A stretch of DNA of 64,000 nt, taken from the NCBI GenBank assembly GCA_016793635.1, contig JAEUMD010000019.1:124001-188000 (forward strand). The letters are read 5' to 3'. Source of the DNA: Hyphomicrobiaceae bacterium (GTDB lineage Bacteria > Pseudomonadota > Alphaproteobacteria > Rhizobiales > Hyphomicrobiaceae). Under the pieces are notes generated by a model, which was given only the letters and a program-made list of their open reading frames with translations, was not told the DNA's origin and ran no database searches. This document shows positions 1-64,000 of this stretch, in pieces. The stretch's first letter is position 1; the number at the start of each line of letters is the position of its first letter. A program made the translations under genes and the position numbers.

Positions 1-781
1 CGCCGAACGACGAGACGATGGCACCTGCGTGGCCCATGCGGCGGCCCTTCGGCGCGGAGAGGCCCGCGATGTATGCCGCGACCGGCTTCTTCATGTGCTG
101 GGCTGCGTACTGCCCCGCTTCGGCCTCTTGCGGACCGCCGATCTCGCCGATCATGAGCACCATGTCGGTCTCGGGGTCCTTCTCGAACTCCTCGAGAATG
201 TCACGGAACGACGAGCCGTTGATCGGGTCGCCGCCGATGCCGACGCTGGTCGACACGCCGATACCGAGCGCCTTCATCTGCGACGCTGCCTCGTAGCCGA
301 GGGTGCCCGAGCGGCCGATGATGCCGACCCGGCCGGCCTTGTAGATGTGACCAGGCATGATGCCGAGCATGGCGCGGCCGGGCGAGATGGTGCCGGCGCA
401 GTTCGGCCCGGTCAGCTTCATGCGCGCTTCCTTCTTGTAGCGGCGCATGTAGCGCTTCACGCGGATCATGTCCTGAGCCGGAATGCCGTCGGTGATGCAG
501 ACGCAGTACTTGATGCCCGCATCCGCCGCTTCCATGATCGCGTCGGCGGCGAAGGGCGGCGGCACGAAGACGATGGACGCCTCCGCACCCGTCTCGACGA
601 CAGCGCCCTTCACGGTGTTGAACACAGGGCGGCCGAGGTGCGTGGTGCCACCCTTGCCGGGCGTGACACCGCCGACGACGTTGGAGCCGTAATCGATCAT
701 TTCCTGCGAGTGGAACGTGCCGATCCGACCGGTGAACCCCTGGATGAGGATCGGCGTATTCTCGTTGATGAAGATGGCCAT
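1..781 (-). CDS. mtkB: Malate-CoA ligase subunit alpha (partial)
   Basis: Alpha subunit of an ATP-dependent acid-CoA ligase of the succinyl-CoA synthetase family. The reading frame runs from an ATG at 781 off the left edge, giving about 260 codons. The start region reads [19 protein letters not shown] and is followed by the nucleotide-binding fold typical of the family ([28 protein letters not shown]). It lies 15 bp downstream of the beta subunit, so the two are co-transcribed. Sequence alone does not separate malate-CoA ligase from succinyl-CoA ligase; the neighbouring sga and mcl genes make malate thiokinase of the serine cycle the likely role. The C-terminus and the phospho-His region are outside the window. 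Confidence 0.85.
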
Positions 782-796
782 GTTCGAGATCCTCCC

Positions 797-1975
797 TTAG
801 GCGGCGGCTTTCGCGCTCTTGGCGGCGGCGACGGCTTTCTCGGCCGCCTCGCGCAGGTTTTCGGCAGTGATGATCGGCAGGTTGGACTGCTCTAGGATCT
901 TGCGACCCTCCTCGTGGTTCGTGCCCGCAAGGCGCACGACGACTGGCATCTTGATGTCGATCTCGCGGATCGCCTCGACGACGCCTTTTGCCACCCAGTC
1001 GCAGCGGTTGATGCCGGCGAACACATTGACCAGGAGCGCTTTGACGTTCTTGTCCTTGAGCACAGCGCGGAACGATTTCTGCACACGCTCAGGCGAAGCA
1101 CCGCCGCCGATGTCGAGGAAGTTCGCCGGTTCACCCCCCGCCAGCTTGATCATGTCGAGCGTGGCCATCGCCAGGCCGGCGCCGTTCACGACGCAGCCGA
1201 TGTCTCCATCGAGACCGACGTAGGAAAGGCCACGATCGGAAGCGTAGGTCTCGCGCGGATCCTCCTGGCTCTTATCGCGCAGCTCGGAGATCTGCGGCCG
1301 GCGGAACAGCGCGTTCTCGTCGAAGCTCATCTTCGCGTCGAGAGCGAGAACGTTGCGATCCTTGGTGATGACGAGCGGGTTGATCTCCACCATCGTCGCG
1401 TCGAGATCGCGGAAGGCGCGGTAGGCGCCGAGGATCAGACGCTCGACACGCTGCACGAGATCGGGCTCGATGCCGAGGCCGAATACGATCTCGCGGGCCT
1501 GGAACGCCTGCATGCCGACTGCCGGGTCGACCGCGACGCGCAGGATGGAGTCCGGCTCCTTTTTCGAAATCTCCTCGATCTCCATGCCGCCCGCCGCCGA
1601 GGCGACGACGACGATGCGCTCAGCCGCACGGTCCATCACATAGGAGAGATAGAATTCACGGTCGATGTCGGTCGCCTCTTCGATGTAGAGGCGCGAGACG
1701 AGCTTGCCCTGGGGGCCGGTCTGGATCGTGGCCAGACGCTTGCCGAGCAGCTCGTCGGCGGCGCTCCACAGGTCGTGGTCGTTGCGGCAGAGCTTGATGC
1801 CGCCGGCCTTGCCGCGGGCGCCCGAATGGATTTGCGCCTTCACCACCCACTTCGATCCGCCAATCTCGTTGGCGCGATAGGTAGCCTGCTCCGGGCTGTA
1901 GGCGAGTCCACCGCGCGGGATCGGCACCCCGAACTTTGCGAGCAGCTCCTTGGCCTGATACTCGTGAATGTCCAT
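797..1975 (-). CDS. mtkA: Malate-CoA ligase subunit beta
   Basis: Grasp-type beta subunit, 392 aa, that with MtkB makes malyl-CoA from malate, CoA and ATP in the serine cycle. It opens with [18 protein letters not shown], the family signature, then an ATP-grasp domain ([16 protein letters not shown]) and a C-terminal CoA-ligase domain ([26 protein letters not shown]). ATG 1975 is preferred to the GTG three bases upstream because AAGGAGGA sits at the right distance from it. It is in an operon with mcl upstream (about 150 bp gap) and mtkB downstream. Malate rather than succinate specificity is inferred from the neighbours. Confidence 0.88.
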
Positions 1976-2128
1976 CACGGTCCTCCTTGCGAGTTTTTTC
2001 TCGGCGTTATCGTTTCATGTTCTTGTTGGCTTCCGGGGGCGGGAAGCTCGCGAGAGTGGCGGTCGGCGCTTCGATCGTCCGCCGCTGTCGGAAAGACCGC
2101 GCGGCGGACGCTCGCAAGCTCGTCGGGC

Positions 2129-3082
2129 TCAGCCACCTCTGGCGGCGCCTGCCTTAATGGCATCTGCGACGATGAGGATGTTGCGCGCCATCTTTTCAGA
2201 CGCCGCGTCGATCATCTTGCCGTCGAGCGACGCCGCGCCCTTGCCTTGCGCTTCCGCTTCCTTCAGCGCAGCGATAATGCGATGCGCCTTGTCGACCTCG
2301 GCGGGCAGCGGCGAGAACACCGCGTTGGCGAGCTCGATCTGCGAAGGATGGATTGCCCATTTGCCTTCGATGCCGAGAGCCGCGGCACGCTTGGCGGCGG
2401 CGGTGTAACCATCGGGATCGGAGAAGTCGCCGAACGGTCCGTCGATGGGACGCAGGCCGTAGGCGCGGCAGGAGACGGTCATGCGCGACAGCGCGAAGTG
2501 CCACTGGTCTCCGGGATAGTCGGGATTGAGGCCACCGATCACGACAGTGCGGGCCTTATTGAAGGCGGCGTAATCTGCGACGCCGAAGTGCATCGACTCG
2601 AGACGGCTCGGTGCCGCGGCGATCGCCTCGACGTTGGCCATGCCGAGCGGCGTTTCGATGAGCGCTTCCGTACCGACGCGGTGCGGCAGGGACTTGGCGA
2701 CCTCGATCTGGCTCATCAGGCACTCGACCATATAGACGTCGGCCGGCACGCCCACTTTCGGGATGAGGATCGTGTCGAGCCGCGAGCCGGCCTGCTCCAT
2801 GATATCGACGACGTCGCGATACATGTAGTGCGTGTCGAGGCCGTTGATGCGGACCGATACGCTCTTGCCTGCGCCCTTCCAATCGAGATCATTCAGAGCC
2901 TGGATGATGTTCTTGCGCGCCTGCTCTTTGTCCGGCGGCGCCACTGCGTCCTCGCAATCGAGGAACACGTAGTCGGCAGCGCTCTTGATGGCGCGGTCGA
3001 TCATCGTCGGGTTGGAGCCCGGAACAGCGAGGTAGGAGCGCTGCAGGCGCTGCTTGCGAACGGGATAAAGGGTATAGCTCAT
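2129..3082 (-). CDS. mcl: Malyl-CoA lyase (CitE-like CoA ester lyase)
   Basis: HpcH/HpaI-type TIM-barrel lyase, 317 aa, expected to cleave malyl-CoA into acetyl-CoA and glyoxylate, the step after malate-CoA ligase in the serine cycle. Family motifs visible are SYLAVPGSNP, YVFLDCEDAVAP (metal-binding acidic residues) and SVRINGLDT. An upstream extension of 40 codons is open, but ATG 3082 has a strong GAGAGGAAA ribosome binding site and matches the family's usual N-terminus. It sits between sga and mtkA on the same strand. Malyl-CoA rather than citramalyl-CoA is inferred from context. Confidence 0.88.
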   Translation of the reverse strand: MSYTLYPVRKQRLQRSYLAVPGSNPTMIDRAIKSAADYVFLDCEDAVAPPDKEQARKNIIQALNDLDWKGAGKSVSVRINGLDTHYMYRDVVDIMEQAGSRLDTILIPKVGVPADVYMVECLMSQIEVAKSLPHRVGTEALIETPLGMANVEAIAAAPSRLESMHFGVADYAAFNKARTVVIGGLNPDYPGDQWHFALSRMTVSCRAYGLRPIDGPFGDFSDPDGYTAAAKRAAALGIEGKWAIHPSQIELANAVFSPLPAEVDKAHRIIAALKEAEAQGKGAASLDGKMIDAASEKMARNILIVADAIKAGAARGG

Positions 3083-3204
3083 TGCCGGCGTTTCCTCTCG
3101 TGAGACTTGGCACGCTGGAGCGCGAACCTTTTTTAATTGGGCGGAGCGTTGCACCGCTCTCGTGCTGCTCGACTGACGCGAGCTTGGGGCGTCACCCCAC
3201 ATTC

Positions 3205-3237
3205 TCCTCTACCGCGCGTCAAGCACGCGGTAGAGGA
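3205..3237 (-). other. 12-bp hairpin between sga and mcl
   Basis: A perfect 12-bp inverted repeat with a 9-nt loop follows the sga stop codon immediately and precedes mcl. There is no U-tract on the minus strand, so it is not a classical terminator. It may be a processing or stability element, or a partial terminator that sets the ratio of sga to mcl-mtkAB transcripts. Confidence 0.6.
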
Positions 3238-3248
3238 AGAGGCTGGCA

Positions 3249-4466
3249 TCAGGCAGCCTTGGCCTTCTCCGGTTCACGGCTGGTCGCGGACTTGATCGCT
3301 GTCTTGGAGAAATACTCGGCGGCGGCACCGGTGCCGGAGCCGAACTTGATCGGCGCGCCGCAGTCCTTGAGCGCCATTTCGGCGGCGAACAGCGCCGAGC
3401 CGACCATACCCTCGTCGAGCGCGCCCAGGTGGCCGATGCGGAAAACGCGGCCGTTGAGCTTGTTGAGGCCGGTGCCGAACGAGGTGTTGTAGCGGTAGTA
3501 GGCCGTCTTCAGCACCTGCACGGCGTCGACGCTCTCGGGAACATAGATCGCCGACACCGTGTCGGAGTGCCACTTGGACTCCTTGGCGACGAGCTTCAGG
3601 CCCCAAGCATCGACGGCGGCGCGCACACCGCAGGCGAGACGATGGTGGCGGGCGAAGATGTTTTCGATGCCCTCGGCGAAGATCAGGTCGAGAGACGCGC
3701 GCAGGCCGCGGATGAGCTGCGTCGCCGGCGTATACGGGAAGTATCCGAGATCGTTCGTCTTGATCATGTCCTCGAACGAGAAGAAGCAGCGGTTCATGCG
3801 GCCGTTGAGCGTCTTGTTCGCGTCGAGCGCCTTCTGGCTGACGGCGAGGATGCCGAGGCCGGTCGGAAGCATGAAGCCCTTCTGCGAGCCCGAGACGCAG
3901 CAGTCGACGCCCCATTCGCCCATGCGCATGTCGAGCGAACCGACCGAGGAGACACCGTCGACCAACAGCAGCGCCGGATGCTTGGCATCGTCCAGCGCCT
4001 TGCGCACTCCGGCGATGTTGCTCGAGACACCCGTTGCCGTCTCGTTGTGAGTGGCGAACACCGCCTTGATCTCGTGGCCTTTGTCCTTGGCGAGGATGTC
4101 GGCGTACTTCTCCAGCGGCACACCCGTGCCCCACTCCTCGTCACACAGGATCACCTTGAGGCCGAGACGCTCGGCCATGTCGACCCACAGCAGCGAGAAC
4201 TGGCCGAAGCGCGACATCAGAACGGTATCGCCGATGGCGAGCGTGTTCTGGATCGCGGACTCCCAGGCTCCGGTTCCCGACGACGGGAAGATGAAAACGC
4301 GGCCGTCCTTCATTTTGAAGACCTTCTTCAGGTCCTCGAAAATCGGCAGCGTGAACTTGGGGAACTCCGGCGAGCGCATGTCTTCCATCGGCAGGTTCAT
4401 CGCCATGCGCACGGCGTCGGGGATGTTCGTCGGGCCGGGGATGAAAAGGTGCGGCTGGACTAGCAT
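3249..4466 (-). CDS. sga: Serine-glyoxylate aminotransferase
   Basis: Class V PLP-dependent aminotransferase, 405 aa, converting serine and glyoxylate to hydroxypyruvate and glycine; it recycles the glyoxylate released by malyl-CoA lyase. Motifs include the N-terminal FIPGPTNIPDAVRMAMN, SSVGSLDMRMGEWGVD, and the PLP lysine in SGSQKGFMLPTGLG. ATG 4466 is chosen over an in-frame start 45 bp upstream because GGAGGAGA precedes it. It is the first gene of the minus-strand serine-cycle unit, so transcription should begin in the 630-bp gap upstream. hpr, mtdA, fch and ppc are not seen in this window. Confidence 0.9.
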   Translation of the reverse strand: MLVQPHLFIPGPTNIPDAVRMAMNLPMEDMRSPEFPKFTLPIFEDLKKVFKMKDGRVFIFPSSGTGAWESAIQNTLAIGDTVLMSRFGQFSLLWVDMAERLGLKVILCDEEWGTGVPLEKYADILAKDKGHEIKAVFATHNETATGVSSNIAGVRKALDDAKHPALLLVDGVSSVGSLDMRMGEWGVDCCVSGSQKGFMLPTGLGILAVSQKALDANKTLNGRMNRCFFSFEDMIKTNDLGYFPYTPATQLIRGLRASLDLIFAEGIENIFARHHRLACGVRAAVDAWGLKLVAKESKWHSDTVSAIYVPESVDAVQVLKTAYYRYNTSFGTGLNKLNGRVFRIGHLGALDEGMVGSALFAAEMALKDCGAPIKFGSGTGAAAEYFSKTAIKSATSREPEKAKAA

Positions 4467-5096
4467 TGTCGTCTCCTCCAGGTGCTCGCTCGTTGTTTCA
4501 CTGGGCTGCACAGCGGAAGGCGATGCGTCGCTTGGGGCGAGCTGTTACCGCGAAAGGACGGCTGTCCAGGCGGCGTCGGCTACGTTCGTCCTGCGGGCAA
4601 TTGGCGTGTGCAACCGCGGCGACAATCGTTCGGATCGCGAGGCGTCACAACACCCGGAAGACCAGCCGGCGAGACGGGGCGGGTAGCGCTTATTCACCCT
4701 GTCGGGCGGGTTTGACCCGCTCGGGTAGGACAGGAGCAACTCGTTCGGGTGGGAGTGTCTGCGGTTTGCAGCGCGCACACGGCGCGGTGGCTTCAAGGTG
4801 CGTCAGGATGGCGCGGACGCGACCACACAGGACCGCTCCGCGATGCACCAGTCGTCGACACGCGCTGGAGGCGGTCGAAAAGAAGGCGGACACATGCAGG
4901 TTGCACGATGATGCGCCGCACAAATGCACCTTCGCACTTGCGGAACAAGAATGCAATCTTGCTTTCGTCGGAAGCGGCGGCGGGAAGGCGTCTTTGCCTC
5001 AACAGCCGGAACGGAGCGGCTGCGCCCATCGGGCTCACGCAAGCTCAGCAGGGGCTCATTGTGCTGCGGTCGGCTGCAGGACTGGCTCCCACGATC
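4467..5096. other. Intergenic region upstream of the serine-cycle operon
   Basis: 630 bp without a convincing gene. It should hold the promoter of sga-mcl-mtkAB. A nested inverted repeat lies at 4698-4734 (6-bp outer arms at 4698-4703 and 4729-4734 around a 6-bp stem at 4706-4720). Short frames here have no homology-like features. No confident operator was identified. Confidence 0.5.
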
Positions 5097-5804
5097 TCAG
5101 GCGCGCTCTTCATCCTCGTCGATCGGCAACGCGATCGGATGGGGATGGTTCGCCGCGCCGGGTGACGACATGTAGAGCGCGACGGCCATGGCACGGTTCT
5201 TCACCCCGAGCTTATCGTAGAGGTTCTTGAGGTGGTATTTCACGGTGTTGCCCGAGATGCCGAACCGCGCGCCGATTTGCAGATTGGTCCAGCCTTGGGC
5301 TAGCGCGCCGAGCAGTTCACGCTCGCGCTTCGTCAGCAGGTCGATCGGGTCGGTGGCGATGCGTTCGATATCGATATAGGGCAGGCACATGCGCCCGCGC
5401 GACACACTCGCCAGCGTGTCGAGCAACATCGCCGGATCGTCGTTGCGCGAAACGAAGCCCCAAGCGCCCGCGCGTACGGCCTGGCGCAGGATATCGGGGC
5501 TGTCCTCGCTTGCGTAGATCACCGTCCGCAGCGAGAGCTGGCGGCGCTTCGCCGTCGCCATCAGATCGCAGGCCGACATGTCCGGCAGAGTCCAACCGGT
5601 GACGGCGATAATCGAGCGATGCTGCTGGCAGCAGTCGAGCAGCTCCGTGCCGCGTTCGACGGCGGCCGCGACCGCGTAACGGCCGTCCCGCGACAGGAAA
5701 TCGAATAGTCCTGCGCGGACGACCGCATTGCGATCGGCGATCACGAGGGTCGGCCGAGGGTAAGCCTCGGGCGCTGCGGGAGCCATGGCGGCCTGTTCTG
5801 ACAT
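5097..5804 (-). CDS. LuxR-type response regulator with degenerate receiver
   Basis: 235-aa transcription factor with an N-terminal receiver-like domain (about residues 18-130) and a C-terminal LuxR/FixJ HTH (LLTKRERELLGALAQGWTN, then IGARFGISGNTVKYHLKNLY). The receiver has lost key residues: where the phospho-acceptor Asp should precede the TLPDM element there is Gly (TGWTLPDM), the usual acidic pair near the start reads DR, and the conserved Lys is Arg (FVSRNDD). It is therefore probably phosphorylation-independent. The next gene on the same strand is sga, 630 bp downstream, so it could regulate the serine cycle; that link is positional inference only. Confidence 0.8.
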   Translation of the reverse strand: MSEQAAMAPAAPEAYPRPTLVIADRNAVVRAGLFDFLSRDGRYAVAAAVERGTELLDCCQQHRSIIAVTGWTLPDMSACDLMATAKRRQLSLRTVIYASEDSPDILRQAVRAGAWGFVSRNDDPAMLLDTLASVSRGRMCLPYIDIERIATDPIDLLTKRERELLGALAQGWTNLQIGARFGISGNTVKYHLKNLYDKLGVKNRAMAVALYMSSPGAANHPHPIALPIDEDEERA

Positions 5805-6231
5805 GTCAGCGACGCCGGGGACTGGGAGATGATTCGCAATGTGTCCGGGGCGTACCGGCTTCGGTCGCGCGTGCTGAATGGGTCATCGTTATTGTTCTTT
5901 TCCCCAAAACGTCAGGTCTTTTGGCAGGTCGGCCGCACGTTGGCGGCGGGGCGAGTCTCCTCGTCTACGACTTTAGCCCAGGGCGTGGGTCGAATGCCAG
6001 ATCGATGGCGGCGGCACGTGCGCGCGGCTGTTGTTTTCAATTGCCACGCACATACTCGGCCCGAGATTGCTGCCGACCATGAGGGAAACGCCCGGAGCTT
6101 TGCCCCCTGTCTGAGAGGGCGCGTTGTCCTTCGGCAGTTGGGAAGCCGGATGGCGGAACGGCTCCCCACCCGTCAACGGCCTTCGAACTCAGATCGAGCT
6201 CGGATCGATGGCCGCGAGCGGTTGGGGGAGA
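5805..6231. other. Intergenic, no gene seen
   Basis: 427 bp between the regulator and the next minus-strand gene. Short frames exist on both strands but lack a ribosome binding site or recognisable sequence. It presumably contains the promoter of the regulator gene. Confidence 0.4.
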
Positions 6232-6909
6232 TTATGCTGCCAGCGGCTCCGGCAGACGGGCCGGCGCCGGGCGGCGGACGACAGCGCGCGTCGGCTGCGG
6301 GAACAGGGTGAGTTGGCTGGCAGCCGGACGAGGCGCAAAAACGGCCGCAAGCTCGGTCTTCAATTGCTCGAGAGCATAATCCGCAGCGTCGAGCTGGCGT
6401 GCGGCACCGAGGTGCATGGTTTGGCTATCACGGGTCGCGGTGATGGCACGGTTGACGCGTATTTCGAGCAGCTCGATCTGGCGCTCGACCGTCAGCCGGG
6501 CCGGAAGTGGCGCGACGGCTGCGACGACTGTCGCGGGGCGGCGTAGGGCGAGCAACCGGCCGGCGCCGGCGCGGCTACGGTCCAGCAGGGCGGCGGAGGC
6601 CACCGGCTTGGCCGAGGAGGCCGAACGGACAGGAGCCGCGACGGACTCGGCGACGGCGGCATTGTCTTTCACCCAGGTCGCAGGCTCGACAACCACGGCC
6701 GCGCGGCGTGCGCGCGCCTTGCGACGGCGCTCCTGCCACGCGCGAACATGTGCAGCGAAATCGGGAATCGGCAGCGACAGACCGAGTTCTGCAGTGCTCA
6801 CACCCGCAGCAATCGGCCGGCCGATCCACATCGTGACGAGACCGGCGACGATCAACAGCGCCGAGATCGGGCTCAGATCGAAAGCTGAAATGTTGACCAG
6901 AAAGCTCAT
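6232..6909 (-). CDS. Hypothetical membrane-anchored protein
   Basis: 225 aa, no family recognised. One N-terminal hydrophobic segment (about residues 14-32, ISALLIVAGLVTMWIGRPI) is followed by a very basic stretch (ERRRKARARRAA) and an Ala/Val-rich region. A helical segment near residues 150-190 (ERQIELLEIRVNRAI, LDAADYALEQLKTELAAVF) looks able to form a coiled coil. Likely an inner-membrane protein with a cytoplasmic tail. It is a single gene with gaps on both sides. Confidence 0.55.
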   Translation of the reverse strand: MSFLVNISAFDLSPISALLIVAGLVTMWIGRPIAAGVSTAELGLSLPIPDFAAHVRAWQERRRKARARRAAVVVEPATWVKDNAAVAESVAAPVRSASSAKPVASAALLDRSRAGAGRLLALRRPATVVAAVAPLPARLTVERQIELLEIRVNRAITATRDSQTMHLGAARQLDAADYALEQLKTELAAVFAPRPAASQLTLFPQPTRAVVRRPAPARLPEPLAA

Positions 6910-7161
6910 CCGGCGAATACCCCGAAGCGTTTCCTGCGAATTGTTTCGTCAAACTCTGGCGTTATTCGCCGAAAATGACAATTCTGAATTTGCGCCACAT
7001 TCAAACATAGTTCCGCTCCACCCGCCTGTCGATTCGACCGGCGCGGAAACTTCAAATTGCCGCCCATTTCGATAACTTTTGGTTAACGATGCCGGGCCGC
7101 GACGCCGCGTTTCGACGGCGCCGCCAATTCAGGCCATTGGAGTTGCATGTCGACGGCGAAA

Positions 7162-7776
7162 TCAGCTACCCGCGTCGCCTTGTGATGGCGGGGCAAATCG
7201 GAAATGTCCGGTAATCTGCGCCGCGAACAGCCAATCCTCCTCGGCGACGCCCCAGCCGCGATTGTGCAGCACCAGTGGAACACCGGACGACGACTTGCGA
7301 TCCGATACGATGGCAATGTGAGTTTTCGAGAAATGCCCGTCCGGTACATAGTATGTGACGATATCCCCCGGCGCGTAGAGCGCGGCGTCCTTGCCGACGC
7401 CCAGCGACCGGCCCTTTCGCGAGAAGAATGTGCGCAGCACCGGCACGCGGCGATGATCGATATTCGTGTCGCCCGTGCCCGCGCCGGCCTTTTGCACCAG
7501 AACCTGGAGATCAATTCCAAGCGAGCGATAGGCGCGCACGACGACATCGGTGCAAACGCCGAAATACCAGGGCACGTCTCCCATCGGATAATCGATTTTA
7601 CGATAGGCCGGGTTGTAGATCACCGGAATCCAGGTTTGCTTGCGCGCCGCCGCCACCAGCCGCTCCCCGAAATCCGATTTAGAATCCCCTGACGCGGCAT
7701 CCGAACCGCCAATTAGAAACGATGCGAGCAAAAGATGTGCGAGGAACCCTTTTGCGATGCGAATTACGTGCGTCAT
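7162..7776 (-). CDS. DUF1287 secreted protein (short paralogue)
   Basis: 204 aa with a signal peptide (to about residue 27) and a DUF1287 domain, an NlpC/P60-like fold of unknown substrate. Conserved stretches are YFGVCTDVVVRAYRSLGIDLQ (catalytic-type Cys), DTNIDHRRVPVLRTFF, YAPGDIVTYYV, HIAIVSD and LVLHNRGWG (His), consistent with a Cys-His hydrolase acting in the periplasm, possibly on peptidoglycan. The next gene upstream on the same strand is a larger DUF1287 paralogue, so the pair arose by tandem duplication. The enzymatic role is inferred from the motif layout. Confidence 0.75.
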   Translation of the reverse strand: MTHVIRIAKGFLAHLLLASFLIGGSDAASGDSKSDFGERLVAAARKQTWIPVIYNPAYRKIDYPMGDVPWYFGVCTDVVVRAYRSLGIDLQVLVQKAGAGTGDTNIDHRRVPVLRTFFSRKGRSLGVGKDAALYAPGDIVTYYVPDGHFSKTHIAIVSDRKSSSGVPLVLHNRGWGVAEEDWLFAAQITGHFRFAPPSQGDAGS

Positions 7777-7866
7777 GAATATGGCTGGTCCCTTGTGCGG
7801 CCGAGGAGCACAAGTTGACCACGTGCGTTGGCCGCAAGTGCGGCGGCTACCGTGCGCTTTCCAGCC

Positions 7867-9603
7867 TCAGTGCTGAAGTGTCTTACGCTGCGCCGGGGAA
7901 AGCGTCGCCATGTTGGCACCGGCAAGGGACTGCTGCATTGCCGTGCGCTGGGAATTCGCCTGGGCGCCGCCGGGCACCGCTTGCCGGGCCGAAGTGTGCC
8001 GCGCCGGCGCGCTGCGGTGTTCACGCCGTGCCTTGGCAGGTGCCAGCAGTGGGCGCTGCGTGCGGGTAAATCCGGCCGTGCTCCCGAGCTGCGGCGACTG
8101 TGCGGCCGCGGTATCCGCTCCGGCCTGCCGGATAGGCGGGTGGCCATCGTAGCGGTAATGGCCGGTGATGCGATCGACGAACAAACCGTCCTCGAGCTGC
8201 GGTCCCCAGCCCCTGTTGTGCACGATCATCGGCGCGCCCGATGGGCCGATGCGGTCAGATACCACCGCGATGTGAGAGCGTGACCCCGAGTTCTGCGGGC
8301 GATCGTAAGTGACGATGTCGCCGGGCTCGTAATCCTCGCCATACGAGGTCACCGGCAGACTCTGGCCGGCGCGAACGAAGAAGCGGCGCAACGTCTCCGT
8401 TCGCCGGTGATCGATATTGGTATCGCCCGAGCCGACGCGTGCGCGCTGAACCGCCACTTGGAGATCGACGCCGAGCGCGCGATAGGCGCGGATCACCACG
8501 TCCGTGCAGACGCCGTAAAGGCCCGAAACGTCGCCCCCAGGATAGGAAATCCGCCGGTAGGCATCGTTGTAGATCGTGAACTGATCGAGCTGGCTCATGG
8601 CTGCCGCTGCCAACCGGCGACCGAATTCGAAGCCAGCGATATTCGACGGCAGGTTGGCGGGCACGGCCACGCTGGCGAGCGCCGGGGCCGCCACGATGCA
8701 ACGCGGATCGCTGATGGCGGCGTTGACGGAACCTGCCGGTCCGCCGAGGTTTCCGGCGGCGGGATCGGCCAACGTCGCTGACGGAGGAATTGCTGGCGCC
8801 GGTATCGCCGAGGGTTCCTCGCGCTCGGAGATCAGCCCTTCCGGCGGGATGGTCGCGTCGATGGCGGCCACCCGCTCTGCGGGCGGCGCAGCCGAAGTCG
8901 TCGAAGTTGGCAATTTCGATGCGTCGATTGCTGTTGGCGGCGCCGCATTCGCGACGATCGGCACACCTGCCGTTACGCCTGCCGTATCGGACGCCAAGTC
9001 GGCGCCAGGCGTACTCGCATCGACTCCCCGCACCTCAACCGGCGGCGCAGCAGCGACCCGGGCTCCATCAGTCATCGGCGCGACGGATGGCGCCGGCTCG
9101 GGCCGCGCGGCGGCGATCTCTGCCGCCCCCGGGCGGGCCGCGATCACGGCCGGCGGCTCGGTGTTTGGCTGTAAAGCGCGTTCGGCGGCGCGCGACGGTA
9201 AAGAGGCTGGTGCGCGCTCTGCGAGAACCGAGCGGAGTTTCTTCTCGAAGTGGATACCCGAGCTCAGCGCAATGGCGGCCGCGAGCAGCACGAACGGCAT
9301 CAGCAGCAGCGCGAGAGCATCGCGGTCGTCGCGGGAATAGCCAGCCGCGACCGCTGCGACGCTCGGCATCCTGCGCACCGCGCGGCGGCCAAAACTACCG
9401 AATAGATCGCCCGCTGCCCTGGTCCAGGCGTTCATGTCGCCAGCCAAGGCAGTGATCCGCCCGGCGGCCTGGCCCCATGTTGCATGCGCCCGCCGGGCAC
9501 TGCCGAAGGCCTGCCTTCGCCCACCGCGCGACGGCACCGCGACGGGCCGCGACGGCTTGCGCCGCGGCTTCGCATGGTGCTTGCGATGTGCCTGTTTCTT
9601 CAT
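7867..9603 (-). CDS. Large membrane-anchored DUF1287 protein
   Basis: 578 aa. Start ATG 9603 is chosen over a longer frame because of the preceding GGTGGACAG. Layout: basic N-terminus (KKQAHRKHHAKPRRKP), a hydrophobic anchor near residues 105-125 (LALLLMPFVLLAAAIALSS), a long Ala/Pro-rich linker, a DUF1287 domain at about residues 330-500 (LYGVCTDVVIRAYRALGVDLQ, GDTNIDHRRTETLRRFF, HIAVVSD, MIVHNRGWG), and a basic tail. The domain closely resembles that of the neighbouring short paralogue. The linker suggests a domain reaching into the periplasm or cell wall. Confidence 0.75.
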   Translation of the reverse strand: MKKQAHRKHHAKPRRKPSRPVAVPSRGGRRQAFGSARRAHATWGQAAGRITALAGDMNAWTRAAGDLFGSFGRRAVRRMPSVAAVAAGYSRDDRDALALLLMPFVLLAAAIALSSGIHFEKKLRSVLAERAPASLPSRAAERALQPNTEPPAVIAARPGAAEIAAARPEPAPSVAPMTDGARVAAAPPVEVRGVDASTPGADLASDTAGVTAGVPIVANAAPPTAIDASKLPTSTTSAAPPAERVAAIDATIPPEGLISEREEPSAIPAPAIPPSATLADPAAGNLGGPAGSVNAAISDPRCIVAAPALASVAVPANLPSNIAGFEFGRRLAAAAMSQLDQFTIYNDAYRRISYPGGDVSGLYGVCTDVVIRAYRALGVDLQVAVQRARVGSGDTNIDHRRTETLRRFFVRAGQSLPVTSYGEDYEPGDIVTYDRPQNSGSRSHIAVVSDRIGPSGAPMIVHNRGWGPQLEDGLFVDRITGHYRYDGHPPIRQAGADTAAAQSPQLGSTAGFTRTQRPLLAPAKARREHRSAPARHTSARQAVPGGAQANSQRTAMQQSLAGANMATLSPAQRKTLQH

Positions 9604-9731
9604 CTGTCCACCGCCACCGGCCAAAGCAGGCCGGGCGAAACCGTTTTCAACGCAACGAGGATGCCAGAATTCATCAGTAAAACAATGACCTTCTTCGCCG
9701 TCTGAAGATTTGAGTCGTCTTTCGTGGCAAA

Positions 9732-10679
9732 TCAGCGGCGCAGCCCGGTAACACCGAGCCGCTCTATTCCGATCTCCTGGCAAACCTCCGCAGCCGTCAT
9801 CCCCCCCTGCCGGAGCGACCGCAACGACATCGATCCCGCACTCTTTGACAACTTGCGCCCGTCCGCTCCCAGTAACAGCCGATGATGGTGGTACCGCGGC
9901 TCGGCGAGACCGAGAAGAACCTGCAAGAGCCGGTGCAGATCCGTCGCCGCATAGAGGTCGCGGCCGCGCGTCACCACGGTCACGCCCTGGCGCGCGTCGT
10001 CGATCACGACGGCGAGGTGATAGCTCGCCGGGATGTCCTTGCGCACGATCACCGCATCGCCCCAGCGCTCGGGGCAGGCCGGCACGACCGCCTCGCGCCC
10101 CTCCGCATCGATCTCGACGAACGTCAGAGGTTCACCACTAAGGCGGCGCCGGCATTCGACGAGAGCCTTTTCCATATCGAGGCGCCAAGCGTGGGGCTCT
10201 CCGAGACGGATGCGCTCCGCCGCTTCGTCTGCCCCGATCGCACGCGATAGCCCGGGATAGAGCGGCGCCCCGTCTGGGTCGCTCGTCCAGCCGCGACCAC
10301 GCGCGACCTCTGCCGCCACTGCCTGGATGATCTCGCCGCGCGTCGCGAAGCAGGGATAGAGAAGCCCCATGTGGCGCAATCGTCGCGCCGCCTCCGCGTA
10401 GTCACGAAAATGGTGCGACTGGCGCAGAACAGGCTGCTCCCACGTGAGGCCTATCCACGCCAGATCGTCGAGAATTGAGGCAACGTGGGCCTCGCGTGTT
10501 CGGGCGACATCGATGTCCTCGATGCGCACGAGAAAACGTCCGTCCCGGCGCCGCGCCATCTCGTGACCGGTGATGGCCGAGAGAACATGGCCAAGATGGA
10601 GATCGCCGTTCGGGCTCGGCGCGAACCGCGTGACGAAACCTTCCGTCGTCGGGTGCGGCGCGAACGGTACGGTCGTCAT
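9732..10679 (-). CDS. gluQ: Glutamyl-Q tRNA(Asp) synthetase
   Basis: 315-aa truncated glutamyl-tRNA synthetase paralogue that attaches glutamate to the queuosine at position 34 of tRNA(Asp). It has the class I signature RFAPSPNGDLHLGH near residue 18 and a KMSKS-like GRKLSKSAG near residue 275, and ends without an anticodon-binding domain, as GluQRS does. In the zinc site region only the first Cys is kept (YPCFATRGE in place of a C-x-C pair), so zinc binding may be lost. It lies 40 bp downstream of the next minus-strand gene. Confidence 0.9.
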   Translation of the reverse strand: MTTVPFAPHPTTEGFVTRFAPSPNGDLHLGHVLSAITGHEMARRRDGRFLVRIEDIDVARTREAHVASILDDLAWIGLTWEQPVLRQSHHFRDYAEAARRLRHMGLLYPCFATRGEIIQAVAAEVARGRGWTSDPDGAPLYPGLSRAIGADEAAERIRLGEPHAWRLDMEKALVECRRRLSGEPLTFVEIDAEGREAVVPACPERWGDAVIVRKDIPASYHLAVVIDDARQGVTVVTRGRDLYAATDLHRLLQVLLGLAEPRYHHHRLLLGADGRKLSKSAGSMSLRSLRQGGMTAAEVCQEIGIERLGVTGLRR

Positions 10680-10719
10680 CGTCTGCCCGCCGGTGGCCCG
10701 GCCATGTCATGCATCACCA

Positions 10720-11247
10720 TCAGCAGCCGGCGGCAGCGCCTTGGCTCGGCCGAAAAGTCGGCGCTATGCGTTCGACGATGCGGTCGTAGTAGCCGCGCTC
10801 CGCAACCGGATAGACCATAGCCCAGCTCGTGATGCGGCGGCCCTCGCAGGTCAGATGCACGCGTTCGTAGAACATCCAACCGTTGCGCTCGCCCGACAGG
10901 ATGAACCAGCTCTTGCGCACGGGCGCATAGTCGAACGTGGCGTCCTTGTAGCTCTTGTCGAGGATGAGCTTGCGATAGTCGTCGAGAGACGTCGACTCGT
11001 CGTTATCGAACGCGCCGATCAGCAGCCGCGCCCGCCCGTCTGTGCTCAGCAGCGCGAGACCGTTGTCGAGATTGGCGCCGGGATCGGGACGGAACACGTC
11101 CGAAGGATATGTGAAGCCGAACTGCAGGCTCGGATGCGTGTAGTCCTGCCATTCACCCGCGCGCGGTGCCGAATGGGCGGTCGGCACTGCCGTCGCGCCA
11201 AGAGCGGCGCTGCCGAGAATGACAAGCATTGCGATGAAGCGGCGCAT
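10720..11247 (-). CDS. Hypothetical periplasmic protein
   Basis: 175 aa with a signal peptide (MRRFIAMLVILGSAALGATA, cleavage near HSA). ATG 11247 has a GGAGGT site just upstream. The mature part resembles small secreted proteins seen in Hyphomicrobiales that begin with a Tyr-His-Pro-Ser segment (WQDYTHPSLQFGFTYPSDVF) and carry two Cys, one near the C-terminus. No catalytic motif is visible. It is 40 bp upstream of gluQ and may share its transcript. Confidence 0.6.
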   Translation of the reverse strand: MRRFIAMLVILGSAALGATAVPTAHSAPRAGEWQDYTHPSLQFGFTYPSDVFRPDPGANLDNGLALLSTDGRARLLIGAFDNDESTSLDDYRKLILDKSYKDATFDYAPVRKSWFILSGERNGWMFYERVHLTCEGRRITSWAMVYPVAERGYYDRIVERIAPTFRPSQGAAAGC

Positions 11248-11376
11248 GACGACCTCCACGCAACAGACGGCGTCGCATGCGCACTTCACGTGACCGGACG
11301 ACCGCAGCAGATTTATGATGGCGCAAGGCTACGCCCACCACCGGCAGAGTGAAAGTAAAAACAGGTCAACAGGCGC

Positions 11377-12030
11377 GTGAGTTCTTCGGCGATCATTGTC
11401 GATATGAAGGATATCCGCCGCGGGATTCGCTACCTGCGCAAGGCGTGCCCGGTGATGCGACACATCCACGACAGAACCGGTGAGCCGCCACTCCGCCGAT
11501 ACCCTGCCGATTTCGCTGGCCTCGCGCGCATCGTGACAGGGCAACAGCTATCGATCGCAAGTGCCGCTGCGATCTGGTCGCGCGTCGAGACGGGCCTCAC
11601 CTCGGTGACGCCGGAACGCATCCTTGCTTCGAGCCCGGAGCAGCTCGCTGCGTTCGGGCTCAGCCGCGCGAAGATCAAGACGCTGCATGCGACGGCTCAG
11701 GCCGTCGCTTCGGGAGCGATCTCGTTCCATGCGTTGAATGAGAGCAGCGACGAGTCGATCCGTGCCGCGTTGACCAGCGTATCTGGAATCGGACCATGGA
11801 CCGCCGATATCTACGTCATGTTCTGCCTGGGAAGGTGCGACGCCTGGGCGGCGGGAGACCTCGCCCTTCAAGTCGGCGTCGCGGAAGCGCTCGATCTCGG
11901 CAAGCGTGTGAGCGCCTCGGAGCTCGAACAAATCGCGGAGCGCTGGCGCCCCTGGCGCGGCGTGGCGGCGCGTCTGATTTGGGCCAATTATGCGCTCCGC
12001 CGCGGTGCCGCGCCGCAACAGAAGACGTGA
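11377..12030 (+). CDS. DNA-3-methyladenine glycosylase (AlkA-type, HhH-GPD)
   Basis: 217-aa base-excision glycosylase removing alkylated purines. The helix-hairpin-helix with GPD region is clear: VSGIGPWTADIYVMFCLGR followed by the catalytic Asp in AAGDLALQ. GLARIVTGQQLSIASAAAI is the usual AlkA core. It lacks the N-terminal domain of E. coli AlkA, as do many alphaproteobacterial versions. The start is uncertain: GTG 11377 is given, ATG 11404 is possible. It stands alone on the plus strand. Confidence 0.88.
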   Translation: MSSSAIIVDMKDIRRGIRYLRKACPVMRHIHDRTGEPPLRRYPADFAGLARIVTGQQLSIASAAAIWSRVETGLTSVTPERILASSPEQLAAFGLSRAKIKTLHATAQAVASGAISFHALNESSDESIRAALTSVSGIGPWTADIYVMFCLGRCDAWAAGDLALQVGVAEALDLGKRVSASELEQIAERWRPWRGVAARLIWANYALRRGAAPQQKT

Positions 12031-12187
12031 CGAGCAGATCAAGGTCAGACGTAACGAGCTGATTTTATTGCTGTTCGCTTCGACGGACGGGTGGCTTCAC
12101 AGACGTGTCACGCGCAGCTAGTATCCCGCTCGCCGTATCGCAGTGCCGCTGCGATTCGATTGCGGGAACCGGACAGGAAGCAGGATC

Positions 12188-12748
12188 GTGGTCGCACACG
12201 CTGCTATGCCGGATACGTTTCCGGCCTTGGTTCTAAATGCCGACTTCCGGCCTCTGAGCTACTATCCGTTGTCGCTCTGGAGTTGGCAGGATGCGGTCAA
12301 GGCCGTATTCCTCGACCGCGTCAACATCGTCTCCGAATACGACCGCTGCGTTCACAGCCCGACGTTCGAGATGCGCCTGCCGAGCGTCGTCTCGCTGAAG
12401 ACGTTCGTGAAGCCCGCGCTCTATCCCGCATTCACGCGGTTCAACGTGTTCCTTCGCGACCGCTTCACCTGCCAATACTGCGGTTGCCGTGAGGATCTGA
12501 CGTTCGATCACGTGATCCCGCGTTCACGCGGCGGCATGACGCGTTGGGACAACGTCGTCACGGCCTGCGCGCCGTGCAATCTCGCGAAGGGTAACATGTT
12601 GCCGAGCGTCGCGGGGATGATGCCGATGCAGGCGCCTGACCGGCCCACGGTCTTCGAACTGCACCGCAATGGCCGCCAGTTCCCGCCCAACTACCTGCAC
12701 GATAGCTGGCTCGATTATCTCTACTGGGATACCGAGCTCGAGCCCTGA
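12188..12748 (+). CDS. HNH endonuclease
   Basis: 186 aa, a widespread alphaproteobacterial HNH protein. The domain lies at about residues 95-145: FTCQYCGC and CAPCNLAKGN supply the CxxC pairs for structural zinc, with LTFDHVIPRSRGG and the Asn of RWDNVVTAC completing the site. The N-terminus ALVLNADFRPLSYYPLSLW is characteristic of this group. GTG 12188 follows an AGGAAG; ATG 12206 is an alternative. Its cellular role is not established. It is chromosomally conserved rather than part of an evident mobile element. Confidence 0.85.
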   Translation: MVAHAAMPDTFPALVLNADFRPLSYYPLSLWSWQDAVKAVFLDRVNIVSEYDRCVHSPTFEMRLPSVVSLKTFVKPALYPAFTRFNVFLRDRFTCQYCGCREDLTFDHVIPRSRGGMTRWDNVVTACAPCNLAKGNMLPSVAGMMPMQAPDRPTVFELHRNGRQFPPNYLHDSWLDYLYWDTELEP

Positions 12749-12824
12749 TTGCGATGCGCCGCGGCCGACCTCCGGCCATGCAGCGAAGCCCAACAGCCCC
12801 GCGGCAAAGACCGAGATACCTTGC

Positions 12825-13328
12825 TCAGCGGATGTTCGGATCGGCGTAGCAACGCCGCATGTACTCGCAGCGATGCGAACCCGACAGGTGCATCGAGTCG
12901 CCCTTGGCGGGAGCGATGAAGTTGCAGACGTCCTCAAGCCCCTCGGCGGTCAGCCAGCCCTGGCGACGGCCACGCTGAACGGCGAAGCAATCCGCGGTTT
13001 CCTCATCGGGACCGCGGAACTGGTGGCCGCACTCGTGCGCGTAGATCCACTGCTTCACGGGCGTGGAAACCTTCGACAGCAGGCGCGGGTTGAGGATGAG
13101 GAAGCCCGGATAAGCGGCCGCGTAATCGTCGAGCTTATTGTCGAGCACCGTCGGGCGATGGCCGCACACCTGGCGGCGGCCATCGAGCTTCAGCGCGCCC
13201 GCATCGACGAGCGAAGCGTCGCCGCCAACGTGCTCCATGTACTCCGATGGCGTCGGCGGCTGATCCGCCAGCGCGGGTGCCGCCCACGCCACCGCGAATG
13301 CGAGCGCTGGCATGACGCGCCACTGCAT
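12825..13328 (-). CDS. Secreted HExxH metallopeptidase-like protein
   Basis: About 167 aa with a signal peptide (ending near ALADQ). A zincin motif reads WIYAHECGHQFRGPDEETADCFAVQRGRR, where HECGH gives the two zinc His and the following E-x-x-x-D supplies the probable third ligand. There are several Cys (VCGHR, DCFAV, DVCNF, RCEYMRRC), so disulphides are likely. Start chosen after GGTGGGAA; ATG 13355 is also possible. Another HExxH gene follows on the same strand 290 bp upstream. Substrate unknown. Confidence 0.65.
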   Translation of the reverse strand: MQWRVMPALAFAVAWAAPALADQPPTPSEYMEHVGGDASLVDAGALKLDGRRQVCGHRPTVLDNKLDDYAAAYPGFLILNPRLLSKVSTPVKQWIYAHECGHQFRGPDEETADCFAVQRGRRQGWLTAEGLEDVCNFIAPAKGDSMHLSGSHRCEYMRRCYADPNIR

Positions 13329-13614
13329 CCAGTTCCCACCGGCCCCCATCGCCATCGTGAAATCCCGCTTTCGTCACGAATAATTCGGCAGCAGCATGCC
13401 CGATTCGGTCATGCTCCGGCGCATCATGTCGTCGGAGTAGTTTTGCCCGTTTCGAGACTGATCGCAAGTGTGGCCCCATGCCAACTTGCCCGCGTCGCGG
13501 CAATGCCACACAGCTCCTTGAGACCCTCGCTCGTACAGCGCAAATGCTCGTGACCGAGCATTTCCGTTTGCTGCGCACTCACGATCACCGCAATCGTCAG
13601 CCCCGTAACCGTTG

Positions 13615-14034
13615 CTAGGAGTTCGCCTCGGCCTCGATGCGCTCCATATCCTCGTCCGAGAGGCCGAAATGATGGCCGATCTCGTGAACGAGGACATGGG
13701 TCACGATATCGCCCAGGGCCTCGTCTCCCGCCTCGGCCCAGTAGTCCAATATGGCCCGGCGGTAAAGAAACACCATATCGGGCTCGCGCGGCATGTCTCC
13801 GGTGCTCTTGCGATCGAGGCTGACACCCTGATAGAGGCCCATGAGCTCGAACGGGTCCTCGACCTCGACGCTGTCGAGCGCCTCGTCCGTGGCGAAGTCC
13901 TCGATCCTGATGACGACGTCACCGCAAACCTGGCGAAACTCCCTCGGCAGCCGTTCCCAAGCTTCGGCCGCCAGCCGCTCGAGGATCTCGAGGCTTGGAG
14001 CCACCGCGCCGTCCCAATCGTTGACCGTCTGCAT
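13615..14034 (-). CDS. Minimal zincin metallopeptidase (Zincin_1 family)
   Basis: 139 aa cytoplasmic-type protein of the Zincin_1/DUF1025 family. Zinc motif is HVLVHEIGHHFGLSDEDM near the C-terminus. LERLAAEAWERLPREFRQ and the acidic region IEDFATDEALDSVEVEDPFELMG, then GLYQGVSL, follow the family's pattern. ATG 14034 is preceded by AAGGA. Function in bacteria is poorly known. It is divergent from the SDR gene. Confidence 0.8.
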   Translation of the reverse strand: MQTVNDWDGAVAPSLEILERLAAEAWERLPREFRQVCGDVVIRIEDFATDEALDSVEVEDPFELMGLYQGVSLDRKSTGDMPREPDMVFLYRRAILDYWAEAGDEALGDIVTHVLVHEIGHHFGLSDEDMERIEAEANS

Positions 14035-14177
14035 TGTGTCCTTGTCTGATGGTATCGCGGGCGGACACAATCAGAATTCGACGGGGTCGGGTCAAGGGGC
14101 AATGCTGGCGGCAAACGGGGCGGCAAGTCCCGCCGTGCACGTTGCGCCGAATAGAGAACCGCGCGATCGGGAGTGTT

Positions 14178-14996
14178 ATGTCGGCGTCATCGGATCATGC
14201 CCCGTCGAATGCCGGCACGCGCGGTGCGGTCGTCGTGACTGGCGCGTCAGAGGGCATCGGCCGCGCCATCGCCCAACGCTTCATCGCCCATGGCCATAGC
14301 GCACTTCTCGTCGCCCGCAACGCCGACCGGCTCGAGGAAGCGCTGGCCGGTATGCCGCGCCGCGAGGGCGCACGCGCACTCACGCTCCCCCTCGACGTAA
14401 CGGCTGCGGGCGCCGCCGAAGAGATCGACCGCCACCTCGCCGCGCACGGGCTCCACGCCGAGATATTCATCAACAATGCCGGATGCGGTGCCGGTGGACC
14501 GCTGATCGAGCAGGGCGAGGAAACCGTCGAGCGGATCGTCGCACTCAATGTTGCCGCGCTCACACGACTGACGCGCCACCATGCTCGGGCAATGGCGAAA
14601 CGCGGCCACGGCACGATCATCAACATCGGCTCGGTCGGCGGCTACGTCCCAGGGCCGAACCAGGCCGTCTATTACGCCAGCAAAGCCTACGTGCAATCGC
14701 TGTCCGAGGCGCTTGCATCCGAGCTGGCGAGCCACGGGGTACACATTGCGGTGGTTTCGCCCGGCCCCGTGCGCACAGGCATCCACGCGACGATGCACGC
14801 CACCAATGCCTTCTATCGCCTGTTGATGCCGTCGATGTCGCCGGAGCGCGTGGCGTTCTCGGTTTACTGGGCCTACCGGCTGCGGCGACGCGCCGTCGTA
14901 CCCGGCGTCCACTACTGGCTGGCGTCGTGGGTCTTGCGAGTTCTGCCGCGCGCATTGAGCGTGCCGCTGATGGGGCTGCTGCTGAAGCCTCGCTAA
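14178..14996 (+). CDS. SDR family oxidoreductase
   Basis: 272-aa short-chain dehydrogenase. Cofactor motif TGASEGIGRAIAQRF, the NNAG element (FINNAGCGAGG), the catalytic Ser region (INIGSVGGYVPGPNQAVYYASKAY, with Tyr and Lys of YxxxK) and PGPVRTGIH are all present, so it is probably active. The C-terminus (YRLRRRAVVPGVHYWLASWVLRVLPRAL) looks membrane-associated, as in the SDRs close to YqjQ/DltE. ATG 14178 follows GGGAG. Substrate unknown. Confidence 0.85.
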   Translation: MSASSDHAPSNAGTRGAVVVTGASEGIGRAIAQRFIAHGHSALLVARNADRLEEALAGMPRREGARALTLPLDVTAAGAAEEIDRHLAAHGLHAEIFINNAGCGAGGPLIEQGEETVERIVALNVAALTRLTRHHARAMAKRGHGTIINIGSVGGYVPGPNQAVYYASKAYVQSLSEALASELASHGVHIAVVSPGPVRTGIHATMHATNAFYRLLMPSMSPERVAFSVYWAYRLRRRAVVPGVHYWLASWVLRVLPRALSVPLMGLLLKPR

Positions 14997-15305
14997 AACT
15001 CACGCGGTTCGCACCGGCCGCGCCGTTCCAAACCAATTATCAATCAATCGTCAGCCATAGTCGTCGTGTGGCAGCGGATCGGGTTGAGCGTACCCTGCCT
15101 CCAGGCGCGGCAGACCCGCCGAGCGCACGTGCGCTTCCGGCTCTGCCGCGCTTCATCGTTTTTGAGGGGCATTGCTTCTGGGGTGCGATCGCTCGATACG
15201 AAAGCGCACCATCTCTCGGCCTTGCGAGCGATTTCTTGGAACGCTCGTCCCCTGCGAAAAATCCGATTGCGAGGTTATGCTCGCGGGAGCCGCACCGGAC
15301 CGGCC
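14997..15305. other. Intergenic, no gene seen
   Basis: 309 bp between the convergent SDR and DUF2244 genes. No frame with a ribosome binding site or family-like sequence, and no convincing terminator hairpin, was noticed. Confidence 0.4.
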
Positions 15306-15803
15306 TTATGAGATGCGAGTAGCCCGCGCGGTAGACAGCGCCTGCTTGAGCACATCGGCGAACTCTCGGCGCTCGTCGTCGGTCAAGAAGCGGGCGAAAG
15401 GGAACACCTCGCCATGCGAGCCCAGCGCCAGGGCGTTGTGGCCGTCCAATCGCTCCGAGAGCAAGACGCGGACCCAATATGGATTGAACTCGAACCGCCT
15501 CGACCGCCCTGACGGCGCGACGTGTGTCAGCGTCAGCAGGCTTGGCGCCAGCTCGACCATCTCGTACTCACGGCCGGACCGGTAGTTGAGCTTGAACGCA
15601 ATGTAGATTAGCAGCACGTCGAGCCCGAAGAAGCCGAACACCGGCCAGGCTCCGATGATGAGAAACACGGTCCCGGCGACGAAGCTCACCAGGGCGAGCA
15701 GGGACATCAGGATGATGAATCCGCGCGGCGTGAGCGAGCGGTGGGTCGTCAGGACCCAGCGGGTGGAATTTTCTGGCAGCGGTACACGAACGGGTTCGTT
15801 CAT
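15306..15803 (-). CDS. DUF2244 membrane protein
   Basis: 165 aa. Two adjacent hydrophobic segments (GFIILMSLLALVSFVAGTVF and AWPVFGFFGLDVLLIYIAFK) are followed by a soluble domain with ELAPSLLTLTHV and FNPYWVRVLL, the DUF2244 pattern. ATG 15803 is chosen because the family begins close to the first transmembrane segment; the longer open frame reaches into the divergent nth gene. It is divergently paired with nth at 38 bp, an arrangement common in this order. Function unknown. Confidence 0.8.
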   Translation of the reverse strand: MNEPVRVPLPENSTRWVLTTHRSLTPRGFIILMSLLALVSFVAGTVFLIIGAWPVFGFFGLDVLLIYIAFKLNYRSGREYEMVELAPSLLTLTHVAPSGRSRRFEFNPYWVRVLLSERLDGHNALALGSHGEVFPFARFLTDDERREFADVLKQALSTARATRIS

Positions 15804-15841
15804 CCTGGGCCAAGTCTCGAGCGTTTTGACAGAGATCAGAT

Positions 15842-16669
15842 ATGGTAACGAAAAAGCGGGCCCCGGGACAAGTGCCCGACGCCGCACCCGCCTCGAGAGC
15901 ACGCAAGCGCGCAGTCGCGCCCCCTTCTCCCTCAGCACGCGCTCCCAAGGCCAGCGGCGTTGGAGCAGCAGAGACCAAGGCCAAAGCCAATGTGAAGGCG
16001 CGTGGAGCAACGCAGCGCGCCAAGCCACTGTCCAAGGCGGAATGCGCCGAGATTTTCCGCCGGTTCCACGATATCGAGCCGAACCCCAAGGGCGAGCTGG
16101 AGCATTCGAGCCCGTTCACGCTGCTCGTCGCCGTCGTGCTTTCGGCGCAGGCGACGGACGCCGGGGTCAACAAAGCGACGCGCGGCCTGTTCCGCGTCGC
16201 CGATACGCCCCAGGCGATCCTCGATCTCGGCGAGGACGCCCTGCGCGAGCACATTAAGACCATCGGCCTCTACCGCAACAAGGCCAAACACGTCATGGCA
16301 CTCTGCCGCCGGCTGGTGGATGAATTCGGCGGCGCGGTGCCGGCGGATCGCGACGTGCTCGAAACGCTGCCCGGCGTCGGCCGCAAAACCGCGAACGTCG
16401 TGATGAACGTGGCCTTCGGTCAGCCGACGATGGCAGTCGACACACACGTCTTCCGGGTCGCGCACCGTATCGGCCTATCGAGCGGCAAGACGCCGGCCGC
16501 GGTTGAGAAGGATCTCGAGCGAGTCATTCCGCCCCAGCATGGTGTTCCCGCCCACCATTGGCTGATCCTGCACGGGCGCTATCTCTGCAAGGCGCGCAAG
16601 CCCGAATGCTACCGTTGCCCGATCGCGGACATCTGCCGCTTCGAGCCGAAGACACCAGCCGTGAAGTAG
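15842..16669 (+). CDS. nth: Endonuclease III
   Basis: 275-aa bifunctional DNA glycosylase/AP lyase removing oxidised pyrimidines. The HhH motif LPGVGRKTANVVMNVAFG carries the catalytic Lys, AVDTHVFRVAHRIGL the catalytic Asp, and the C-terminal CKARKPECYRCPIADIC is the 4Fe-4S loop (C-x6-C-x2-C-x5-C). A 60-residue Lys/Ala/Pro-rich N-terminal extension precedes the domain and is longer than in E. coli Nth. Confidence 0.95.
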   Translation: MVTKKRAPGQVPDAAPASRARKRAVAPPSPSARAPKASGVGAAETKAKANVKARGATQRAKPLSKAECAEIFRRFHDIEPNPKGELEHSSPFTLLVAVVLSAQATDAGVNKATRGLFRVADTPQAILDLGEDALREHIKTIGLYRNKAKHVMALCRRLVDEFGGAVPADRDVLETLPGVGRKTANVVMNVAFGQPTMAVDTHVFRVAHRIGLSSGKTPAAVEKDLERVIPPQHGVPAHHWLILHGRYLCKARKPECYRCPIADICRFEPKTPAVK

Positions 16670-16706
16670 CTCGCTGCGCCCGCACGCTGCGTTTCCCGCA
16701 AACGCA

Positions 16707-16735
16707 AACGGCGTGACGGAGGTCGTCACGCCGTT
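16707..16735. terminator. Hairpin between convergent nth and EF-hand genes
   Basis: Perfect 11-bp inverted repeat (16707-16717 with 16725-16735) with a 7-nt loop between two converging genes. It probably ends transcription from both sides, although the flanks are only weakly T-rich. Confidence 0.6.
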
Positions 16736-16773
16736 CGGAGTCGATCTCGGCTGCGCGCGAGGCGCAGGACCGA

Positions 16774-17211
16774 TCAGTACAGAAGGCGGGCGAGAAGCTT
16801 ACCCTTCTTCGAATAGAGCTCGCTGCACTCGATGCTGCGGTCCTTGTCGGGATTGGCGGCCATGAAGCGCACCTTGACCTCGTGCAAATACTCGCCGAGC
16901 CACAGCTTGCCGCGCTTGTCGAGGTCGGCCTTCGCGAAAGCTTCCGGCGACATGCGACCGCCGAGCTCGGCGAGCTCGAGGGTGATGTCGCGGTCCTTGT
17001 TGAGCTTGCGGAAGGTCTTCTTGCCAGCGCGCAGCGCCTCGAGCAGCGTCATCTTGCCGTCAGCGTCGGGATCGATCACGGTGAGCGCCGGGCAAACGTC
17101 GGCCTTCTTCACGGCAGCCTTCGCGCGATGGCCGGCGTCGGCGTCGGCAACGGCGATCGAAAGACCGGCGACGAGCGCGCCGGCGACAGCAGCAAATTTC
17201 ATAACTCGCAT
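16774..17211 (-). CDS. Secreted EF-hand-like protein
   Basis: 145 aa with a signal peptide (MKFAAVAGALVAGLSIAVADA). Four 12-residue EF-hand-like loops follow in the mature part: DPDADGKMTLLE, NKDRDITLELAE, DLDKRGKLWLGE and NPDKDRSIECSE. All keep acidic or Asn residues at loop positions 1, 3 and 12; only the first has the full D-x-D-x-DG pattern. It is likely a periplasmic calcium (or lanthanide) binding protein. ATG 17211 is best placed relative to AAGGA. Confidence 0.7.
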   Translation of the reverse strand: MRVMKFAAVAGALVAGLSIAVADADAGHRAKAAVKKADVCPALTVIDPDADGKMTLLEALRAGKKTFRKLNKDRDITLELAELGGRMSPEAFAKADLDKRGKLWLGEYLHEVKVRFMAANPDKDRSIECSELYSKKGKLLARLLY

Positions 17212-17496
17212 CAGAATCATCCTTGTATCTTACTCGGCCCAGATTTCAGTTGATCTGGCCAGAGCGTCTATAGCGCTGGCGCCGCGAAAAGGACAGCCTC
17301 CGCCGGGTCGACTTTGCCGGCCCGGGCGTTGGGTCGCATGCAACTTGCAGTGGCACCCAACCACGCCATCACTTCGCCTTACCCGGATCACATTGCCGGC
17401 GGGTTTTTCCGTCACCGAGTTGTGATCCGAGATCCGAGGTCCTCCGCGCCGTCGCGACGGCGGCCGGGGGTGTCGCTCGCAACCCTGGAGCGATCC

Positions 17497-18384
17497 GTGC
17501 GCGTTCCCTCTCTCCTGCTCAGCGCCAGCTTTGCCGCGCTCGCCGCCACCGGCTGCGCTTCCCCAGGCTACGATCACCGCGAAGAGATTTACCGCGCCGA
17601 GCAGGCGTACCGCCCGCACCGGGGAGCGGAAAAGCCGCGACGGGTCGCCTCGTCGAAGACGCGCACACGCCAGGCGAAGGCCGAAACCGAATCCAAGCGT
17701 GAGCGCCGCAGCCGATCCGAGCCGAGCGAATTGGCGGCAACCTCGCCGCGCCTTCAGCGTTCTGATCCACCCCGTACACAAGCCTCAAAGGAAGCGGTAA
17801 AGGACAAGGCACTTCCGGCCACGACCATCGCCAAGGCTCCCGCACCGGCCGAGCCGCCAGCTATTCCGCCTTCAGTGACGCCGCCACCCGCCGCTCCGCC
17901 CGCGAACGCCGCGGCACCGCCGCCCGCCGGGCCTGTCACCACATCCGCGCTCGCAACCCCTGCGAACGCAGCGCCTGTTCCGGCGGCCAAGCCGGCGGCC
18001 GCGCCGCAGCCTGTCGCGCCCTCGGCGGCAGACGAGGCCCAGCGCGGTCAACCTGCGCCCGATCCGGCAGCACGCAAGGAGATCGCGGACGGCTATCGCC
18101 TGCTTCGCGCCGGCTTCGTGAAAAAGGCCCGCGAGCGTTTCGAGTTGGCGCGGTCCTCCGCCCCGGGTGAGGCGACACTCGCGGACGCCCGCTCGATGGA
18201 CCCCACCTACCTTTCCAGCGTGGCATTCCCTGACGTCCAGCCGGATGCCGAGCAGGCGCGACGACTTTACCGGCGGGCAATCATGCTCGGCTCGGCGGAA
18301 GCCAAAGCCGACCTCGACCGCCTGGAGGGCTCCGCCGCGATCGCCGCGCCCTCTCCCCAGCCCGATGCCGCCCGGCCGCAGTAG
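17497..18384 (+). CDS. Proline/alanine-rich lipoprotein with TPR-like C-terminus
   Basis: 295 aa. GTG 17497 is preceded by GGAG and begins a lipoprotein signal (VRVPSLLLSASFAALAATGC, with Cys as the lipid site). The middle is a basic then Pro/Ala-rich linker (about residues 60-190). The C-terminal 90 residues (GYRLLRAGFVKKARERFELA, then EQARRLYRRAIMLGSAEAKA) look like TPR/Sel1-type helical repeats. Likely an envelope scaffold; no enzyme motif seen. Confidence 0.6.
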   Translation: MRVPSLLLSASFAALAATGCASPGYDHREEIYRAEQAYRPHRGAEKPRRVASSKTRTRQAKAETESKRERRSRSEPSELAATSPRLQRSDPPRTQASKEAVKDKALPATTIAKAPAPAEPPAIPPSVTPPPAAPPANAAAPPPAGPVTTSALATPANAAPVPAAKPAAAPQPVAPSAADEAQRGQPAPDPAARKEIADGYRLLRAGFVKKARERFELARSSAPGEATLADARSMDPTYLSSVAFPDVQPDAEQARRLYRRAIMLGSAEAKADLDRLEGSAAIAAPSPQPDAARPQ

Positions 18385-18598
18385 GCTCCCGCATTGACGG
18401 TCGGCACTAGCGTCCAATACTTCTAAGGCTCTGTCCGAGCCGGGGCCGTGTGGGACGGTCGGTTGCCGTTGCCTTAAGCCTTGCACCGAGATCTTCGAAC
18501 AGTGCGACGGCGCGAAGCCGGCTGCGCTGCTCGCCTTTCGTCGCCGTCGCGAAAGCGCCGCGATGAGGGTGGACAGCTAGAGGCGGAGAGGAATGCCG

Positions 18599-19291
18599 AT
18601 GCCCCGACACTTGCGCCTGAGCCTCCATCGTTCGTGCCCAAAGCGCGCCCTTGCCGGTGTCGCGTTGTCGCTCGCTCTGCTCACCGTGCCAATGCCCGGC
18701 CGGGCCGATACCATGGCGAACGATCCCGCCACCGACTGCTTCAGCGAGGACAACGCGCGACGCATCACCGGGTGCACCGCTCTGCTCGACAGCGGCAAGG
18801 AGCTTTCGGTCGGCGAACGGGCCCTGGCACACGCGCTGCGCGCCCTCGCCTTCTCATTGCAGGCCCGCTTCCCCGAAGCGCTGCGCGACTACGACGTAGC
18901 CATCAAGCTGCGACCCGAGTTCGACGTCGCGCTCAACAACCGGGCCTGGGCTCTGTTCAGGACCGGGCGATACGACGAGGGCATGGCGGACGTCGAGCGG
19001 GCGCTGAAAATCGCGCCGTGGAGCGCGCACGCCTTCGATACCCGCGCGCACCTGCATCAGGTGCAAGGCCGGATTCAGCAGGCGCTGTCCGACTATCTGC
19101 TCGCCATGCGCTTTGGCGGCGAGAGGCTTGTTAAACTCTACCAATGCGGGCTCGAAGCGCAGGGGCTGTTTCAGGGCGCGATGGACGGTGTCGAATCGCA
19201 CGAGCTGCGCAAATCGCTGTCGCAGTGTGTGCGCGATCCCGCGTGCGACCCGCTGCCGCCTGATGAAGAGTGCCGAAGGCCGACGTCGTGA
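18599..19291 (+). CDS. Secreted TPR protein
   Basis: 230 aa with a signal peptide (RALAGVALSLALLTVPMPGRA). The mature part holds consecutive tetratricopeptide-like repeats: ALAHALRALAFSLQARFPEA, ALNNRAWALFRTGRYDEGMA, AHAFDTRAHLHQVQGRIQQA, each 34 residues apart. Cys are present in both end segments. ATG 18599 is chosen over 18593 since GGAGAGGA lies 6 bp before it. Probably a protein-protein adaptor in the periplasm. Confidence 0.7.
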   Translation: MPRHLRLSLHRSCPKRALAGVALSLALLTVPMPGRADTMANDPATDCFSEDNARRITGCTALLDSGKELSVGERALAHALRALAFSLQARFPEALRDYDVAIKLRPEFDVALNNRAWALFRTGRYDEGMADVERALKIAPWSAHAFDTRAHLHQVQGRIQQALSDYLLAMRFGGERLVKLYQCGLEAQGLFQGAMDGVESHELRKSLSQCVRDPACDPLPPDEECRRPTS

Positions 19292-19296
19292 TTTTT

Positions 19297-19318
19297 GAAG
19301 CGGCCTTTAGGCCGCTTC
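19297..19318. terminator. 9-bp hairpin after TPR gene
   Basis: Perfect inverted repeat (19297-19305 with 19310-19318, loop TTTA) directly after the TPR gene. No T-run follows on the plus strand, but its position between convergent genes suggests transcription termination. Confidence 0.5.
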
Positions 19319-19440
19319 GTCCGGCGCACGCGCCGGGCCGCCGTCGCGGCCTGATACGCCCGCCGGCCGTCTGAAGGGTGGAATACTTTTTTGAAACGGA
19401 CGTTGCCGGCTGCTCTTCGTCCAGCGCACGCGCCGGGCCG
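19315..19440. repeat. 26-bp direct repeat, two copies exactly 100 bp apart
   Basis: 19315-19340 and 19415-19440 are identical except for one base (CTTCGTCC then G or A, then GCGCACGCGCCGGGCCG). The second copy lies inside the loop of a 10-bp inverted repeat (19401-19410 with 19437-19446) whose arms extend imperfectly into T-rich and A-rich flanks. Both copies lie between the convergent TPR and irr genes. Confidence 0.75.
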
Positions 19441-19489
19441 GCAACGCGTTCAAAAGCGCGGAGCGTTGAGAGGCAGCCAGACGCGCGGC

Positions 19490-19939
19490 CTAAGCCTTCA
19501 CCAGCCGCACCACCACATCGATGTGGCTGATGCGCATGCCTTCTGGCGGCTCGGGCAAGCCATCGACGCGGATGCTGCCGCTGTCGATGTCCATCAGCTC
19601 GCCAGCATCTTCGATGAAAAAATGGTTGTGGTTCGAGACGTTGGTATCGAAATAGGCGCGCGATCCGTCGATCGCGAGTTCTCGCACCAGACCAGCCCGC
19701 TTGAACTGGTGGAGCGTGTTGTAGACGGTCGCGAGTGAAACGCTCTCGCCAGCCGCTTCCACCTCTGCGTGAAGCGCCTCCGCCGAGACGTGCCGGTCGC
19801 CCGAACCGAACAGGAGCTGGCCGAGCGCCAGCCGCTGGCGGGTGGGACGCAGGCCCGCGCGGCGCAGAAGCTCCGTCAGTCGCGTCTCGCTCATCGGCTC
19901 GGGTGTCTCGGGCTCGGGTGTCTCGTGTCGCTCGTTCAT
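19490..19939 (-). CDS. irr: Iron response regulator Irr (Fur superfamily)
   Basis: 149 aa. A winged-helix domain of Fur type (ELLRRAGLRPTRQRLALGQL, VSLATVYNTLHQFKRAGLV) is followed by NVSNHNHFFIEDAGELMDID and the C-terminal GLPEPPEGMRISHIDVVVRL, which is diagnostic of Irr. The Cys pairs of Fur are absent. Irr accumulates when haem is scarce and binds ICE boxes. It is divergent from fabA, a conserved arrangement in this order. The start is uncertain; ATG 19939 and an in-frame ATG 15 codons later are both possible. A candidate Irr box occurs at 29314-29330. Confidence 0.88.
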   Translation of the reverse strand: MNERHETPEPETPEPMSETRLTELLRRAGLRPTRQRLALGQLLFGSGDRHVSAEALHAEVEAAGESVSLATVYNTLHQFKRAGLVRELAIDGSRAYFDTNVSNHNHFFIEDAGELMDIDSGSIRVDGLPEPPEGMRISHIDVVVRLVKA

Positions 19940-20321
19940 TGGCTCGTTCGAATCGTTTCTCTCCACGCCTCGCGCGCCAAACAGGCGTTGCGGAGAGCGC
20001 CAGCCGCGCCAATGCGCCGCAATCCCGCACCCACTTTCCACAAGGGGCGCGATGCGGCGAAGGCTCACCGTCATGGAATTACTATAGGGCTTCAATACCT
20101 CGCCTGCAACGGCGCCACCGGGCGGTCAACCGTTTGACGATCCTTCTTGACGCTGGCCGCCTTTACCTTTTGAACGTTAGCCCGATGCATCCCGGCGGCG
20201 TTTTTCCTGCCGCCGCGGCCGGGAAATCCGCTGGGGGCCTGCCGGGCAGGGGCAGGAGCGGGTATCAATTGCGAGGGAACCCGGCCACCAGGACCGGGCG
20301 CAAGGGGAACTGGAACGGCCT

Positions 20322-20855
20322 ATGACTGAGCGGCGCTCGAGCTTCGAATTCGCGGATCTGCTGGAATGCGGCCACGGCCGCCTGTTCGGCCCTGGCAACG
20401 CGCAGCTTCCGCTCCCGCCGATGCTGATGTTCGACCGGATTTCGCACATCTCCGAAACCGGCGGCGCGCACGGCAAGGGGCAAATCGTGGCGGAGCTCAA
20501 TGTCGCCGGCAATCCGCGTCTGGACTGGTTCTTCGATTGCCACTTCGAGGGGGACCCGGTGATGCCGGGCTGCCTCGGCCTCGACGCCCTCTGGCAGCTC
20601 ACCGGATTCTATCTCGGCTGGCTCGGTGCCCCGGGCCGGGGCCGTGCGCTCGGCGTTGGCGAGGTGAAGTTCACCAACATGGTTCTGAAGACCACGAAGA
20701 AGGTGGAATACGTCGTCGACATGAAGCGGGTGATCCTGCGCAAGCTGAAACTCGCCATCGCTGACGGCGCGCTGAAAGCTGACGGCGAGGTGATCTACAC
20801 CACCACCGATCTGCGCGTCGGCCTGTTCGAAGCAGGCCAGCCGACCGGGGCCTAA
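20322..20855 (+). CDS. fabA: 3-hydroxydecanoyl-ACP dehydratase/isomerase
   Basis: 177 aa hot-dog enzyme that dehydrates 3-hydroxydecanoyl-ACP and isomerises the product, the branch point for unsaturated fatty acids. The catalytic His and Asp lie in [23 protein letters not shown]. The N-terminus [24 protein letters not shown] is typical of the family. It is first in the fabA-fabB-fabI unit, divergent from irr. Confidence 0.95.
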
Positions 20856-21068
20856 TACCAGATCCTGAACCGGAGCGCGGAACCCGCATGTCGGGCCCTG
20901 CCGGAGCTTCTCAGGCGCAACAGATTGTAACCCGCGGTAATGGCGCGCCCGCGCCGCAGTCTCTATAAGACAGAGACTGAGCTTCACCAGAGACATCACG
21001 CCTCCGCAGGCGAGGCTCACACGTCCCGGCGCCCTTGCCCGGGACGCGGTTGAAAGGGGTAACAGGGA

Positions 21069-22301
21069 ATGAGGCGCGTCGTCGTCACCGGCATGGGGAT
21101 CGTCTCCTCGATCGGCAACACCTCGCAGGAAGTCGTCGCCTCGTTGCGCGAGGCGCGCTCCGGCATCACACGCGCCGACAAGTATGCCGAGCTCGGCTTC
21201 AAATGCCAGGTACATGGCGAGCCGAAGCTCGACTGGGCGGCCATGGTGCCGCGAAAGCCGAAGCGCTTCATGGATACCGGCGTCGGCTGGAACTGGATCG
21301 CGATGGATCAGGCGATCCGCGATGCCGGTCTCGACCCGAAGGACGTCGTCGACGAGCGCACGGGTATCGTCATGGGAGCGGGCGGCCCGTCCACCCGCGC
21401 CATCGTCGATGCCGCGGACGTCACGCTGAAATCCGGCGGGCCGAAAAAGATCGGGCCGTTCGAGGTGCCGAAGGCGATGTGCTCGGGCCCGTCCGCCGCG
21501 CTCGCCACGTCGTTCCAGATCAAGGGCACCAACTATTCGATCTCGTCCGCCTGCGCCACCAGCGCGCATTGCATCGGCAATGCTGCCGAGCTTATCCAGT
21601 GGGGCAAACAGGACATCGTCTTCGCCGGCGGCTGCGAGGACCTCGACTGGACGCTCTCCAACCTGTTCGACGCGATGGGGGCGATGTCCTCGCGTTATAA
21701 CGACAGGCCTGCGACAGCGAGCCGCGCCTACGACAAGAACCGCGACGGCTTCGTGATCGCCGGTGGTGCCGGCGTGCTGGTGCTCGAGGAGCTGGAGCAT
21801 GCCAAGGCGCGCGGCGCCAAGATCTACGGCGAGGTGGTCGGCTACGGTGCCACCTCGGACGGCTTCGACATGGTGGCTCCGTCCGGCGAGGGCGCGGTGC
21901 GCTGCATGCGGCTGGCAATGAAAGGATTGGACGGCAAGGGCGTCGGCAAGATCGACTACATCAATCCGCACGGCACCGGCACGCCCGTGGGTGACGCCAA
22001 GGAAATCGAGGCCATTCGCGAGGTCTTCGGCGCGGATTCGCCAAGGATTTCGGCCACGAAGTCGCTCTCCGGCCATTCGCTCGGCGCCATCGGCGCGCAG
22101 GAGGCGATTTTCTCCTTGCTGATGATGCAGGGCGATTTCGTGTGCGAAAGCGCCAACATCGAGGAATTGGATCCCGCGTTCGCCGACATGCCGATCGTGA
22201 GGTCCAGGATCGACAATGCAGGGCTTAACTGTGTCATGTCGAACAGCTTCGGTTTCGGCGGCACCAATGCAACTCTCGTGCTCCGCCGCTACGAGGGCTG
22301 A
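21069..22301 (+). CDS. fabB: 3-oxoacyl-ACP synthase I
   Basis: 410-aa condensing enzyme that elongates unsaturated acyl-ACP. Catalytic Cys is in [13 protein letters not shown], and the two His are in [14 protein letters not shown] and [15 protein letters not shown]; the C-terminal [15 protein letters not shown] is the family signature. Start ATG 21069 has an AGGG just upstream. It lies 212 bp after fabA and 140 bp before fabI; pairing with FabA supports FabB rather than FabF. Confidence 0.95.
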
Positions 22302-22331
22302 TTAAAAATTCTGTCACGTCGCGGCATTACT

Positions 22332-22350
22332 TAGAGCCGTTACGGCTCTA
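22332..22350 (+). other. Hairpin between fabB and fabI
   Basis: Perfect 8-bp inverted repeat with a 3-nt loop (TTA) between fabB and fabI. No T-run, so it is more likely a processing or stability structure than a terminator. Confidence 0.5.
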
Positions 22351-22441
22351 CAAGGATGTCTCGACAATGAAACCGTATCGCAACGGCGGCGGCTGGTTCG
22401 AAATCAATGGACGCGCGACGAACGCGCGAGCGAGGGCTCCG

Positions 22442-23293
22442 ATGGCCGAGATCGACATCAACAAACCCGGGCCAATGATGGCCGGCATGCGTGGCATCAT
22501 CATGGGTGTCGCCAACGAGCGCTCGATCGCCTGGGGCATCGCCCGCGCGGTTGCTGGCCATGGCGCCAAGCTCGCCTTCACCTACCAGGATGAGGCATTC
22601 GGGCGCCGCGCGCTGCCCCTGGCTAAATCGGTCGGTTCCGACATCGTCGAGCCTTGCAACGTGCTCGATCCCGAAAGCGTCGATCGCGTGTTCAAGCGTG
22701 TCGAGGACGAGTGGGGCGGTCTCGATTTCGTCGTCCACGCACTCGCCTACTCCGACCCGCGTGAGCTGGTCGGACGCTACGTCAACACGACGCGCGAGAA
22801 CTTCTCCAACACCATGGTCATCTCGTGCTTCTCGTTCACCGAGGTGGCGAAGCGCGCCCAGCCGCTGATGAAGAACGGCGGCTCGCTGCTGACCCTCACC
22901 TACGGCGGCGCGACGCGCTCGGTCCCGTCTTACAACGTCATGGGTGTCGCCAAGGCCGCGCTCGAGGCATCCGTGCGTTATCTCGCTGCCGATCTCGGCC
23001 CGCAGGGCATTCGCGTCAACGCGCTCTCCGCCGGCCCGATGCGCACACTTTCGGGCGCCGGCGTCTCGGATGCGCGCGTCATCTTCAACTTCCAGAAAGA
23101 GCATTCGCCGCTGAAGCGCACGCCCTCGCTCGACGAGGTTGGCGGCGCCGGGCTCTATCTCCTCTCTCCGCTGTCGGGCGCTGTGACGGGCGAGGTCCAT
23201 TTCGTCGACTGCGGCTACAATACCATCGCCATGCCGAGCCTTTCTTCGCTCAAGGAGCTCGAGGCCGGCGCGCCTCCCGCGGCTGCGGAGTAG
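22442..23293 (+). CDS. fabI: Enoyl-ACP reductase (NADH)
   Basis: 283-aa SDR-type enoyl reductase finishing each cycle of fatty-acid elongation. NAD motif GIIMGVANERSIAWGIA, catalytic Tyr and Lys in SYNVMGVAKAALEA, and the C-terminal VTGEVHFVDCGYN are all typical. An in-frame ATG 75 bp upstream exists, but ATG 22442 follows GAGGG and matches family length. It is the last gene of the fabABI unit and is followed by a strong terminator. Confidence 0.92.
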   Translation: MAEIDINKPGPMMAGMRGIIMGVANERSIAWGIARAVAGHGAKLAFTYQDEAFGRRALPLAKSVGSDIVEPCNVLDPESVDRVFKRVEDEWGGLDFVVHALAYSDPRELVGRYVNTTRENFSNTMVISCFSFTEVAKRAQPLMKNGGSLLTLTYGGATRSVPSYNVMGVAKAALEASVRYLAADLGPQGIRVNALSAGPMRTLSGAGVSDARVIFNFQKEHSPLKRTPSLDEVGGAGLYLLSPLSGAVTGEVHFVDCGYNTIAMPSLSSLKELEAGAPPAAAE

Positions 23294-23342
23294 GCGCTGG
23301 ATTGAGCCGCTTGCTCGAAAGAGCGGGGCCTCGAAAATTGTC

Positions 23343-23379
23343 ACGGCGGCGAGGCTGTGTCTCGCCGCCGTTCTTTTTT
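23343..23379 (+). terminator. Rho-independent terminator of fabABI
   Basis: Perfect 11-bp GC-rich stem (23343-23353 with 23361-23371), 7-nt loop, followed by TCTTTTTT. It ends the fabA-fabB-fabI transcript. Confidence 0.9.
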
Positions 23380-23442
23380 GGCGAACCAATCCCTCACTCG
23401 CGCGTTGTCCGAGCATCTGAAGACAGCGAACGGGAAACAAAC

Positions 23443-23706
23443 ATGAAAGTTACGATTGCCGCCGCCGCTTGCGCGGTCATCCTCGGCATGGTCGCCCCCG
23501 CCAAAGCGGCGCCTCTGGATAGCGCACGGGGAATGTCCTCCACCGCGCAATCGACGGTCGTCGACGTTCATTCCAAGCGCGGCCACTGGCACAAGCACCA
23601 CAACCGCGGCCATCATTACGGCTGGGGCAAGCGCCGCTGCTGGACATCGTGCACCGGCATCGGCCCGCTGCGGGTCTGCAAGCGCAAGTGCCGTACTCAC
23701 CACTGA
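23443..23706 (+). CDS. Small secreted His/Arg-rich protein
   Basis: 87 aa. Signal peptide MKVTIAAAACAVILGMVAPA with cleavage near AKA. The mature peptide carries a histidine-rich stretch (HSKRGHWHKHHNRGHHYGW) and a Cys-rich basic end (CWTSC then CKRKC). Metal binding or envelope association is plausible. No family recognised. It is a single gene between two fatty-acid/peptidoglycan genes. Confidence 0.6.
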   Translation: MKVTIAAAACAVILGMVAPAKAAPLDSARGMSSTAQSTVVDVHSKRGHWHKHHNRGHHYGWGKRRCWTSCTGIGPLRVCKRKCRTHH

Positions 23707-23831
23707 TCGCCTAACGGTCGAGGGAGCGCCGCGGTTGCTCAGGCAGCCGCGGCGTTCGCTCGCCTGGGTGCAGGCTTGGTCACCGTTAGAAGTCTTGACG
23801 GCGCAAGGCGCGGGGGGCAAGACACGCGGCG

Positions 23832-24680
23832 ATGATCGGGGTATTCGATTCAGGACTGGGTGGCCTCACGGTGCTGCGCGCGCTCGTCGCGCGTTTTCCG
23901 CACCTGGAATTCGTCTATCTCGGCGACCATGCTCACGTTCCGTACGGCAACCGCCCCTCCGACGAAGTGGTGGAGCTGACGCGCCGGAGCGTCGAGGCGC
24001 TCTATAAGCGCGGCGCGAAGCTCGTGCTTCTCGGCTGCAATACAGCGACAGCCGTCGCCGCGCGCCGCCTGCAACGTGTGTGGCTGCCGCATGCGAACTG
24101 GCCCGGCCACAATATTCTCGGTATCGTGGCGCCGACCGTCGAAGCCGCGACGCAGACGCCGTGGGCCGTCACCACCCCGCAATATCCGCAGAAGTACATG
24201 ACCGACATCATCGCGGTGTTCGGCACGACTCGGACGGTTACCTCCGGCGTGTTCCACGAAGAGATCCGCAAGCGCTGCCCCCGCATGCGCGTGGTGCAGC
24301 AAGCGTCCGCTGGTCTCGCTGGGGCAATCGAGGACGAGGCACCGGAAGCTGAGCTCGACGCGCTGGTGCGAGAGGCCGTCGACGGCATCCTCACGCAGAC
24401 GGACGGCGAGCAGCCTTATCGCGCAATCCTCGGCTGCACCCACTTCCCACTCGTGGAGCATCTGTTTCGCCGCCACCTCGCGCCCTCGACGCGCATCCTC
24501 TCGCAGCCCGAGGTGGTCGCCAATAGCCTCGAGGATTATCTCGAACGTAAGCCGCATTACACCGATTGCGCGAACCCTGGCGGCTTGACGCTGCTGACCA
24601 CGGGTGACGCCGACGAGATAAGCGCGCGGGCTCGCGTCTTCTGGCCTGACGTCCCAGCCTTCGAGCCCACCAAGACGTGA
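23832..24680 (+). CDS. murI: Glutamate racemase
   Basis: 282 aa, supplying D-glutamate for peptidoglycan. The two catalytic Cys motifs are LVLLGCNTATAVAARRL and AILGCTHFPLVEHLF; the start IGVFDSGLGGLTVLRAL and the YLGDHAHVPYGNR element are typical. It runs convergently towards obgE, 58 bp away. Confidence 0.93.
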   Translation: MIGVFDSGLGGLTVLRALVARFPHLEFVYLGDHAHVPYGNRPSDEVVELTRRSVEALYKRGAKLVLLGCNTATAVAARRLQRVWLPHANWPGHNILGIVAPTVEAATQTPWAVTTPQYPQKYMTDIIAVFGTTRTVTSGVFHEEIRKRCPRMRVVQQASAGLAGAIEDEAPEAELDALVREAVDGILTQTDGEQPYRAILGCTHFPLVEHLFRRHLAPSTRILSQPEVVANSLEDYLERKPHYTDCANPGGLTLLTTGDADEISARARVFWPDVPAFEPTKT

Positions 24681-24738
24681 ACGCTTCCCACGGGTGCAAG
24701 CGAAGTTTGAGATGCTCCCTGGTGACGGACACCCGTGT

Positions 24739-25827
<1,089 letters not shown>

Positions 25828-25889
25828 TTACGGCGCGCACCGCGCCGGAATCTTGCAGCGACGATATCTTGCAGCGACGATCACCGGGA

Positions 25890-26405
25890 TCAGCCCGCGC
25901 ACGCGAGAGTATAGCGGCGATAATCGATATAGGCTCGGCGCCGCTCCGACCATCGCTGGCCGGCGCTGCCACATTCCGCGAAACCGAGCGCTAGCAGTGT
26001 CCGCTGCGACGGCATATTGTCTTCCGCCACCTCCGCCGCAAGCTCGGCCTCGGCGAACGGGCCCGCGGCGAGAGCGACGAGCGCGCGGAGCGCCTCGACG
26101 GCATAGCCACGGCGCCGGTGCTCTGGCTCGATGCGATAGCCAAGCTCGGTCGGCGCATCGTCCTGGAACAGCAGGCCGACATCGCCGATCCGCCGCGCTC
26201 CGAGCAGTACGTCGAGCCGCAGCCAGTCCGGCCGCAACTGCTGGCTGGGCGCCCGCGCCAGTATCTCACCCGCCGGCGACAGCGAAAGCCGCGCCGCACC
26301 GTCATCGGTCCCGCCGAGCCGCAGCGTCAGGCGCTCGGTGGCAAGCGCGAACCTGCCGTCCGACACAAGAGGCCGCAGCTTCGTCAGCCCCGGCGCACCG
26401 GCCAT
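25890..26405 (-). CDS. GNAT N-acetyltransferase (RimJ/RimL-like), second copy
   Basis: 171 aa. Start ATG 26405 has GGAGTGGAG just upstream and overlaps the end of the preceding GNAT gene by 22 bp, indicating coupled translation. GNAT motifs are ATERLTLRLGG at the N-terminus and LGYRIEPEHRRRGYAVEALRALVA (acetyl-CoA binding, R/Q-x-x-G-x-A like), then EDNMPSQRTLLALGFAECG. Substrate unknown. Confidence 0.75.
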   Translation of the reverse strand: MAGAPGLTKLRPLVSDGRFALATERLTLRLGGTDDGAARLSLSPAGEILARAPSQQLRPDWLRLDVLLGARRIGDVGLLFQDDAPTELGYRIEPEHRRRGYAVEALRALVALAAGPFAEAELAAEVAEDNMPSQRTLLALGFAECGSAGQRWSERRRAYIDYRRYTLACAG

Positions 26406-27001
26406 GCTCCACTCCAATCCCAGCGCTTCGGCGCGCGCAATTCGTAGCGCTGCGTCGGCGCATGGCATCGGCGCGCTTCCGACCACGCGGAGCATTGGCC
26501 GAGCGCGCAGAAGCCGAGCTTCTCGATGACGCGGCGCGAGGCCGGATTGTCGAGAAAGTGGCAGCAGGTGAGACGCTCGAACCGCTCCTTGACGAAACAA
26601 TGCCGGACCATCGCACCAGCCGCTTCCGTCGCGAACCCCTGCCCCCAGTAAGGCCGGCCGATCCAGTAGCCGATTTCCGCCGACCGCCAGTTCTCCGCTG
26701 GGGAGTACCCCACGAGACCGATCAGCTCGACACCTCGCTCGATCGCGGCCACCGCTTCGCTAGCGTCGAGGCCGCCGATCCATTCCGCGGCGTCTCGCTC
26801 GGTATATGGAAATGGTATCCGCGCCGTCATCGAGGCGATGCCCCAATCGCTGGCGAGGATCGCGACACGGCGCACGTCCGCCATCGACAGGGGGCGCAAG
26901 ACGAGCCGTTCGGTCGCGATCTCCGGTAGCCGGGCGAGACGTCGCCCGCCCGCCCCGAACAGGCGTCCCTCGCCTCGAAACAGTCGCATCAGCCGCGGCA
27001 T
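26384..27001 (-). CDS. GNAT N-acetyltransferase (RimJ/RimL-like), first copy
   Basis: 205 aa. IATERLVLRPLSMADVRRVA begins the domain; IGYWIGRPYWGQGFATEAAGAMV is the acetyl-CoA binding motif A, and LDNPASRRVIEKLGF the C-terminal element. ATG 27001 is preferred to a TTG 20 codons upstream. It lies between rpmA and the second GNAT, in the usual position of a GNAT gene between rpmA and obgE in Rhizobiales. Confidence 0.8.
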   Translation of the reverse strand: MPRLMRLFRGEGRLFGAGGRRLARLPEIATERLVLRPLSMADVRRVAILASDWGIASMTARIPFPYTERDAAEWIGGLDASEAVAAIERGVELIGLVGYSPAENWRSAEIGYWIGRPYWGQGFATEAAGAMVRHCFVKERFERLTCCHFLDNPASRRVIEKLGFCALGQCSAWSEARRCHAPTQRYELRAPKRWDWSGAWPVRRG

Positions 27002-27060
27002 GCTCTCAGGTCCGGCAGTCGCTTCCCACGTTTGCAGCGAGCGGCCCCGCCGGCACGACA

Positions 27061-27087
27061 AAGGGGAGACGATCGCCGCCTCCCCTT
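27061..27087 (-). terminator. Hairpin after rpmA
   Basis: Perfect 8-bp inverted repeat (27061-27068 with 27080-27087) downstream of rpmA on the minus strand, with only a short T-run after it. It may separate rplU-rpmA from the GNAT genes. Confidence 0.5.
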
Positions 27088-27130
27088 CGCGATTGTGATA
27101 CGCGCGGATGCCACCTGTATGGCGGCGAGG

Positions 27131-27400
27131 CTACTCGGCCGCTTCGGCCGGAGCCTTGACCGAGACGTAGGTGCGTCCGTTGCGCTTGGTGACGAACTCG
27201 ACCGAGCCTTCGACCTTCGCGAAGATCGTGTGGTCCGTACCCATGCCGACGTTTGCGCCGGGGTGGAACGTGGTGCCGCGCTGGCGGACGAGGATGTTTC
27301 CGGGAATGACGTGCTCACCGCCGTAGCGCTTTACGCCGAGGCGCTTCGACTCTGAGTCGCGGCCGTTCTTGGTTGAACCGCCAGCTTTCTTTTGTGCCAT
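27131..27400 (-). CDS. rpmA: 50S ribosomal protein L27
   Basis: 89 aa. [20 protein letters not shown] and [23 protein letters not shown] are the family signature; the protein lies near the peptidyl-transferase centre. AAGGA precedes the start. It follows rplU after 33 bp in the standard order. Confidence 0.97.
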
Positions 27401-27433
27401 GGATCAGATCCTTTCAGTCCTTCGGGCTGCCGG

Positions 27434-27748
27434 TCAGGCGCCGACGATGGAGGTGATGCGGACCTTGGTGAGGTCCTGGCGGTGACCGCGCTTGCGGCGC
27501 GAGTTCTTGCGGCGGCGCTTCTTGAAGGCGATGACCTTCGGACCGCGGGTCTGCTCGACCAGCTCGCCCGTGACCTTCGCGCCGGAAAGCAGCGGGGTGC
27601 CGACCTTCACGCCGGCGTCGCCGCCGATCATGAGGACCTCGGCGAATTCGAGCGTCGCGCCGGCATCGCCGGAAAGCCGCTCGATGGTGATGACATCGTC
27701 CTTGGCGACGCGGTACTGCTTGCCGCCCGTCTTGATGACAGCGTACAT
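27434..27748 (-). CDS. rplU: 50S ribosomal protein L21
   Basis: 104 aa. MYAVIKTGGKQYRVAKDDV, IGGDAGVKVGTPLLSGAKV and KKRRRKNSRRKRGHRQ are typical of L21, which binds 23S rRNA. AAGG precedes the start. It is first of rplU-rpmA, so its promoter should be in the 301-bp gap upstream. Confidence 0.97.
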   Translation of the reverse strand: MYAVIKTGGKQYRVAKDDVITIERLSGDAGATLEFAEVLMIGGDAGVKVGTPLLSGAKVTGELVEQTRGPKVIAFKKRRRKNSRRKRGHRQDLTKVRITSIVGA

Positions 27749-28049
27749 GGGCTCTTGTGCCTTTCTGTTGACCGCGCCCTTCGGCGCTCCCCCACAACTC
27801 GGACATCCAGCCTCGTGGGCGGCGGCTCAGGTTGCAGAGGAGACTTGGGTTGCCGCGCCCCAGAAATGGGCAGCGGCGAAGCCTCGGGCAGCGCATTGAG
27901 CGCGCTCGACGGCAGCCGAACGCGTTGGCGCCTCTTATCAGGGCTCGCGCCCTGCTTGTCAATCGCCTAACCGTCGCCAGATAGAGTGGTCAAATAGCGT
28001 GACCACACAGTGTGGGATGAGCAGCGCCCCGATCCGAACGAGTAGCGAG
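27749..28049. other. Divergent intergenic region
   Basis: 301 bp between rplU (minus) and the Ntn hydrolase gene (plus). It must hold the rplU promoter and leader. No motif was identified with confidence. Confidence 0.4.
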
Positions 28050-29093
28050 ATGACCGATATTGCCCTGGATCACCCTGTAGACGGGGCAAACGTCAACTCC
28101 CCGTCCGCTGCTGCCCGGGGCCTACCCGAGATCCCCGTCCTCGAGGTCGGCCCGGATTTCGGTTACGAGACGTTGGAGCGGGAGCTTGCCCGCGCCCACC
28201 AGCTGCTCGATTCCGCGACCGCCCGCGTGCCTCGCTCGGCCCTCAAGACACTCGATGCCGTTTCGCGCCGCTGGCTCGTGCGCTGGAGCAACCGGCATCT
28301 CGGCGAGATCGACCGCATCGCCCGCCGGCTGGACCGCCCCGGCGCGTATTTCCTGTCCGTCAATTACGAGTGGGGCTGCACCTGCCGGGTCGCCCCATCG
28401 CCTGACGGCGCCACCGCCCGCTTGGTGCGCGTGCTCGACTGGAAGACGGAGGGCCTCGGGCGTTATGTCCTGGCGGCTCGGGTCAAGGGCGCAGCCGGTC
28501 CCTTCACCACACTCACCTGGCCCGGCTACACAGGTGTTCTTCAGGCCGTCGCTCCGGGGCGCTTCGCCGCCGCGCTCAACCAGGCACCGATGCGCAAATC
28601 GGTCGGTTACTATTACCTGGATTGGGCGGTCAGCCGCCCGCGCGTCTGGTCCATGCCGCACGACACGCCGGCCCATCTGCTGCGACACGTCTTCGAGACG
28701 GCCGAGACATTCGCCGACGCCCGCCGCATGCTGACCTCGACGCCGATCAGCTCGGCAGCGATCTTTTCCCTGGCCGGGCTCGGTCCCGGCGAGACGGCCG
28801 TGATCGAGCGGCGCGAGACCGACGCCAACGTCCATCGCGGCGCACAGGTCGCGGCCAATCACTGGCAAGCGTTCGGATGGCACGGGCACGCACGGGGCGA
28901 AGACAGCGGCGGGCGGGCGTGCCGGATGGCCGGAGTATCGACCGTTTTTGACCCAGGTTTCCCCTGGCTCACCCCGCCGATCCTGAACGACAACACACGG
29001 CTGGCGATGATCGCGGACGCGACCAGCGGCCGGATCGTCGCCCAGGGGTTCGAGGCCCGCCGCGCTGCGACGGCGCCACTTTCGATCGACTGA
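28050..29093 (+). CDS. Acid ceramidase/choloylglycine hydrolase-like Ntn amidase
   Basis: 347 aa. After about 105 residues comes NYEWGCTCRVAPSPDG and then RLVRVLDWKTEGLGRYV, which match the nucleophile Cys and the R-x-x-D-W element of the acid ceramidase/NAAA branch of Ntn hydrolases; TWPGYTGVLQAVAPGRFAAALNQAP and the ETDANVHRG region fit the later conserved parts. These enzymes cleave a linear amide after self-processing to expose Cys. No signal peptide is evident, so it may act in the cytoplasm. Substrate unknown. ATG 28050 is chosen over a GTG 51 bp upstream; neither has a strong ribosome binding site. Confidence 0.72.
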   Translation: MTDIALDHPVDGANVNSPSAAARGLPEIPVLEVGPDFGYETLERELARAHQLLDSATARVPRSALKTLDAVSRRWLVRWSNRHLGEIDRIARRLDRPGAYFLSVNYEWGCTCRVAPSPDGATARLVRVLDWKTEGLGRYVLAARVKGAAGPFTTLTWPGYTGVLQAVAPGRFAAALNQAPMRKSVGYYYLDWAVSRPRVWSMPHDTPAHLLRHVFETAETFADARRMLTSTPISSAAIFSLAGLGPGETAVIERRETDANVHRGAQVAANHWQAFGWHGHARGEDSGGRACRMAGVSTVFDPGFPWLTPPILNDNTRLAMIADATSGRIVAQGFEARRAATAPLSID

Positions 29094-29313
29094 ATTTTTT
29101 GTCGGACACGCCTTCGGAATTCGGCTCTGGATGCGGCACGGGGTCGCTTTTGAGCATACCGGCTCGCTTCGAATTGGCGCGTCCAGGTCCAGCGATCCAG
29201 ATGACCGTGCGCCGCCTCTGCCTTTCGGAACCGCGCAAATTCACCTCTCCGCCAACGGTTTGCGCCCGCGAACGGACAGACCACCGCACGAAGCCGCGAC
29301 CACCCAGGTCTAT

Positions 29314-29330
29314 TTTGGAATTATTCTATA
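29314..29330 (+). promoter_or_regulatory. Candidate Irr-binding ICE box
   Basis: TTTGGAATTATTCTATA matches the published ICE consensus TTTRGAAYNRTTCYAAA at 16 of 17 positions. It lies 124 bp upstream of the iron-binding protein gene, in an otherwise GC-rich 360-bp gap that holds no gene. Irr itself is encoded in this window. Irr often activates genes through ICE boxes placed well upstream, but the direction of control cannot be read from the sequence. Confidence 0.75.
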
Positions 29331-29453
29331 TTCCGCCCGTCCACATTGCCGGCTTGACAGGCGTAGCCGTTGCCGACTTTCCTTAGCCCGGTTCGAACGA
29401 GCCATGCTCATCATCCTTGTCGGGGCCTTGAACCCCGGTCTGTGGAGGACACC

Positions 29454-30515
29454 ATGCACACGACACGCGGCCCGCGCGCGCGCCGCTTCCTCGCGCTTTC
29501 TCTCACCAGCCTCGGCCTTGGCCTCGCAGCCACCTCGACCACCGCGCTCGCCGCGGACGAGGTGAACGTCTACTCGTATCGCGAGCCAGGCCTCATCGCA
29601 CCGCTGATGGACGCCTTCACCCAGAAGACGGGCATCAAGGCGAACGTCGTGTTCGCCAAGGACGGACTCAACGAACGCATCAAGGCGGAAGGGGCCAATA
29701 GCCCCGTCGACGTGCTGCTGTCGGTCGATATCGCGCGGCTCTCGGAAGCCAAGGAGAGCGGCATCACCCAGTCCGTGAAGTCGCCCGAGATCGAGGCCAA
29801 CATCCCGGCCAACTACCGCGATCCGGACGGCGAGTGGATCGGCCTGTCGCAGCGTGCCCGCGTCATCTACGCCTCACGTGACCGCGTCAAGCAGGACGCC
29901 ATCTCGTACGAGGAACTGGCAGACCCGAAGTGGAAGGGCAAGGTCTGTTCGCGCTCCGGCCAGCACACCTACAACACCGGTCTGCTCGCCTCGATCATCG
30001 CCCACTCCGGTGAGGCGAAGGCAGAGACCTGGGCGGCGGGTGTGAAGGCAAATCTCGCGCGCAAGCCTGCGGGCGGCGACCGCGATCAGGCGAAGTCCAT
30101 CTTCGCCGGCGAGTGCGACATTGCCATCGCCAACACGTACTACATGGCCGCGATGGAGACGAGCGACAAGCCCGAGCAGCGCGAGTGGGCGAAGTCGATC
30201 AAGATCATCTTCCCGAATGCGGCCGACCGTGGCACGCACGTCAACATCTCGGGCGCAATCCTCGCCAAGCACGCGCCGAACAAAGCCGCTGGCGTGAAGC
30301 TGATCGAGTTCCTCGCATCCGAGGAGGGCCAACGGATCTACGCCGAGCAGGTCAACGAGTACCCGCTCAAGGGCGGCGTCGCGGTTTCCGATCGCGTGAA
30401 GGCATGGGGCGAGCTCAAGGCAGACAAGCTGCCGCTCGCCGAAATCGCCAAGAGCCGCAAGAAGGCGTCCGAGATCATGGACAAGGTCGGCTTCGATCAG
30501 GGCCCCGGCGCCTGA
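29454..30515 (+). CDS. Ferric-iron ABC transporter substrate-binding protein
   Basis: 353 aa, FbpA/FutA-type periplasmic protein. Twin-Arg-containing signal (RGPRARRFLALSLTSLGLG, cleavage near ALA) precedes DEVNVYSYREPGLIAPLMDAF. Iron-coordinating Tyr are likely in NVYSYRE and ANTYYMAAM, as in this family. GTGGAGGACACC precedes ATG 29454. No permease or ATPase gene is adjacent, so it is an orphan SBP relying on a system elsewhere. The upstream ICE box supports iron control. Confidence 0.88.
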   Translation: MHTTRGPRARRFLALSLTSLGLGLAATSTTALAADEVNVYSYREPGLIAPLMDAFTQKTGIKANVVFAKDGLNERIKAEGANSPVDVLLSVDIARLSEAKESGITQSVKSPEIEANIPANYRDPDGEWIGLSQRARVIYASRDRVKQDAISYEELADPKWKGKVCSRSGQHTYNTGLLASIIAHSGEAKAETWAAGVKANLARKPAGGDRDQAKSIFAGECDIAIANTYYMAAMETSDKPEQREWAKSIKIIFPNAADRGTHVNISGAILAKHAPNKAAGVKLIEFLASEEGQRIYAEQVNEYPLKGGVAVSDRVKAWGELKADKLPLAEIAKSRKKASEIMDKVGFDQGPGA

Positions 30516-30542
30516 ACCGCCACCAAGTGTGAATCATCTTGC

Positions 30543-30578
30543 ACGGGCTCGCCCAATCGCGGCGAGCCCGTTTTCGTT
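30543..30578 (+). terminator. Rho-independent terminator after iron SBP
   Basis: Perfect 11-bp stem (30543-30553 with 30561-30571), 7-nt loop, then TTTCGTTT. It isolates the iron-binding protein gene from the following FAH gene. Confidence 0.85.
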
Positions 30579-30663
30579 TGCGCAACCCGTTGCGCATCGC
30601 GCTATAAACGCCGTCATGCCCGGCGCTACCAGACCGGCAATCAAAACAAAACGGGGGGGATGC

Positions 30664-31509
30664 ATGAAGCTCGTCAGATTTGGACAACCCGGCGCCGAAA
30701 AACCCGGTCTCATCGACGCCAGCGGCACCATTCGCGATCTCTCGGCTCATATTCCCGATATCGACGGCCGCACGCTCGGAGCCGAGACGATGGCGCGCAT
30801 CGCGGCGCTCGATCCGGCGACGTTGCCAGCCGCCGCGCCGGCGCGCCTCGGCTCACCCGTCGGCGACGTGCGCAACTTCATCGGCATCGGCCTCAACTAT
30901 GCCGATCATGCCGCCGAGGCGGGGCTGCGGATTCCGCGCGAGCCGGTGATCTTCAACAAGATCGGCAACTGCATCGTCGGACCCAATGACGACGTGATGA
31001 TGCCGAAGGGCGGCGAGCGGCTCGATTGGGAGGTCGAGATCGCGTTCGTCATCTCAAAGCGCGCGCGTTACGTCGAGGAGGCCGACGCAGCGGGGTACAT
31101 TGCCGGCTACCTGATTTGCAACGACGTCTCCGAACGCCATTTCCAGACCGAGCGCTCGGGACAGTGGGTGAAGGGCAAGTGCGCGGAAACATTCGGCCCG
31201 CTCGGTCCCTGGCTCGTCACGCCAGAAGAGGTCGGCAACGTCGACAATCTCGGCATGTGGCTCGACGTCAACGGCGTGCGCCGCCAGACGGGCAACACGT
31301 CGACGATGATCTTCAAGATCCCCTACATCCTCTCCTACGTGACGCAGTTCATGGTGCTCGAGGCGGGCGACGTCATTACCACCGGAACGCCACCGGGCGT
31401 CGCGCTCGGCATGAAGGAGCCGCAGTGGCTGAAGCCGGGCGACGAGATGCGCCTCGGCATCGACAAGCTCGGCGAGCAGCGCCAGCGCGTCGTCGCGTTC
31501 AGGCCGTAG
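30664..31509 (+). CDS. Fumarylacetoacetate hydrolase family protein
   Basis: 281 aa. A C-terminal FAH domain begins at VRNFIGIGLNYADHAAEAGL; metal ligands are expected in DWEVEIAFVIS and the downstream Asp of ICNDVSERHFQ; GDVITTGTPPGVALGMKEPQ is a family signature. Members include fumarylpyruvate hydrolase and ureidoglycolate lyase; the substrate here is not determined. ATG 30664 follows a run of G (GGGGGGG), which serves as the ribosome binding site. Confidence 0.88.
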   Translation: MKLVRFGQPGAEKPGLIDASGTIRDLSAHIPDIDGRTLGAETMARIAALDPATLPAAAPARLGSPVGDVRNFIGIGLNYADHAAEAGLRIPREPVIFNKIGNCIVGPNDDVMMPKGGERLDWEVEIAFVISKRARYVEEADAAGYIAGYLICNDVSERHFQTERSGQWVKGKCAETFGPLGPWLVTPEEVGNVDNLGMWLDVNGVRRQTGNTSTMIFKIPYILSYVTQFMVLEAGDVITTGTPPGVALGMKEPQWLKPGDEMRLGIDKLGEQRQRVVAFRP

Positions 31510-31856
31510 AGCATGAACGGCCTTGATGGATCGCGATCGCAATCCATCAAGGCCGTGAAGCGCACTCTCAGACATCTGCATGGATTGCGGCGCGCGTCTG
31601 CGATAACCGCGTGAAGCGGCCTACCGCCGCTGACGCAACAGCCTACCGCACGCGGAGCAGTTCGCCCTGCGCGCACGCGGACAGTTCGCGCGGCAATCAT
31701 GTGTGATTGGGCAAGCCGAACCCGACGCTCTATAACCGAAGCATTCGGTTGGATGGGAAACCCCGAGGGACGCCGCCAGTCCGCGACATCGTCGTCGGGC
31801 TCTGGCGGTAGATGCGCCTGCGCTGAGCAGGCCAGATCCACGAGAGGAGTTCCGTC
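31510..31856. other. Intergenic region with REP-like palindrome
   Basis: 347 bp between FAH and CBS genes. It contains the 15-bp-stem palindrome at 31517-31556 (listed separately). The rest has no gene with a ribosome binding site; it should include the promoter of the CBS gene. Confidence 0.5.
31517..31556. repeat. REP-like palindrome, intact copy
   Basis: Perfect 15-bp inverted repeat (31517-31531 with 31542-31556) around a 10-nt loop, starting 8 bp after the FAH stop. There is no T-tract. A degenerate copy occurs at 55343-55375, so this is probably a dispersed repeat rather than a plain terminator. Confidence 0.7.
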
Positions 31857-32276
31857 ATGCAAGTCAAACAAGCCATGCATTCGGGCGTCTACTGGGTCGA
31901 TCCGAGCACCCCGCTTTGTGACGTTGCCAAGCTGATGCGCGACCACAACGTTGGCGCTATTCCAGTCGGCGACAACGACAGGCTGGTCGGCATGATCACC
32001 GACCGCGACATCGTTTGCCGTGGGCTCGCCGATGGCCTCGATCTCGACAGTGCCTGCGCGCGCGACGTGATGAGCCGGGGCATCTATTTCACCACCGAAT
32101 CCACGAGCATCGCCGACGCCGCCTCGATCATGGAGGAGCACAAGGTGCGGCGGCTCCCCGTCATCAACGATAAGAAGCGCATGACGGGTATGCTCTCGGT
32201 CGGCGATATCTCGCACGCAGGCCAGGAACAACTGTGCGGCGAGGTGCTCAACGCCGCCGGCGCACGCGCCGCCTAG
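31857..32276 (+). CDS. CBS-domain protein
   Basis: 139 aa, essentially one pair of CBS motifs (Bateman module): VKQAMHSGVYWVDPSTPLCDVAKLM with VGMITDRDIV, then ARDVMSRGIYFTTESTSIADAASIM with MLSVGDISH. Such stand-alone proteins usually sense adenine nucleotides and control a partner. GAGAGGAG precedes ATG 31857. No partner is evident nearby. Confidence 0.88.
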   Translation: MQVKQAMHSGVYWVDPSTPLCDVAKLMRDHNVGAIPVGDNDRLVGMITDRDIVCRGLADGLDLDSACARDVMSRGIYFTTESTSIADAASIMEEHKVRRLPVINDKKRMTGMLSVGDISHAGQEQLCGEVLNAAGARAA

Positions 32277-32547
32277 CGCGACACAACGCACCTGTTGATC
32301 CAACTTGCGGGGCCGGCACCGTGTCGGCCCCGTGGTTGTCTGTGGCGAGTGCGCAATCGGTCGAGATGCATGCGCCGGGCGCTTTTATCGATCGCCGGCA
32401 TCGCAACCAAGTCCCCTGTCCGGGAGTGCTTCACTTTTGCGGTCGCCGCGGTGCGCTACGCCTGTCATGCTGCGGTCTCAGACAGTCACTGATGGCACCG
32501 AAGCATCGCGGCTTCGGGGGCCATGCGAACAGCCCCCAGGACACGCC

Positions 32548-32913
32548 ATGCGAACACGACCCGACGTTATCGAGACCATCGAAGTCGCTGGTCACGAGAT
32601 ACACCTCGACGAGCATGGCTTCCTGTTCGATCCGCAGGAGTGGAACGAAGCGGTGGCGCTCGAAATCGCGCGCCGCGTCGGTATCGAGATGACAGAGGAT
32701 CATTGGGACGTGGTGAGGTTTATGCGCACGTTCCTGGCCGAGCACGGCGTTGCGGCGGATGCGCGCTTCGTCATGCGCTATCTCGATGCGCGGGCCAGCG
32801 AGTTCGACATGCGCGGCAAGGACCTGCTGTTCCGGCTGTTCCCGTATGGATACGTCGGCCAAGCCTGCAAGATCGCCGGCATGCGCCAGCCGCGCGCATG
32901 GAGCACGGGCTGA
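32548..32913 (+). CDS. DsrC/TusE-family protein with Trp in place of the C-terminal Cys
   Basis: 121 aa. The family pattern is clear: HLDEHGFLFDPQEWNEAVA, LTEDHW-like MTEDHWDVVRFMR, and FPYGYVGQACKIAGMRQPR at the C-terminus. DsrC has two Cys near the end (CysB and, 11 residues on, CysA); TusE keeps only CysA. Here only Cys107, at the CysB position, remains and Trp118 sits where CysA should be. It therefore cannot act as an ordinary TusE persulfide carrier or a canonical DsrC trisulfide carrier. AGGA precedes the start. No sulfur-oxidation gene is adjacent. Confidence 0.8.
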   Translation: MRTRPDVIETIEVAGHEIHLDEHGFLFDPQEWNEAVALEIARRVGIEMTEDHWDVVRFMRTFLAEHGVAADARFVMRYLDARASEFDMRGKDLLFRLFPYGYVGQACKIAGMRQPRAWSTG

Positions 32914-32941
32914 ACGCGCCGCCCTAGACAGCCTCGATGGT

Positions 32942-33775
32942 TCAGCGCGTGACGGGGAACGCGTAGGTGAGGCCGACGCCGCTCATCCACTGGTTGTCGG
33001 TCTCGCTGATCGGGCTGTCGGCGGCGTCGCCGAGCAGGAGGCTGTAACCGCCGATCAGCTTGAGCGTCCAACGCGGGTCGAGCGGTACGTCCACTGATGC
33101 CTTGATGTAGACATCCTTGAAGCCCGCGCTCGCCTTGAATGCATTGAACGACGATGCCGCGGCTTGCGGCGCCGAGACACCGAAATAGGCATCCATATAG
33201 TCGCCGTCGGCCCAAGTGACGCCAGCGGTCAACGTACCGGTGATGCCGCGCCCCATGTTCTCGCGCAGCTCGACGCCTGCCCGCGCGAGGCCGCCCGTTT
33301 CATCGCCAGTGACCTGATGGTTGTAGCTGAAGAACGGCATGATCGAGCCGAGCCGGTAGGCAACATAGCCACCGACAACGAGACCGCCATCGACGTCACC
33401 GAGGCCTTGAAGGCGGGCCGCGTCATCCTGGTCCCGGCCAAATCGATAGCCGACGACCGGCCCCGCCTCGAACCCGTTCGCACTTAGCAACCGGAACCGG
33501 AGGTCGTCGACACCCTTGAACTGGACGAAGCCGTCGCCATTGCCACCTGCGGGGGCGACGTAAGGAACGCCCCAGACCTCGTATTCCTTCGAGCCTTCGT
33601 ACTTCGGCTTCACGATGGCGAGGCCGCCGAGCTGAAAGTCGAATCCGCCCGAAGACGGACGGTCGTCCCACCCGCCGGCATAGGCAGGGCGGGCTTCGGT
33701 TGCATTCAGCGCGATTGCGAGCCCAAGCGCCGCCAATGCGGCGTTCGGCAGGCGGGCATGATTGAGAACTATCAT
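32942..33775 (-). CDS. MipA/OmpV outer-membrane protein
   Basis: 277 aa with a signal peptide (AALAALGLAIALNATEARPAYA). FDFQLGGLAIVKPKYEGSKEYEVWGVPYV and the final GGYSLLLGDAADSPISETDNQWMSGVGLTYAF show the MipA/OmpV family; alternating hydrophobic strands suggest a small beta-barrel. ATG 33775 is preferred to an upstream TTG. OmpV-like proteins often form small channels or scaffold murein enzymes; function here is unknown. Confidence 0.85.
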   Translation of the reverse strand: MIVLNHARLPNAALAALGLAIALNATEARPAYAGGWDDRPSSGGFDFQLGGLAIVKPKYEGSKEYEVWGVPYVAPAGGNGDGFVQFKGVDDLRFRLLSANGFEAGPVVGYRFGRDQDDAARLQGLGDVDGGLVVGGYVAYRLGSIMPFFSYNHQVTGDETGGLARAGVELRENMGRGITGTLTAGVTWADGDYMDAYFGVSAPQAAASSFNAFKASAGFKDVYIKASVDVPLDPRWTLKLIGGYSLLLGDAADSPISETDNQWMSGVGLTYAFPVTR

Positions 33776-33971
33776 GAAGCGAATCAATCTCGATGGCGTT
33801 TAAACGAGATTGCCGTCAATGCGTGACAGAGCGAGTGGCCGGCGCGCATTTCCCCCGTCTTCCACCAGCAGCGTTGCCGCAACGCAACAGATCGACCCGG
33901 CGCCCGAACGGGCCACGGGGCTGACACCCCGATCCGCATGTGCCGCCACGGCAGCGAAAATCCGGCATTGA

Positions 33972-35027
<1,056 letters not shown>

Positions 35028-35194
35028 GCCTCGCCGGCAATGAGGCCCGCCGGCCGCGACGTTCCTCGCCGCGTTGGGGTTGCAACCGGGCAACATTCGC
35101 GGAGTGATAGGGATTGCGTACCGGCTCGGGCCATCGCCGGGCGGCGAGAGGCATGCTAATCAATGCCGTTCGCGGGATACTGGAACCGACGCTG

Positions 35195-35740
35195 ATGAAA
35201 TCCAAGCTCGTCGCATGCACCCTGGCAGCCAGCCTCGCCGTCGGCTTGGCAGCGCCGTCGCACGCGAACGGCCTGTTCCGCGAGCTTCGCGTCGGCGTTC
35301 TCGCGCATGATGTGCCGGACCTGTGGAGCGGGTTCCGCGTCGAGGACGCCCCCGTCGCCTTCAACGTTGAAGCGGTACTCACGCCGGCGCTTCCGTTCCT
35401 GGGCGGCGCGATCCGTCCGGCCATCGGCGCCTCGGTCACCTCCGGCGACAGCACGAGCAGCGCCTATCTCGACGCCCGCTGGGAGTTCGAGACCTCGGCC
35501 GGCATCTTCTTCGGTCTCGGCCTTGGCGTCGTCGTCCACAACGGCCAGGAAGACCTGAAGGATCTCGACCTCAAGGCGCTCGGATCGACGGTGCTGTTTC
35601 ACATCCCGTTCGAGGTCGGCATGCGGCTCGATGCCCACAACAGCCTGTCGGTCTACTTCGAGCACATGTCGAACGGCGAGTTCGCCAACTTCAACGAGGG
35701 TCTCGACCGGCTCGGCGTGCGCTACGGCTACCGGTTCTAA
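35195..35740 (+). CDS. Lipid A 3-O-deacylase (PagL-like)
   Basis: 181 aa with a signal peptide (MKSKLVACTLAASLAVGLAA) and beta-barrel strands. The PagL catalytic His-Ser pair is in SVYFEHMSNGEFANFNEGLDRLGVRYGYRF; the outer-membrane ending Phe is present. It would remove the 3-linked acyl chain of lipid A. ATG 35195 is selected since the signal peptide starts there. Family membership is by motif and architecture. Confidence 0.8.
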   Translation: MKSKLVACTLAASLAVGLAAPSHANGLFRELRVGVLAHDVPDLWSGFRVEDAPVAFNVEAVLTPALPFLGGAIRPAIGASVTSGDSTSSAYLDARWEFETSAGIFFGLGLGVVVHNGQEDLKDLDLKALGSTVLFHIPFEVGMRLDAHNSLSVYFEHMSNGEFANFNEGLDRLGVRYGYRF

Positions 35741-35852
35741 CGTCGCGGGCGATCGCCACTTCGACCGGATCCAGCCTTTCGGGTGCCACCGACATCGATG
35801 GAAGCGGAAAGAGCCGCCATCTCAACCGGTCTTGACTGGCGGCTGGGGCCGC

Positions 35853-36584
35853 TCAAGTTTTCCCGCTCAACACCGCCAGCGCTTCCTTGGGATCGATGCG
35901 CCCGTCGTAGAGCGCACGACCGGAGATGGCGCCTTCGAGCAGCGCGCATTCGGGTCGCGTCAAGGCGCGAATATCGTCCATCGAGGCGAGCCCGCCCGAG
36001 GCGATGACAGGAATGCTCACCGCGCGTGCCAGCTCGACCGTGCTCTCGAGGTTGAGCCCCTTGAGAACGCCGTCGCGATCAATGTCGGTGTAGATGATCG
36101 CGGCCACTCCTGCGTCCTCGAACCGCCGCGCGAGATCGATCGCAGTGAGTTCGCTCGTCTCGGCCCAGCCTTCGACGGCGACCTTTCCGCCCTTGGCATC
36201 GATGCCGACGGCCACCCGGCCCGGGTAGAGCCGGCACGCCTCACGTACCAGCCCAGGATCGCGGACGGCGACCGTGCCGAGGATCACTCGGCGTATACCC
36301 TTTGAAAGCCAGGCGTCGATCGTCGCGAGATCGCGGATTCCGCCGCCGAGCTGAGCCGGAATTGTGATCGCTCCGAGGATCGACTCTACCGCCGCCGCGT
36401 TCACTGGGCGCCCCTCGAACGCACCGTTGAGATCGACGATGTGGAGATACGAAAATCCCTGCGCCTCGAACTCCCGTGCCTGCGCCGCCGGGTCGTCGTT
36501 GAACACGGTCGCCTGATCCATCTCGCCGAGCTTCAGTCGCACGCACTGGCCGTCTTTGAGGTCGATGGCGGGGAACAGGATCAC
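35853..36584 (-). CDS. hisA: Phosphoribosylformimino-AICAR isomerase HisA
   Basis: 243 aa half-barrel isomerase of histidine synthesis. [20 protein letters not shown] (catalytic Asp in AIDLKDG), [26 protein letters not shown], and [16 protein letters not shown] (second Asp) are typical. Start is GTG 36584, where the family N-terminus begins. It is not next to hisB, hisH or hisF, whereas these are usually linked in Alphaproteobacteria. Confidence 0.93.
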
Positions 36585-36719
36585 GGGAGCTACCACATGT
36601 TGGAGTTGCCGATGCCTCCTGACGCTATATGCGCCAGGTGCAAGAGATGCCTTGAGTTGGCTGCTTTTCCGAGCGAAAAATCGCCTTTCGTTCCCGCCGT
36701 CAAGTGATGAGTGCCGTCC

Positions 36720-37076
36720 ATGTCCGCAGCGTCCGCCATTCCCAGCATCGCGCCAGGCTCCGCCCTGCTCGCAACCCAGTCGGAAACACCGGAATTGGCC
36801 GCACACCCGTTCTCCGGCATCAGCGAGGCCGATGCAGTCGAGATCTGGATCGCACGGTGGCTTCGCATCCCGTTGAAGACGTTGATCGCACGCTACGGCT
36901 GCGATTCGCGCCGTCTTTACGAGGTGTGGTGGAGCGAGCGACACCCCGCGAGCCGCAAGCGCGCGGAAGTGGAGTTCCGCCGCCGCTATCCGGCACTCGC
37001 GGACCGTACCAGCTACGGCTACCGCCGCATTCCCCGCGTCCACGCCACCGCCGCTCAGCTCGGCCTTTTCGAGTGA
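36720..37076 (+). CDS. Hypothetical HTH-like small protein
   Basis: 118 aa, family not recognised. The central part, [33 protein letters not shown], looks like a helix-turn-helix (predicted helices around [18 protein letters not shown]) of the kind found in terminase small subunits or sigma-4-type domains, followed by a basic stretch. ATG 36720 or GTG 36711 may start it. Role unknown. Confidence 0.5.
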
Positions 37077-37351
37077 GGAAGGTGGCTACGCCCCAGCTCC
37101 TTGGGACGCTCTATCGGTCGGCCGCCGGCGAAACGCCCAGCAATCGCCCTGCCGCCCACAAAAAGAGAACTGAAAAAGAACAAAATTGAAACAGAGGCTA
37201 GACACGTCGCCTGTCCTGTGGCATGTTCTTCTTACGTTCCGAGCTGAAGCCGAAGTCGAGAGAAAGCCCCGAAATTCGGCCCCGAAATGCCCCCGAGAGC
37301 TTGTTCCGCGTCTCTCTCCCCGCGCCCCAAGTTGCCAGAGAGAGCCCCCCC

Positions 37352-37717
37352 ATGCGCACGTTCCTGATCTCCTACGATCTCGCCAATCCCGCCCTCAACA
37401 AGCATGCCGTCGCCCAGTCCATCATGGAGTCTGGCGAGCGTTGGGCCCGCCCGCTCGATAGCACCTGGTACGTGACCTCTGACGAGTGCGAGGCGGCCCT
37501 TGCCGAGCGGCTCGGCGCTCTGTTGGACGCCGACGATGGCCTGCTGATTCAGTCGGTGGACGATCAGGCCGTTCTCACCAACACGTCCCTGCGCTGGTTC
37601 CGCCAACGCCGTCCGGCCGATGCCCTGGCCAAGCCCAGCAACGTCGTTGCTTTCCCGGCGCCCAAGCCGGCCGAAGAGACGGACGAGCCGGAGCTGCCGT
37701 TCGCCCGCGCAAGCTGA
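37352..37717 (+). CDS. Small Cas2/SinR-like fold protein A
   Basis: 121 aa. The N-terminal MRTFLISYDLANPALNKHA, then LDSTWYVTSDECEAALAERLG and LLIQSVDDQAVL follow a beta-alpha-beta-beta-alpha-beta pattern like the ferredoxin fold of Cas2, VapD and so-called SinR-like proteins. No Cas1, repeat array or toxin partner is nearby. The tail is Pro/Ala-rich and acidic. A second, similar small protein follows 211 bp downstream. The fold is inferred from pattern only. Confidence 0.55.
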   Translation: MRTFLISYDLANPALNKHAVAQSIMESGERWARPLDSTWYVTSDECEAALAERLGALLDADDGLLIQSVDDQAVLTNTSLRWFRQRRPADALAKPSNVVAFPAPKPAEETDEPELPFARAS

Positions 37718-37787
37718 TCCACTGTTCGGGGCTGCCCGGCCCCGTTGCCTGCGTCGCGTAAGCTTCTCCCTCGTCGTGGTCCCCCAC

Positions 37788-37827
37788 CCCCTGCCGGCAC
37801 GCCCCCAAAACCTGAGGCCGGCAGGGG
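37788..37827. other. 11-bp GC-rich inverted repeat between the paired small genes
   Basis: Perfect arms at 37788-37798 and 37817-37827 with an 18-nt loop and no T-run. It may be an mRNA structure that separates the two small genes' expression. Confidence 0.55.
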
Positions 37828-37928
37828 CCCTCCACACGAGGCGATGTTCCCCCGCTCCAAAATTCGCCGCCCTCCCCCCCTTTTCACCTGCCGGCGCACG
37901 TCCGCCGCATCGCCCCAGGATGACCGCC

Positions 37929-38222
37929 ATGAAGACCTACGTCGTCGCGCATACCCAGAAAGATCCGAGCCAAACCTACAGCCTCGTTGCCGAAGGGCTG
38001 AGCCTCGTTGCCGCCGAGTACTCCCGTCTCGACAAGAACCTCTGGCTCGTGCGCTCGGCAGCCACCGCCAACGGCATCGTCAACGCCGTGATGCCCGGCA
38101 TCGGCCGGCGCGACGAGATTCGCGTCATGGAAATCGGCGACGAGATGGTGCACTTCCAGGCGTCGCGCACCTGGAACACGGCGCGTCTCGACGCCGACGA
38201 ACTGCTCGGCCTGCGCCATTGA
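37929..38222 (+). CDS. Small Cas2/SinR-like fold protein B
   Basis: 97 aa. MKTYVVAHTQKDPSQTYSLV, LDKNLWLVRSAATANGIVN and EIRVMEIGDEMVHFQASRTW follow the same order of strands and helices as the upstream protein (both begin M-K/R-T-aromatic, then a central x-W-x-V strand and a final acidic strand). AGGA lies before ATG 37929. The pair probably arose by duplication and may form a heterodimer. No known family assigned. Confidence 0.55.
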   Translation: MKTYVVAHTQKDPSQTYSLVAEGLSLVAAEYSRLDKNLWLVRSAATANGIVNAVMPGIGRRDEIRVMEIGDEMVHFQASRTWNTARLDADELLGLRH

Positions 38223-38584
38223 CGGCCAAGACCCAACTGCAAAATTGTTGTAGTGAGCCAGTGTCGGTGGCCCCGAGATTGGCCCCGAAATCGGCTGACG
38301 TGCTCGCGCACGTCGGCCGTCGGCATTTTTTTCCCTTTCCCTATCCGGCTCCCTATCCGACCGCTCGCATCGACGGCGAGACTGGGGCAGGTTTTGGCCG
38401 CACGGTTGACGCTCTGCGAAGCGCAGCGGTGCCAACGACACCAAATTTCCGTGGCGCGAGCGAGCCTCACCGACAAGCGCCGCGATAGCGATTTCGCAAG
38501 AACGGTTCGCGCTCTGGACGGTGCGCCTTGCCGAGCTGGGAGAGCCCGCAAACCCTCCGCGACCGGGTAAATGTCACCCGGCGG
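38223..38584. other. Intergenic region between small-gene pair and kinase
   Basis: 362 bp. It holds the terminator at 38293-38332. GGCCCCGAAAT occurs here (38280-38290) and also upstream of the first small gene (near 37278), but so short a match may be chance. No gene seen. Confidence 0.5.
38293..38332 (+). terminator. Rho-independent terminator
   Basis: 11-bp stem with one G-T pair (38293-38303 with 38308-38318), 4-nt loop, then a run of seven T at 38326-38332 after a short spacer. It ends the transcript of the two small genes. Confidence 0.75.
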
Positions 38585-41473
38585 TCATCGGCCTCCGCGC
38601 AGCAGGTCGCTGCCTGCTCCGCTGGTCGACGGCTTGTAGGATGACGCCTTCGACGGCTTGTGGGACGATTTCGGTTCGGACTTTTTCGACGGCTGGCTCG
38701 CGGTCTTTTTCGGCGTTGACCGCTCGGCCTTTGACCTAGCCTTGCGCTCCTCACGATCACGGCGGCGCTCTTCGCGCGCCTCCTGCTCCTCGCGCGCACG
38801 GCGCAGGGCGTCGAGTTCGCGCGCGCGGCGGCGGGCCTGCTGCGGATCGGCCTGCTCGTAGCAAGAGAAGCTCCGCTGCCGCCAGAACCAGCCGAGCCAC
38901 CGCTCGAAATCGCTCGACGAAGCGCTCGCCACGTCGATCTTCATGGCGTCGCCGCTGTACCGCTTCTCGAACTCGGAAAGCGCATCGCGCGTCGCATCGA
39001 CATCGCCAGTCAGCTCGCCCTCGTAGCATTTGCTCGACTGCAGCGCGGCCTGCACGTTCTTGAGGTACCCGATACGCCGGCTGCTCTCGTCGTAGCCGTA
39101 GTTGCCGGCGAGCGGGGACTGGCGGGTATCCAGGGCTGCGGCGCCGTCGGTGCTGGCGGCGGCGATCTCGATGCCAGCCTTCTGACGCGCGGTATCTCCG
39201 GCGGTCCGATCAAGCGCCAGCTTGGCCTTCCGCTCCGCCTCCTCGGCCGCGAGACGCTTCTGTTCGGCCTCCTCCGCCAGACGCTTCTTTTCTGCTTCAT
39301 CGGCGAGGCGTTTTTTCTCCGCTTCAGCAGCAGCAGCACGCCTGCGTTCAGCCTCCTCGGCAAAGCGGCGGCGCTCCGCTTCCTCAGCCGCGAGACGTTT
39401 CCGCTCGGCCTCGTCCGCCAAGCGCTTCTTCTCGGCTTCGTCGGCGAGACGTTTTTTCTCCGCCTCGGCGGCGGCACGCTTGCGATCGGCATCCTCCGCA
39501 ACGCGCCGACGCTCCGCCTCCTCAGCAGCGAGACGCTTCTGCTCGGCCTCTTCCGCCAGACGCTTCTTTTCCGCTTCGTCGGCGAGACGTTTTTTCTCCG
39601 CCTCGGCGGCGGCACGCTTGCGATCGGCCTCCTCAGCCAGGCGGCGACGCTCTGCTTCCTCGGCGGCGAGACGCTTCTGCTGAGCTTCATCCGCCAGGCG
39701 CTTTTTCTCCGCTTCGTCAGCGAGGCGCTTCTTCTCAGCCTCGGCGGCGACGCGCTGACGCTCGGCATCTTCGGCCACGCGGCGGCGCTCCGCTTCCTCG
39801 GCCGCCAGACGCTTCTGCTCGGCTTCTTCCGCCAGGCGCTTCTTTTCTGCTTCCTCGGCGAGACGCTTCTTCTCCGCCTCGGCGGCGACGCGCTGACGCT
39901 CGGCCTCTTCGGCAACGCGGCGGCGCTCCGCTTCCTCGGCCGCCAGACGCTTCTGCTCGGCTTCTTCCGCCAAGCGCTTCTTTTCTGCTTCCTCGGCGAG
40001 ACGCTTCTTCTCCGCCTCGGCGGCCAGGCGCTTGCGCGCGGCCTCTGCCTCTGCCTCGCGCTCGCGTCGGTTGCCATCGATGGCGATGCCGCGCCCATCA
40101 TTCGTCGCAGGAGCCGCAAATTCCACGGGCGCGCTCGGCTTGCGCGTAATAAACCACTGCCCGATGAGTGCGACGCCACCCGCCACGAACAGGGCGACGC
40201 CGATGAGGAACGTGCGGTTGCCGACCGGTTGCGACTGACGGTTCACGATTGCCGCGCCGGTTGGACGCACGCCAGATGCCTGCGAGGCAGCGGCCCCCGA
40301 CCTTTCATGACTAACGGCGTGCGGTGTCGAACGACGCGCGCCCGAGCGCGGCTGTGCGGACCCGCTGCCCGTGGACGAGCCACCCGCGACCGCATCGCCG
40401 AACCGTTCGGCTGAGGCGGCGCTGGCGGACGGACGGCCGACCCGCCCGCCTCCTGTTGCCGACCACGCGGGCCTGTTCGGCGGATCGAACGTCGTCGCGC
40501 CGGGCTGGCGATCCGAAATCGGATTCCACTCCTGCACCGTCGTCGGCTCGTCGTTGATGTCGCGCTTCCTCGCGATCGCAGACGCACTCGGCAGGAGTTG
40601 CTGGCGCCAATCGGCGACCGATTGCGGCCTGTCCTTCGGCATCACCGCCAGGGCGCGGTCTATGGCCGCGAGGAAATCGTAGCGATAGGCACCGCTCGCG
40701 GGTAGATCGAGGTCGACCGCCGGGACGCAGTGATCCTCGAGAACGCGCAGGGTCGATTCGGGCGGCGCGGAGCCCGACAGCGCGCGATAGATCGTGGCGG
40801 CGAGGCCATAGATATCGGTCCACGGCCCCTGCAGGCGGCTATCCGTGGCGTAGGCCTCGTGCGGCGAATACCCCTTCGACACGATCGCTGCGGTCGTACC
40901 GGCGTTGTCGCCCGCGGAAGCATAGCGGGCGGCACCGAAATCGAGCAGCACGGGCGTGTGGTCGGCCGCTCGGATGTAGATATTCGCTGGCTTGATGTCG
41001 CGATGCAGGATGCCTGCGCCGTGCACCACCTCGAGCGCATCGAGAAGTGGGGGCAACAGCTCGTCGAGCTCCGCCTGCGTCGGCAGATGGCCGAGCCCCT
41101 TCAGCCACGTCTCCATGTTGGAGCCGCGTACGAACTCGAGCACGATATACGCGGTATCGTTGGCGTTGAAGACGCGGAAGACGCGCACGACGCTCGGGTG
41201 GCGGAACTTGGCAAGCGTCTTGGCCTCGCGGACGAACCGGCCCAGCGCCCATTCGAACTGCGCGCCATGCGCGGAACTCTTGACCTCGACGCGCTCGGAC
41301 GCGGCGCGGATGGCCAGCTCCGAGGGGAAATATTCCTTGACGGCAACCTCGCGGCCAAGCGTCAGGTCCATCGCGAGGTAAGTGTTCGCGAACCCGCCGC
41401 TACCGAGGTGCCCCAGGATCCGGAACTCCTCGATCAGCACTGTGCCGACAGACAGCGTCTGCTGATACGCCAT
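38585..41473 (-). CDS. Membrane Ser/Thr protein kinase with repeat coiled coil
   Basis: 962 aa. Kinase domain at about 18-295: G-loop GSGGFANTY (24-32), Lys46 in AVKEYFP, Glu83, HRDIKPAN (157-164), DFG (178-180); all active residues are kept. A Gly/Ser-rich linker follows, then one transmembrane helix (about 421-443, FLIGVALFVAGGVALIGQWF). Residues 484 to about 750 are five full and one partial 46-residue repeats rich in Glu, Lys, Arg and Ala, a long charged coiled coil or single helix. The C-terminal 200 residues include Cys (SKCYEGELTG) and a basic Ser/Lys tail. Topology puts the coiled coil in the periplasm if the kinase is cytoplasmic. It is divergent from the FHA-phosphatase genes. Confidence 0.9.
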   Translation of the reverse strand: MAYQQTLSVGTVLIEEFRILGHLGSGGFANTYLAMDLTLGREVAVKEYFPSELAIRAASERVEVKSSAHGAQFEWALGRFVREAKTLAKFRHPSVVRVFRVFNANDTAYIVLEFVRGSNMETWLKGLGHLPTQAELDELLPPLLDALEVVHGAGILHRDIKPANIYIRAADHTPVLLDFGAARYASAGDNAGTTAAIVSKGYSPHEAYATDSRLQGPWTDIYGLAATIYRALSGSAPPESTLRVLEDHCVPAVDLDLPASGAYRYDFLAAIDRALAVMPKDRPQSVADWRQQLLPSASAIARKRDINDEPTTVQEWNPISDRQPGATTFDPPNRPAWSATGGGRVGRPSASAASAERFGDAVAGGSSTGSGSAQPRSGARRSTPHAVSHERSGAAASQASGVRPTGAAIVNRQSQPVGNRTFLIGVALFVAGGVALIGQWFITRKPSAPVEFAAPATNDGRGIAIDGNRREREAEAEAARKRLAAEAEKKRLAEEAEKKRLAEEAEQKRLAAEEAERRRVAEEAERQRVAAEAEKKRLAEEAEKKRLAEEAEQKRLAAEEAERRRVAEDAERQRVAAEAEKKRLADEAEKKRLADEAQQKRLAAEEAERRRLAEEADRKRAAAEAEKKRLADEAEKKRLAEEAEQKRLAAEEAERRRVAEDADRKRAAAEAEKKRLADEAEKKRLADEAERKRLAAEEAERRRFAEEAERRRAAAAEAEKKRLADEAEKKRLAEEAEQKRLAAEEAERKAKLALDRTAGDTARQKAGIEIAAASTDGAAALDTRQSPLAGNYGYDESSRRIGYLKNVQAALQSSKCYEGELTGDVDATRDALSEFEKRYSGDAMKIDVASASSSDFERWLGWFWRQRSFSCYEQADPQQARRRARELDALRRAREEQEAREERRRDREERKARSKAERSTPKKTASQPSKKSEPKSSHKPSKASSYKPSTSGAGSDLLRGGR
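39222..40024 (-). repeat. 138-bp tandem repeat within the kinase gene
   Basis: Five full units and one partial unit, each 46 codons, with the pattern AEAEKKRLAEEAEKKRLAEE, then AEQKRLAAEEAERRRVAEE and AERQRVA. Units differ by a few substitutions (E/D, V/L/F, Q/K). Such repeats often vary in copy number among strains and can be mis-assembled. Confidence 0.9.
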
Positions 41474-41989
41474 TAGATATTTCTCGGAATCCCGAACGTT
41501 CAGAGCCAGAAGACTATCATCAAATCACCATAACCCTGAACTTACCCGAAACATGGTGATTGCGGAACGAGACTGTGCTGCGCGCACGTGCCTCGTGAAC
41601 GAACTCGGTGCTTCGCCAGTAGCCCGGCACGAAAAGACGGGCCATTGCCGCCGAATTCGACGCGCCCCCGTGACGGCACCTTGCACTGCTCGCACGCCAA
41701 ACCTGGCCTCGCTGTTACGAGCGGAACATATCTCCCCCGCCGCGCGGCGGTAATGCTCCAACCGCCGAGAGCGGCGGACCCGACCGCGATTGTTCGGATT
41801 GGCAACTATATGCTGCGGCGGATGCGGAAAATTCGTGGAAACCCATTGTATGGTAATTCGTGACGTGTGGTGGACTGCTTTCCCGCGGTATCTCCGCGGT
41901 GGATCGGGCAGAACCTCGATTGGCCTCTCGAGCAGCAGCAGTATAATCTGCGACAACCAGTGAAGCTCCAACCGAGACGGGGACTTAGG
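41474..41989. other. Divergent promoter region of kinase and FHA genes
   Basis: 516 bp. The part next to the kinase (41474-41550) is AT-rich for this genome and a likely promoter area for it; another AT-rich part (41800-41870) precedes the vWA-FHA gene. No gene is supported here; open frames lack ribosome binding sites. Confidence 0.5.
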
Positions 41990-43441
41990 ATGCGGATTAC
42001 GCAACTCGGAATAGTTGCGCTCTTGACTGGACTTATCTCGCTCACTCTGACGCCGCATGAAGCGGCGGCCCAGATCACCGCGTCGTGCTCGGCGCGCGAC
42101 GAGAAGGGCGGCGAGAAGTTTTTTTGCCAAGTCCGCTCGGTAGCCGGCGAGAGCCTCAGTGACATCAAGGCGACGGGTGAAGGCGGTCGGGCGCTCGAGT
42201 TCACCTCCGAGCCCTATAGTTGGACACGCAACCGCACCGCGCTCTATTTCCTGGTTCAGACCGCCGACCTCAACGCCGACCAATTGCGCCGCGTCGGCCA
42301 ATTCCTAGAGCGCGCCGCATCCCCCGTCGGCGAACGCCAGATCGGCCTCGGCACCGTCGATTACAGTTTCAGCGAACGCGCTGCGCTCGGTGCCTACCGG
42401 TTGCAGGTCGAGCGCGAGGTGCAGGCCATTGCCACCGGGAGCCCGACCCGGGCCTACCCCGAGATGACCGACCACATCCGCCCGGTCATCGACAAGCTCG
42501 CCGCCGTTAAGGCGGATCGGCGCGCACTCGTGCTCGTGTCGGACGGCGCTTCGAGCGCGAGCGCGGCGACCGAGAGGGAGATTGCCGACCACGCCCGCAG
42601 CAAGGGCGTGCTCATCTACAATCTCGTGCTGGCCAAGACCGACCGGCCCCAGTCGAGCCTGCTCAACCGTATCAGCGAGCGCACCGATGGCGCGGCCCGC
42701 GATCTCGCGACGGGTTCGAATAGCGACGTCGTCAAGCTTGCCTCGGATCTCTTCACGCTGATCGAGAACGGTAGCATCCTGCATATCGATGCGCGCGGAC
42801 TACCGCAGGAGACCGAAGTCACCATTAAGGCGTCTGCGGCGGGCGATCGCCAGCTCACCGCGCCCCCGGTTGCCGTCTCGCGGTTGACCGAGGACAGCTT
42901 CCAGGAGCGCGCGCTGAGCTTCATGAGCCGCAACATGCTCGTGATCCTCGCCGGGCTCGGCCTTCTCGTCGGGTTCACCATGATCCTCGGCTCGGTGGCG
43001 CGGACGCGCTGGCGCGAAGGCCGCGAGGCACAGATGGAGGTCGTCGATTCGGACCCGGAAGCACCGTTGGACCCCAATGCTCCGACCGAAATCGTTTTCA
43101 AATCCGTCGCGCAGAGCAGCGAACCGCTCGGCTGGCTCGAACTCATGGGAGCCGACGGGGCGCGAATGCCGCTCCATGCGGGATCGACGCGGATCGGCCG
43201 TCACCGCGAGAACGAGATCTGCCTGTTGAACAATTCCGTGCATCGCCGGCACGCGGTCGTGCAGGCCAGCGACGACGGTAATTTCTTGATCCACGATCTG
43301 GCGACGACCAACGGAGTCGCCGTGAACGGAGCGCGCGTGAGCCAGAAAAATCTGGCAAATGGCGACATCGTCGAACTCGGCGAGGTGAAACTGCGATTCA
43401 CCGCCAATGCAAACGCCGTTGGCACGCAGGCAAGCGCATGA
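41990..43441 (+). CDS. vWA-like and FHA-domain membrane protein
   Basis: 483 aa. Signal peptide or anchor (LGIVALLTGLISLTLTPHEAAA), then a periplasmic vWA-like domain to about residue 250 (RRALVLVSDGASSASAATER, a loose vWA strand with Asp). One transmembrane helix (NMLVILAGLGLLVGFTMILG) leads to a cytoplasmic FHA domain at the C-terminus: STRIGRHRENEICLLNNSVHRRHAVVQ and DLATTNGVAVNGARV with the conserved Gly-Arg, Ser-x-x-His and Thr-Asn-Gly. It could pass an envelope signal to phospho-proteins in the cytoplasm. GGGGA lies upstream of the start. Confidence 0.85.
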   Translation: MRITQLGIVALLTGLISLTLTPHEAAAQITASCSARDEKGGEKFFCQVRSVAGESLSDIKATGEGGRALEFTSEPYSWTRNRTALYFLVQTADLNADQLRRVGQFLERAASPVGERQIGLGTVDYSFSERAALGAYRLQVEREVQAIATGSPTRAYPEMTDHIRPVIDKLAAVKADRRALVLVSDGASSASAATEREIADHARSKGVLIYNLVLAKTDRPQSSLLNRISERTDGAARDLATGSNSDVVKLASDLFTLIENGSILHIDARGLPQETEVTIKASAAGDRQLTAPPVAVSRLTEDSFQERALSFMSRNMLVILAGLGLLVGFTMILGSVARTRWREGREAQMEVVDSDPEAPLDPNAPTEIVFKSVAQSSEPLGWLELMGADGARMPLHAGSTRIGRHRENEICLLNNSVHRRHAVVQASDDGNFLIHDLATTNGVAVNGARVSQKNLANGDIVELGEVKLRFTANANAVGTQASA

Positions 43442-43558
43442 CTACGATATGGCCCGGCACGCCCCGTCTTTGCCGGGGCCAAGGCCGGCCGCTCCCCGCT
43501 CGATCCTTGCCCATGTGCGGGCCACGGGAAATGGGCGCAGGGATTAAGGAGAAGACCG

Positions 43559-44248
43559 ATGTCCCATACGCCGCCGGGCGGCTCCGGCAAGCCGCCGAAG
43601 GATGACGACCTCGGTTACGAGGCGACCCGAATCCTGATGCCGCAACAGCCGTCCCCGCCGAACCCGGGCGCGGCGACCTCGCCGGAGCATCCCGCTGAGC
43701 TCCCCGACGACGGTGCGACGCGAATCCTGCCGGTGCGCCAGGCGGGCGGACGGCAGGCTGGACAAGGCGCCGTGATCGGGGTCGCCGGCCAGGCGCGACA
43801 GGCGCAAGCCGCGGACGAGAGCCGCACGATGCTGATGCCGGCCGGCCCGGCGAAAGCACCGGCCGACGTGTTCGACCCCGCCGTCGGCTGGCTCGTCATC
43901 GTCGAGGGACCCGGGCGGGGCAATCATTGCCCCATCTTCTACGGACAGAACTCGATCGGCCGCGGCCCCGATCAGCGCATCCGGCTCGGTTTCGGCGACA
44001 CGCGCATCGCGCGCGATTCCCACGCCTTCGTGATCTACGACGACGTTTCGCGAACGTATTACCTGCGTGACAACGGCAAGGCGAACATCGTCCGCCTTAA
44101 CGGCGCACCGGTCATGACCCCGATGGAGCTCAAGGACCGCGACCGCATCCAGATCGGCGAGACGGTCATGATGTTCGTCCAGCTTTGCGGCGAGAGCTTC
44201 GACTGGCTTGCCGCAAGCGACACCCCGAGCACCGCTCCTGGCGCATAG
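43559..44248 (+). CDS. FHA-domain protein with TRIL-type N-terminal motifs
   Basis: 229 aa. The FHA domain spans about 110-215 (NSIGRGPDQRIRLGFGDTRIARDSHAFVIYD). It is preceded by a disordered Pro-rich segment with three similar motifs: YEATRILMP, GATRILPV and ESRTMLMP. A like motif (STTRILPRH) occurs in the tail of the phosphatase encoded next. In other bacteria Thr in such short motifs before an FHA domain is a kinase target. It lies 117 bp after the vWA-FHA gene and 4 bp before the phosphatase gene. Confidence 0.88.
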   Translation: MSHTPPGGSGKPPKDDDLGYEATRILMPQQPSPPNPGAATSPEHPAELPDDGATRILPVRQAGGRQAGQGAVIGVAGQARQAQAADESRTMLMPAGPAKAPADVFDPAVGWLVIVEGPGRGNHCPIFYGQNSIGRGPDQRIRLGFGDTRIARDSHAFVIYDDVSRTYYLRDNGKANIVRLNGAPVMTPMELKDRDRIQIGETVMMFVQLCGESFDWLAASDTPSTAPGA

Positions 44249-44252
44249 GCCC

Positions 44253-45266
44253 ATGCAGAACACCACGAGCGGAACCGGCCTCGCGTTCGAGTTTGCCTGG
44301 CTCCAGAGCCAGGGGCGGCGGGCGCGCCAGGAAGATTTCTGCGCGAGCCTGCCGGACGTGCCCGCTATGGGAGACGCGGAGGGCCGCGTGCTCATCGCCC
44401 TGGCCGACGGCATGGGCGGCCACGTTTCGGGACAGATCGCCAGCCGCACCGTCTGCGACAGCTTCATCGGCTCGTTCCGTTCCGCTACCGGCAACACGGG
44501 TACCCGCCTCGCTCATGCGCTCGAAGACTGCAACGATGCTCTGGCCCGGGCCATCGACGTCGATCCGAAGCTGGCGGGCATGGGATCGACGCTCGTCGCG
44601 GCCCATGCCGACAGCAACGGCGTCAAGTGGGTGAGCGTCGGGGATTCGACGCTCATGCTCTATCGTGACGGTATCCTGCAGCGCCTCAATGCCGACCATT
44701 CACACGGCGCCATCCTCGACCAGCAGGCCGCGGCAGGGATCATCAGCGAAGAGATCGCCAAGGGAGACGTGCGCCGGCGGGCGCTGCATTCGGCCGTCAC
44801 CGGCCAGCCGATACCGCTGAAGGACATCGAACTCGTCGGTGAGCCGCTGCTGCCCGGTGACTGGGTGATCGTCGCCTCCGATGGCCTTCTGACACTCGGT
44901 GGCGACGAGCTTGCGACACTCATTCACGATCACGCCCAAGACCCGCCCGCGACGCTCGTGGCCGCTTTGATCAGCGCGGTCGAGGCCGAGCAGGAACCGA
45001 ACCAGGACAACACGACCGTGGCGGCGTTGCGCGTCGTCGAAAGCACGTCGCGGGGCATCGAGACCGACGAAGAACGTGCGCCCGACGCCGAAACCGTCGC
45101 GCAGAGCGAAGTCCTCTCGACCACGCGTATTTTGCCTCGCCACACAGCCAAGGACGAGAATGCGGCCAGCATCGCTGGCACAGCGGGCGGCAGCTCGACA
45201 CGTATGATCGCGATGGCGGTGGCAGCGGCGGCGCTGGCGCTCGCAGCCTGGGCGCTGCTGCGCTGA
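44253..45266 (+). CDS. PP2C-type Ser/Thr phosphatase, tail-anchored
   Basis: 337 aa. PP2C motifs: RRARQEDFCASLPD, LIALADGMGGHVSGQIAS (metal Asp), AGMGSTLVAA, WVSVGDSTLMLYRDG, DWVIVASDGLLTLGGDE, and EPNQDNTTVAALRV (final metal Asp). After about residue 260 there is an acidic linker with STTRILPRH and a C-terminal hydrophobic helix (MIAMAVAAAALALAAWALL) that should anchor it to the inner membrane. It would reverse the kinase encoded at 38585-41473. Confidence 0.92.
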   Translation: MQNTTSGTGLAFEFAWLQSQGRRARQEDFCASLPDVPAMGDAEGRVLIALADGMGGHVSGQIASRTVCDSFIGSFRSATGNTGTRLAHALEDCNDALARAIDVDPKLAGMGSTLVAAHADSNGVKWVSVGDSTLMLYRDGILQRLNADHSHGAILDQQAAAGIISEEIAKGDVRRRALHSAVTGQPIPLKDIELVGEPLLPGDWVIVASDGLLTLGGDELATLIHDHAQDPPATLVAALISAVEAEQEPNQDNTTVAALRVVESTSRGIETDEERAPDAETVAQSEVLSTTRILPRHTAKDENAASIAGTAGGSSTRMIAMAVAAAALALAAWALLR

Positions 45267-45369
45267 TGCGAATTCAGCGGTAGCAGTCCCGCCCGGCGTC
45301 ACGTCGCGGAGTTTCGTCCTCCCGCATCGCCAACATCGCAGTTTTTCGGTGCTGGGTTACGGCGCCCGA

Positions 45370-46242
45370 TCAAGGCTTCCGCGTGAAAAATTGGCGCGGC
45401 GCCGTGTCGATGAAGCCCGCAACCTCGTGCGACCCGATACTCTGCAAAGGCACGTGCGGGGCAAGGCGCTCGTGAACCGCCTCCGAGCACAGGAAGCGCT
45501 GCCCGAGCGTACCTGCGAGCTTCTCCATCCGGAATAGCAGGATCAGCTCGATTCCCGACAGGCTGTCCTCGCCGGTGCGGCTGCCGCCGGACGAGAGCCC
45601 GCCGACGTGCATGACGATGCGGAAGGGGAGCGACGACTTCGCTTGCAGCTTCGCGAACGCCTGCAACGCCGACGCGACGTGGTGCTCGGGCTGAAAGCTC
45701 GACGGCCAGATCGCCAGGAACCCGTCACCGAGGTACTTGTTGATGATGCCGCCATGCAGCTCGACGATCTGGCGGCACTCTGCCGCCCACGAGCCGACCA
45801 TCTTCGCCCACTCCTCTGGGTCGTGCTCCCCGGCAAGACGGGTGGAGCCGACGATATCGGCGAGCAGCATCCAGCATTCGAAGCTCTTCACCTCGATCAG
45901 CGTCATCGAGGCGGCCTTGCTGCGCGCGATGGTCCGGTCGACCGAGTTCTTGAAGAACGTGAGCGCGGTATCGCCGATGCCGATAACGTCGTTGGGGTTG
46001 AGCCTGACGGGAAGGGAGATGCGGCGGCCGTTGACGTAGGAGCCGTTACCGCTGCCGAGATCGACGAGCCAGAACTCGTCCACGTCCTGCCGATGAACGA
46101 CCGCGTGGCGCCGCGACACCTTCGGATCGCCGAGCACCACCCGGTTCGACGGCGAGCGGCCGATCGGGCAATTTGTCTCCAGCAGCCACTGCTGCCCGTC
46201 CGCGGCTTCGAGCCAAGCCTCGGCCGCTGAAATGTCGCTCAT
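45370..46242 (-). CDS. FHA-domain class III nucleotide cyclase-like protein
   Basis: 290 aa. N-terminal FHA domain (CPIGRSPSNRVVLGDPKVSRRHAVVH, DLGSGNGSYVNGRRI) and a C-terminal class III cyclase domain: first metal Asp in LLADIVGSTRLAGEHD, purine Lys and second metal Asp in NKYLGDGFLAIWP. The transition-state Asn, expected before FRMEKL, is Ile (GIELILLFRMEKL) while the Arg is kept, so activity may be weak or absent. The FHA domain would bind a phospho-Thr partner, tying it to the adjacent kinase and phosphatase. It is convergent with the phosphatase gene. Confidence 0.85.
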   Translation of the reverse strand: MSDISAAEAWLEAADGQQWLLETNCPIGRSPSNRVVLGDPKVSRRHAVVHRQDVDEFWLVDLGSGNGSYVNGRRISLPVRLNPNDVIGIGDTALTFFKNSVDRTIARSKAASMTLIEVKSFECWMLLADIVGSTRLAGEHDPEEWAKMVGSWAAECRQIVELHGGIINKYLGDGFLAIWPSSFQPEHHVASALQAFAKLQAKSSLPFRIVMHVGGLSSGGSRTGEDSLSGIELILLFRMEKLAGTLGQRFLCSEAVHERLAPHVPLQSIGSHEVAGFIDTAPRQFFTRKP

Positions 46243-46500
46243 CGACGAGCTGTCCTCGGAAGCGAAGGCCAGATCAGATTCATGCCCGCCACATTACCCC
46301 CTCGAGACTGCCGCGACCACAACTTGATTGCCCGGTCGGTTACCGAACCACATGGGCAGACAGAGCGATCGCTTGACGCGGTGGAGCAGCGTTGTAGGTT
46401 CCGCGCCGAGCCGCATTCTAAGAGCCGACGCGAGTTGCATGAGCCGAGCCCCCTCACCATTCCCGATAGCGGACCCGCACGTGACCAGGTGGCCCGCGAC

Positions 46501-47370
46501 GTGACCGCCCCCCCGATATTGCCCAACGGCGCCGAGTTGTTCGCGCGTTACGACGTGCTGTTCTCGGACGTATGGGGCGTCGTCCATGACGGCGTCACCG
46601 CACTGCCGGGCGCCACCGAGGCGCTGCGGGCCTTCAGGCGCAAGGGGGGGACCGTCGTTCTCGTATCGAACGCGCCCGTGCCCAACTTTCGCGTTGCCGA
46701 GATGCTCGACGGCAAGCTGCTGCCACGCGACGCGTGGGACGCAATCGTCACCTCGGGCGACATCGCCCTCGCCCACGTCGATGCGGCGGGCTACCAGGCG
46801 TTGCATTGGATCGGCCCGGTGGACCGCGACGCGGCGCTGTTCGAGCGCGTGCCGGGACCTTCGGTTGCACTCGACAAGGCTGACGCGATCTTGTGCAGCG
46901 GGCTAGACGACGACATCAACGAGACGGCGGAGAGCTATCGCGGCCGGCTCGAGCATGCGCTCGCCCGCCGCCTGCCATTCGTCTGCGCCAACCCGGACTT
47001 CGTCGTCGATGTCGGCGGCCGACACTACCTCTGCGCAGGAGCCATCGCCGATGTCTACGAGGCGATGGGCGGAGACGTGTTCTGGGCCGGGAAGCCGCAC
47101 GCCAGCGCCTACCGCGCCGCGCACGAGGCGGCCGAGCGCATCCGCGCGGGCGCCATCGATCATCATCGCATTCTGGTAATCGGAGATTCGATCCGCACCG
47201 ACTTGACCGGTGCGCGCCTATTCGGCGTCGATGCGCTGTTCATCGCCTCGGGAATCCACCGGCCGGTCCTGATGCAGGGCGACGATATCGATCCGGCGAA
47301 ACTCGCGCTGCTGTTCGAGCCCGAGGGAACGCCGCCGGCCGTCGCCGCGCAGTCATTTCTGCGCTGGTGA
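46501..47370 (+). CDS. HAD-superfamily IIA hydrolase (TIGR01459 type)
   Basis: 289 aa. DxD motif reads LFSDVWGVVHDG, then LVSNAPVP (motif II) and FWAGKPHASAYRAA with VIGDSIRTDLTGARLFGVDALFI (motif IV). These match the NagD-like group annotated TIGR01459. The start is uncertain; GTG 46501 with AGGTGG upstream gives the usual length. The 3' end overlaps the end of the convergent gene by 18 bp. Substrate not known. Confidence 0.85.
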   Translation: MTAPPILPNGAELFARYDVLFSDVWGVVHDGVTALPGATEALRAFRRKGGTVVLVSNAPVPNFRVAEMLDGKLLPRDAWDAIVTSGDIALAHVDAAGYQALHWIGPVDRDAALFERVPGPSVALDKADAILCSGLDDDINETAESYRGRLEHALARRLPFVCANPDFVVDVGGRHYLCAGAIADVYEAMGGDVFWAGKPHASAYRAAHEAAERIRAGAIDHHRILVIGDSIRTDLTGARLFGVDALFIASGIHRPVLMQGDDIDPAKLALLFEPEGTPPAVAAQSFLRW

Positions 47371-48399
47371 CTCTGCGCCGGACGCCACCGGCTCCTTCCA
47401 CTCCGGCGGCCGCATTGTACCGTCCGAGAACGCGCCGAAGATCATGTCGGGCGACGAAGTGTTGTGGCGCGAGATCGTCGTGCGGCCCGCCCACAGATCG
47501 GTCGCCGTCTTGGCGCCGGTGAATTCCATCACCGATTGCTCGCGCCAGCCCTTGGCGCCCTTCTCCAGCACGGCGATGTCGGAAACGTCATTGTTGAGGC
47601 GCGTGATGTACATCGAGCGCATCGCGGCGAACGGCTTGCCCGCAATCGGCTTGTCGAACGTCACGTCCAGCCGGCCGCGTTCGGTGTCGAGCTTGGAGAG
47701 TTGCACCGTGGCGCTGCCGCCGACTTTGAACTTGAGCGTGAAGGTGCGCGCGGCCGGATCGATCACCACCTCGTCGATATCGACGACGGGGCGCCCCTTG
47801 TCGACGGTCACCGGCCCGATCAGCACCGAGGAGCCGAACGTCGTCGGCCGCCGCATGGAGGGGGCCTTGGGTCGCAGACGCCAGTAGCCATCCTGCGGGT
47901 AGAGGACCATGACCTCCTCGCCACCCATGTGGCTGATGACCCAGACCTGCAGCATGTGCACGCCCTCGTGCACCGTATCGCCGATCCGCACCTTCGCCGT
48001 CGCCGGTCGCCAGAAGGTGTCGTTGCGATGCGCGACGATCCACATCTCGATGTGCTCGTAGATCGTCGTGCGGCGTGGCGGATTGACGTTCACCGCCTCA
48101 CCGGTGAAATCACACGCCGTCCAATCGGGGTCCGAACTCTCCTCGTGCAGCGTGCCGATGTAGGCGGGATGCGCGGCCTCGATGCGGAACTGCTTCACGC
48201 TCGGCGAAGCGAAGGTGAGCGAAACGTTGTCCTTCTCGGCGCACAAGACCGGCTCGGACTGATTGTCGATGGTCACGGGAAGCATGCCGAGCGATGTCGC
48301 GGAGGCTGGCAGCGTGACGGCCGCGAACGCAACGGCCGCGGCCAACACCCGGGCAGCGGACCGACGACGCGCGCCGACGCGATCAAGCGAGAACTGCAT
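47353..48399 (-). CDS. Hypothetical periplasmic protein of the opgH operon
   Basis: 348 aa with a signal peptide (ARVLAAAVAFAAVTLPASATS). The mature part is beta-rich (MLPVTIDNQSEPVLCAEKDN, FTLKFKVGGSATVQLSKLDT) with 2 Cys and no known catalytic motif. It is the last of four minus-strand genes that overlap or nearly touch (opgH, membrane protein, FkbM, this). Close linkage suggests a role on the glucan or envelope side. It overlaps the methyltransferase gene at its start by 17 bp. Confidence 0.65.
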   Translation of the reverse strand: MQFSLDRVGARRRSAARVLAAAVAFAAVTLPASATSLGMLPVTIDNQSEPVLCAEKDNVSLTFASPSVKQFRIEAAHPAYIGTLHEESSDPDWTACDFTGEAVNVNPPRRTTIYEHIEMWIVAHRNDTFWRPATAKVRIGDTVHEGVHMLQVWVISHMGGEEVMVLYPQDGYWRLRPKAPSMRRPTTFGSSVLIGPVTVDKGRPVVDIDEVVIDPAARTFTLKFKVGGSATVQLSKLDTERGRLDVTFDKPIAGKPFAAMRSMYITRLNNDVSDIAVLEKGAKGWREQSVMEFTGAKTATDLWAGRTTISRHNTSSPDMIFGAFSDGTMRPPEWKEPVASGAESPAQK

Positions 48400-49159
48400 A
48401 GACATCCCCTGAATTGGCCTCGTGCGGCAGAGCGGCGATATGCGCGCGCATATCGGCGGCGGAAACCCAAGTCTCGAACGTGAGGCGCTGGCTTTCGCCG
48501 AGCGCTATATTGAAGGTGTACGGCCCGAGCGCCGCCAGCTTGTCGAGGCAGGCGTAGGCAACCTCGCGCTGGATGGTGGTGAACTCGAACGAAAGCGCGG
48601 GAACGGCGCGGCCGAGGCCCGCGAGTACATCGGCCTCGAAGCCTTCGACATCGATCTTGATGAAGGCAGGCACGCCATGCTCGGCGATCAGCGCATCGAG
48701 CGTCGTCACCGGCACGGCGATCTCTCGATCCCAAACCTGCCCCTCCCATCCACCTGCCCCATCTGCTGCCTTGATGAAGGCGGGCGACGCGGTCGTGACG
48801 GTCGGATTGTCCGAGTTGATGTGGAGCGTGAGATTGCCGGGCGCCGGCCCGCAGGCGGCGGCGATACGCCGAACAGCACCATCGCAGCAATAGAGAGCGT
48901 CGAGCACGGCCATGCAGTCCGGCTGCGGCTCGAGCGCGACCACGCGCGCGCCGAGGCGGCGGAACGAGGCGATGCGATCGCCGACGTGGCTGCCGATGTC
49001 GAACGCGAGAGCGCTCTTCCCGACGAAGCGGCCGTAAAGCGTGTCCATCGCGATGTCGCGCTCGACATCGCCGTAATAGACGTCGAGCGAGCGCCGCAGC
49101 GGCGCGAACCGCGGGTCGGACTTCAGCTTGTCGACAGTGGTGCAGTGTTGCGCGGTCAT
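48383..49159 (-). CDS. FkbM family methyltransferase
   Basis: 258 aa. SAM-binding part LAFDIGSHVGDRIASFRRLG, VVALEPQPDCMAVL, and the FkbM signature VPAFIKIDVEGFEADVLAGLG are present. These enzymes O-methylate glycans or lipids. AGGAA precedes ATG 49159. The start overlaps the preceding gene's stop by 4 bp (ATGA). Its place next to opgH makes methylation of a periplasmic glucan a possible role (inference). Confidence 0.85.
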   Translation of the reverse strand: MTAQHCTTVDKLKSDPRFAPLRRSLDVYYGDVERDIAMDTLYGRFVGKSALAFDIGSHVGDRIASFRRLGARVVALEPQPDCMAVLDALYCCDGAVRRIAAACGPAPGNLTLHINSDNPTVTTASPAFIKAADGAGGWEGQVWDREIAVPVTTLDALIAEHGVPAFIKIDVEGFEADVLAGLGRAVPALSFEFTTIQREVAYACLDKLAALGPYTFNIALGESQRLTFETWVSAADMRAHIAALPHEANSGDVYAVLA

Positions 49160-49617
49160 GATGGATTCCTGCTCCCGAGCCCGCCGATGTATCCGATCAT
49201 GGTGCCGGCAAAAAAGGCGGCTATCGCGATCAAACCGCATGCGCGGAGAATATTTGCCACAGACAAAAGCATGCTCGTCGAACGCCCCTGACAACCCAGC
49301 AAATAGAACAGCGCGCCCAGCGCCGTCAGCACCAGGGCCGAAAGAGCGAGCCACACCACGATCGCACCAATCTTCTTGCCGCCGACGCGCACCGGCGCCA
49401 GCAGCGCATTGATCCCGGCGATCGGCAGAGCGAAGAGAACGGCGAACATTCCATGCAGCGCCGCCCAATCGACAATCAGCGGCCACAGCTCGATCTCGTC
49501 ACGGGGAAAGCGGCAATTCTCGCCGGCAAAGCCAATCGAAACGGCGTAAGCGTAATAAACCGCCCCCGTCGCCACGAGTAGCGCCGGAACGCCGAGGACG
49601 TAAATGACCCTGCTCAT
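49156..49617 (-). CDS. Small integral membrane protein
   Basis: 153 aa with four hydrophobic segments (VLGVPALLVATGAVYYAYAVS; WAALHGMFAVLFALPIAGIN; IVVWLALSALVLTALGALFYL; LRACGLIAIAAFFAGTMIGYI). No family recognised. It sits between opgH (25 bp upstream) and the FkbM gene (4-bp overlap), which argues for a common transcript. Confidence 0.7.
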   Translation of the reverse strand: MSRVIYVLGVPALLVATGAVYYAYAVSIGFAGENCRFPRDEIELWPLIVDWAALHGMFAVLFALPIAGINALLAPVRVGGKKIGAIVVWLALSALVLTALGALFYLLGCQGRSTSMLLSVANILRACGLIAIAAFFAGTMIGYIGGLGSRNPS

Positions 49618-49641
49618 CTGCGATCGCGGCCTCGCCCCGGA

Positions 49642-51480
49642 TTACGCCTTCGCCATGACGGCCGCGACCTCAGGCGGCGTGCTGAAGTCCTCCGGAATAC
49701 CACAGAGGCCGGCATTCTTCATCGCGACGCCAAGCGCCGGCGAAGCTGTCACCATCGCAAACGGTATCGCGAGCAGGTAGCCAGAGGTAAGCGGCAGGCT
49801 CCAATAGAAAACTGTCGGCGAGACGATGCATAGCGCACCGCCGACGACGATGCCGAACAGTGTCTGCGGCCAGAGATTGCGCACGGCCGTCGTCAACGAG
49901 ATACCCGCCGCGTCGCGGTTCTGACCGCCCCAGACAACCGACTTCCCGAACAACAAGCCGATCATGAAGATCGTCGTGCGAATGGTCGAGACCGCACCCT
50001 GCAGGAATGAGAAGACCAGCTCGATCACGGCGCTTGCGAGGAAACGAACCAGCCCGCCGTACTGTGCGACGCCACCTTTGGTCAACATCGCATCGACGAG
50101 GCCGGCGATCTTCGGGCTGAGGTACATGAGGAAGAACGTGACGTAGAGGCCGGCGGCGAGCCCCGATGGGAAGCCCGGCACGCTCTGCGCGTGCAGCGTG
50201 GCGAGCGGCAGCAATGCGATCATCAGCGTCCACGCCGGAATGCCGACGAACATGAGGATAGCCCACACGAGTTGGAAGCGGCTCATGGGCAAGAGGCCCG
50301 GTAGATCGAGCAGCTTCACGTACTGCATGTTGCCCTGGCACCAGCGCACGTCGCGGGTGGCGAAATCGAGCATGGTCGGCGGGTTCTCCTCCCACGAGCC
50401 GCCCTCGATGGGCAGCACGCGAACTTCGTAACCCGCCTTCCGCATCAGCGTCGCCTCGACCTGGTCGTGGCTGAGCACGTGCCCGCCGAGCGGCGGCTTG
50501 CCCGGCAGCATCGGCAGGTCGCAATCCTCGACGAACGGCTTGATGCGGACGAAGGCGTTGTGGCCCCAGAACGGCCCGCAGTCGGCTGTCCACCATGCCT
50601 GCCCCATGGTGTAGGAGCGCATGCCGTGGCGCATGCCGAACTGGAAGATGCGCGCGAATGCCGACGACGACGGCATGCCGACCACGAGTGACTGCAGGAT
50701 GCCGAGCTTCGGGTGCGCCTGCATCATGCGCGCCATGCGCACGATCACGTCGCCCGACATCAGGCTGTCTGCGTCGAGCGGCAGCATCAACTCGTAATCG
50801 TGCCCCCAGCGCTCGCAGAAGTCGCGCACGTTGCCGGCCTTGAAGCCGACGTTGTCGGTACGGCGGCGATAGACGATCCGATCGCCCGCGCCGGGTTCCT
50901 TCGCATCGACCGAGGCGCGCCAGGACGCGACGCCCGCCTCCTCGGCGGCGGCGACCTCCGGCTTGTTGGTGTCGCTCAAAATGAAGTAGTTGAACGCCGC
51001 ACCTTCGCCGGTCGCGTCGATAGATGCTTTCACCGTCTCGAGACGCTTCAAGGCCCGCGCGGGGTCCTCGTTGCGCAGCGTCATCAGCACTGCGGTGCGG
51101 ATCGCGAGCGGCGCCGACGCATCGCCTGCGGAGGCATAAGGCGCGACGGCTCCAATCGGGTCGCGCGCGACGTGGAGCTGCCAAAGACCGATCAGCGCGT
51201 TCCAGAAGCCGAGCACGGTCCACGGCGTGCCGAGCAGGAAGCAGACGTACATGACGGCATCGACGAGCGTCCAACCGCCTGCGGCACCGACCCGGAACGC
51301 CAGCCACGCGAGCAGCAGATAGGTCGCCACGTTCAGGACAATGACCAGACGGCGGCGGCTGGCCAGCACGGCGTTTGCCTGCAAGCCGGTCGGCGAGGTA
51401 AGCGTCACGGGCGCGGCGGTGACTGGCGGCAGGGATGGCATGTCGAGGGTGCTGCTCATGGCGTCGGATGGTCCGGTCAT
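49642..51480 (-). CDS. opgH: Glucans biosynthesis glucosyltransferase OpgH
   Basis: 612 aa membrane GT2 enzyme making the linear backbone of osmoregulated periplasmic glucans from UDP-glucose. Two or more N-terminal TM helices (LVIVLNVATYLLLAWLAFRV) precede the GT domain (FNYFILSDTNKPEVAAAEE, MLPLDADSLMSGD, RWCQGNMQYVKLLDLPG as the Q-x-x-R-W type motif), with several C-terminal TM helices. The start may be M1, M8 or M14. There is no opgG next to it. It is divergent from the dehydrogenase gene. Confidence 0.9.
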   Translation of the reverse strand: MTGPSDAMSSTLDMPSLPPVTAAPVTLTSPTGLQANAVLASRRRLVIVLNVATYLLLAWLAFRVGAAGGWTLVDAVMYVCFLLGTPWTVLGFWNALIGLWQLHVARDPIGAVAPYASAGDASAPLAIRTAVLMTLRNEDPARALKRLETVKASIDATGEGAAFNYFILSDTNKPEVAAAEEAGVASWRASVDAKEPGAGDRIVYRRRTDNVGFKAGNVRDFCERWGHDYELMLPLDADSLMSGDVIVRMARMMQAHPKLGILQSLVVGMPSSSAFARIFQFGMRHGMRSYTMGQAWWTADCGPFWGHNAFVRIKPFVEDCDLPMLPGKPPLGGHVLSHDQVEATLMRKAGYEVRVLPIEGGSWEENPPTMLDFATRDVRWCQGNMQYVKLLDLPGLLPMSRFQLVWAILMFVGIPAWTLMIALLPLATLHAQSVPGFPSGLAAGLYVTFFLMYLSPKIAGLVDAMLTKGGVAQYGGLVRFLASAVIELVFSFLQGAVSTIRTTIFMIGLLFGKSVVWGGQNRDAAGISLTTAVRNLWPQTLFGIVVGGALCIVSPTVFYWSLPLTSGYLLAIPFAMVTASPALGVAMKNAGLCGIPEDFSTPPEVAAVMAKA

Positions 51481-51540
51481 AGGCCGAGGCGGCCGGGGGA
51501 AACCCGCGCTCGACTATCAGTCTCGAATTTGGTGGGGAAC

Positions 51541-52548
51541 ATGACGATGCGTCGCTCGGCCGGCAAGATGCAAATGGCGCGTTCGCTCTGGTACGTGAAG
51601 CCGGGCGTCGTGGAGCTGCGCACCGCGCCACTCGGCCCGCCGCGTCAGGGAGAGGCCCGCGTTCGCACGCTCTTCTCCGGAGTGAGCCGCGGCACCGAGC
51701 GCCTCGTGCTCTCGGGCACCGTGCCGCCCTCCGAATGGGAGCGGATGCGCGCGCCCTTGCAGGACGGCGCGTTTCCATTCCCCGTGAAATACGGCTATTG
51801 CGCGACCGGCGTCGTCGAGGACGGCCCCGACGATCTGCTGGGGCGTGCGGTATTCTGCCTCCACCCCCATCAGGATACCTTCGTCGCCCCGATCGACATG
51901 CTGGTGCCGTTCCCGAGTGAAGGGCCGGGGGCCGTCAGCCCGCGCCGCGCCACCCTCGCCGCCAACATGGAAACCGCCCTCAACGCCCACTGGGATGCCG
52001 GTAGCGGCCCAGGCGATCGCATCGTCGTGGTCGGCGCGGGCGTCGTCGGACTGCTCGCCGCCCATATCGCCGCCCGCATGCCCGGGGCCGAGGTGACGGT
52101 GGTCGACGTCGCACAGGAGCGCCATACCCTCGTGGAGACGATGGGAGCGCGTTTCGCCTTGCCGGACGACGCGCCGAAGGATGCTGATTTCGTGTTTCAC
52201 GCCAGCGCCAGCGCGGCCGGTCTGCAAACCGCGTTACGCTGCGCCGGCATGGAGGCGACCGTCGTCGAGCTTTCCTGGTATGGCGACAAGCCGGTGGCCG
52301 TGAACCTCGGCGACATCTTCCATAGCCGCCGCATCAGGTTGATCTCGTCTCAGGTCGGGCAGGTCTCGCCCTCGCGGCGTCCCCGCTGGACCTACCGGCG
52401 GCGCATTGAAGCGGCCCTTCGCCTGCTCGCCGACCCCGCCCTCGACGCCCTGGTTACGGCGGAGATCGATTTCACCGATGCGCCGAAACGCCTGCCGGAG
52501 TTGCTCGGCCCAGGGGCCGAGGGCCTCGCGCCGGTGATGCGCTACTGA
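51541..52548 (+). CDS. BchC-like medium-chain dehydrogenase
   Basis: 335 aa MDR-superfamily protein. Rossmann motif RIVVVGAGVVGLLAAHIAAR near residue 160; the N-terminal part (TLFSGVSRGTERLVLSGTVP, FPFPVKYGYCATGVVEDGP) resembles the bacteriochlorophyllide dehydrogenase (BchC) branch and lacks the usual catalytic-zinc Cys. GGTGGGGA precedes ATG 51541. No photosynthesis genes are in the window, so the substrate is unknown. Confidence 0.75.
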   Translation: MTMRRSAGKMQMARSLWYVKPGVVELRTAPLGPPRQGEARVRTLFSGVSRGTERLVLSGTVPPSEWERMRAPLQDGAFPFPVKYGYCATGVVEDGPDDLLGRAVFCLHPHQDTFVAPIDMLVPFPSEGPGAVSPRRATLAANMETALNAHWDAGSGPGDRIVVVGAGVVGLLAAHIAARMPGAEVTVVDVAQERHTLVETMGARFALPDDAPKDADFVFHASASAAGLQTALRCAGMEATVVELSWYGDKPVAVNLGDIFHSRRIRLISSQVGQVSPSRRPRWTYRRRIEAALRLLADPALDALVTAEIDFTDAPKRLPELLGPGAEGLAPVMRY

Positions 52549-52568
52549 GCCCGGCCATCGCGTCCATC

Positions 52569-53918
52569 TCAACCGATCGCGTCCCCGCTCCCTTCCTTCC
52601 AGACGATCGCATCGAACAGGCGGCGCAATTTCGCTCCCCGGTTCGGGTTCACGTTCTCGACCCAGGTGACGCGGCCGTCGAGGTGGGCGCGGAAATCGGC
52701 ATGACCATCCCGGTTCTGCGATCGAGGGCCATGCCTCGCGGCGTTGTGCAGGGTGGCTTTCAACCGGTCGAAGTCCTCGCGTGGCACGTTGACGTGGCGG
52801 TTGACCACGACGCCGGTGATGCACTGGCGCGCGTCGCTTCGCATCACGCGTTGCTTCGACGGGTGCACCTCATAGCCCTCTTCACGAGCGATCGAGCGAA
52901 CGGTGGCCAGGATCTTCTGCGCATTCCGGTCCGTCAGCGAACCGGAGACCGCCAGATCATCGGCGTAGCGCGTGTAGGTGGCGTCGAGCGAACGCGCCAG
53001 CCCCGTCAGCCGGACGTCGAGACGGTAAGCCGCGAGGTTCGCCAGCGCCGGCGATGTCGGTGCTCCCTGCGGCAGGTGACGGCTGTTGAAAAGCTGTCGT
53101 GTTTTCCAGTCGTGCCGCTCGGCCGGCGGGAGACGGCGAAAAACGGACAGCGGCACCGCTGAAGTACAGAGTCCCGTAAGGAGGCGGGCCACCGCCCAGG
53201 GATAGCCCAGCGCGCGGAAGATGCCGTGAACGCGGCGCACGGGCGTCGTGAGGAAAAAGTCCTTGAGATCCAGCGCGATCACAATGTCCTCACCCGCGTG
53301 CCGCGACGCGCCACTCAGGCAGGAGCGTCCGGCAACGAACCCGTGCGCGGCATCGTGCGCTCTTATTTTGTCGAGGATGCCTGACAGGATCTTGCGCTGT
53401 GCGGCCATCAGCAGCGGCTTCGGGCATTCGAGGAGGCGCGGCGGCCCCGTGCGCTTCGGCACGAAGGCGTAACGGTAGTTCTGCAGCATCGGAATATCGG
53501 TGCTGTATGCCTGTCGCCGGCTGTCCGCCAGCCAGTCCAGATGCTCGATCGGCACGCCGATCCAAACGGCGAGGTCATGTGGGGTTTCGAGGCGTGGCAC
53601 GTCGAGCGGAGCCAGGGATAGGCTTGAAGAAAAATGTGCTGGTTCGAGCGCGAGCGAGATCGACCGGCGGCTGTTGAGAAAGCGCTCGGTATAGTCAGGC
53701 AGGCCGTCGCGCTCGCGAAGAAAAGCCGTGATCCATCCCGGCGAGGGTGGGTAGTCGCTCGGTGCAGCTTGTATCGCCGCCCGCACCAGCTGCAGAAAGC
53801 GCCGCCGGCCCGCCTTGCCGATCACCTCCTGGCCCCGCTCGAAAAGACCGGCCTCGGTCCATGGGCCCGCGAGCCAAGCGGCCGCCAGATTTCTTGCGAT
53901 CAATTCCTCGAATCGCAT
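52569..53918 (-). CDS. Retron-type reverse transcriptase
   Basis: 449 aa RNA-directed DNA polymerase. RT motifs in order: FVPKRTGPPRLLECPKP (about 152-168), HGFVAGRSCLSGASRHAGED then IALDLKDFF (192-222), HLPQGAPTSPALANL (281-295), catalytic YADD (318-321), and CITGVVVNRHVNVPREDFD (366-384). The H of the retron NAxxH element is kept (GASRH, Asn replaced by Gly) and the VTG element is ITG. The C-terminal LDGRVTWVENVNPNRGAKL also fits retron RTs. There is a 110-residue N-terminal domain before the RT core. No maturase, integrase or DGR target is seen. The 540 bp upstream carries unusually strong hairpins. Confidence 0.88.
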   Translation of the reverse strand: MRFEELIARNLAAAWLAGPWTEAGLFERGQEVIGKAGRRRFLQLVRAAIQAAPSDYPPSPGWITAFLRERDGLPDYTERFLNSRRSISLALEPAHFSSSLSLAPLDVPRLETPHDLAVWIGVPIEHLDWLADSRRQAYSTDIPMLQNYRYAFVPKRTGPPRLLECPKPLLMAAQRKILSGILDKIRAHDAAHGFVAGRSCLSGASRHAGEDIVIALDLKDFFLTTPVRRVHGIFRALGYPWAVARLLTGLCTSAVPLSVFRRLPPAERHDWKTRQLFNSRHLPQGAPTSPALANLAAYRLDVRLTGLARSLDATYTRYADDLAVSGSLTDRNAQKILATVRSIAREEGYEVHPSKQRVMRSDARQCITGVVVNRHVNVPREDFDRLKATLHNAARHGPRSQNRDGHADFRAHLDGRVTWVENVNPNRGAKLRRLFDAIVWKEGSGDAIG

Positions 53919-53966
53919 GCGTCGCGATCATCCGATCGGATAGCTACGGGATGGGCGCCCCAACCA

Positions 53967-54015
53967 ATCACGTCTTGCGTGATGCTTCGACGCCGCGAGG
54001 CGTCCGGGCATCACG
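53967..54015. other. Nested and mutually exclusive hairpins upstream of RT
   Basis: An 8-bp stem (53978-53985 with 54008-54015), a symmetric 3x3 internal loop, then a 6-bp stem (53989-53994 with 53999-54004) closed by GCGA. The left arm can also pair with 53967-53972 (6 bp, 5-nt loop), so the two folds exclude each other. On the plus strand the loop is a GNRA tetraloop. A candidate structured RNA beside the RT gene. Confidence 0.6.
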
Positions 54016-54045
54016 CCGCCGAATGCTGGGGTAGAATTCACGCCC

Positions 54046-54060
54046 CCGGGGTAGCCCCGG
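54046..54060. other. 6-bp GC hairpin
   Basis: CCGGGG and CCCCGG arms with a TAG loop, between the nested hairpins and the long hairpin pair. Part of the structured region upstream of the RT. Confidence 0.5.
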
Positions 54061-54126
54061 AGGCACGACGCTCCAAGGCATGAAGCATCGTTCTCGGCTT
54101 GAGGCGCCCACCCCGTGCACAGGAAG

Positions 54127-54205
54127 CTAGTGTTGCGTCACTAATGCTTGGTTCCCGGTTGCGGAACGGTGGTCTGCCAAGCGTTAGTGACAAAAGCAAC
54201 ACTAG
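54127..54205 (+). ncRNA. Long bulged hairpin A (candidate ncRNA or MITE arm)
   Basis: Outer 10-bp stem (54127-54136 with 54196-54205), a 4-nt AAAA bulge on the 3' side (54192-54195), inner 15-bp stem (54137-54151 with 54177-54191; one non-Watson-Crick pair, which is U-G if transcribed from the plus strand), and a 25-nt loop beginning TTCCC. It has the same plan as hairpin B in inverted orientation. Whether it is transcribed is unknown. Confidence 0.6.
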
Positions 54206-54218
54206 AATCATCGAGTTG

Positions 54219-54295
54219 CTAATGTTCTTTTCGTCTCCGACACTTGGTCGATCGCAAGTTGCACTGGGAACCAAGTGTCGGAGACGGAACACTAG
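54219..54295 (-). ncRNA. Long bulged hairpin B, inverted partner of A
   Basis: Read on the minus strand: outer 9-bp stem (54287-54295 with 54219-54227, one G-U pair), a 4-nt AAAA bulge on the 3' side (54228-54231 on the plus strand is TTTT), a perfect 17-bp inner stem (54270-54286 with 54232-54248), and a 21-nt loop beginning TCCC. Outer arms (CTAGTGTT and its complement), bulge and loop start match hairpin A, while the inner stem differs with compensating changes. It has the same strand as the RT gene. Confidence 0.6.
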
Positions 54296-54461
54296 CCACG
54301 ACATTCATTGCATGCAAGGCGATGGCGCGCCCATTGTGCAATTCGATTTAGCACCGGTGAACATCAGCGGGCAAAACGCGAATTGCGTTGCATGCGCACC
54401 GCTCGTCGTTTATTTATCTATACTGTTTTGCGAAATTCGAATTCATTTCGACGGTGATCTC
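54296..54461. promoter_or_regulatory. AT-rich leader upstream of secreted-protein gene
   Basis: 166 bp between hairpin B and the next plus-strand gene, clearly more AT-rich than its surroundings (for example the stretch at 54408-54450 with TATACT). Probably a promoter region for the gene at 54462; a -35 element at standard spacing was not found. Confidence 0.35.
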
Positions 54462-55013
54462 ATGTTCACCCCGCTGGCATTTCGTTTTTTGGGTGGCTTG
54501 TTTTTGAGGGGCCTGGCAATCGGCAGCATCGCCCTGCCATTCCTCAACCAGCCGGCAATAGCCCAGATCTATGGCGGGGAGACGGCGGATTGCCGTTTGG
54601 ATTCAGAGGGCCGTATCATCAAGCGCTTACCTCGTGAGCCGGCCGAGCGAACTTCAGCGCAATGCGCAGCGGCGTGCTTGCAGTCGAGCACCAATCCTGC
54701 CGATCCCAACAGGTGCACCGGGTATAATTTCACCTGGACCATACATGCGTTACAAACCGGTTATGTGACCCCCTACGCGGATTCGCCGCGCGCCTGCGAA
54801 CTCCTGTTCGGCCCGCTCACCTTTGGAAAGGCATGGCGCGTCCAATATTCCACGGCCTGTATCTTACCGTGTGACGGCCCGCCGAAGCCGTGCGGGTATT
54901 TCGAGTCGATAGCCCCTCCGCCCGGATTCTTCCAGAAGCCGGACCCGCCGACGCGCTTCCTCGACCCGGCATCCCCGAGCGCGAAACAGCCTTTTCAGAA
55001 ACCGCCGCGATAG
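54462..55013 (+). CDS. Secreted Cys-rich hypothetical protein
   Basis: 183 aa with a signal peptide (FLRGLAIGSIALPFLNQPAIA). Mature part has about ten Cys (TADCRLDSEG, SAQCAAACLQ, PNRCTGYNF, ACELLFG, ACILPCDGPPKPCGY) consistent with disulphides; a PAN/apple-like pattern (Cys spacing around CAAACLQ and CTGYNF, then CELL) is possible. C-terminal 35 residues are Pro-rich. GGTGA precedes ATG 54462. Function unknown. Confidence 0.6.
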   Translation: MFTPLAFRFLGGLFLRGLAIGSIALPFLNQPAIAQIYGGETADCRLDSEGRIIKRLPREPAERTSAQCAAACLQSSTNPADPNRCTGYNFTWTIHALQTGYVTPYADSPRACELLFGPLTFGKAWRVQYSTACILPCDGPPKPCGYFESIAPPPGFFQKPDPPTRFLDPASPSAKQPFQKPPR

Positions 55014-55452
55014 CCGGCTGACGGCGACGCCAAGTCCCATGTCGCAACCAGATCTGGCTTCAGAGGATGAGCCAAGTCTCTCTTCGGTCGCGTGTCGTTG
55101 GTGAGCGCGCCCCCCATCGGGAACGGTTGCGTTGGGGGCCAGCCTCCGCGTCGATCTCGGCGGGCTCTTTCCTGCGGCGTTCTCCATAAGCACGGCCGCC
55201 ACACCGCTGCCGGTGCGCGCGCGGCCGCACCGTGCCAGTGCCAAGAATCGGTGCTAGGGTGCAATCCGTTGAGCGGGAGGCGCGGTGCGCTTCTATCGAA
55301 AGCGTGAATCGCGCCCCAAGCTATTGTTTGAGAGTGCTATTCACGGCTTTGATGGATCACTATTGCGACTCCATCTAGATCGATAGCTCTGTAGGAGAAG
55401 CCTGATGGGTGGCCGCCCGGCGGGCGGCGGGTGCCACACGCAGGATTCGCGC
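55014..55452. other. Intergenic region with degenerate REP copy
   Basis: 439 bp between secreted-protein genes. It contains the degenerate copy of the REP-like palindrome (55343-55375). Other short frames lack support; no terminator with a T-run was noticed. Confidence 0.45.
55343..55375. repeat. REP-like palindrome, degenerate copy
   Basis: Matches 31517-31548 over about 32 bases with a handful of substitutions and one inserted base (shared start ACGGC, TTGATGGATC, and TCCATC). The right arm beyond it no longer pairs, so this copy is decayed. Confidence 0.6.
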
Positions 55453-55914
55453 ATGTCGAAATTTACGCCGAGAGCACCTGGGACGAGCAACCGTGGGGAC
55501 GGCGCGCCCGCGCGTCGCCAATTCGCCGCGGTCGCACTCGCAGCGGCAGCGCTGCTCGGCACGCTCACGGTGTCCGGCACGCGACCGTCGCTCGCTGCCC
55601 CCACCAACGCGACCGACAGCCGGCCCTACGACACGAAGCTACTGCGTCTCGCCGAGCTACTTGGCGCAATCCACTACCTGCGGGAACTGTGCGGCGCCAA
55701 CGAAGGACAGTTCTGGCGCGACACGATGACGGAGCTGATGAAGTCGGAAGGCACCACGGCGATCCGCCGCGCACGCCTCACCCGCAGCTTCAATCAGGGG
55801 TACCGCAACTATTCGCGCACTTACAATATCTGCACGCCGACGGCGCAATCGACCATCGAGCGCTTCCTTTCGGAAGGCGCCGAGATCGCCGAAACGCTCG
55901 CCGTATCGCAATAG
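55453..55914 (+). CDS. TIGR02301 family secreted protein
   Basis: 153 aa. Signal or anchor (QFAAVALAAAALLGTLTVSG) then the family signature: PYDTKLLRLAELLGAIHYLRELCG, EGQFWRDTMTELM, RSFNQGYRNYSRTYNICTPTA. Two conserved Cys (ELCG, NICT) probably pair. It is restricted to Alphaproteobacteria and of unknown function. AGGA precedes ATG 55453. Confidence 0.85.
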   Translation: MSKFTPRAPGTSNRGDGAPARRQFAAVALAAAALLGTLTVSGTRPSLAAPTNATDSRPYDTKLLRLAELLGAIHYLRELCGANEGQFWRDTMTELMKSEGTTAIRRARLTRSFNQGYRNYSRTYNICTPTAQSTIERFLSEGAEIAETLAVSQ

Positions 55915-56065
55915 CCTCGCGCCGCCGCATCGGCATGCTTGCGCGGCGGTTTACAATGAATTGCCTCGATGCCAGCGGCCGACCGATTTCGATGCTAGAC
56001 CGGTTTCCCCGGGGAACGCGTCCGGTTTCAGCAAGACGCGGTCGCACGATGCAAGGGGAACGACA

Positions 56066-56314
56066 TTGGCGACGGTATTCGACTACGTGGACGACGGCGA
56101 CGACAGCATCAAGGCACTGAGCCTCATCCTCGCGGCTTGGGATCAGGGCGAGGAGACCGGCGTCGCTCCGGAGTTGATGGCCTACGCCGCGCTGTTCACG
56201 GCGCTGAGCGATCTTGTCGCGATGTTCGGAGAGGACGCCGTCGCCGAGCTGGCGCATGGGCTCGAGCGGCGCGTGCGGATCGGCGAGTTTACGATGGCGC
56301 ACACGTGCCAGTGA
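56066..56314 (+). CDS. Small acidic hypothetical protein
   Basis: 82 aa. TTG 56066 is chosen because GGGGA lies 6 bp before it and the sequence then reads LATVFDYVDDGDDSIKALSL. Mostly helical, acidic (SLILAAWDQGEETG, ALSDLVAMFGEDAVAELAHG). No family recognised. It follows the TIGR02301 gene on the same strand. Confidence 0.5.
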   Translation: MATVFDYVDDGDDSIKALSLILAAWDQGEETGVAPELMAYAALFTALSDLVAMFGEDAVAELAHGLERRVRIGEFTMAHTCQ

Positions 56315-56390
56315 CGCCGACGACGAAGTCGACTCGGTAGCTTCAGGCCCGCGCCAACGGCAGCCACCGGTCTGTTGCGCTGCACGGGGA

Positions 56391-57065
56391 TCAGAGTTGC
56401 GGCGCCAGGAACTTGTAGGCCATCTCGCCGATCAGTATCGCGCCGAATGCAATCAGCAAAATACCCGCGATCCTGTTGACGAAGCCGAGGCGGTGCGCGC
56501 TGATCTTGTGGCGAATGCGGCCGATCAGCTCTGACAGCAGAATCCACCAACCGAGACTGCCGCCCATGATCGCCGCAACCATCGTGAGCGCGTCGATGTT
56601 GGTCTTCACCTCGACGAACGTACTGATGCCGCCGAAGATGGCGAACAGTCCGAGCACCGCGCCGGGATTGGTGATCGTCAGGAAGAACGTCTGCGGGATG
56701 TCCCAGACGAAGTCCTTGAGCTTCGCGTTCTCGTGATGCGCCTTGTCGAGCGCGTCCAGACGCGGTTCCGTCAGGTAGAGTTTCAATCCAAACAGAGCGA
56801 GCGCTAGACCGCCGACGATCTGAATAGCGGTACGGTAATCCGAGATCGCGCCCGAGATGGCACCGACGCCGAGCGCGGCGAAAAGCGCGATCAAGCCGTC
56901 GCCGAGAACCGCTCCGATGCCCGCGGCCAAGCCACCCCAGAAGCCGCGCTCGATAGCGCGCTGAATGCAGAGCACGTTGACCGGTCCGACCGGCGCGGCC
57001 ACCAGCACCCCGATGATCAATCCGACCGGGATGATAAGCGGGTTGGGGATGAGTTGCATCATCAT
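56391..57065 (-). CDS. LysE family exporter
   Basis: 224 aa with about six transmembrane helices. LIIGVLVAAPVGPVNVLCIQRAIERGFWGGLAAGIGAVLGD is the LysE/RhtB signature; FFLTITNPGAVLGLFAIFGG is the second conserved Asn-Pro region. Likely exports an amino acid or related compound. Three consecutive ATG codons (57065, 57062, 57059) could start it. Confidence 0.85.
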   Translation of the reverse strand: MMMQLIPNPLIIPVGLIIGVLVAAPVGPVNVLCIQRAIERGFWGGLAAGIGAVLGDGLIALFAALGVGAISGAISDYRTAIQIVGGLALALFGLKLYLTEPRLDALDKAHHENAKLKDFVWDIPQTFFLTITNPGAVLGLFAIFGGISTFVEVKTNIDALTMVAAIMGGSLGWWILLSELIGRIRHKISAHRLGFVNRIAGILLIAFGAILIGEMAYKFLAPQL

Positions 57066-57177
57066 CACCCCGGCCACCCCGCGCCTTGCCGACGGCACAT
57101 GCTCGTACTAGGGCTTTCCGCGCTTGCCGCGCAAAGCACAGCGGCGGCCGAGCCCATCTGCACAGCGAGAGGAAGCG

Positions 57178-57897
57178 ATGCACAGCTCAGAGCGCCACTC
57201 TCCGGCCGAAACCACAGCCGCCACACCTCATATGACAAGCCCTCGCCCCCAGCTATCGCCACCACTCCTCGGTCAATCGATTCGTCTGCTGTCATTGGTA
57301 CTTGTGGTGGTTGCCATTGTCCATCGACCGGCGGCCGCCGGAACCAATGCAGCCGATGCCAGCACGCACGGCAAAGCGGTCTCAGCCCCGGCTGATCCTG
57401 CTCCGGTGGCCAGCGCTCCGGCGCCCGAGCCGCTGGCAAACTTGCCGCGACCGGCCCGCGAGATGATCGACGCCATACTCGCCGCCGTTCACACCGGTTC
57501 CATCGAGGAATTGCGCACGGCTATCGAGTGGAACGAGTTGAAACCCATTTTTGCTCCCTCCACCGAAGCGGCATCTGACGATGATCCTATCGAATTCCTG
57601 AAGAAAGCTTCGAAGGACGGCAAAGGCGCGGAAACACTGTCGATCATCGACAAGCTGCTCTCCGTGGCACCCGCCCGTCAGCCGCTCGGTCGCGATTTCG
57701 AGAACAACACGGTCTACGTCTGGCCCTACCTCGCAGAGCGGCCGCTCGCTTCGTTATCGCCGACCGAGGAAGCCGACCTCCAACGCATCGTTCCACCGGA
57801 CGAGATCGCCGCTATCCGGGCCGCAGGCCGCTGGAACTGGTACCGGCTGACGGTCGGCGCAGATGGGACATGGCACTCGTTCATGAAGCACGAGTGA
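57178..57897 (+). CDS. Hypothetical secreted protein
   Basis: 239 aa with one hydrophobic signal/anchor (IRLLSLVLVVVAIVHRPAAA) after about 33 residues, an Ala/Pro-rich linker, and a conserved-looking domain (AREMIDAILAAVHTGSIEEL, DFENNTVYVWPYLAERPL, AAGRWNWYRLTVGADGTWHSF). GAGAGGAAGCG lies before ATG 57178. Similar proteins are common in Hyphomicrobiales but have no assigned function. Confidence 0.65.
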   Translation: MHSSERHSPAETTAATPHMTSPRPQLSPPLLGQSIRLLSLVLVVVAIVHRPAAAGTNAADASTHGKAVSAPADPAPVASAPAPEPLANLPRPAREMIDAILAAVHTGSIEELRTAIEWNELKPIFAPSTEAASDDDPIEFLKKASKDGKGAETLSIIDKLLSVAPARQPLGRDFENNTVYVWPYLAERPLASLSPTEEADLQRIVPPDEIAAIRAAGRWNWYRLTVGADGTWHSFMKHE

Positions 57898-58051
57898 GCG
57901 CCGGATTGCTATCGTCTCTGATAGAGGCGCGGAGCGCACATTTCGTCTTCGGATCGCCCACGAAAACCATCCGGCCCGACGACATCACCACGGCGAAGGT
58001 TTCGGCAGTCCAGGGCGACCTGGAAGCGTGAGGCTGAGAGCGCGGCGCCGT

Positions 58052-59272
58052 TCAGGCAGCGGTCGCTGCGGCCTCGCTCACCGTCTCGCTGACCGGCCGG
58101 TCCGCGACCTCGAGCAGCCCGAGCAGCTCGCTGAGCACCGCGGCCTGGCCGAAATTCCGTTCGGCCTTGACACGGCTCGCGCGCGACATCGCCGGAAGCA
58201 GGTCGGGCCGCTTCAGGAAGCTTGCGAGCGCGAGTTCCAGCGCCGCCGTATCACCGGCAGGGACGAGGCAGCCGTTGACGCGATCGTCGACCGTGTCGCG
58301 GCACCCGGGCGTCGCTGTGGTGACGACCGGGCGTCCTGTCGCCAACGCTTCGAGGACGGCGCGCGGCATGCCTTCGGCATGGGACGGATAGACGAGCACA
58401 TGGCAGTCCGCCAACGCCGGCCGGACATCCACGAGCGGGCCGATGAACGTTACCGCGTCTGCGTATGGCCGCAGCGCTTCGGGCTTGAGGCCGGTTGGGC
58501 CGTCACCCGCCGGACCCGCAAGCAGGAAGCGGGCCTGTGGCGCCCGCTCCTTGAGGCTCGTCGCCGCCGCGCAATAGTCGAGAACACCTCGTGACCGGTC
58601 CAGCGTGGCGATCATCAGAAACACAAGCCCCTTGGACAGGGCGGGCAGCGGCGTCTCGGCGAAATGCGCAAGATCGACCCCCGCGCCCGGAACGACGATC
58701 GACGGCAGCAACGCCGGAAGCAGTTTCTGCTCTGTCAGGCGCCGGCGATCGTCGCGATTGTGGAACACGACGGCCGTCGCCGCGCGAAGCCCTTGCGCCA
58801 GGAGGCGGGGCCCGGCGGTTACGCGGTCGACGACGCCGGGCAGAACGCCATGGGTGGAATGCCGGTCATCGACAGGCTCGGGCGGCGGCAGGCCGTTGAT
58901 TATCGCGATGCGGCGCGCGACACGTGCCCGTTGAGCGGCCATCATCGCCAACGCCAGCACGCGCCCGGAGACGGCCATCACCGCGTCCGGCTTCCAGGCG
59001 GCGAACTTCTCTTTCAAATCGCGCACGATCTGCCAATCGGCGGCAAAGCGCGGCCCACGCGGCACGATGTTGAACGTCGCCCGCTCGACACCCATCGACT
59101 CGAGCGTCGCTTCTTCGCTGGCGGTGAATTCCGGCGCGATGCAAAGGACCGTGACGCCACGGGAGAGCAATGCGCGGACGAACGGTCCACGCATCTCGAT
59201 CAGGTTGCGCGCCGTCGCTGCGACCAGCGCGACCCGGTGAACGGGCCTCGGCGTCAGGGAGCGCTTGAACAT
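58052..59272 (-). CDS. Glycosyltransferase family 4
   Basis: 406 aa GT-B enzyme. N-terminal half NLIEMRGPFVRALLSRGVTV, APEFTASEEATLESMGV; C-terminal donor site with FLMIATLDRSRGVLDYC and the E-x7-E motif YPSHAEGMPRAVLEALATGRPVVTT. Resembles CapM/WcaA-like transferases in exopolysaccharide or LPS synthesis. GGAGAAG precedes ATG 59272. It lies 114 bp downstream of the MATE gene on the same strand. Confidence 0.88.
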   Translation of the reverse strand: MFKRSLTPRPVHRVALVAATARNLIEMRGPFVRALLSRGVTVLCIAPEFTASEEATLESMGVERATFNIVPRGPRFAADWQIVRDLKEKFAAWKPDAVMAVSGRVLALAMMAAQRARVARRIAIINGLPPPEPVDDRHSTHGVLPGVVDRVTAGPRLLAQGLRAATAVVFHNRDDRRRLTEQKLLPALLPSIVVPGAGVDLAHFAETPLPALSKGLVFLMIATLDRSRGVLDYCAAATSLKERAPQARFLLAGPAGDGPTGLKPEALRPYADAVTFIGPLVDVRPALADCHVLVYPSHAEGMPRAVLEALATGRPVVTTATPGCRDTVDDRVNGCLVPAGDTAALELALASFLKRPDLLPAMSRASRVKAERNFGQAAVLSELLGLLEVADRPVSETVSEAAATAA

Positions 59273-59386
59273 TCGGCAGTGCTTCTCCGAAAAACCGGGT
59301 ACGCGCACGCCAACCCACGTTGACAACAAACCGGCCGCGACCGCTGAAACGATCGGGCGGGCAGCCGAAACGGGCCGCATACGGGT

Positions 59387-60898
59387 TCAGCGATTCGCCC
59401 CGTCGCCGTCAGAGAGCCACGACATCAGACGGTAGCACAACAGGATGCTGAGGCTACCGAAGAGTATTCCACCGGTCATGTTGCCCACCAGCACGCCGGG
59501 GGCATGCCAGTACGCCCCGCCGGCAATCACGAACGGTATCGTCCCGAGCGTTGCTCGGCCCCAGTTGAGGAGCGTCGAATAATGGGCCCGGCCCAGCGTG
59601 TTGAACACCGCGTTCGACACGAACAGCATGCCGAGGAACACGAACAGCGGCGACAGCCAGCGACAGAACATGACGACGAGCTCCGCCGCCTCGCCTTCGA
59701 GCAGGAAAAGGGCCGCCAACGGGCGCGCAAGCACCGCAAGTGCAAGCCAGGCGATCGCGGTGAACAGCGCCGTCACCATCAGCGAGAGAGTGTAGCTTTG
59801 ACGCATGCGGTCGTAACGCTCGCCGCCGAAATTCTGGCCGACGATCGGGCCGATGGTGCCGGACAGGGCGAAGATCGCGCCGAACGCCACTGGAGTAATC
59901 CTGCCGATGATCGCCCATGCGGCGACGGCCGCGTCTCCGTGCTTCGCCATCGCGGCGGTGACATAGGCATTGGCGAACGGCGTCGCGATGTTGGTCATGA
60001 CGGCGGGTGCCGCCACGGCCGCCAGCGGCATGGCATCACGCATCGCCGCCCTGAACCGGGGCCGGCTCAACAGCCCGTGCACGCGCGCCACTCCGTCCAA
60101 ACCGATGGTGACGATGGCGAGACGCGAGATGGCCGACGCGATGGCTGCACCCTCGATGCCGAGGCCGAGCGAGAAGATGAACACCGGATCGAGCACCGTG
60201 TTGACGATCGCTCCTGAGAGCGTGACGTACATCGCCCGGCGCGCGTCGCCGACGGAGCGCAGCACCGCCGATGACGTCATGCCCGAGGCCAGCAGCGGCA
60301 ACGTCGGCACCAGGATCGTCAGGTACGAGGAAGCCAGCGCATGCGTGCGACCCGCGGCCCCCAGCAGGGTCAGCAGGGGGCCGACCGACAGCCATACCCC
60401 GAGCGCCAGCAGCGCAGAGACGACGAAGGTCCACAAGTGCGCACTGGTCGATAGGGCCCGGGCCCGCACGCGGCGGCCCGCACCGAGCGCCGGCGACACG
60501 AGCGAAGTCGCGGCGATGGCGAGGCCGATGCCGATCGAGATGGTGAGAAACTGGATCGAACTCGCATAGCCAACCGCCGCGACGACAGCCACGTCGTCGA
60601 GGCGCCCGAGAAAGAAGATGTTGGCAAGATCGCCGAGGAAAATTGCCATCAGGCCAACGGCGCCAGTCCCCGTCATCACCAGGATGTGGCGCAGCAGAGA
60701 GCCTTCTAGGAACACGGCCCGCGAACGCGCTGTTCGCTGTCGCGCCGTCGCGCCCTGTGGCTGCGAACTTCCTGCAACGCTCGGCGTTCCACCGGTCCCC
60801 AGCGCCTCGGCCGCTCGCGGTTGCGCCAACAGCGATTCGCCGTCGGGCCGTTGACCGCCATTCGCCTCACCAGGCGCATCGTCGCTCACGTCAGACAT
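59387..60898 (-). CDS. MATE family exporter
   Basis: 503 aa with about 12 transmembrane helices and a 65-residue disordered N-terminus. LVMTGTGAVGLMAIFLGDLANIFFLGRL and the repeated half (AMPLAAVAAPAVMTNIATPFANAYV) show MATE architecture; SALGAGRRVRARAL and GQNFGGERYDRMRQSY are the paired cytoplasmic loops. Probable Na+/H+-coupled exporter of drugs or a metabolite. Followed by the GT4 gene. Confidence 0.9.
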   Translation of the reverse strand: MSDVSDDAPGEANGGQRPDGESLLAQPRAAEALGTGGTPSVAGSSQPQGATARQRTARSRAVFLEGSLLRHILVMTGTGAVGLMAIFLGDLANIFFLGRLDDVAVVAAVGYASSIQFLTISIGIGLAIAATSLVSPALGAGRRVRARALSTSAHLWTFVVSALLALGVWLSVGPLLTLLGAAGRTHALASSYLTILVPTLPLLASGMTSSAVLRSVGDARRAMYVTLSGAIVNTVLDPVFIFSLGLGIEGAAIASAISRLAIVTIGLDGVARVHGLLSRPRFRAAMRDAMPLAAVAAPAVMTNIATPFANAYVTAAMAKHGDAAVAAWAIIGRITPVAFGAIFALSGTIGPIVGQNFGGERYDRMRQSYTLSLMVTALFTAIAWLALAVLARPLAALFLLEGEAAELVVMFCRWLSPLFVFLGMLFVSNAVFNTLGRAHYSTLLNWGRATLGTIPFVIAGGAYWHAPGVLVGNMTGGILFGSLSILLCYRLMSWLSDGDGANR

Positions 60899-61066
60899 CG
60901 GCCTGACTTACTTCGGCCCGACATCCCACGGCAAGCCTCGCACCGTCATGCCCTATGCCGGCAAGACTCACATCGGCAGGCATCACTCGAGCGGGCTCCA
61001 ATGCCGGGCTTGACACACCCGCTCGCCGGATGAGCCAATGCCCTCGCCCCGGGCTACCCGCGCGGG

Positions 61067-62845
61067 TCAGGTCCGAGATGCCCGCCGACGCTTGTCGCGC
61101 GCAATCGGCGTCTCGCTGACGTCGATACGCAGGATCTTCGCCGCGGCCTCGAGCAGAACCGCCTCGCGCGCCTTGATCGTATCGAAGTCCCAGTTTTGCG
61201 CCTCCATCACATCGCGGGCAATCGCCAGCGTCGCCTCCTGCGTCAGCCCGTTCTTGAGCATATCGCGCTTGGGACCAAAATCGCTGTTGCGGATCTTGGC
61301 ATTTAGGCGGCACGGCAGGAGCGTCAAGTTACCGAGACATGCCGTAGCGAGATCCCGCAGCTCCGGGTCTGGAATTAGATTGCGCCAGGAGCTGTTAGCC
61401 GGGGGCCGGAGAGGCAGTACGTGTTCGACGCTATAGTCCAGCGGGTCCACCCCACGCACACGACCTTCGATGACATCGTTGATCCGCAGCAGGAGCAGCT
61501 TGCTGACCTGCTGATTGCGCCGATAGAGATCACGCAGGTTATAGGCGGCTGTACGTTGTTCGTCACGGTTGAAGGCAAACACCTCGGCGTCACCTGAAAC
61601 CGCGGCGCCACTCGCAATCGCCCTGGTAATCGCCTGGAACTTTGTCGCACGCCGGCCGCTGCCTTGGCACATGACGCGCAGGAGGTATGCGGTTCGGTCG
61701 ATGGCGGCGACGAGCGCATGCGCGATCTCGGGCGACGAATGGTGCATGCGCAGTGTCAGCATTACCGAAGGCATCCATTCGGCGCCGGTCAGTCGGCCGA
61801 GATAGTAGAGATTGGCCGCGTAGGGAACTCCGGCGGCCTCGGCAGACTGGCTTGCCGCAACGATCCCGGCCTGGATGCGGGCGTAAGGGAGAAGCACGTC
61901 GCCGACAAACGGCTCCGAGCCGCCGACATCTGCCACCAGACCGCGAACGGCCGAGACGATGCGCTGCTCGGGGCGGTCGTAGATCGTGCGCAGATGGCTG
62001 AAGAGGGATTCGAAATCACCGCCGACGAGTCGTTCGGCCTCTTCCCATTGATGCACCGTATCGGCGTCGTCGCCGTCGACGCCCGACAATACCTCGACTT
62101 TCAAGATGTCGTTGCGCTGTAGTGGTTTCCCCCGCTCGTTGATGACCGTGAACAGACGGTGCGCCCGGTCGATTTCGTGCGAGAGGGTAACGACGACGTG
62201 GCAATTGCCCATCAGATAGTCGGCGAGCCGGCGCCGGTCCGCAGGCGCGAGAAGTTCAAGTGCGCTGCAGAACGCATCGCGCACCGCCAGAATTCGCCGC
62301 GCGGCCTCCGTCTGCGGCTCTTCCGCTTCGAAGTCCGCAGCACAGCAGCCCGGCCTCTGCACGTTGCGATTGAAGAACACGCGCTCGCGCCCAGAAAGCA
62401 CCAGGCGGCTTGGCAGAAATGCGGCGGGCTGACCGACAGTCTGATCCCGGATGACCGAGGGTACGAGGACGAGCGACGAAATCCGTTCGACGGCGTCGCC
62501 ATCTCCCTCCAAGGAATCGCGAAGCGCGGCGAACAGGATCGTCAGAGTTGTCAGGCGCTGCTGACCATCGATGATCTGATATTCGGCCGGACTGCCAACG
62601 TGGGTCTCGCCGGTCGGCAGCCCCGTACCTTCGGAGGCGAGCAAGAGCACCGTGCCGAGAAAATAGTCGGGCTCCGCAAGCTCCGGCGCGTCGAGGCCGG
62701 CAGCACTGGCGACATCGTCGAACATCTGGATGGCCTGCTCGACCCCCCAGGCATAAGGCCGCTGGAACGGAGGAACACTGAAGACCGAGTTGCTTGCGAT
62801 GAGCTCACGCAGTGTGAGAGAGGCGACGGGCAAACGCGCAAACAT
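61067..62845 (-). CDS. DUF262/DUF1524 protein (GmrSD-like)
   Basis: 592 aa. N-terminal DUF262 with VPPFQRPYAWGVEQA and YQIIDGQQRLTTLTILF (the D-G-Q-Q-R motif), then VINERGKPLQRNDILKVEVL. C-terminal DUF1524 HNH-type nuclease: LDYSVEHVLPLRPPANSSWRN, LGNLTLLPCRLNAKIRNSDF. This is the layout of type IV restriction enzyme GmrSD, which attacks modified DNA with NTP hydrolysis, although single-chain relatives have other roles. ATG 62845 follows GGGAG. It is a lone gene flanked by core genes. Confidence 0.85.
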   Translation of the reverse strand: MFARLPVASLTLRELIASNSVFSVPPFQRPYAWGVEQAIQMFDDVASAAGLDAPELAEPDYFLGTVLLLASEGTGLPTGETHVGSPAEYQIIDGQQRLTTLTILFAALRDSLEGDGDAVERISSLVLVPSVIRDQTVGQPAAFLPSRLVLSGRERVFFNRNVQRPGCCAADFEAEEPQTEAARRILAVRDAFCSALELLAPADRRRLADYLMGNCHVVVTLSHEIDRAHRLFTVINERGKPLQRNDILKVEVLSGVDGDDADTVHQWEEAERLVGGDFESLFSHLRTIYDRPEQRIVSAVRGLVADVGGSEPFVGDVLLPYARIQAGIVAASQSAEAAGVPYAANLYYLGRLTGAEWMPSVMLTLRMHHSSPEIAHALVAAIDRTAYLLRVMCQGSGRRATKFQAITRAIASGAAVSGDAEVFAFNRDEQRTAAYNLRDLYRRNQQVSKLLLLRINDVIEGRVRGVDPLDYSVEHVLPLRPPANSSWRNLIPDPELRDLATACLGNLTLLPCRLNAKIRNSDFGPKRDMLKNGLTQEATLAIARDVMEAQNWDFDTIKAREAVLLEAAAKILRIDVSETPIARDKRRRASRT

Positions 62846-63059
62846 GGAAGCTCCCGGCAATTATCACTTTCCGTGGCCGGCCCCAGGAACCGGTCAACGC
62901 TGACACGCCGCGACGCGACCCTGCCCCCTTCGGACGTGGCCCGCGACGCGACCCTCGATGCCAGAAAAGCGGCTCGACAGACCCACTCTTCATTCGTGCG
63001 CCGCATCCGTCTATTCCTCCTATCAAATAATGCCTGTTTCAGATCGGAGACAATGCCCC

Positions 63060-63455
63060 ATGACGTCGGACTGTTGCCGGATTGACGACCGCGCGATCTA
63101 TAAAATTACTGGTGTTGCGGAATGGCGGGATGCCGAGGCTGGCGGGATCTACCGTGGCTCCGCCGACGACCTGCGCGACGGCTTCATCCACTTTTCGACC
63201 GCCACCCAGCTCGATGTCACCGCACGCAAGTACTACACGGGCCGACCTGATCTACTGCTGATCGCCTTCGATCCGGCGACGCTTGGACCGCTGCTCAAAT
63301 GGGAACCTTCACGCGGCGGCGCGCTGTTTCCGCATCTCTACACCCCACTCGAGACGAAACTGGCCACCTGGGTCCGCCCGCTGTCGCTCGATAGCGAAGG
63401 CGTGCCGCGGATCAGCGCGGCACTGAACGGCGCAACCGAGAGAAAGGACGCCTGA
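63060..63455 (+). CDS. DUF952 protein
   Basis: 131 aa. [39 protein letters not shown] and FPHLYTPLE are the DUF952 pattern, similar to a group with a glutathione-transferase-like or ADP-ribosyl fold. ATG 63060 follows GGAGA. It is one base before pyrD and presumably co-transcribed, an arrangement usual in Hyphomicrobiales. Function unknown. Confidence 0.85.
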
Positions 63456-63456
63456 C

Positions 63457-64000
63457 ATGAGCCTGTTCTCGCTTGCCCGGCCGGTGCTTTTCGCGCTGGC
63501 GCCGGAGGATGCCCACGAGCTGACACTCAAATCACTGGAGCGCGGCATCTACCGGCGCGACAATCGCACCGATCCGCCATCGCTTGCCGTCACTGTCGGT
63601 GGCCTGAAGTTCCCGAACCCTGTCGGCATCGCCGCCGGCTTCGACAAGGACGCGCGCGTACCAGACGCGGTACTCGGTCTCGGCTGCGGATTTGCCGAGA
63701 TCGGCACGGTGACGCCGCTGCCGCAGGCAGGTAATCCGCGCCCGCGCGTGTTCCGCCTGCTCGAGGACAACGCCGTAGTCAATCGTCTCGGCTTCAACAA
63801 CCAGGGCCACGCGGCAGCGAAGGCGCGCCTCGCGGCACGCCGCCCGGCCGGCATCGTCGGCGTCAACATCGGTGCCAACAAGGATGCGAGCGACCGCACG
63901 GGCGATTATGTGCGCGGCCTCGAAACGTTCTACGATTTGGCAAGCTACTTCACGATCAACATCTCCTCGCCCAACACGCCCGGTCTGCGCGACCTCCAGG
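63457..64000 (+). CDS. pyrD: Dihydroorotate dehydrogenase, class 2 (partial)
   Basis: 181 residues to the right edge. [22 protein letters not shown] at the N-terminus, then [52 protein letters not shown] and [17 protein letters not shown] match membrane-associated quinone-linked DHODH of pyrimidine synthesis. The rest is outside the window. AAGGA lies upstream of ATG 63457. Confidence 0.93.

What the first reader, a model, noticed from the sequence alone, without database searches (positions are those of the whole stretch)
52569..54295. Retron-type RT with an atypical, highly structured upstream region
A complete RT with YADD, a GASRH variant of the retron NAxxH element and a retron-like C-terminus lies next to about 400 bp packed with inverted repeats (53967-54015, 54046-54060, 54127-54205, 54219-54295). 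Retrons encode an msr-msd RNA just upstream of the RT, but here the region has two long hairpins in opposite orientation instead of one msd. It could be a new retron layout, an RT with two ncRNAs, or an RT next to an unrelated mobile repeat.
Basis: partly seen in the sequence, partly recalled or inferred. Interest (0 to 1): 0.85.

Follow-up and report, generated by a model that had tools for sequence, protein, structure and literature searches.

The report
Retron with a mobile repeat beside it
A bacterial reverse transcriptase here has the usual retron template RNA right next to it, and the two striking extra hairpins are a common mobile repeat that landed beside it, so the layout is ordinary, although this widespread retron family has no recognised partner gene.

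Summary
The hairpins are real, but belong to two unrelated things. (1) The ~200 nt next to the RT (53947-54117, minus strand) form a standard msr-msd: closing a1/a2 stem, priming AGC, two msr hairpins, one msd stem. A covariance model built from 37 relatives without the window finds it at E 1.8e-15 and finds the same RNA at 77 of 80 related RT loci; 17 of 26 pairs show changes on both sides. (2) The twin hairpins (54127-54295) are a 169-bp dispersed repeat: 15 full-length places in this genome, long matches in 19 of 99 genomes of the host's family, none found around 80 related RTs. A same-genus genome has the start of the retron RNA without the repeat and one CTAG in its place. One end matches an IS630-type element of a relative clearly, the other weakly; an IS630-type MITE is likely. 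The RT falls in PADLOC's retron classes RT_other/RT_outgroup, apart from type XIII, and has a conserved helical N-terminal domain without a PDB match; no neighbouring gene family recurs in more than 4 of 63 loci. Most likely a stand-alone retron making ~63-nt RT-DNA; effector unknown.

The parts
52569..53918 (-). Retron reverse transcriptase, 449 aa: helical N-terminal domain (about residues 1-105) plus RT core with GASRH, QGAPTSP and YADD
   Evidence: ORF; PADLOC RT_other 1.1e-153, RT_outgroup 4.1e-145, RT_XIII 1.4e-103; AF2 pLDDT 92.8, best PDB match retron Ec86. No NCBIfam model reaches its cut-off
53947..54117 (-). msr-msd non-coding RNA (predicted limits)
   Evidence: Covariance model without the window: 53941-54131, 84.9 bits, E 1.8e-15; one place in the own genome
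54099..54117 (-). a1, 5' arm of the closing stem
   Evidence: inner part of the stem covaries in relatives (helix 1)
54098..54098 (-). Predicted priming (branching) G in CAAGC
   Evidence: AG invariant in 37 of 37 aligned relatives; role inferred from retron biochemistry (PMC6868368 passages)
54065..54092 (-). msr hairpin 1
   Evidence: window fold only, not in the RNAalifold consensus
54043..54062 (-). msr hairpin 2, family hallmark CUCCGGGG-CUA-CCCCGGGGG
   Evidence: Its 8-pair consensus stem is 100% paired in 37 relatives, 2 pairs with changes on both sides (helix 2)
53977..54016 (-). msd stem-loop
   Evidence: Helices 3 and 4: changes on both sides at 11 of 12 pairs
53964..54026 (-). Predicted reverse-transcribed template, about 63 nt (limits inferred)
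   Evidence: inference from the a2 position and a conserved GCAUU-type block
53947..53967 (-). a2, 3' arm of the closing stem
54127..54295 (.). 169-bp dispersed repeat with twin hairpins, ends CTAG...CTAG, likely an IS630-type MITE; not part of the retron
   Evidence: 15 full-length places; 27 of 30 flanks unrelated; locus without it in a same-genus genome; one end clearly, one end weakly like an IS630 element

Best explanation
An ordinary retron (ncRNA then RT) with a dispersed mobile repeat, most likely an IS630-type MITE, inserted 9 bp upstream of its ncRNA. Shown by computation: a conserved, covarying msr-msd directly upstream of a retron RT, and a repeat that is dispersed, independent of RTs and missing at the matching place in a same-genus genome. 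Inferred from retron biology: the RNA folds through a1/a2, the RT primes on the 2'-OH of the G at 54098 and copies about 63 nt of the msd, giving a branched RNA-DNA (msDNA), most likely used in phage defence. No effector gene was found to recur next to the family. The best guess is that the conserved helical N-terminal domain acts as the effector or docks one encoded elsewhere; this last step is weakly supported. The repeat is a passenger that moved the original upstream sequence 165 bp away and may have changed expression.
For: Model R1, built from 37 relatives without the window, hits the window at E 1.8e-15, next best 10.5 bits, and gives nothing significant in the 15 loci of the other repeat copies (best E 0.28). 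ncRNA upstream of the RT at 77 of 80 related loci; 40 of the 43 loci not used in training hit. Structure: 96.2% of cells paired against 79.5% in shuffles; 150 double-change cells against 36.9. RT class, tree, fold. Repeat: 15 full-length places, sharp CTAG ends, 27 of 30 flanks unrelated, matches in 27 of 99 genomes of the family, the own one included, 19 of them over at least 100 of 169 nt, no match in the 80 related RT loci, same-genus locus without it, IS630-type element with similar ends in G366.
Against: No RNA or msDNA data. No IS630 (PF13358) transposase in the own assembly. Of 6 PF13358 loci in 8 genomes, only L167 has ends like the repeat, 86.7% over 30 nt (E 2.2e-6) at one end and 74% over 31 nt (E 0.17) at the other. 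One side of three repeat copies (L006, L012, L014) shares a related flank of about 135 bp, so flanks are not all independent. One related locus with upstream sequence, L087, gave no RNA hit. At the same-genus locus the 8 and 14 nt around CTAG are diverged, so the empty site rests on spacing and the shared CTAG, read by eye; the contig starts inside the ncRNA, the fragment is known by DNA similarity (89% over 64 nt), the model gives it only E 0.22, and no RT was found in that genome. No NCBIfam retron model reaches its cut-off. No effector was found.
Confidence: 0.9

Rival explanations
1. The twin hairpins are a second functional RNA of the retron (RT with two ncRNAs, or a new layout).
For: They lie 9 bp from the msr-msd, fold very stably and would be on the same transcript if the promoter is further upstream.
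Against: No similar sequence in the loci of 80 related RTs; none within the fetched flanks at the ncRNA of the 6 other family genomes that carry it (L196 holds little upstream DNA); 14 other full-length places without RT motifs within 1.5 kb; missing at the same-genus locus.
Confidence: 0.04
2. The repeat insertion has silenced or rewired this copy, so the retron is present but inactive in this strain.
For: Insertion 9 bp upstream of a1; no sigma-70-like promoter found in 53900-54600.
Against: The RT reading frame and the RNA structure are intact. Such promoter scans say little for Alphaproteobacteria.
Confidence: 0.25
3. It is a type XIII retron (Mx162/Mx65 class) that has lost its partner genes.
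For: RT_XIII is the next PADLOC class after RT_other and RT_outgroup, and myxococcal RTs of 427 and 485 aa that fit Mx65 and Mx162 score best as RT_XIII.
Against: The window scores 511 bits as RT_other against 345 as RT_XIII; the tree puts it in a separate set (91/93, under the 95 mark); model R1 finds nothing significant at the Mx65-like or Mx162-like loci (best E 0.074).
Confidence: 0.08

Closest known systems
PADLOC retron RT classes RT_other (PDLC02949) and RT_outgroup (PDLC03740)
   Same: Match including the N-terminal part (residues 5-443 and 5-440), 1.1e-153 and 4.1e-145
   Different: Only protein models; PADLOC also has msr-msd models (PMC9252829 passages), but whether they cover this RNA could not be tested here
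Type XIII retrons Mx162 (Retron-Mxa1) and Mx65 (Retron-Mxa2)
   Same: Extended N-terminus, and an Asn-substituted NAxxH in Mx65 (PMC6868368 passages); short msd like Mx65 (its 65-nt size is recalled)
   Different: RT 37% and 36% identical to the Mx65-like L151 and Mx162-like L128, separate set in the tree, RNA not found by R1
Retron Ec86 RT (PDB 7v9x, 7v9u)
   Same: RT core fold, TM 0.79-0.82 on the target
   Different: Ec86 RT is about 320 aa and aligns from window residue 108 on, so it lacks this N-terminal domain; it has a separate effector (title of 7v9x)
IS630-family elements and MITEs
   Same: CTAG at both ends of inverted repeats, one CTAG at the locus without it, one end clearly like an IS630 element in G366
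   Different: No transposase found in this genome's assembly; other end only weakly alike; unusual twin-hairpin interior

Membership tests
Retron | Retron-clade RT with YADD and region X (NAxxH or variant) | tested here: met
   YADD and GASRH; PADLOC classes and tree. Mx65-like RTs L151 and L152 show GAAPH
Retron | Structured msr-msd next to the RT with a closing a1/a2 stem | tested here: met
Retron | Priming G in an AGC-like motif after a1 | tested here: met
   CAAGC at 54101-54097; AG invariant in 37 of 37 relatives
Retron | msDNA with a 2'-5' branch | not testable with these tools
   Needs RT-DNA extraction
Retron | Effector gene or fused effector domain | tested here: inconclusive
   No neighbour family in more than 4 of 63 loci and none shared with the window; N-terminal domain without a PDB match
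Type XIII retron | RT scores best with the type XIII model and falls in that clade | tested here: not met
IS630-derived MITE | Short, transposase-free, many copies with sharp inverted ends | tested here: met
   15 full-length places, CTAG ends; one side of 3 copies shares a flank
IS630-derived MITE | TA-type target (CTAG) present once at a site without the element | tested here: met
   Same-genus locus with one CTAG at equal spacing, flanks diverged, read by eye; target preference of IS630 is recalled
IS630-derived MITE | Ends shared with an autonomous IS630 element | tested here: inconclusive
   L167 in G366 has a DDE_3 transposase and CTAG at both ends; one end E 2.2e-6, the other E 0.17; 5 other PF13358 loci lack such ends; none in the own genome

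The most novel reading that the evidence does not exclude
A large retron family in at least six phyla works as a two-part system, one RT protein plus one RNA, with the conserved helical N-terminal domain as built-in sensor or toxin and no partner gene.
Probability: 0.3. Interest if true: 0.6.

Novelty: new member of a known kind. Interest (0 to 1): 0.3.

Why it matters
It removes a false lead (a supposed two-hairpin retron). It also gives a tested structure for the msr-msd of a widespread retron family that reached no Rfam threshold here, and it raises a clear question: how does a retron family without a recurring neighbour act, and what does its conserved N-terminal domain do.

Tried and rejected
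Rfam at gathering threshold: nothing in the window; at E up to 5 on 53900-54350: four matches far below their gathering scores, none a retron. Repeat as a REP/BIME of a RAYT transposase: no PF01797 in the own genome. An IS630 transposase in the own genome: none. Empty site for the whole retron: the two flanking genes lie on different contigs in 7 of 7 relatives that hold both, so its limits stay unknown. An effector next door: no gene family in more than 4 of 63 loci, and those of 4 are close Burkholderiaceae kin or differ in strand and distance (blastp 1e-8, top groups printed, some flanks cut by contig ends, no positive control, distant families could be missed). A known fold for the N-terminal domain: best Foldseek E 1.7. 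Viral contigs: 1 distant relative among 72 stretches. Literature: the main retron classification paper (Mestre 2020) is not held, so what PADLOC's RT_other and RT_outgroup correspond to there is not known to me. Paper searches: among the rows listed (2 to 20 per search) I saw no title or abstract on this family's RNA; the library covers open-licence papers only. Papers seen as passages: PMC6868368, PMC8934634, PMC12548924, PMC8867640, PMC9252829, PMC12405507; none was read whole. That L151/L152 are Mx65 is inferred from the 427-aa length (1284 nt in PMC8934634) and the substituted Asn; that L128 is Mx162 from its 485-aa length, which is recalled.

Full report
Observation. The upstream 402 nt fold far better than shuffles (z -11.2).

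What the upstream region is. Counting away from the RT there are two blocks. Block 1 (53947-54117) folds as a closed unit: a long closing stem, two hairpins on the 5' side, one long stem-loop on the 3' side. I examined 62 of these 80, chosen to thin out close kin, for a hairpin of the form GGGG, 1-3 nt, CCCC upstream of the RT: 57 had it; 5 did not in that form (L086, L089, L090, L091, L116), though the model later hit all five. I aligned 37 of the 57, without the window (A3). The consensus has a closing stem, an invariant AG after a1, the hallmark hairpin and a two-part msd stem; 17 of 26 pairs have changes on both sides, 96.2% of cells pair against 79.5% in shuffles, and sliding the pairing by one column drops this to about 44%. 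The first msr hairpin of the window is not part of the RNAalifold consensus. The model from these 37 hits the window at 53941-54131 with E 1.8e-15; the next match has 10.5 bits. It hits 77 of the 80 related loci; two of the three misses (L047, L078) have almost no upstream DNA, the third is L087. Of the 43 loci not used in training, 40 hit. Two of the 82 rows are short reverse-strand echoes of the msd stem (L098, L102) and were not counted; the other rows are the window, L024 and L025, of which L025 is the same contig as L091. None of 7 more distant RT loci in that call (L026-L030, L035, L117) hit at E up to 0.01. In the host's family, 7 of 99 genomes, the own one included, hold one place each, with the RT beside it in all 7 and no copy of the repeat within the fetched flanks in the other 6 (L196 has only 282 nt upstream). 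By the depositors' titles the loci with a hit include Pseudomonadota, Myxococcota, Planctomycetota, Acidobacteriota, Actinomycetota and a Gemmatimonas MAG.

What the twin hairpins are. Block 2 (54127-54295) is one unit of 169 bp. The own genome has 15 full-length places (86-100% identity) and one half-length place. The copies share sharp CTAG...CTAG ends, with small changes in some copies. Of 30 flanks of 200 bp, 27 resemble no other; one side each of L006, L012 and L014 shares a related stretch of about 135 bp. None of the 14 other full-length places nor the half copy has RT motifs within 1.5 kb. Matches to the repeat occur in 27 of 99 genomes of the family, the own one included; 19 have a match over at least 100 of 169 nt, the other 8 only over about 27-37 nt; identity goes down to about 70%. 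No blastn match at E up to 0.01 lies in any of the 80 related RT loci, whose flanks reach up to 4 kb. In the same-genus genome G364, contig C90 begins inside the matching ncRNA (window 54055-54118, 89% identical); there GTGC, 8 nt, one CTAG, 14 nt and GCATGCAAGG stand where the window has GTGC, 8 nt, the whole repeat from CTAG to CTAG, 14 nt and GCATGCAAGG (read by eye, the 8 and 14 nt are diverged). The model gives this 76-nt fragment only E 0.22, and no RT was found in G364, as expected if the contig break cuts it off. In G366 an element of 1174 bp with an IS630-type transposase (DDE_3 plus HTH) starts and ends with CTAG; one end matches the repeat at 86.7% over 30 nt (E 2.2e-6), the other at 74% over 31 nt (E 0.17). 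Five other PF13358 loci from 8 genomes have no such ends, and the own assembly has no PF13358 match. I conclude that it is a mobile repeat, most likely an IS630-type MITE; the CTAG target of IS630 is recalled knowledge.

The RT. PADLOC ranks RT_other (1.1e-153), RT_outgroup (4.1e-145), then RT_XIII (1.4e-103). Five sampled relatives rank the same way, whereas myxococcal RTs of 427 and 485 aa, which fit Mx65 and Mx162, rank RT_XIII first. Pfam gives RVT_1; no NCBIfam model reaches its cut-off. The tree (36 rows, midpoint root) places the window in a seven-row alphaproteobacterial set (96/92) inside a 21-row family set (91/93, under the 95 mark), apart from a 12-row set with the Mx65-like and Mx162-like rows (97/97). 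The review PMC6868368 (passages) says that myxococcal retron RTs have extended N-termini and that Mx65 has a substituted Asn in NAxxH, so GASRH and the N-terminal extension are within retron variation. The full-length model has pLDDT 92.8 and best PDB matches to retrons Ec86, Eco2 and Eco7. The N-terminal 132 residues form a helical domain (pLDDT 89.1) without a PDB match (best E 1.7). The host belongs to the same family as a Hyphomicrobium MAG contig that equals G289:C16.

How it most likely works. The ncRNA and RT form one unit; a1/a2 pairing presents the G at 54098; the RT copies about 63 nt (53964-54026) into a branched RT-DNA. The template limits, the priming step and a role in phage defence are inferred from studied retrons. 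Within up to 4 kb of 63 related loci no gene family was found in more than 4 loci, and none was shared with the window's neighbours; the sets of 4 are close Burkholderiaceae kin or proteins at varying strand and distance (limits in Tried and rejected). The effector is therefore either the N-terminal domain, something encoded elsewhere, or absent. I favour the N-terminal domain, with low confidence. The repeat may have altered transcription; no promoter-like site was found by a simple scan.

Verdict. Ordinary retron anatomy plus an unrelated mobile repeat. The more interesting leftovers are the widespread retron family without a known partner and its N-terminal domain.

Noticed in passing
L167 (G366:C137), 924-2097: A 1174-bp IS630-type element with CTAG at both ends, one end clearly like the 169-bp repeat: a candidate autonomous partner.
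   Followed up: partly
L006, L012, L014, beside the repeat: Three copies of the repeat share a related ~135-bp stretch on one side: a larger composite element or a second repeat.
   Followed up: no
window 54462-55013: 183-aa ORF that looks secreted and Cys-rich by eye, no Pfam hit, similar DNA beside the same site in G364.
   Followed up: no
window 55405-55914: DUF2385 protein (PF09539); it and the dehydrogenase on the other side of the retron lie on different contigs in 7 of 7 relatives that hold both.
   Followed up: no
L188 (G355:C29): Same-genus genome G355 carries a different retron-like RT (38% identity).
   Followed up: no
genomes around G297: 18 of 27 myxococcal genomes have three or four retron-like RT matches; 13 of 27 hold one of this family.
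   Followed up: partly
L067 4001-5320: A Paraburkholderia member has an in-frame stop at codon 35 of its RT match: a decayed copy or a later start.
   Followed up: no
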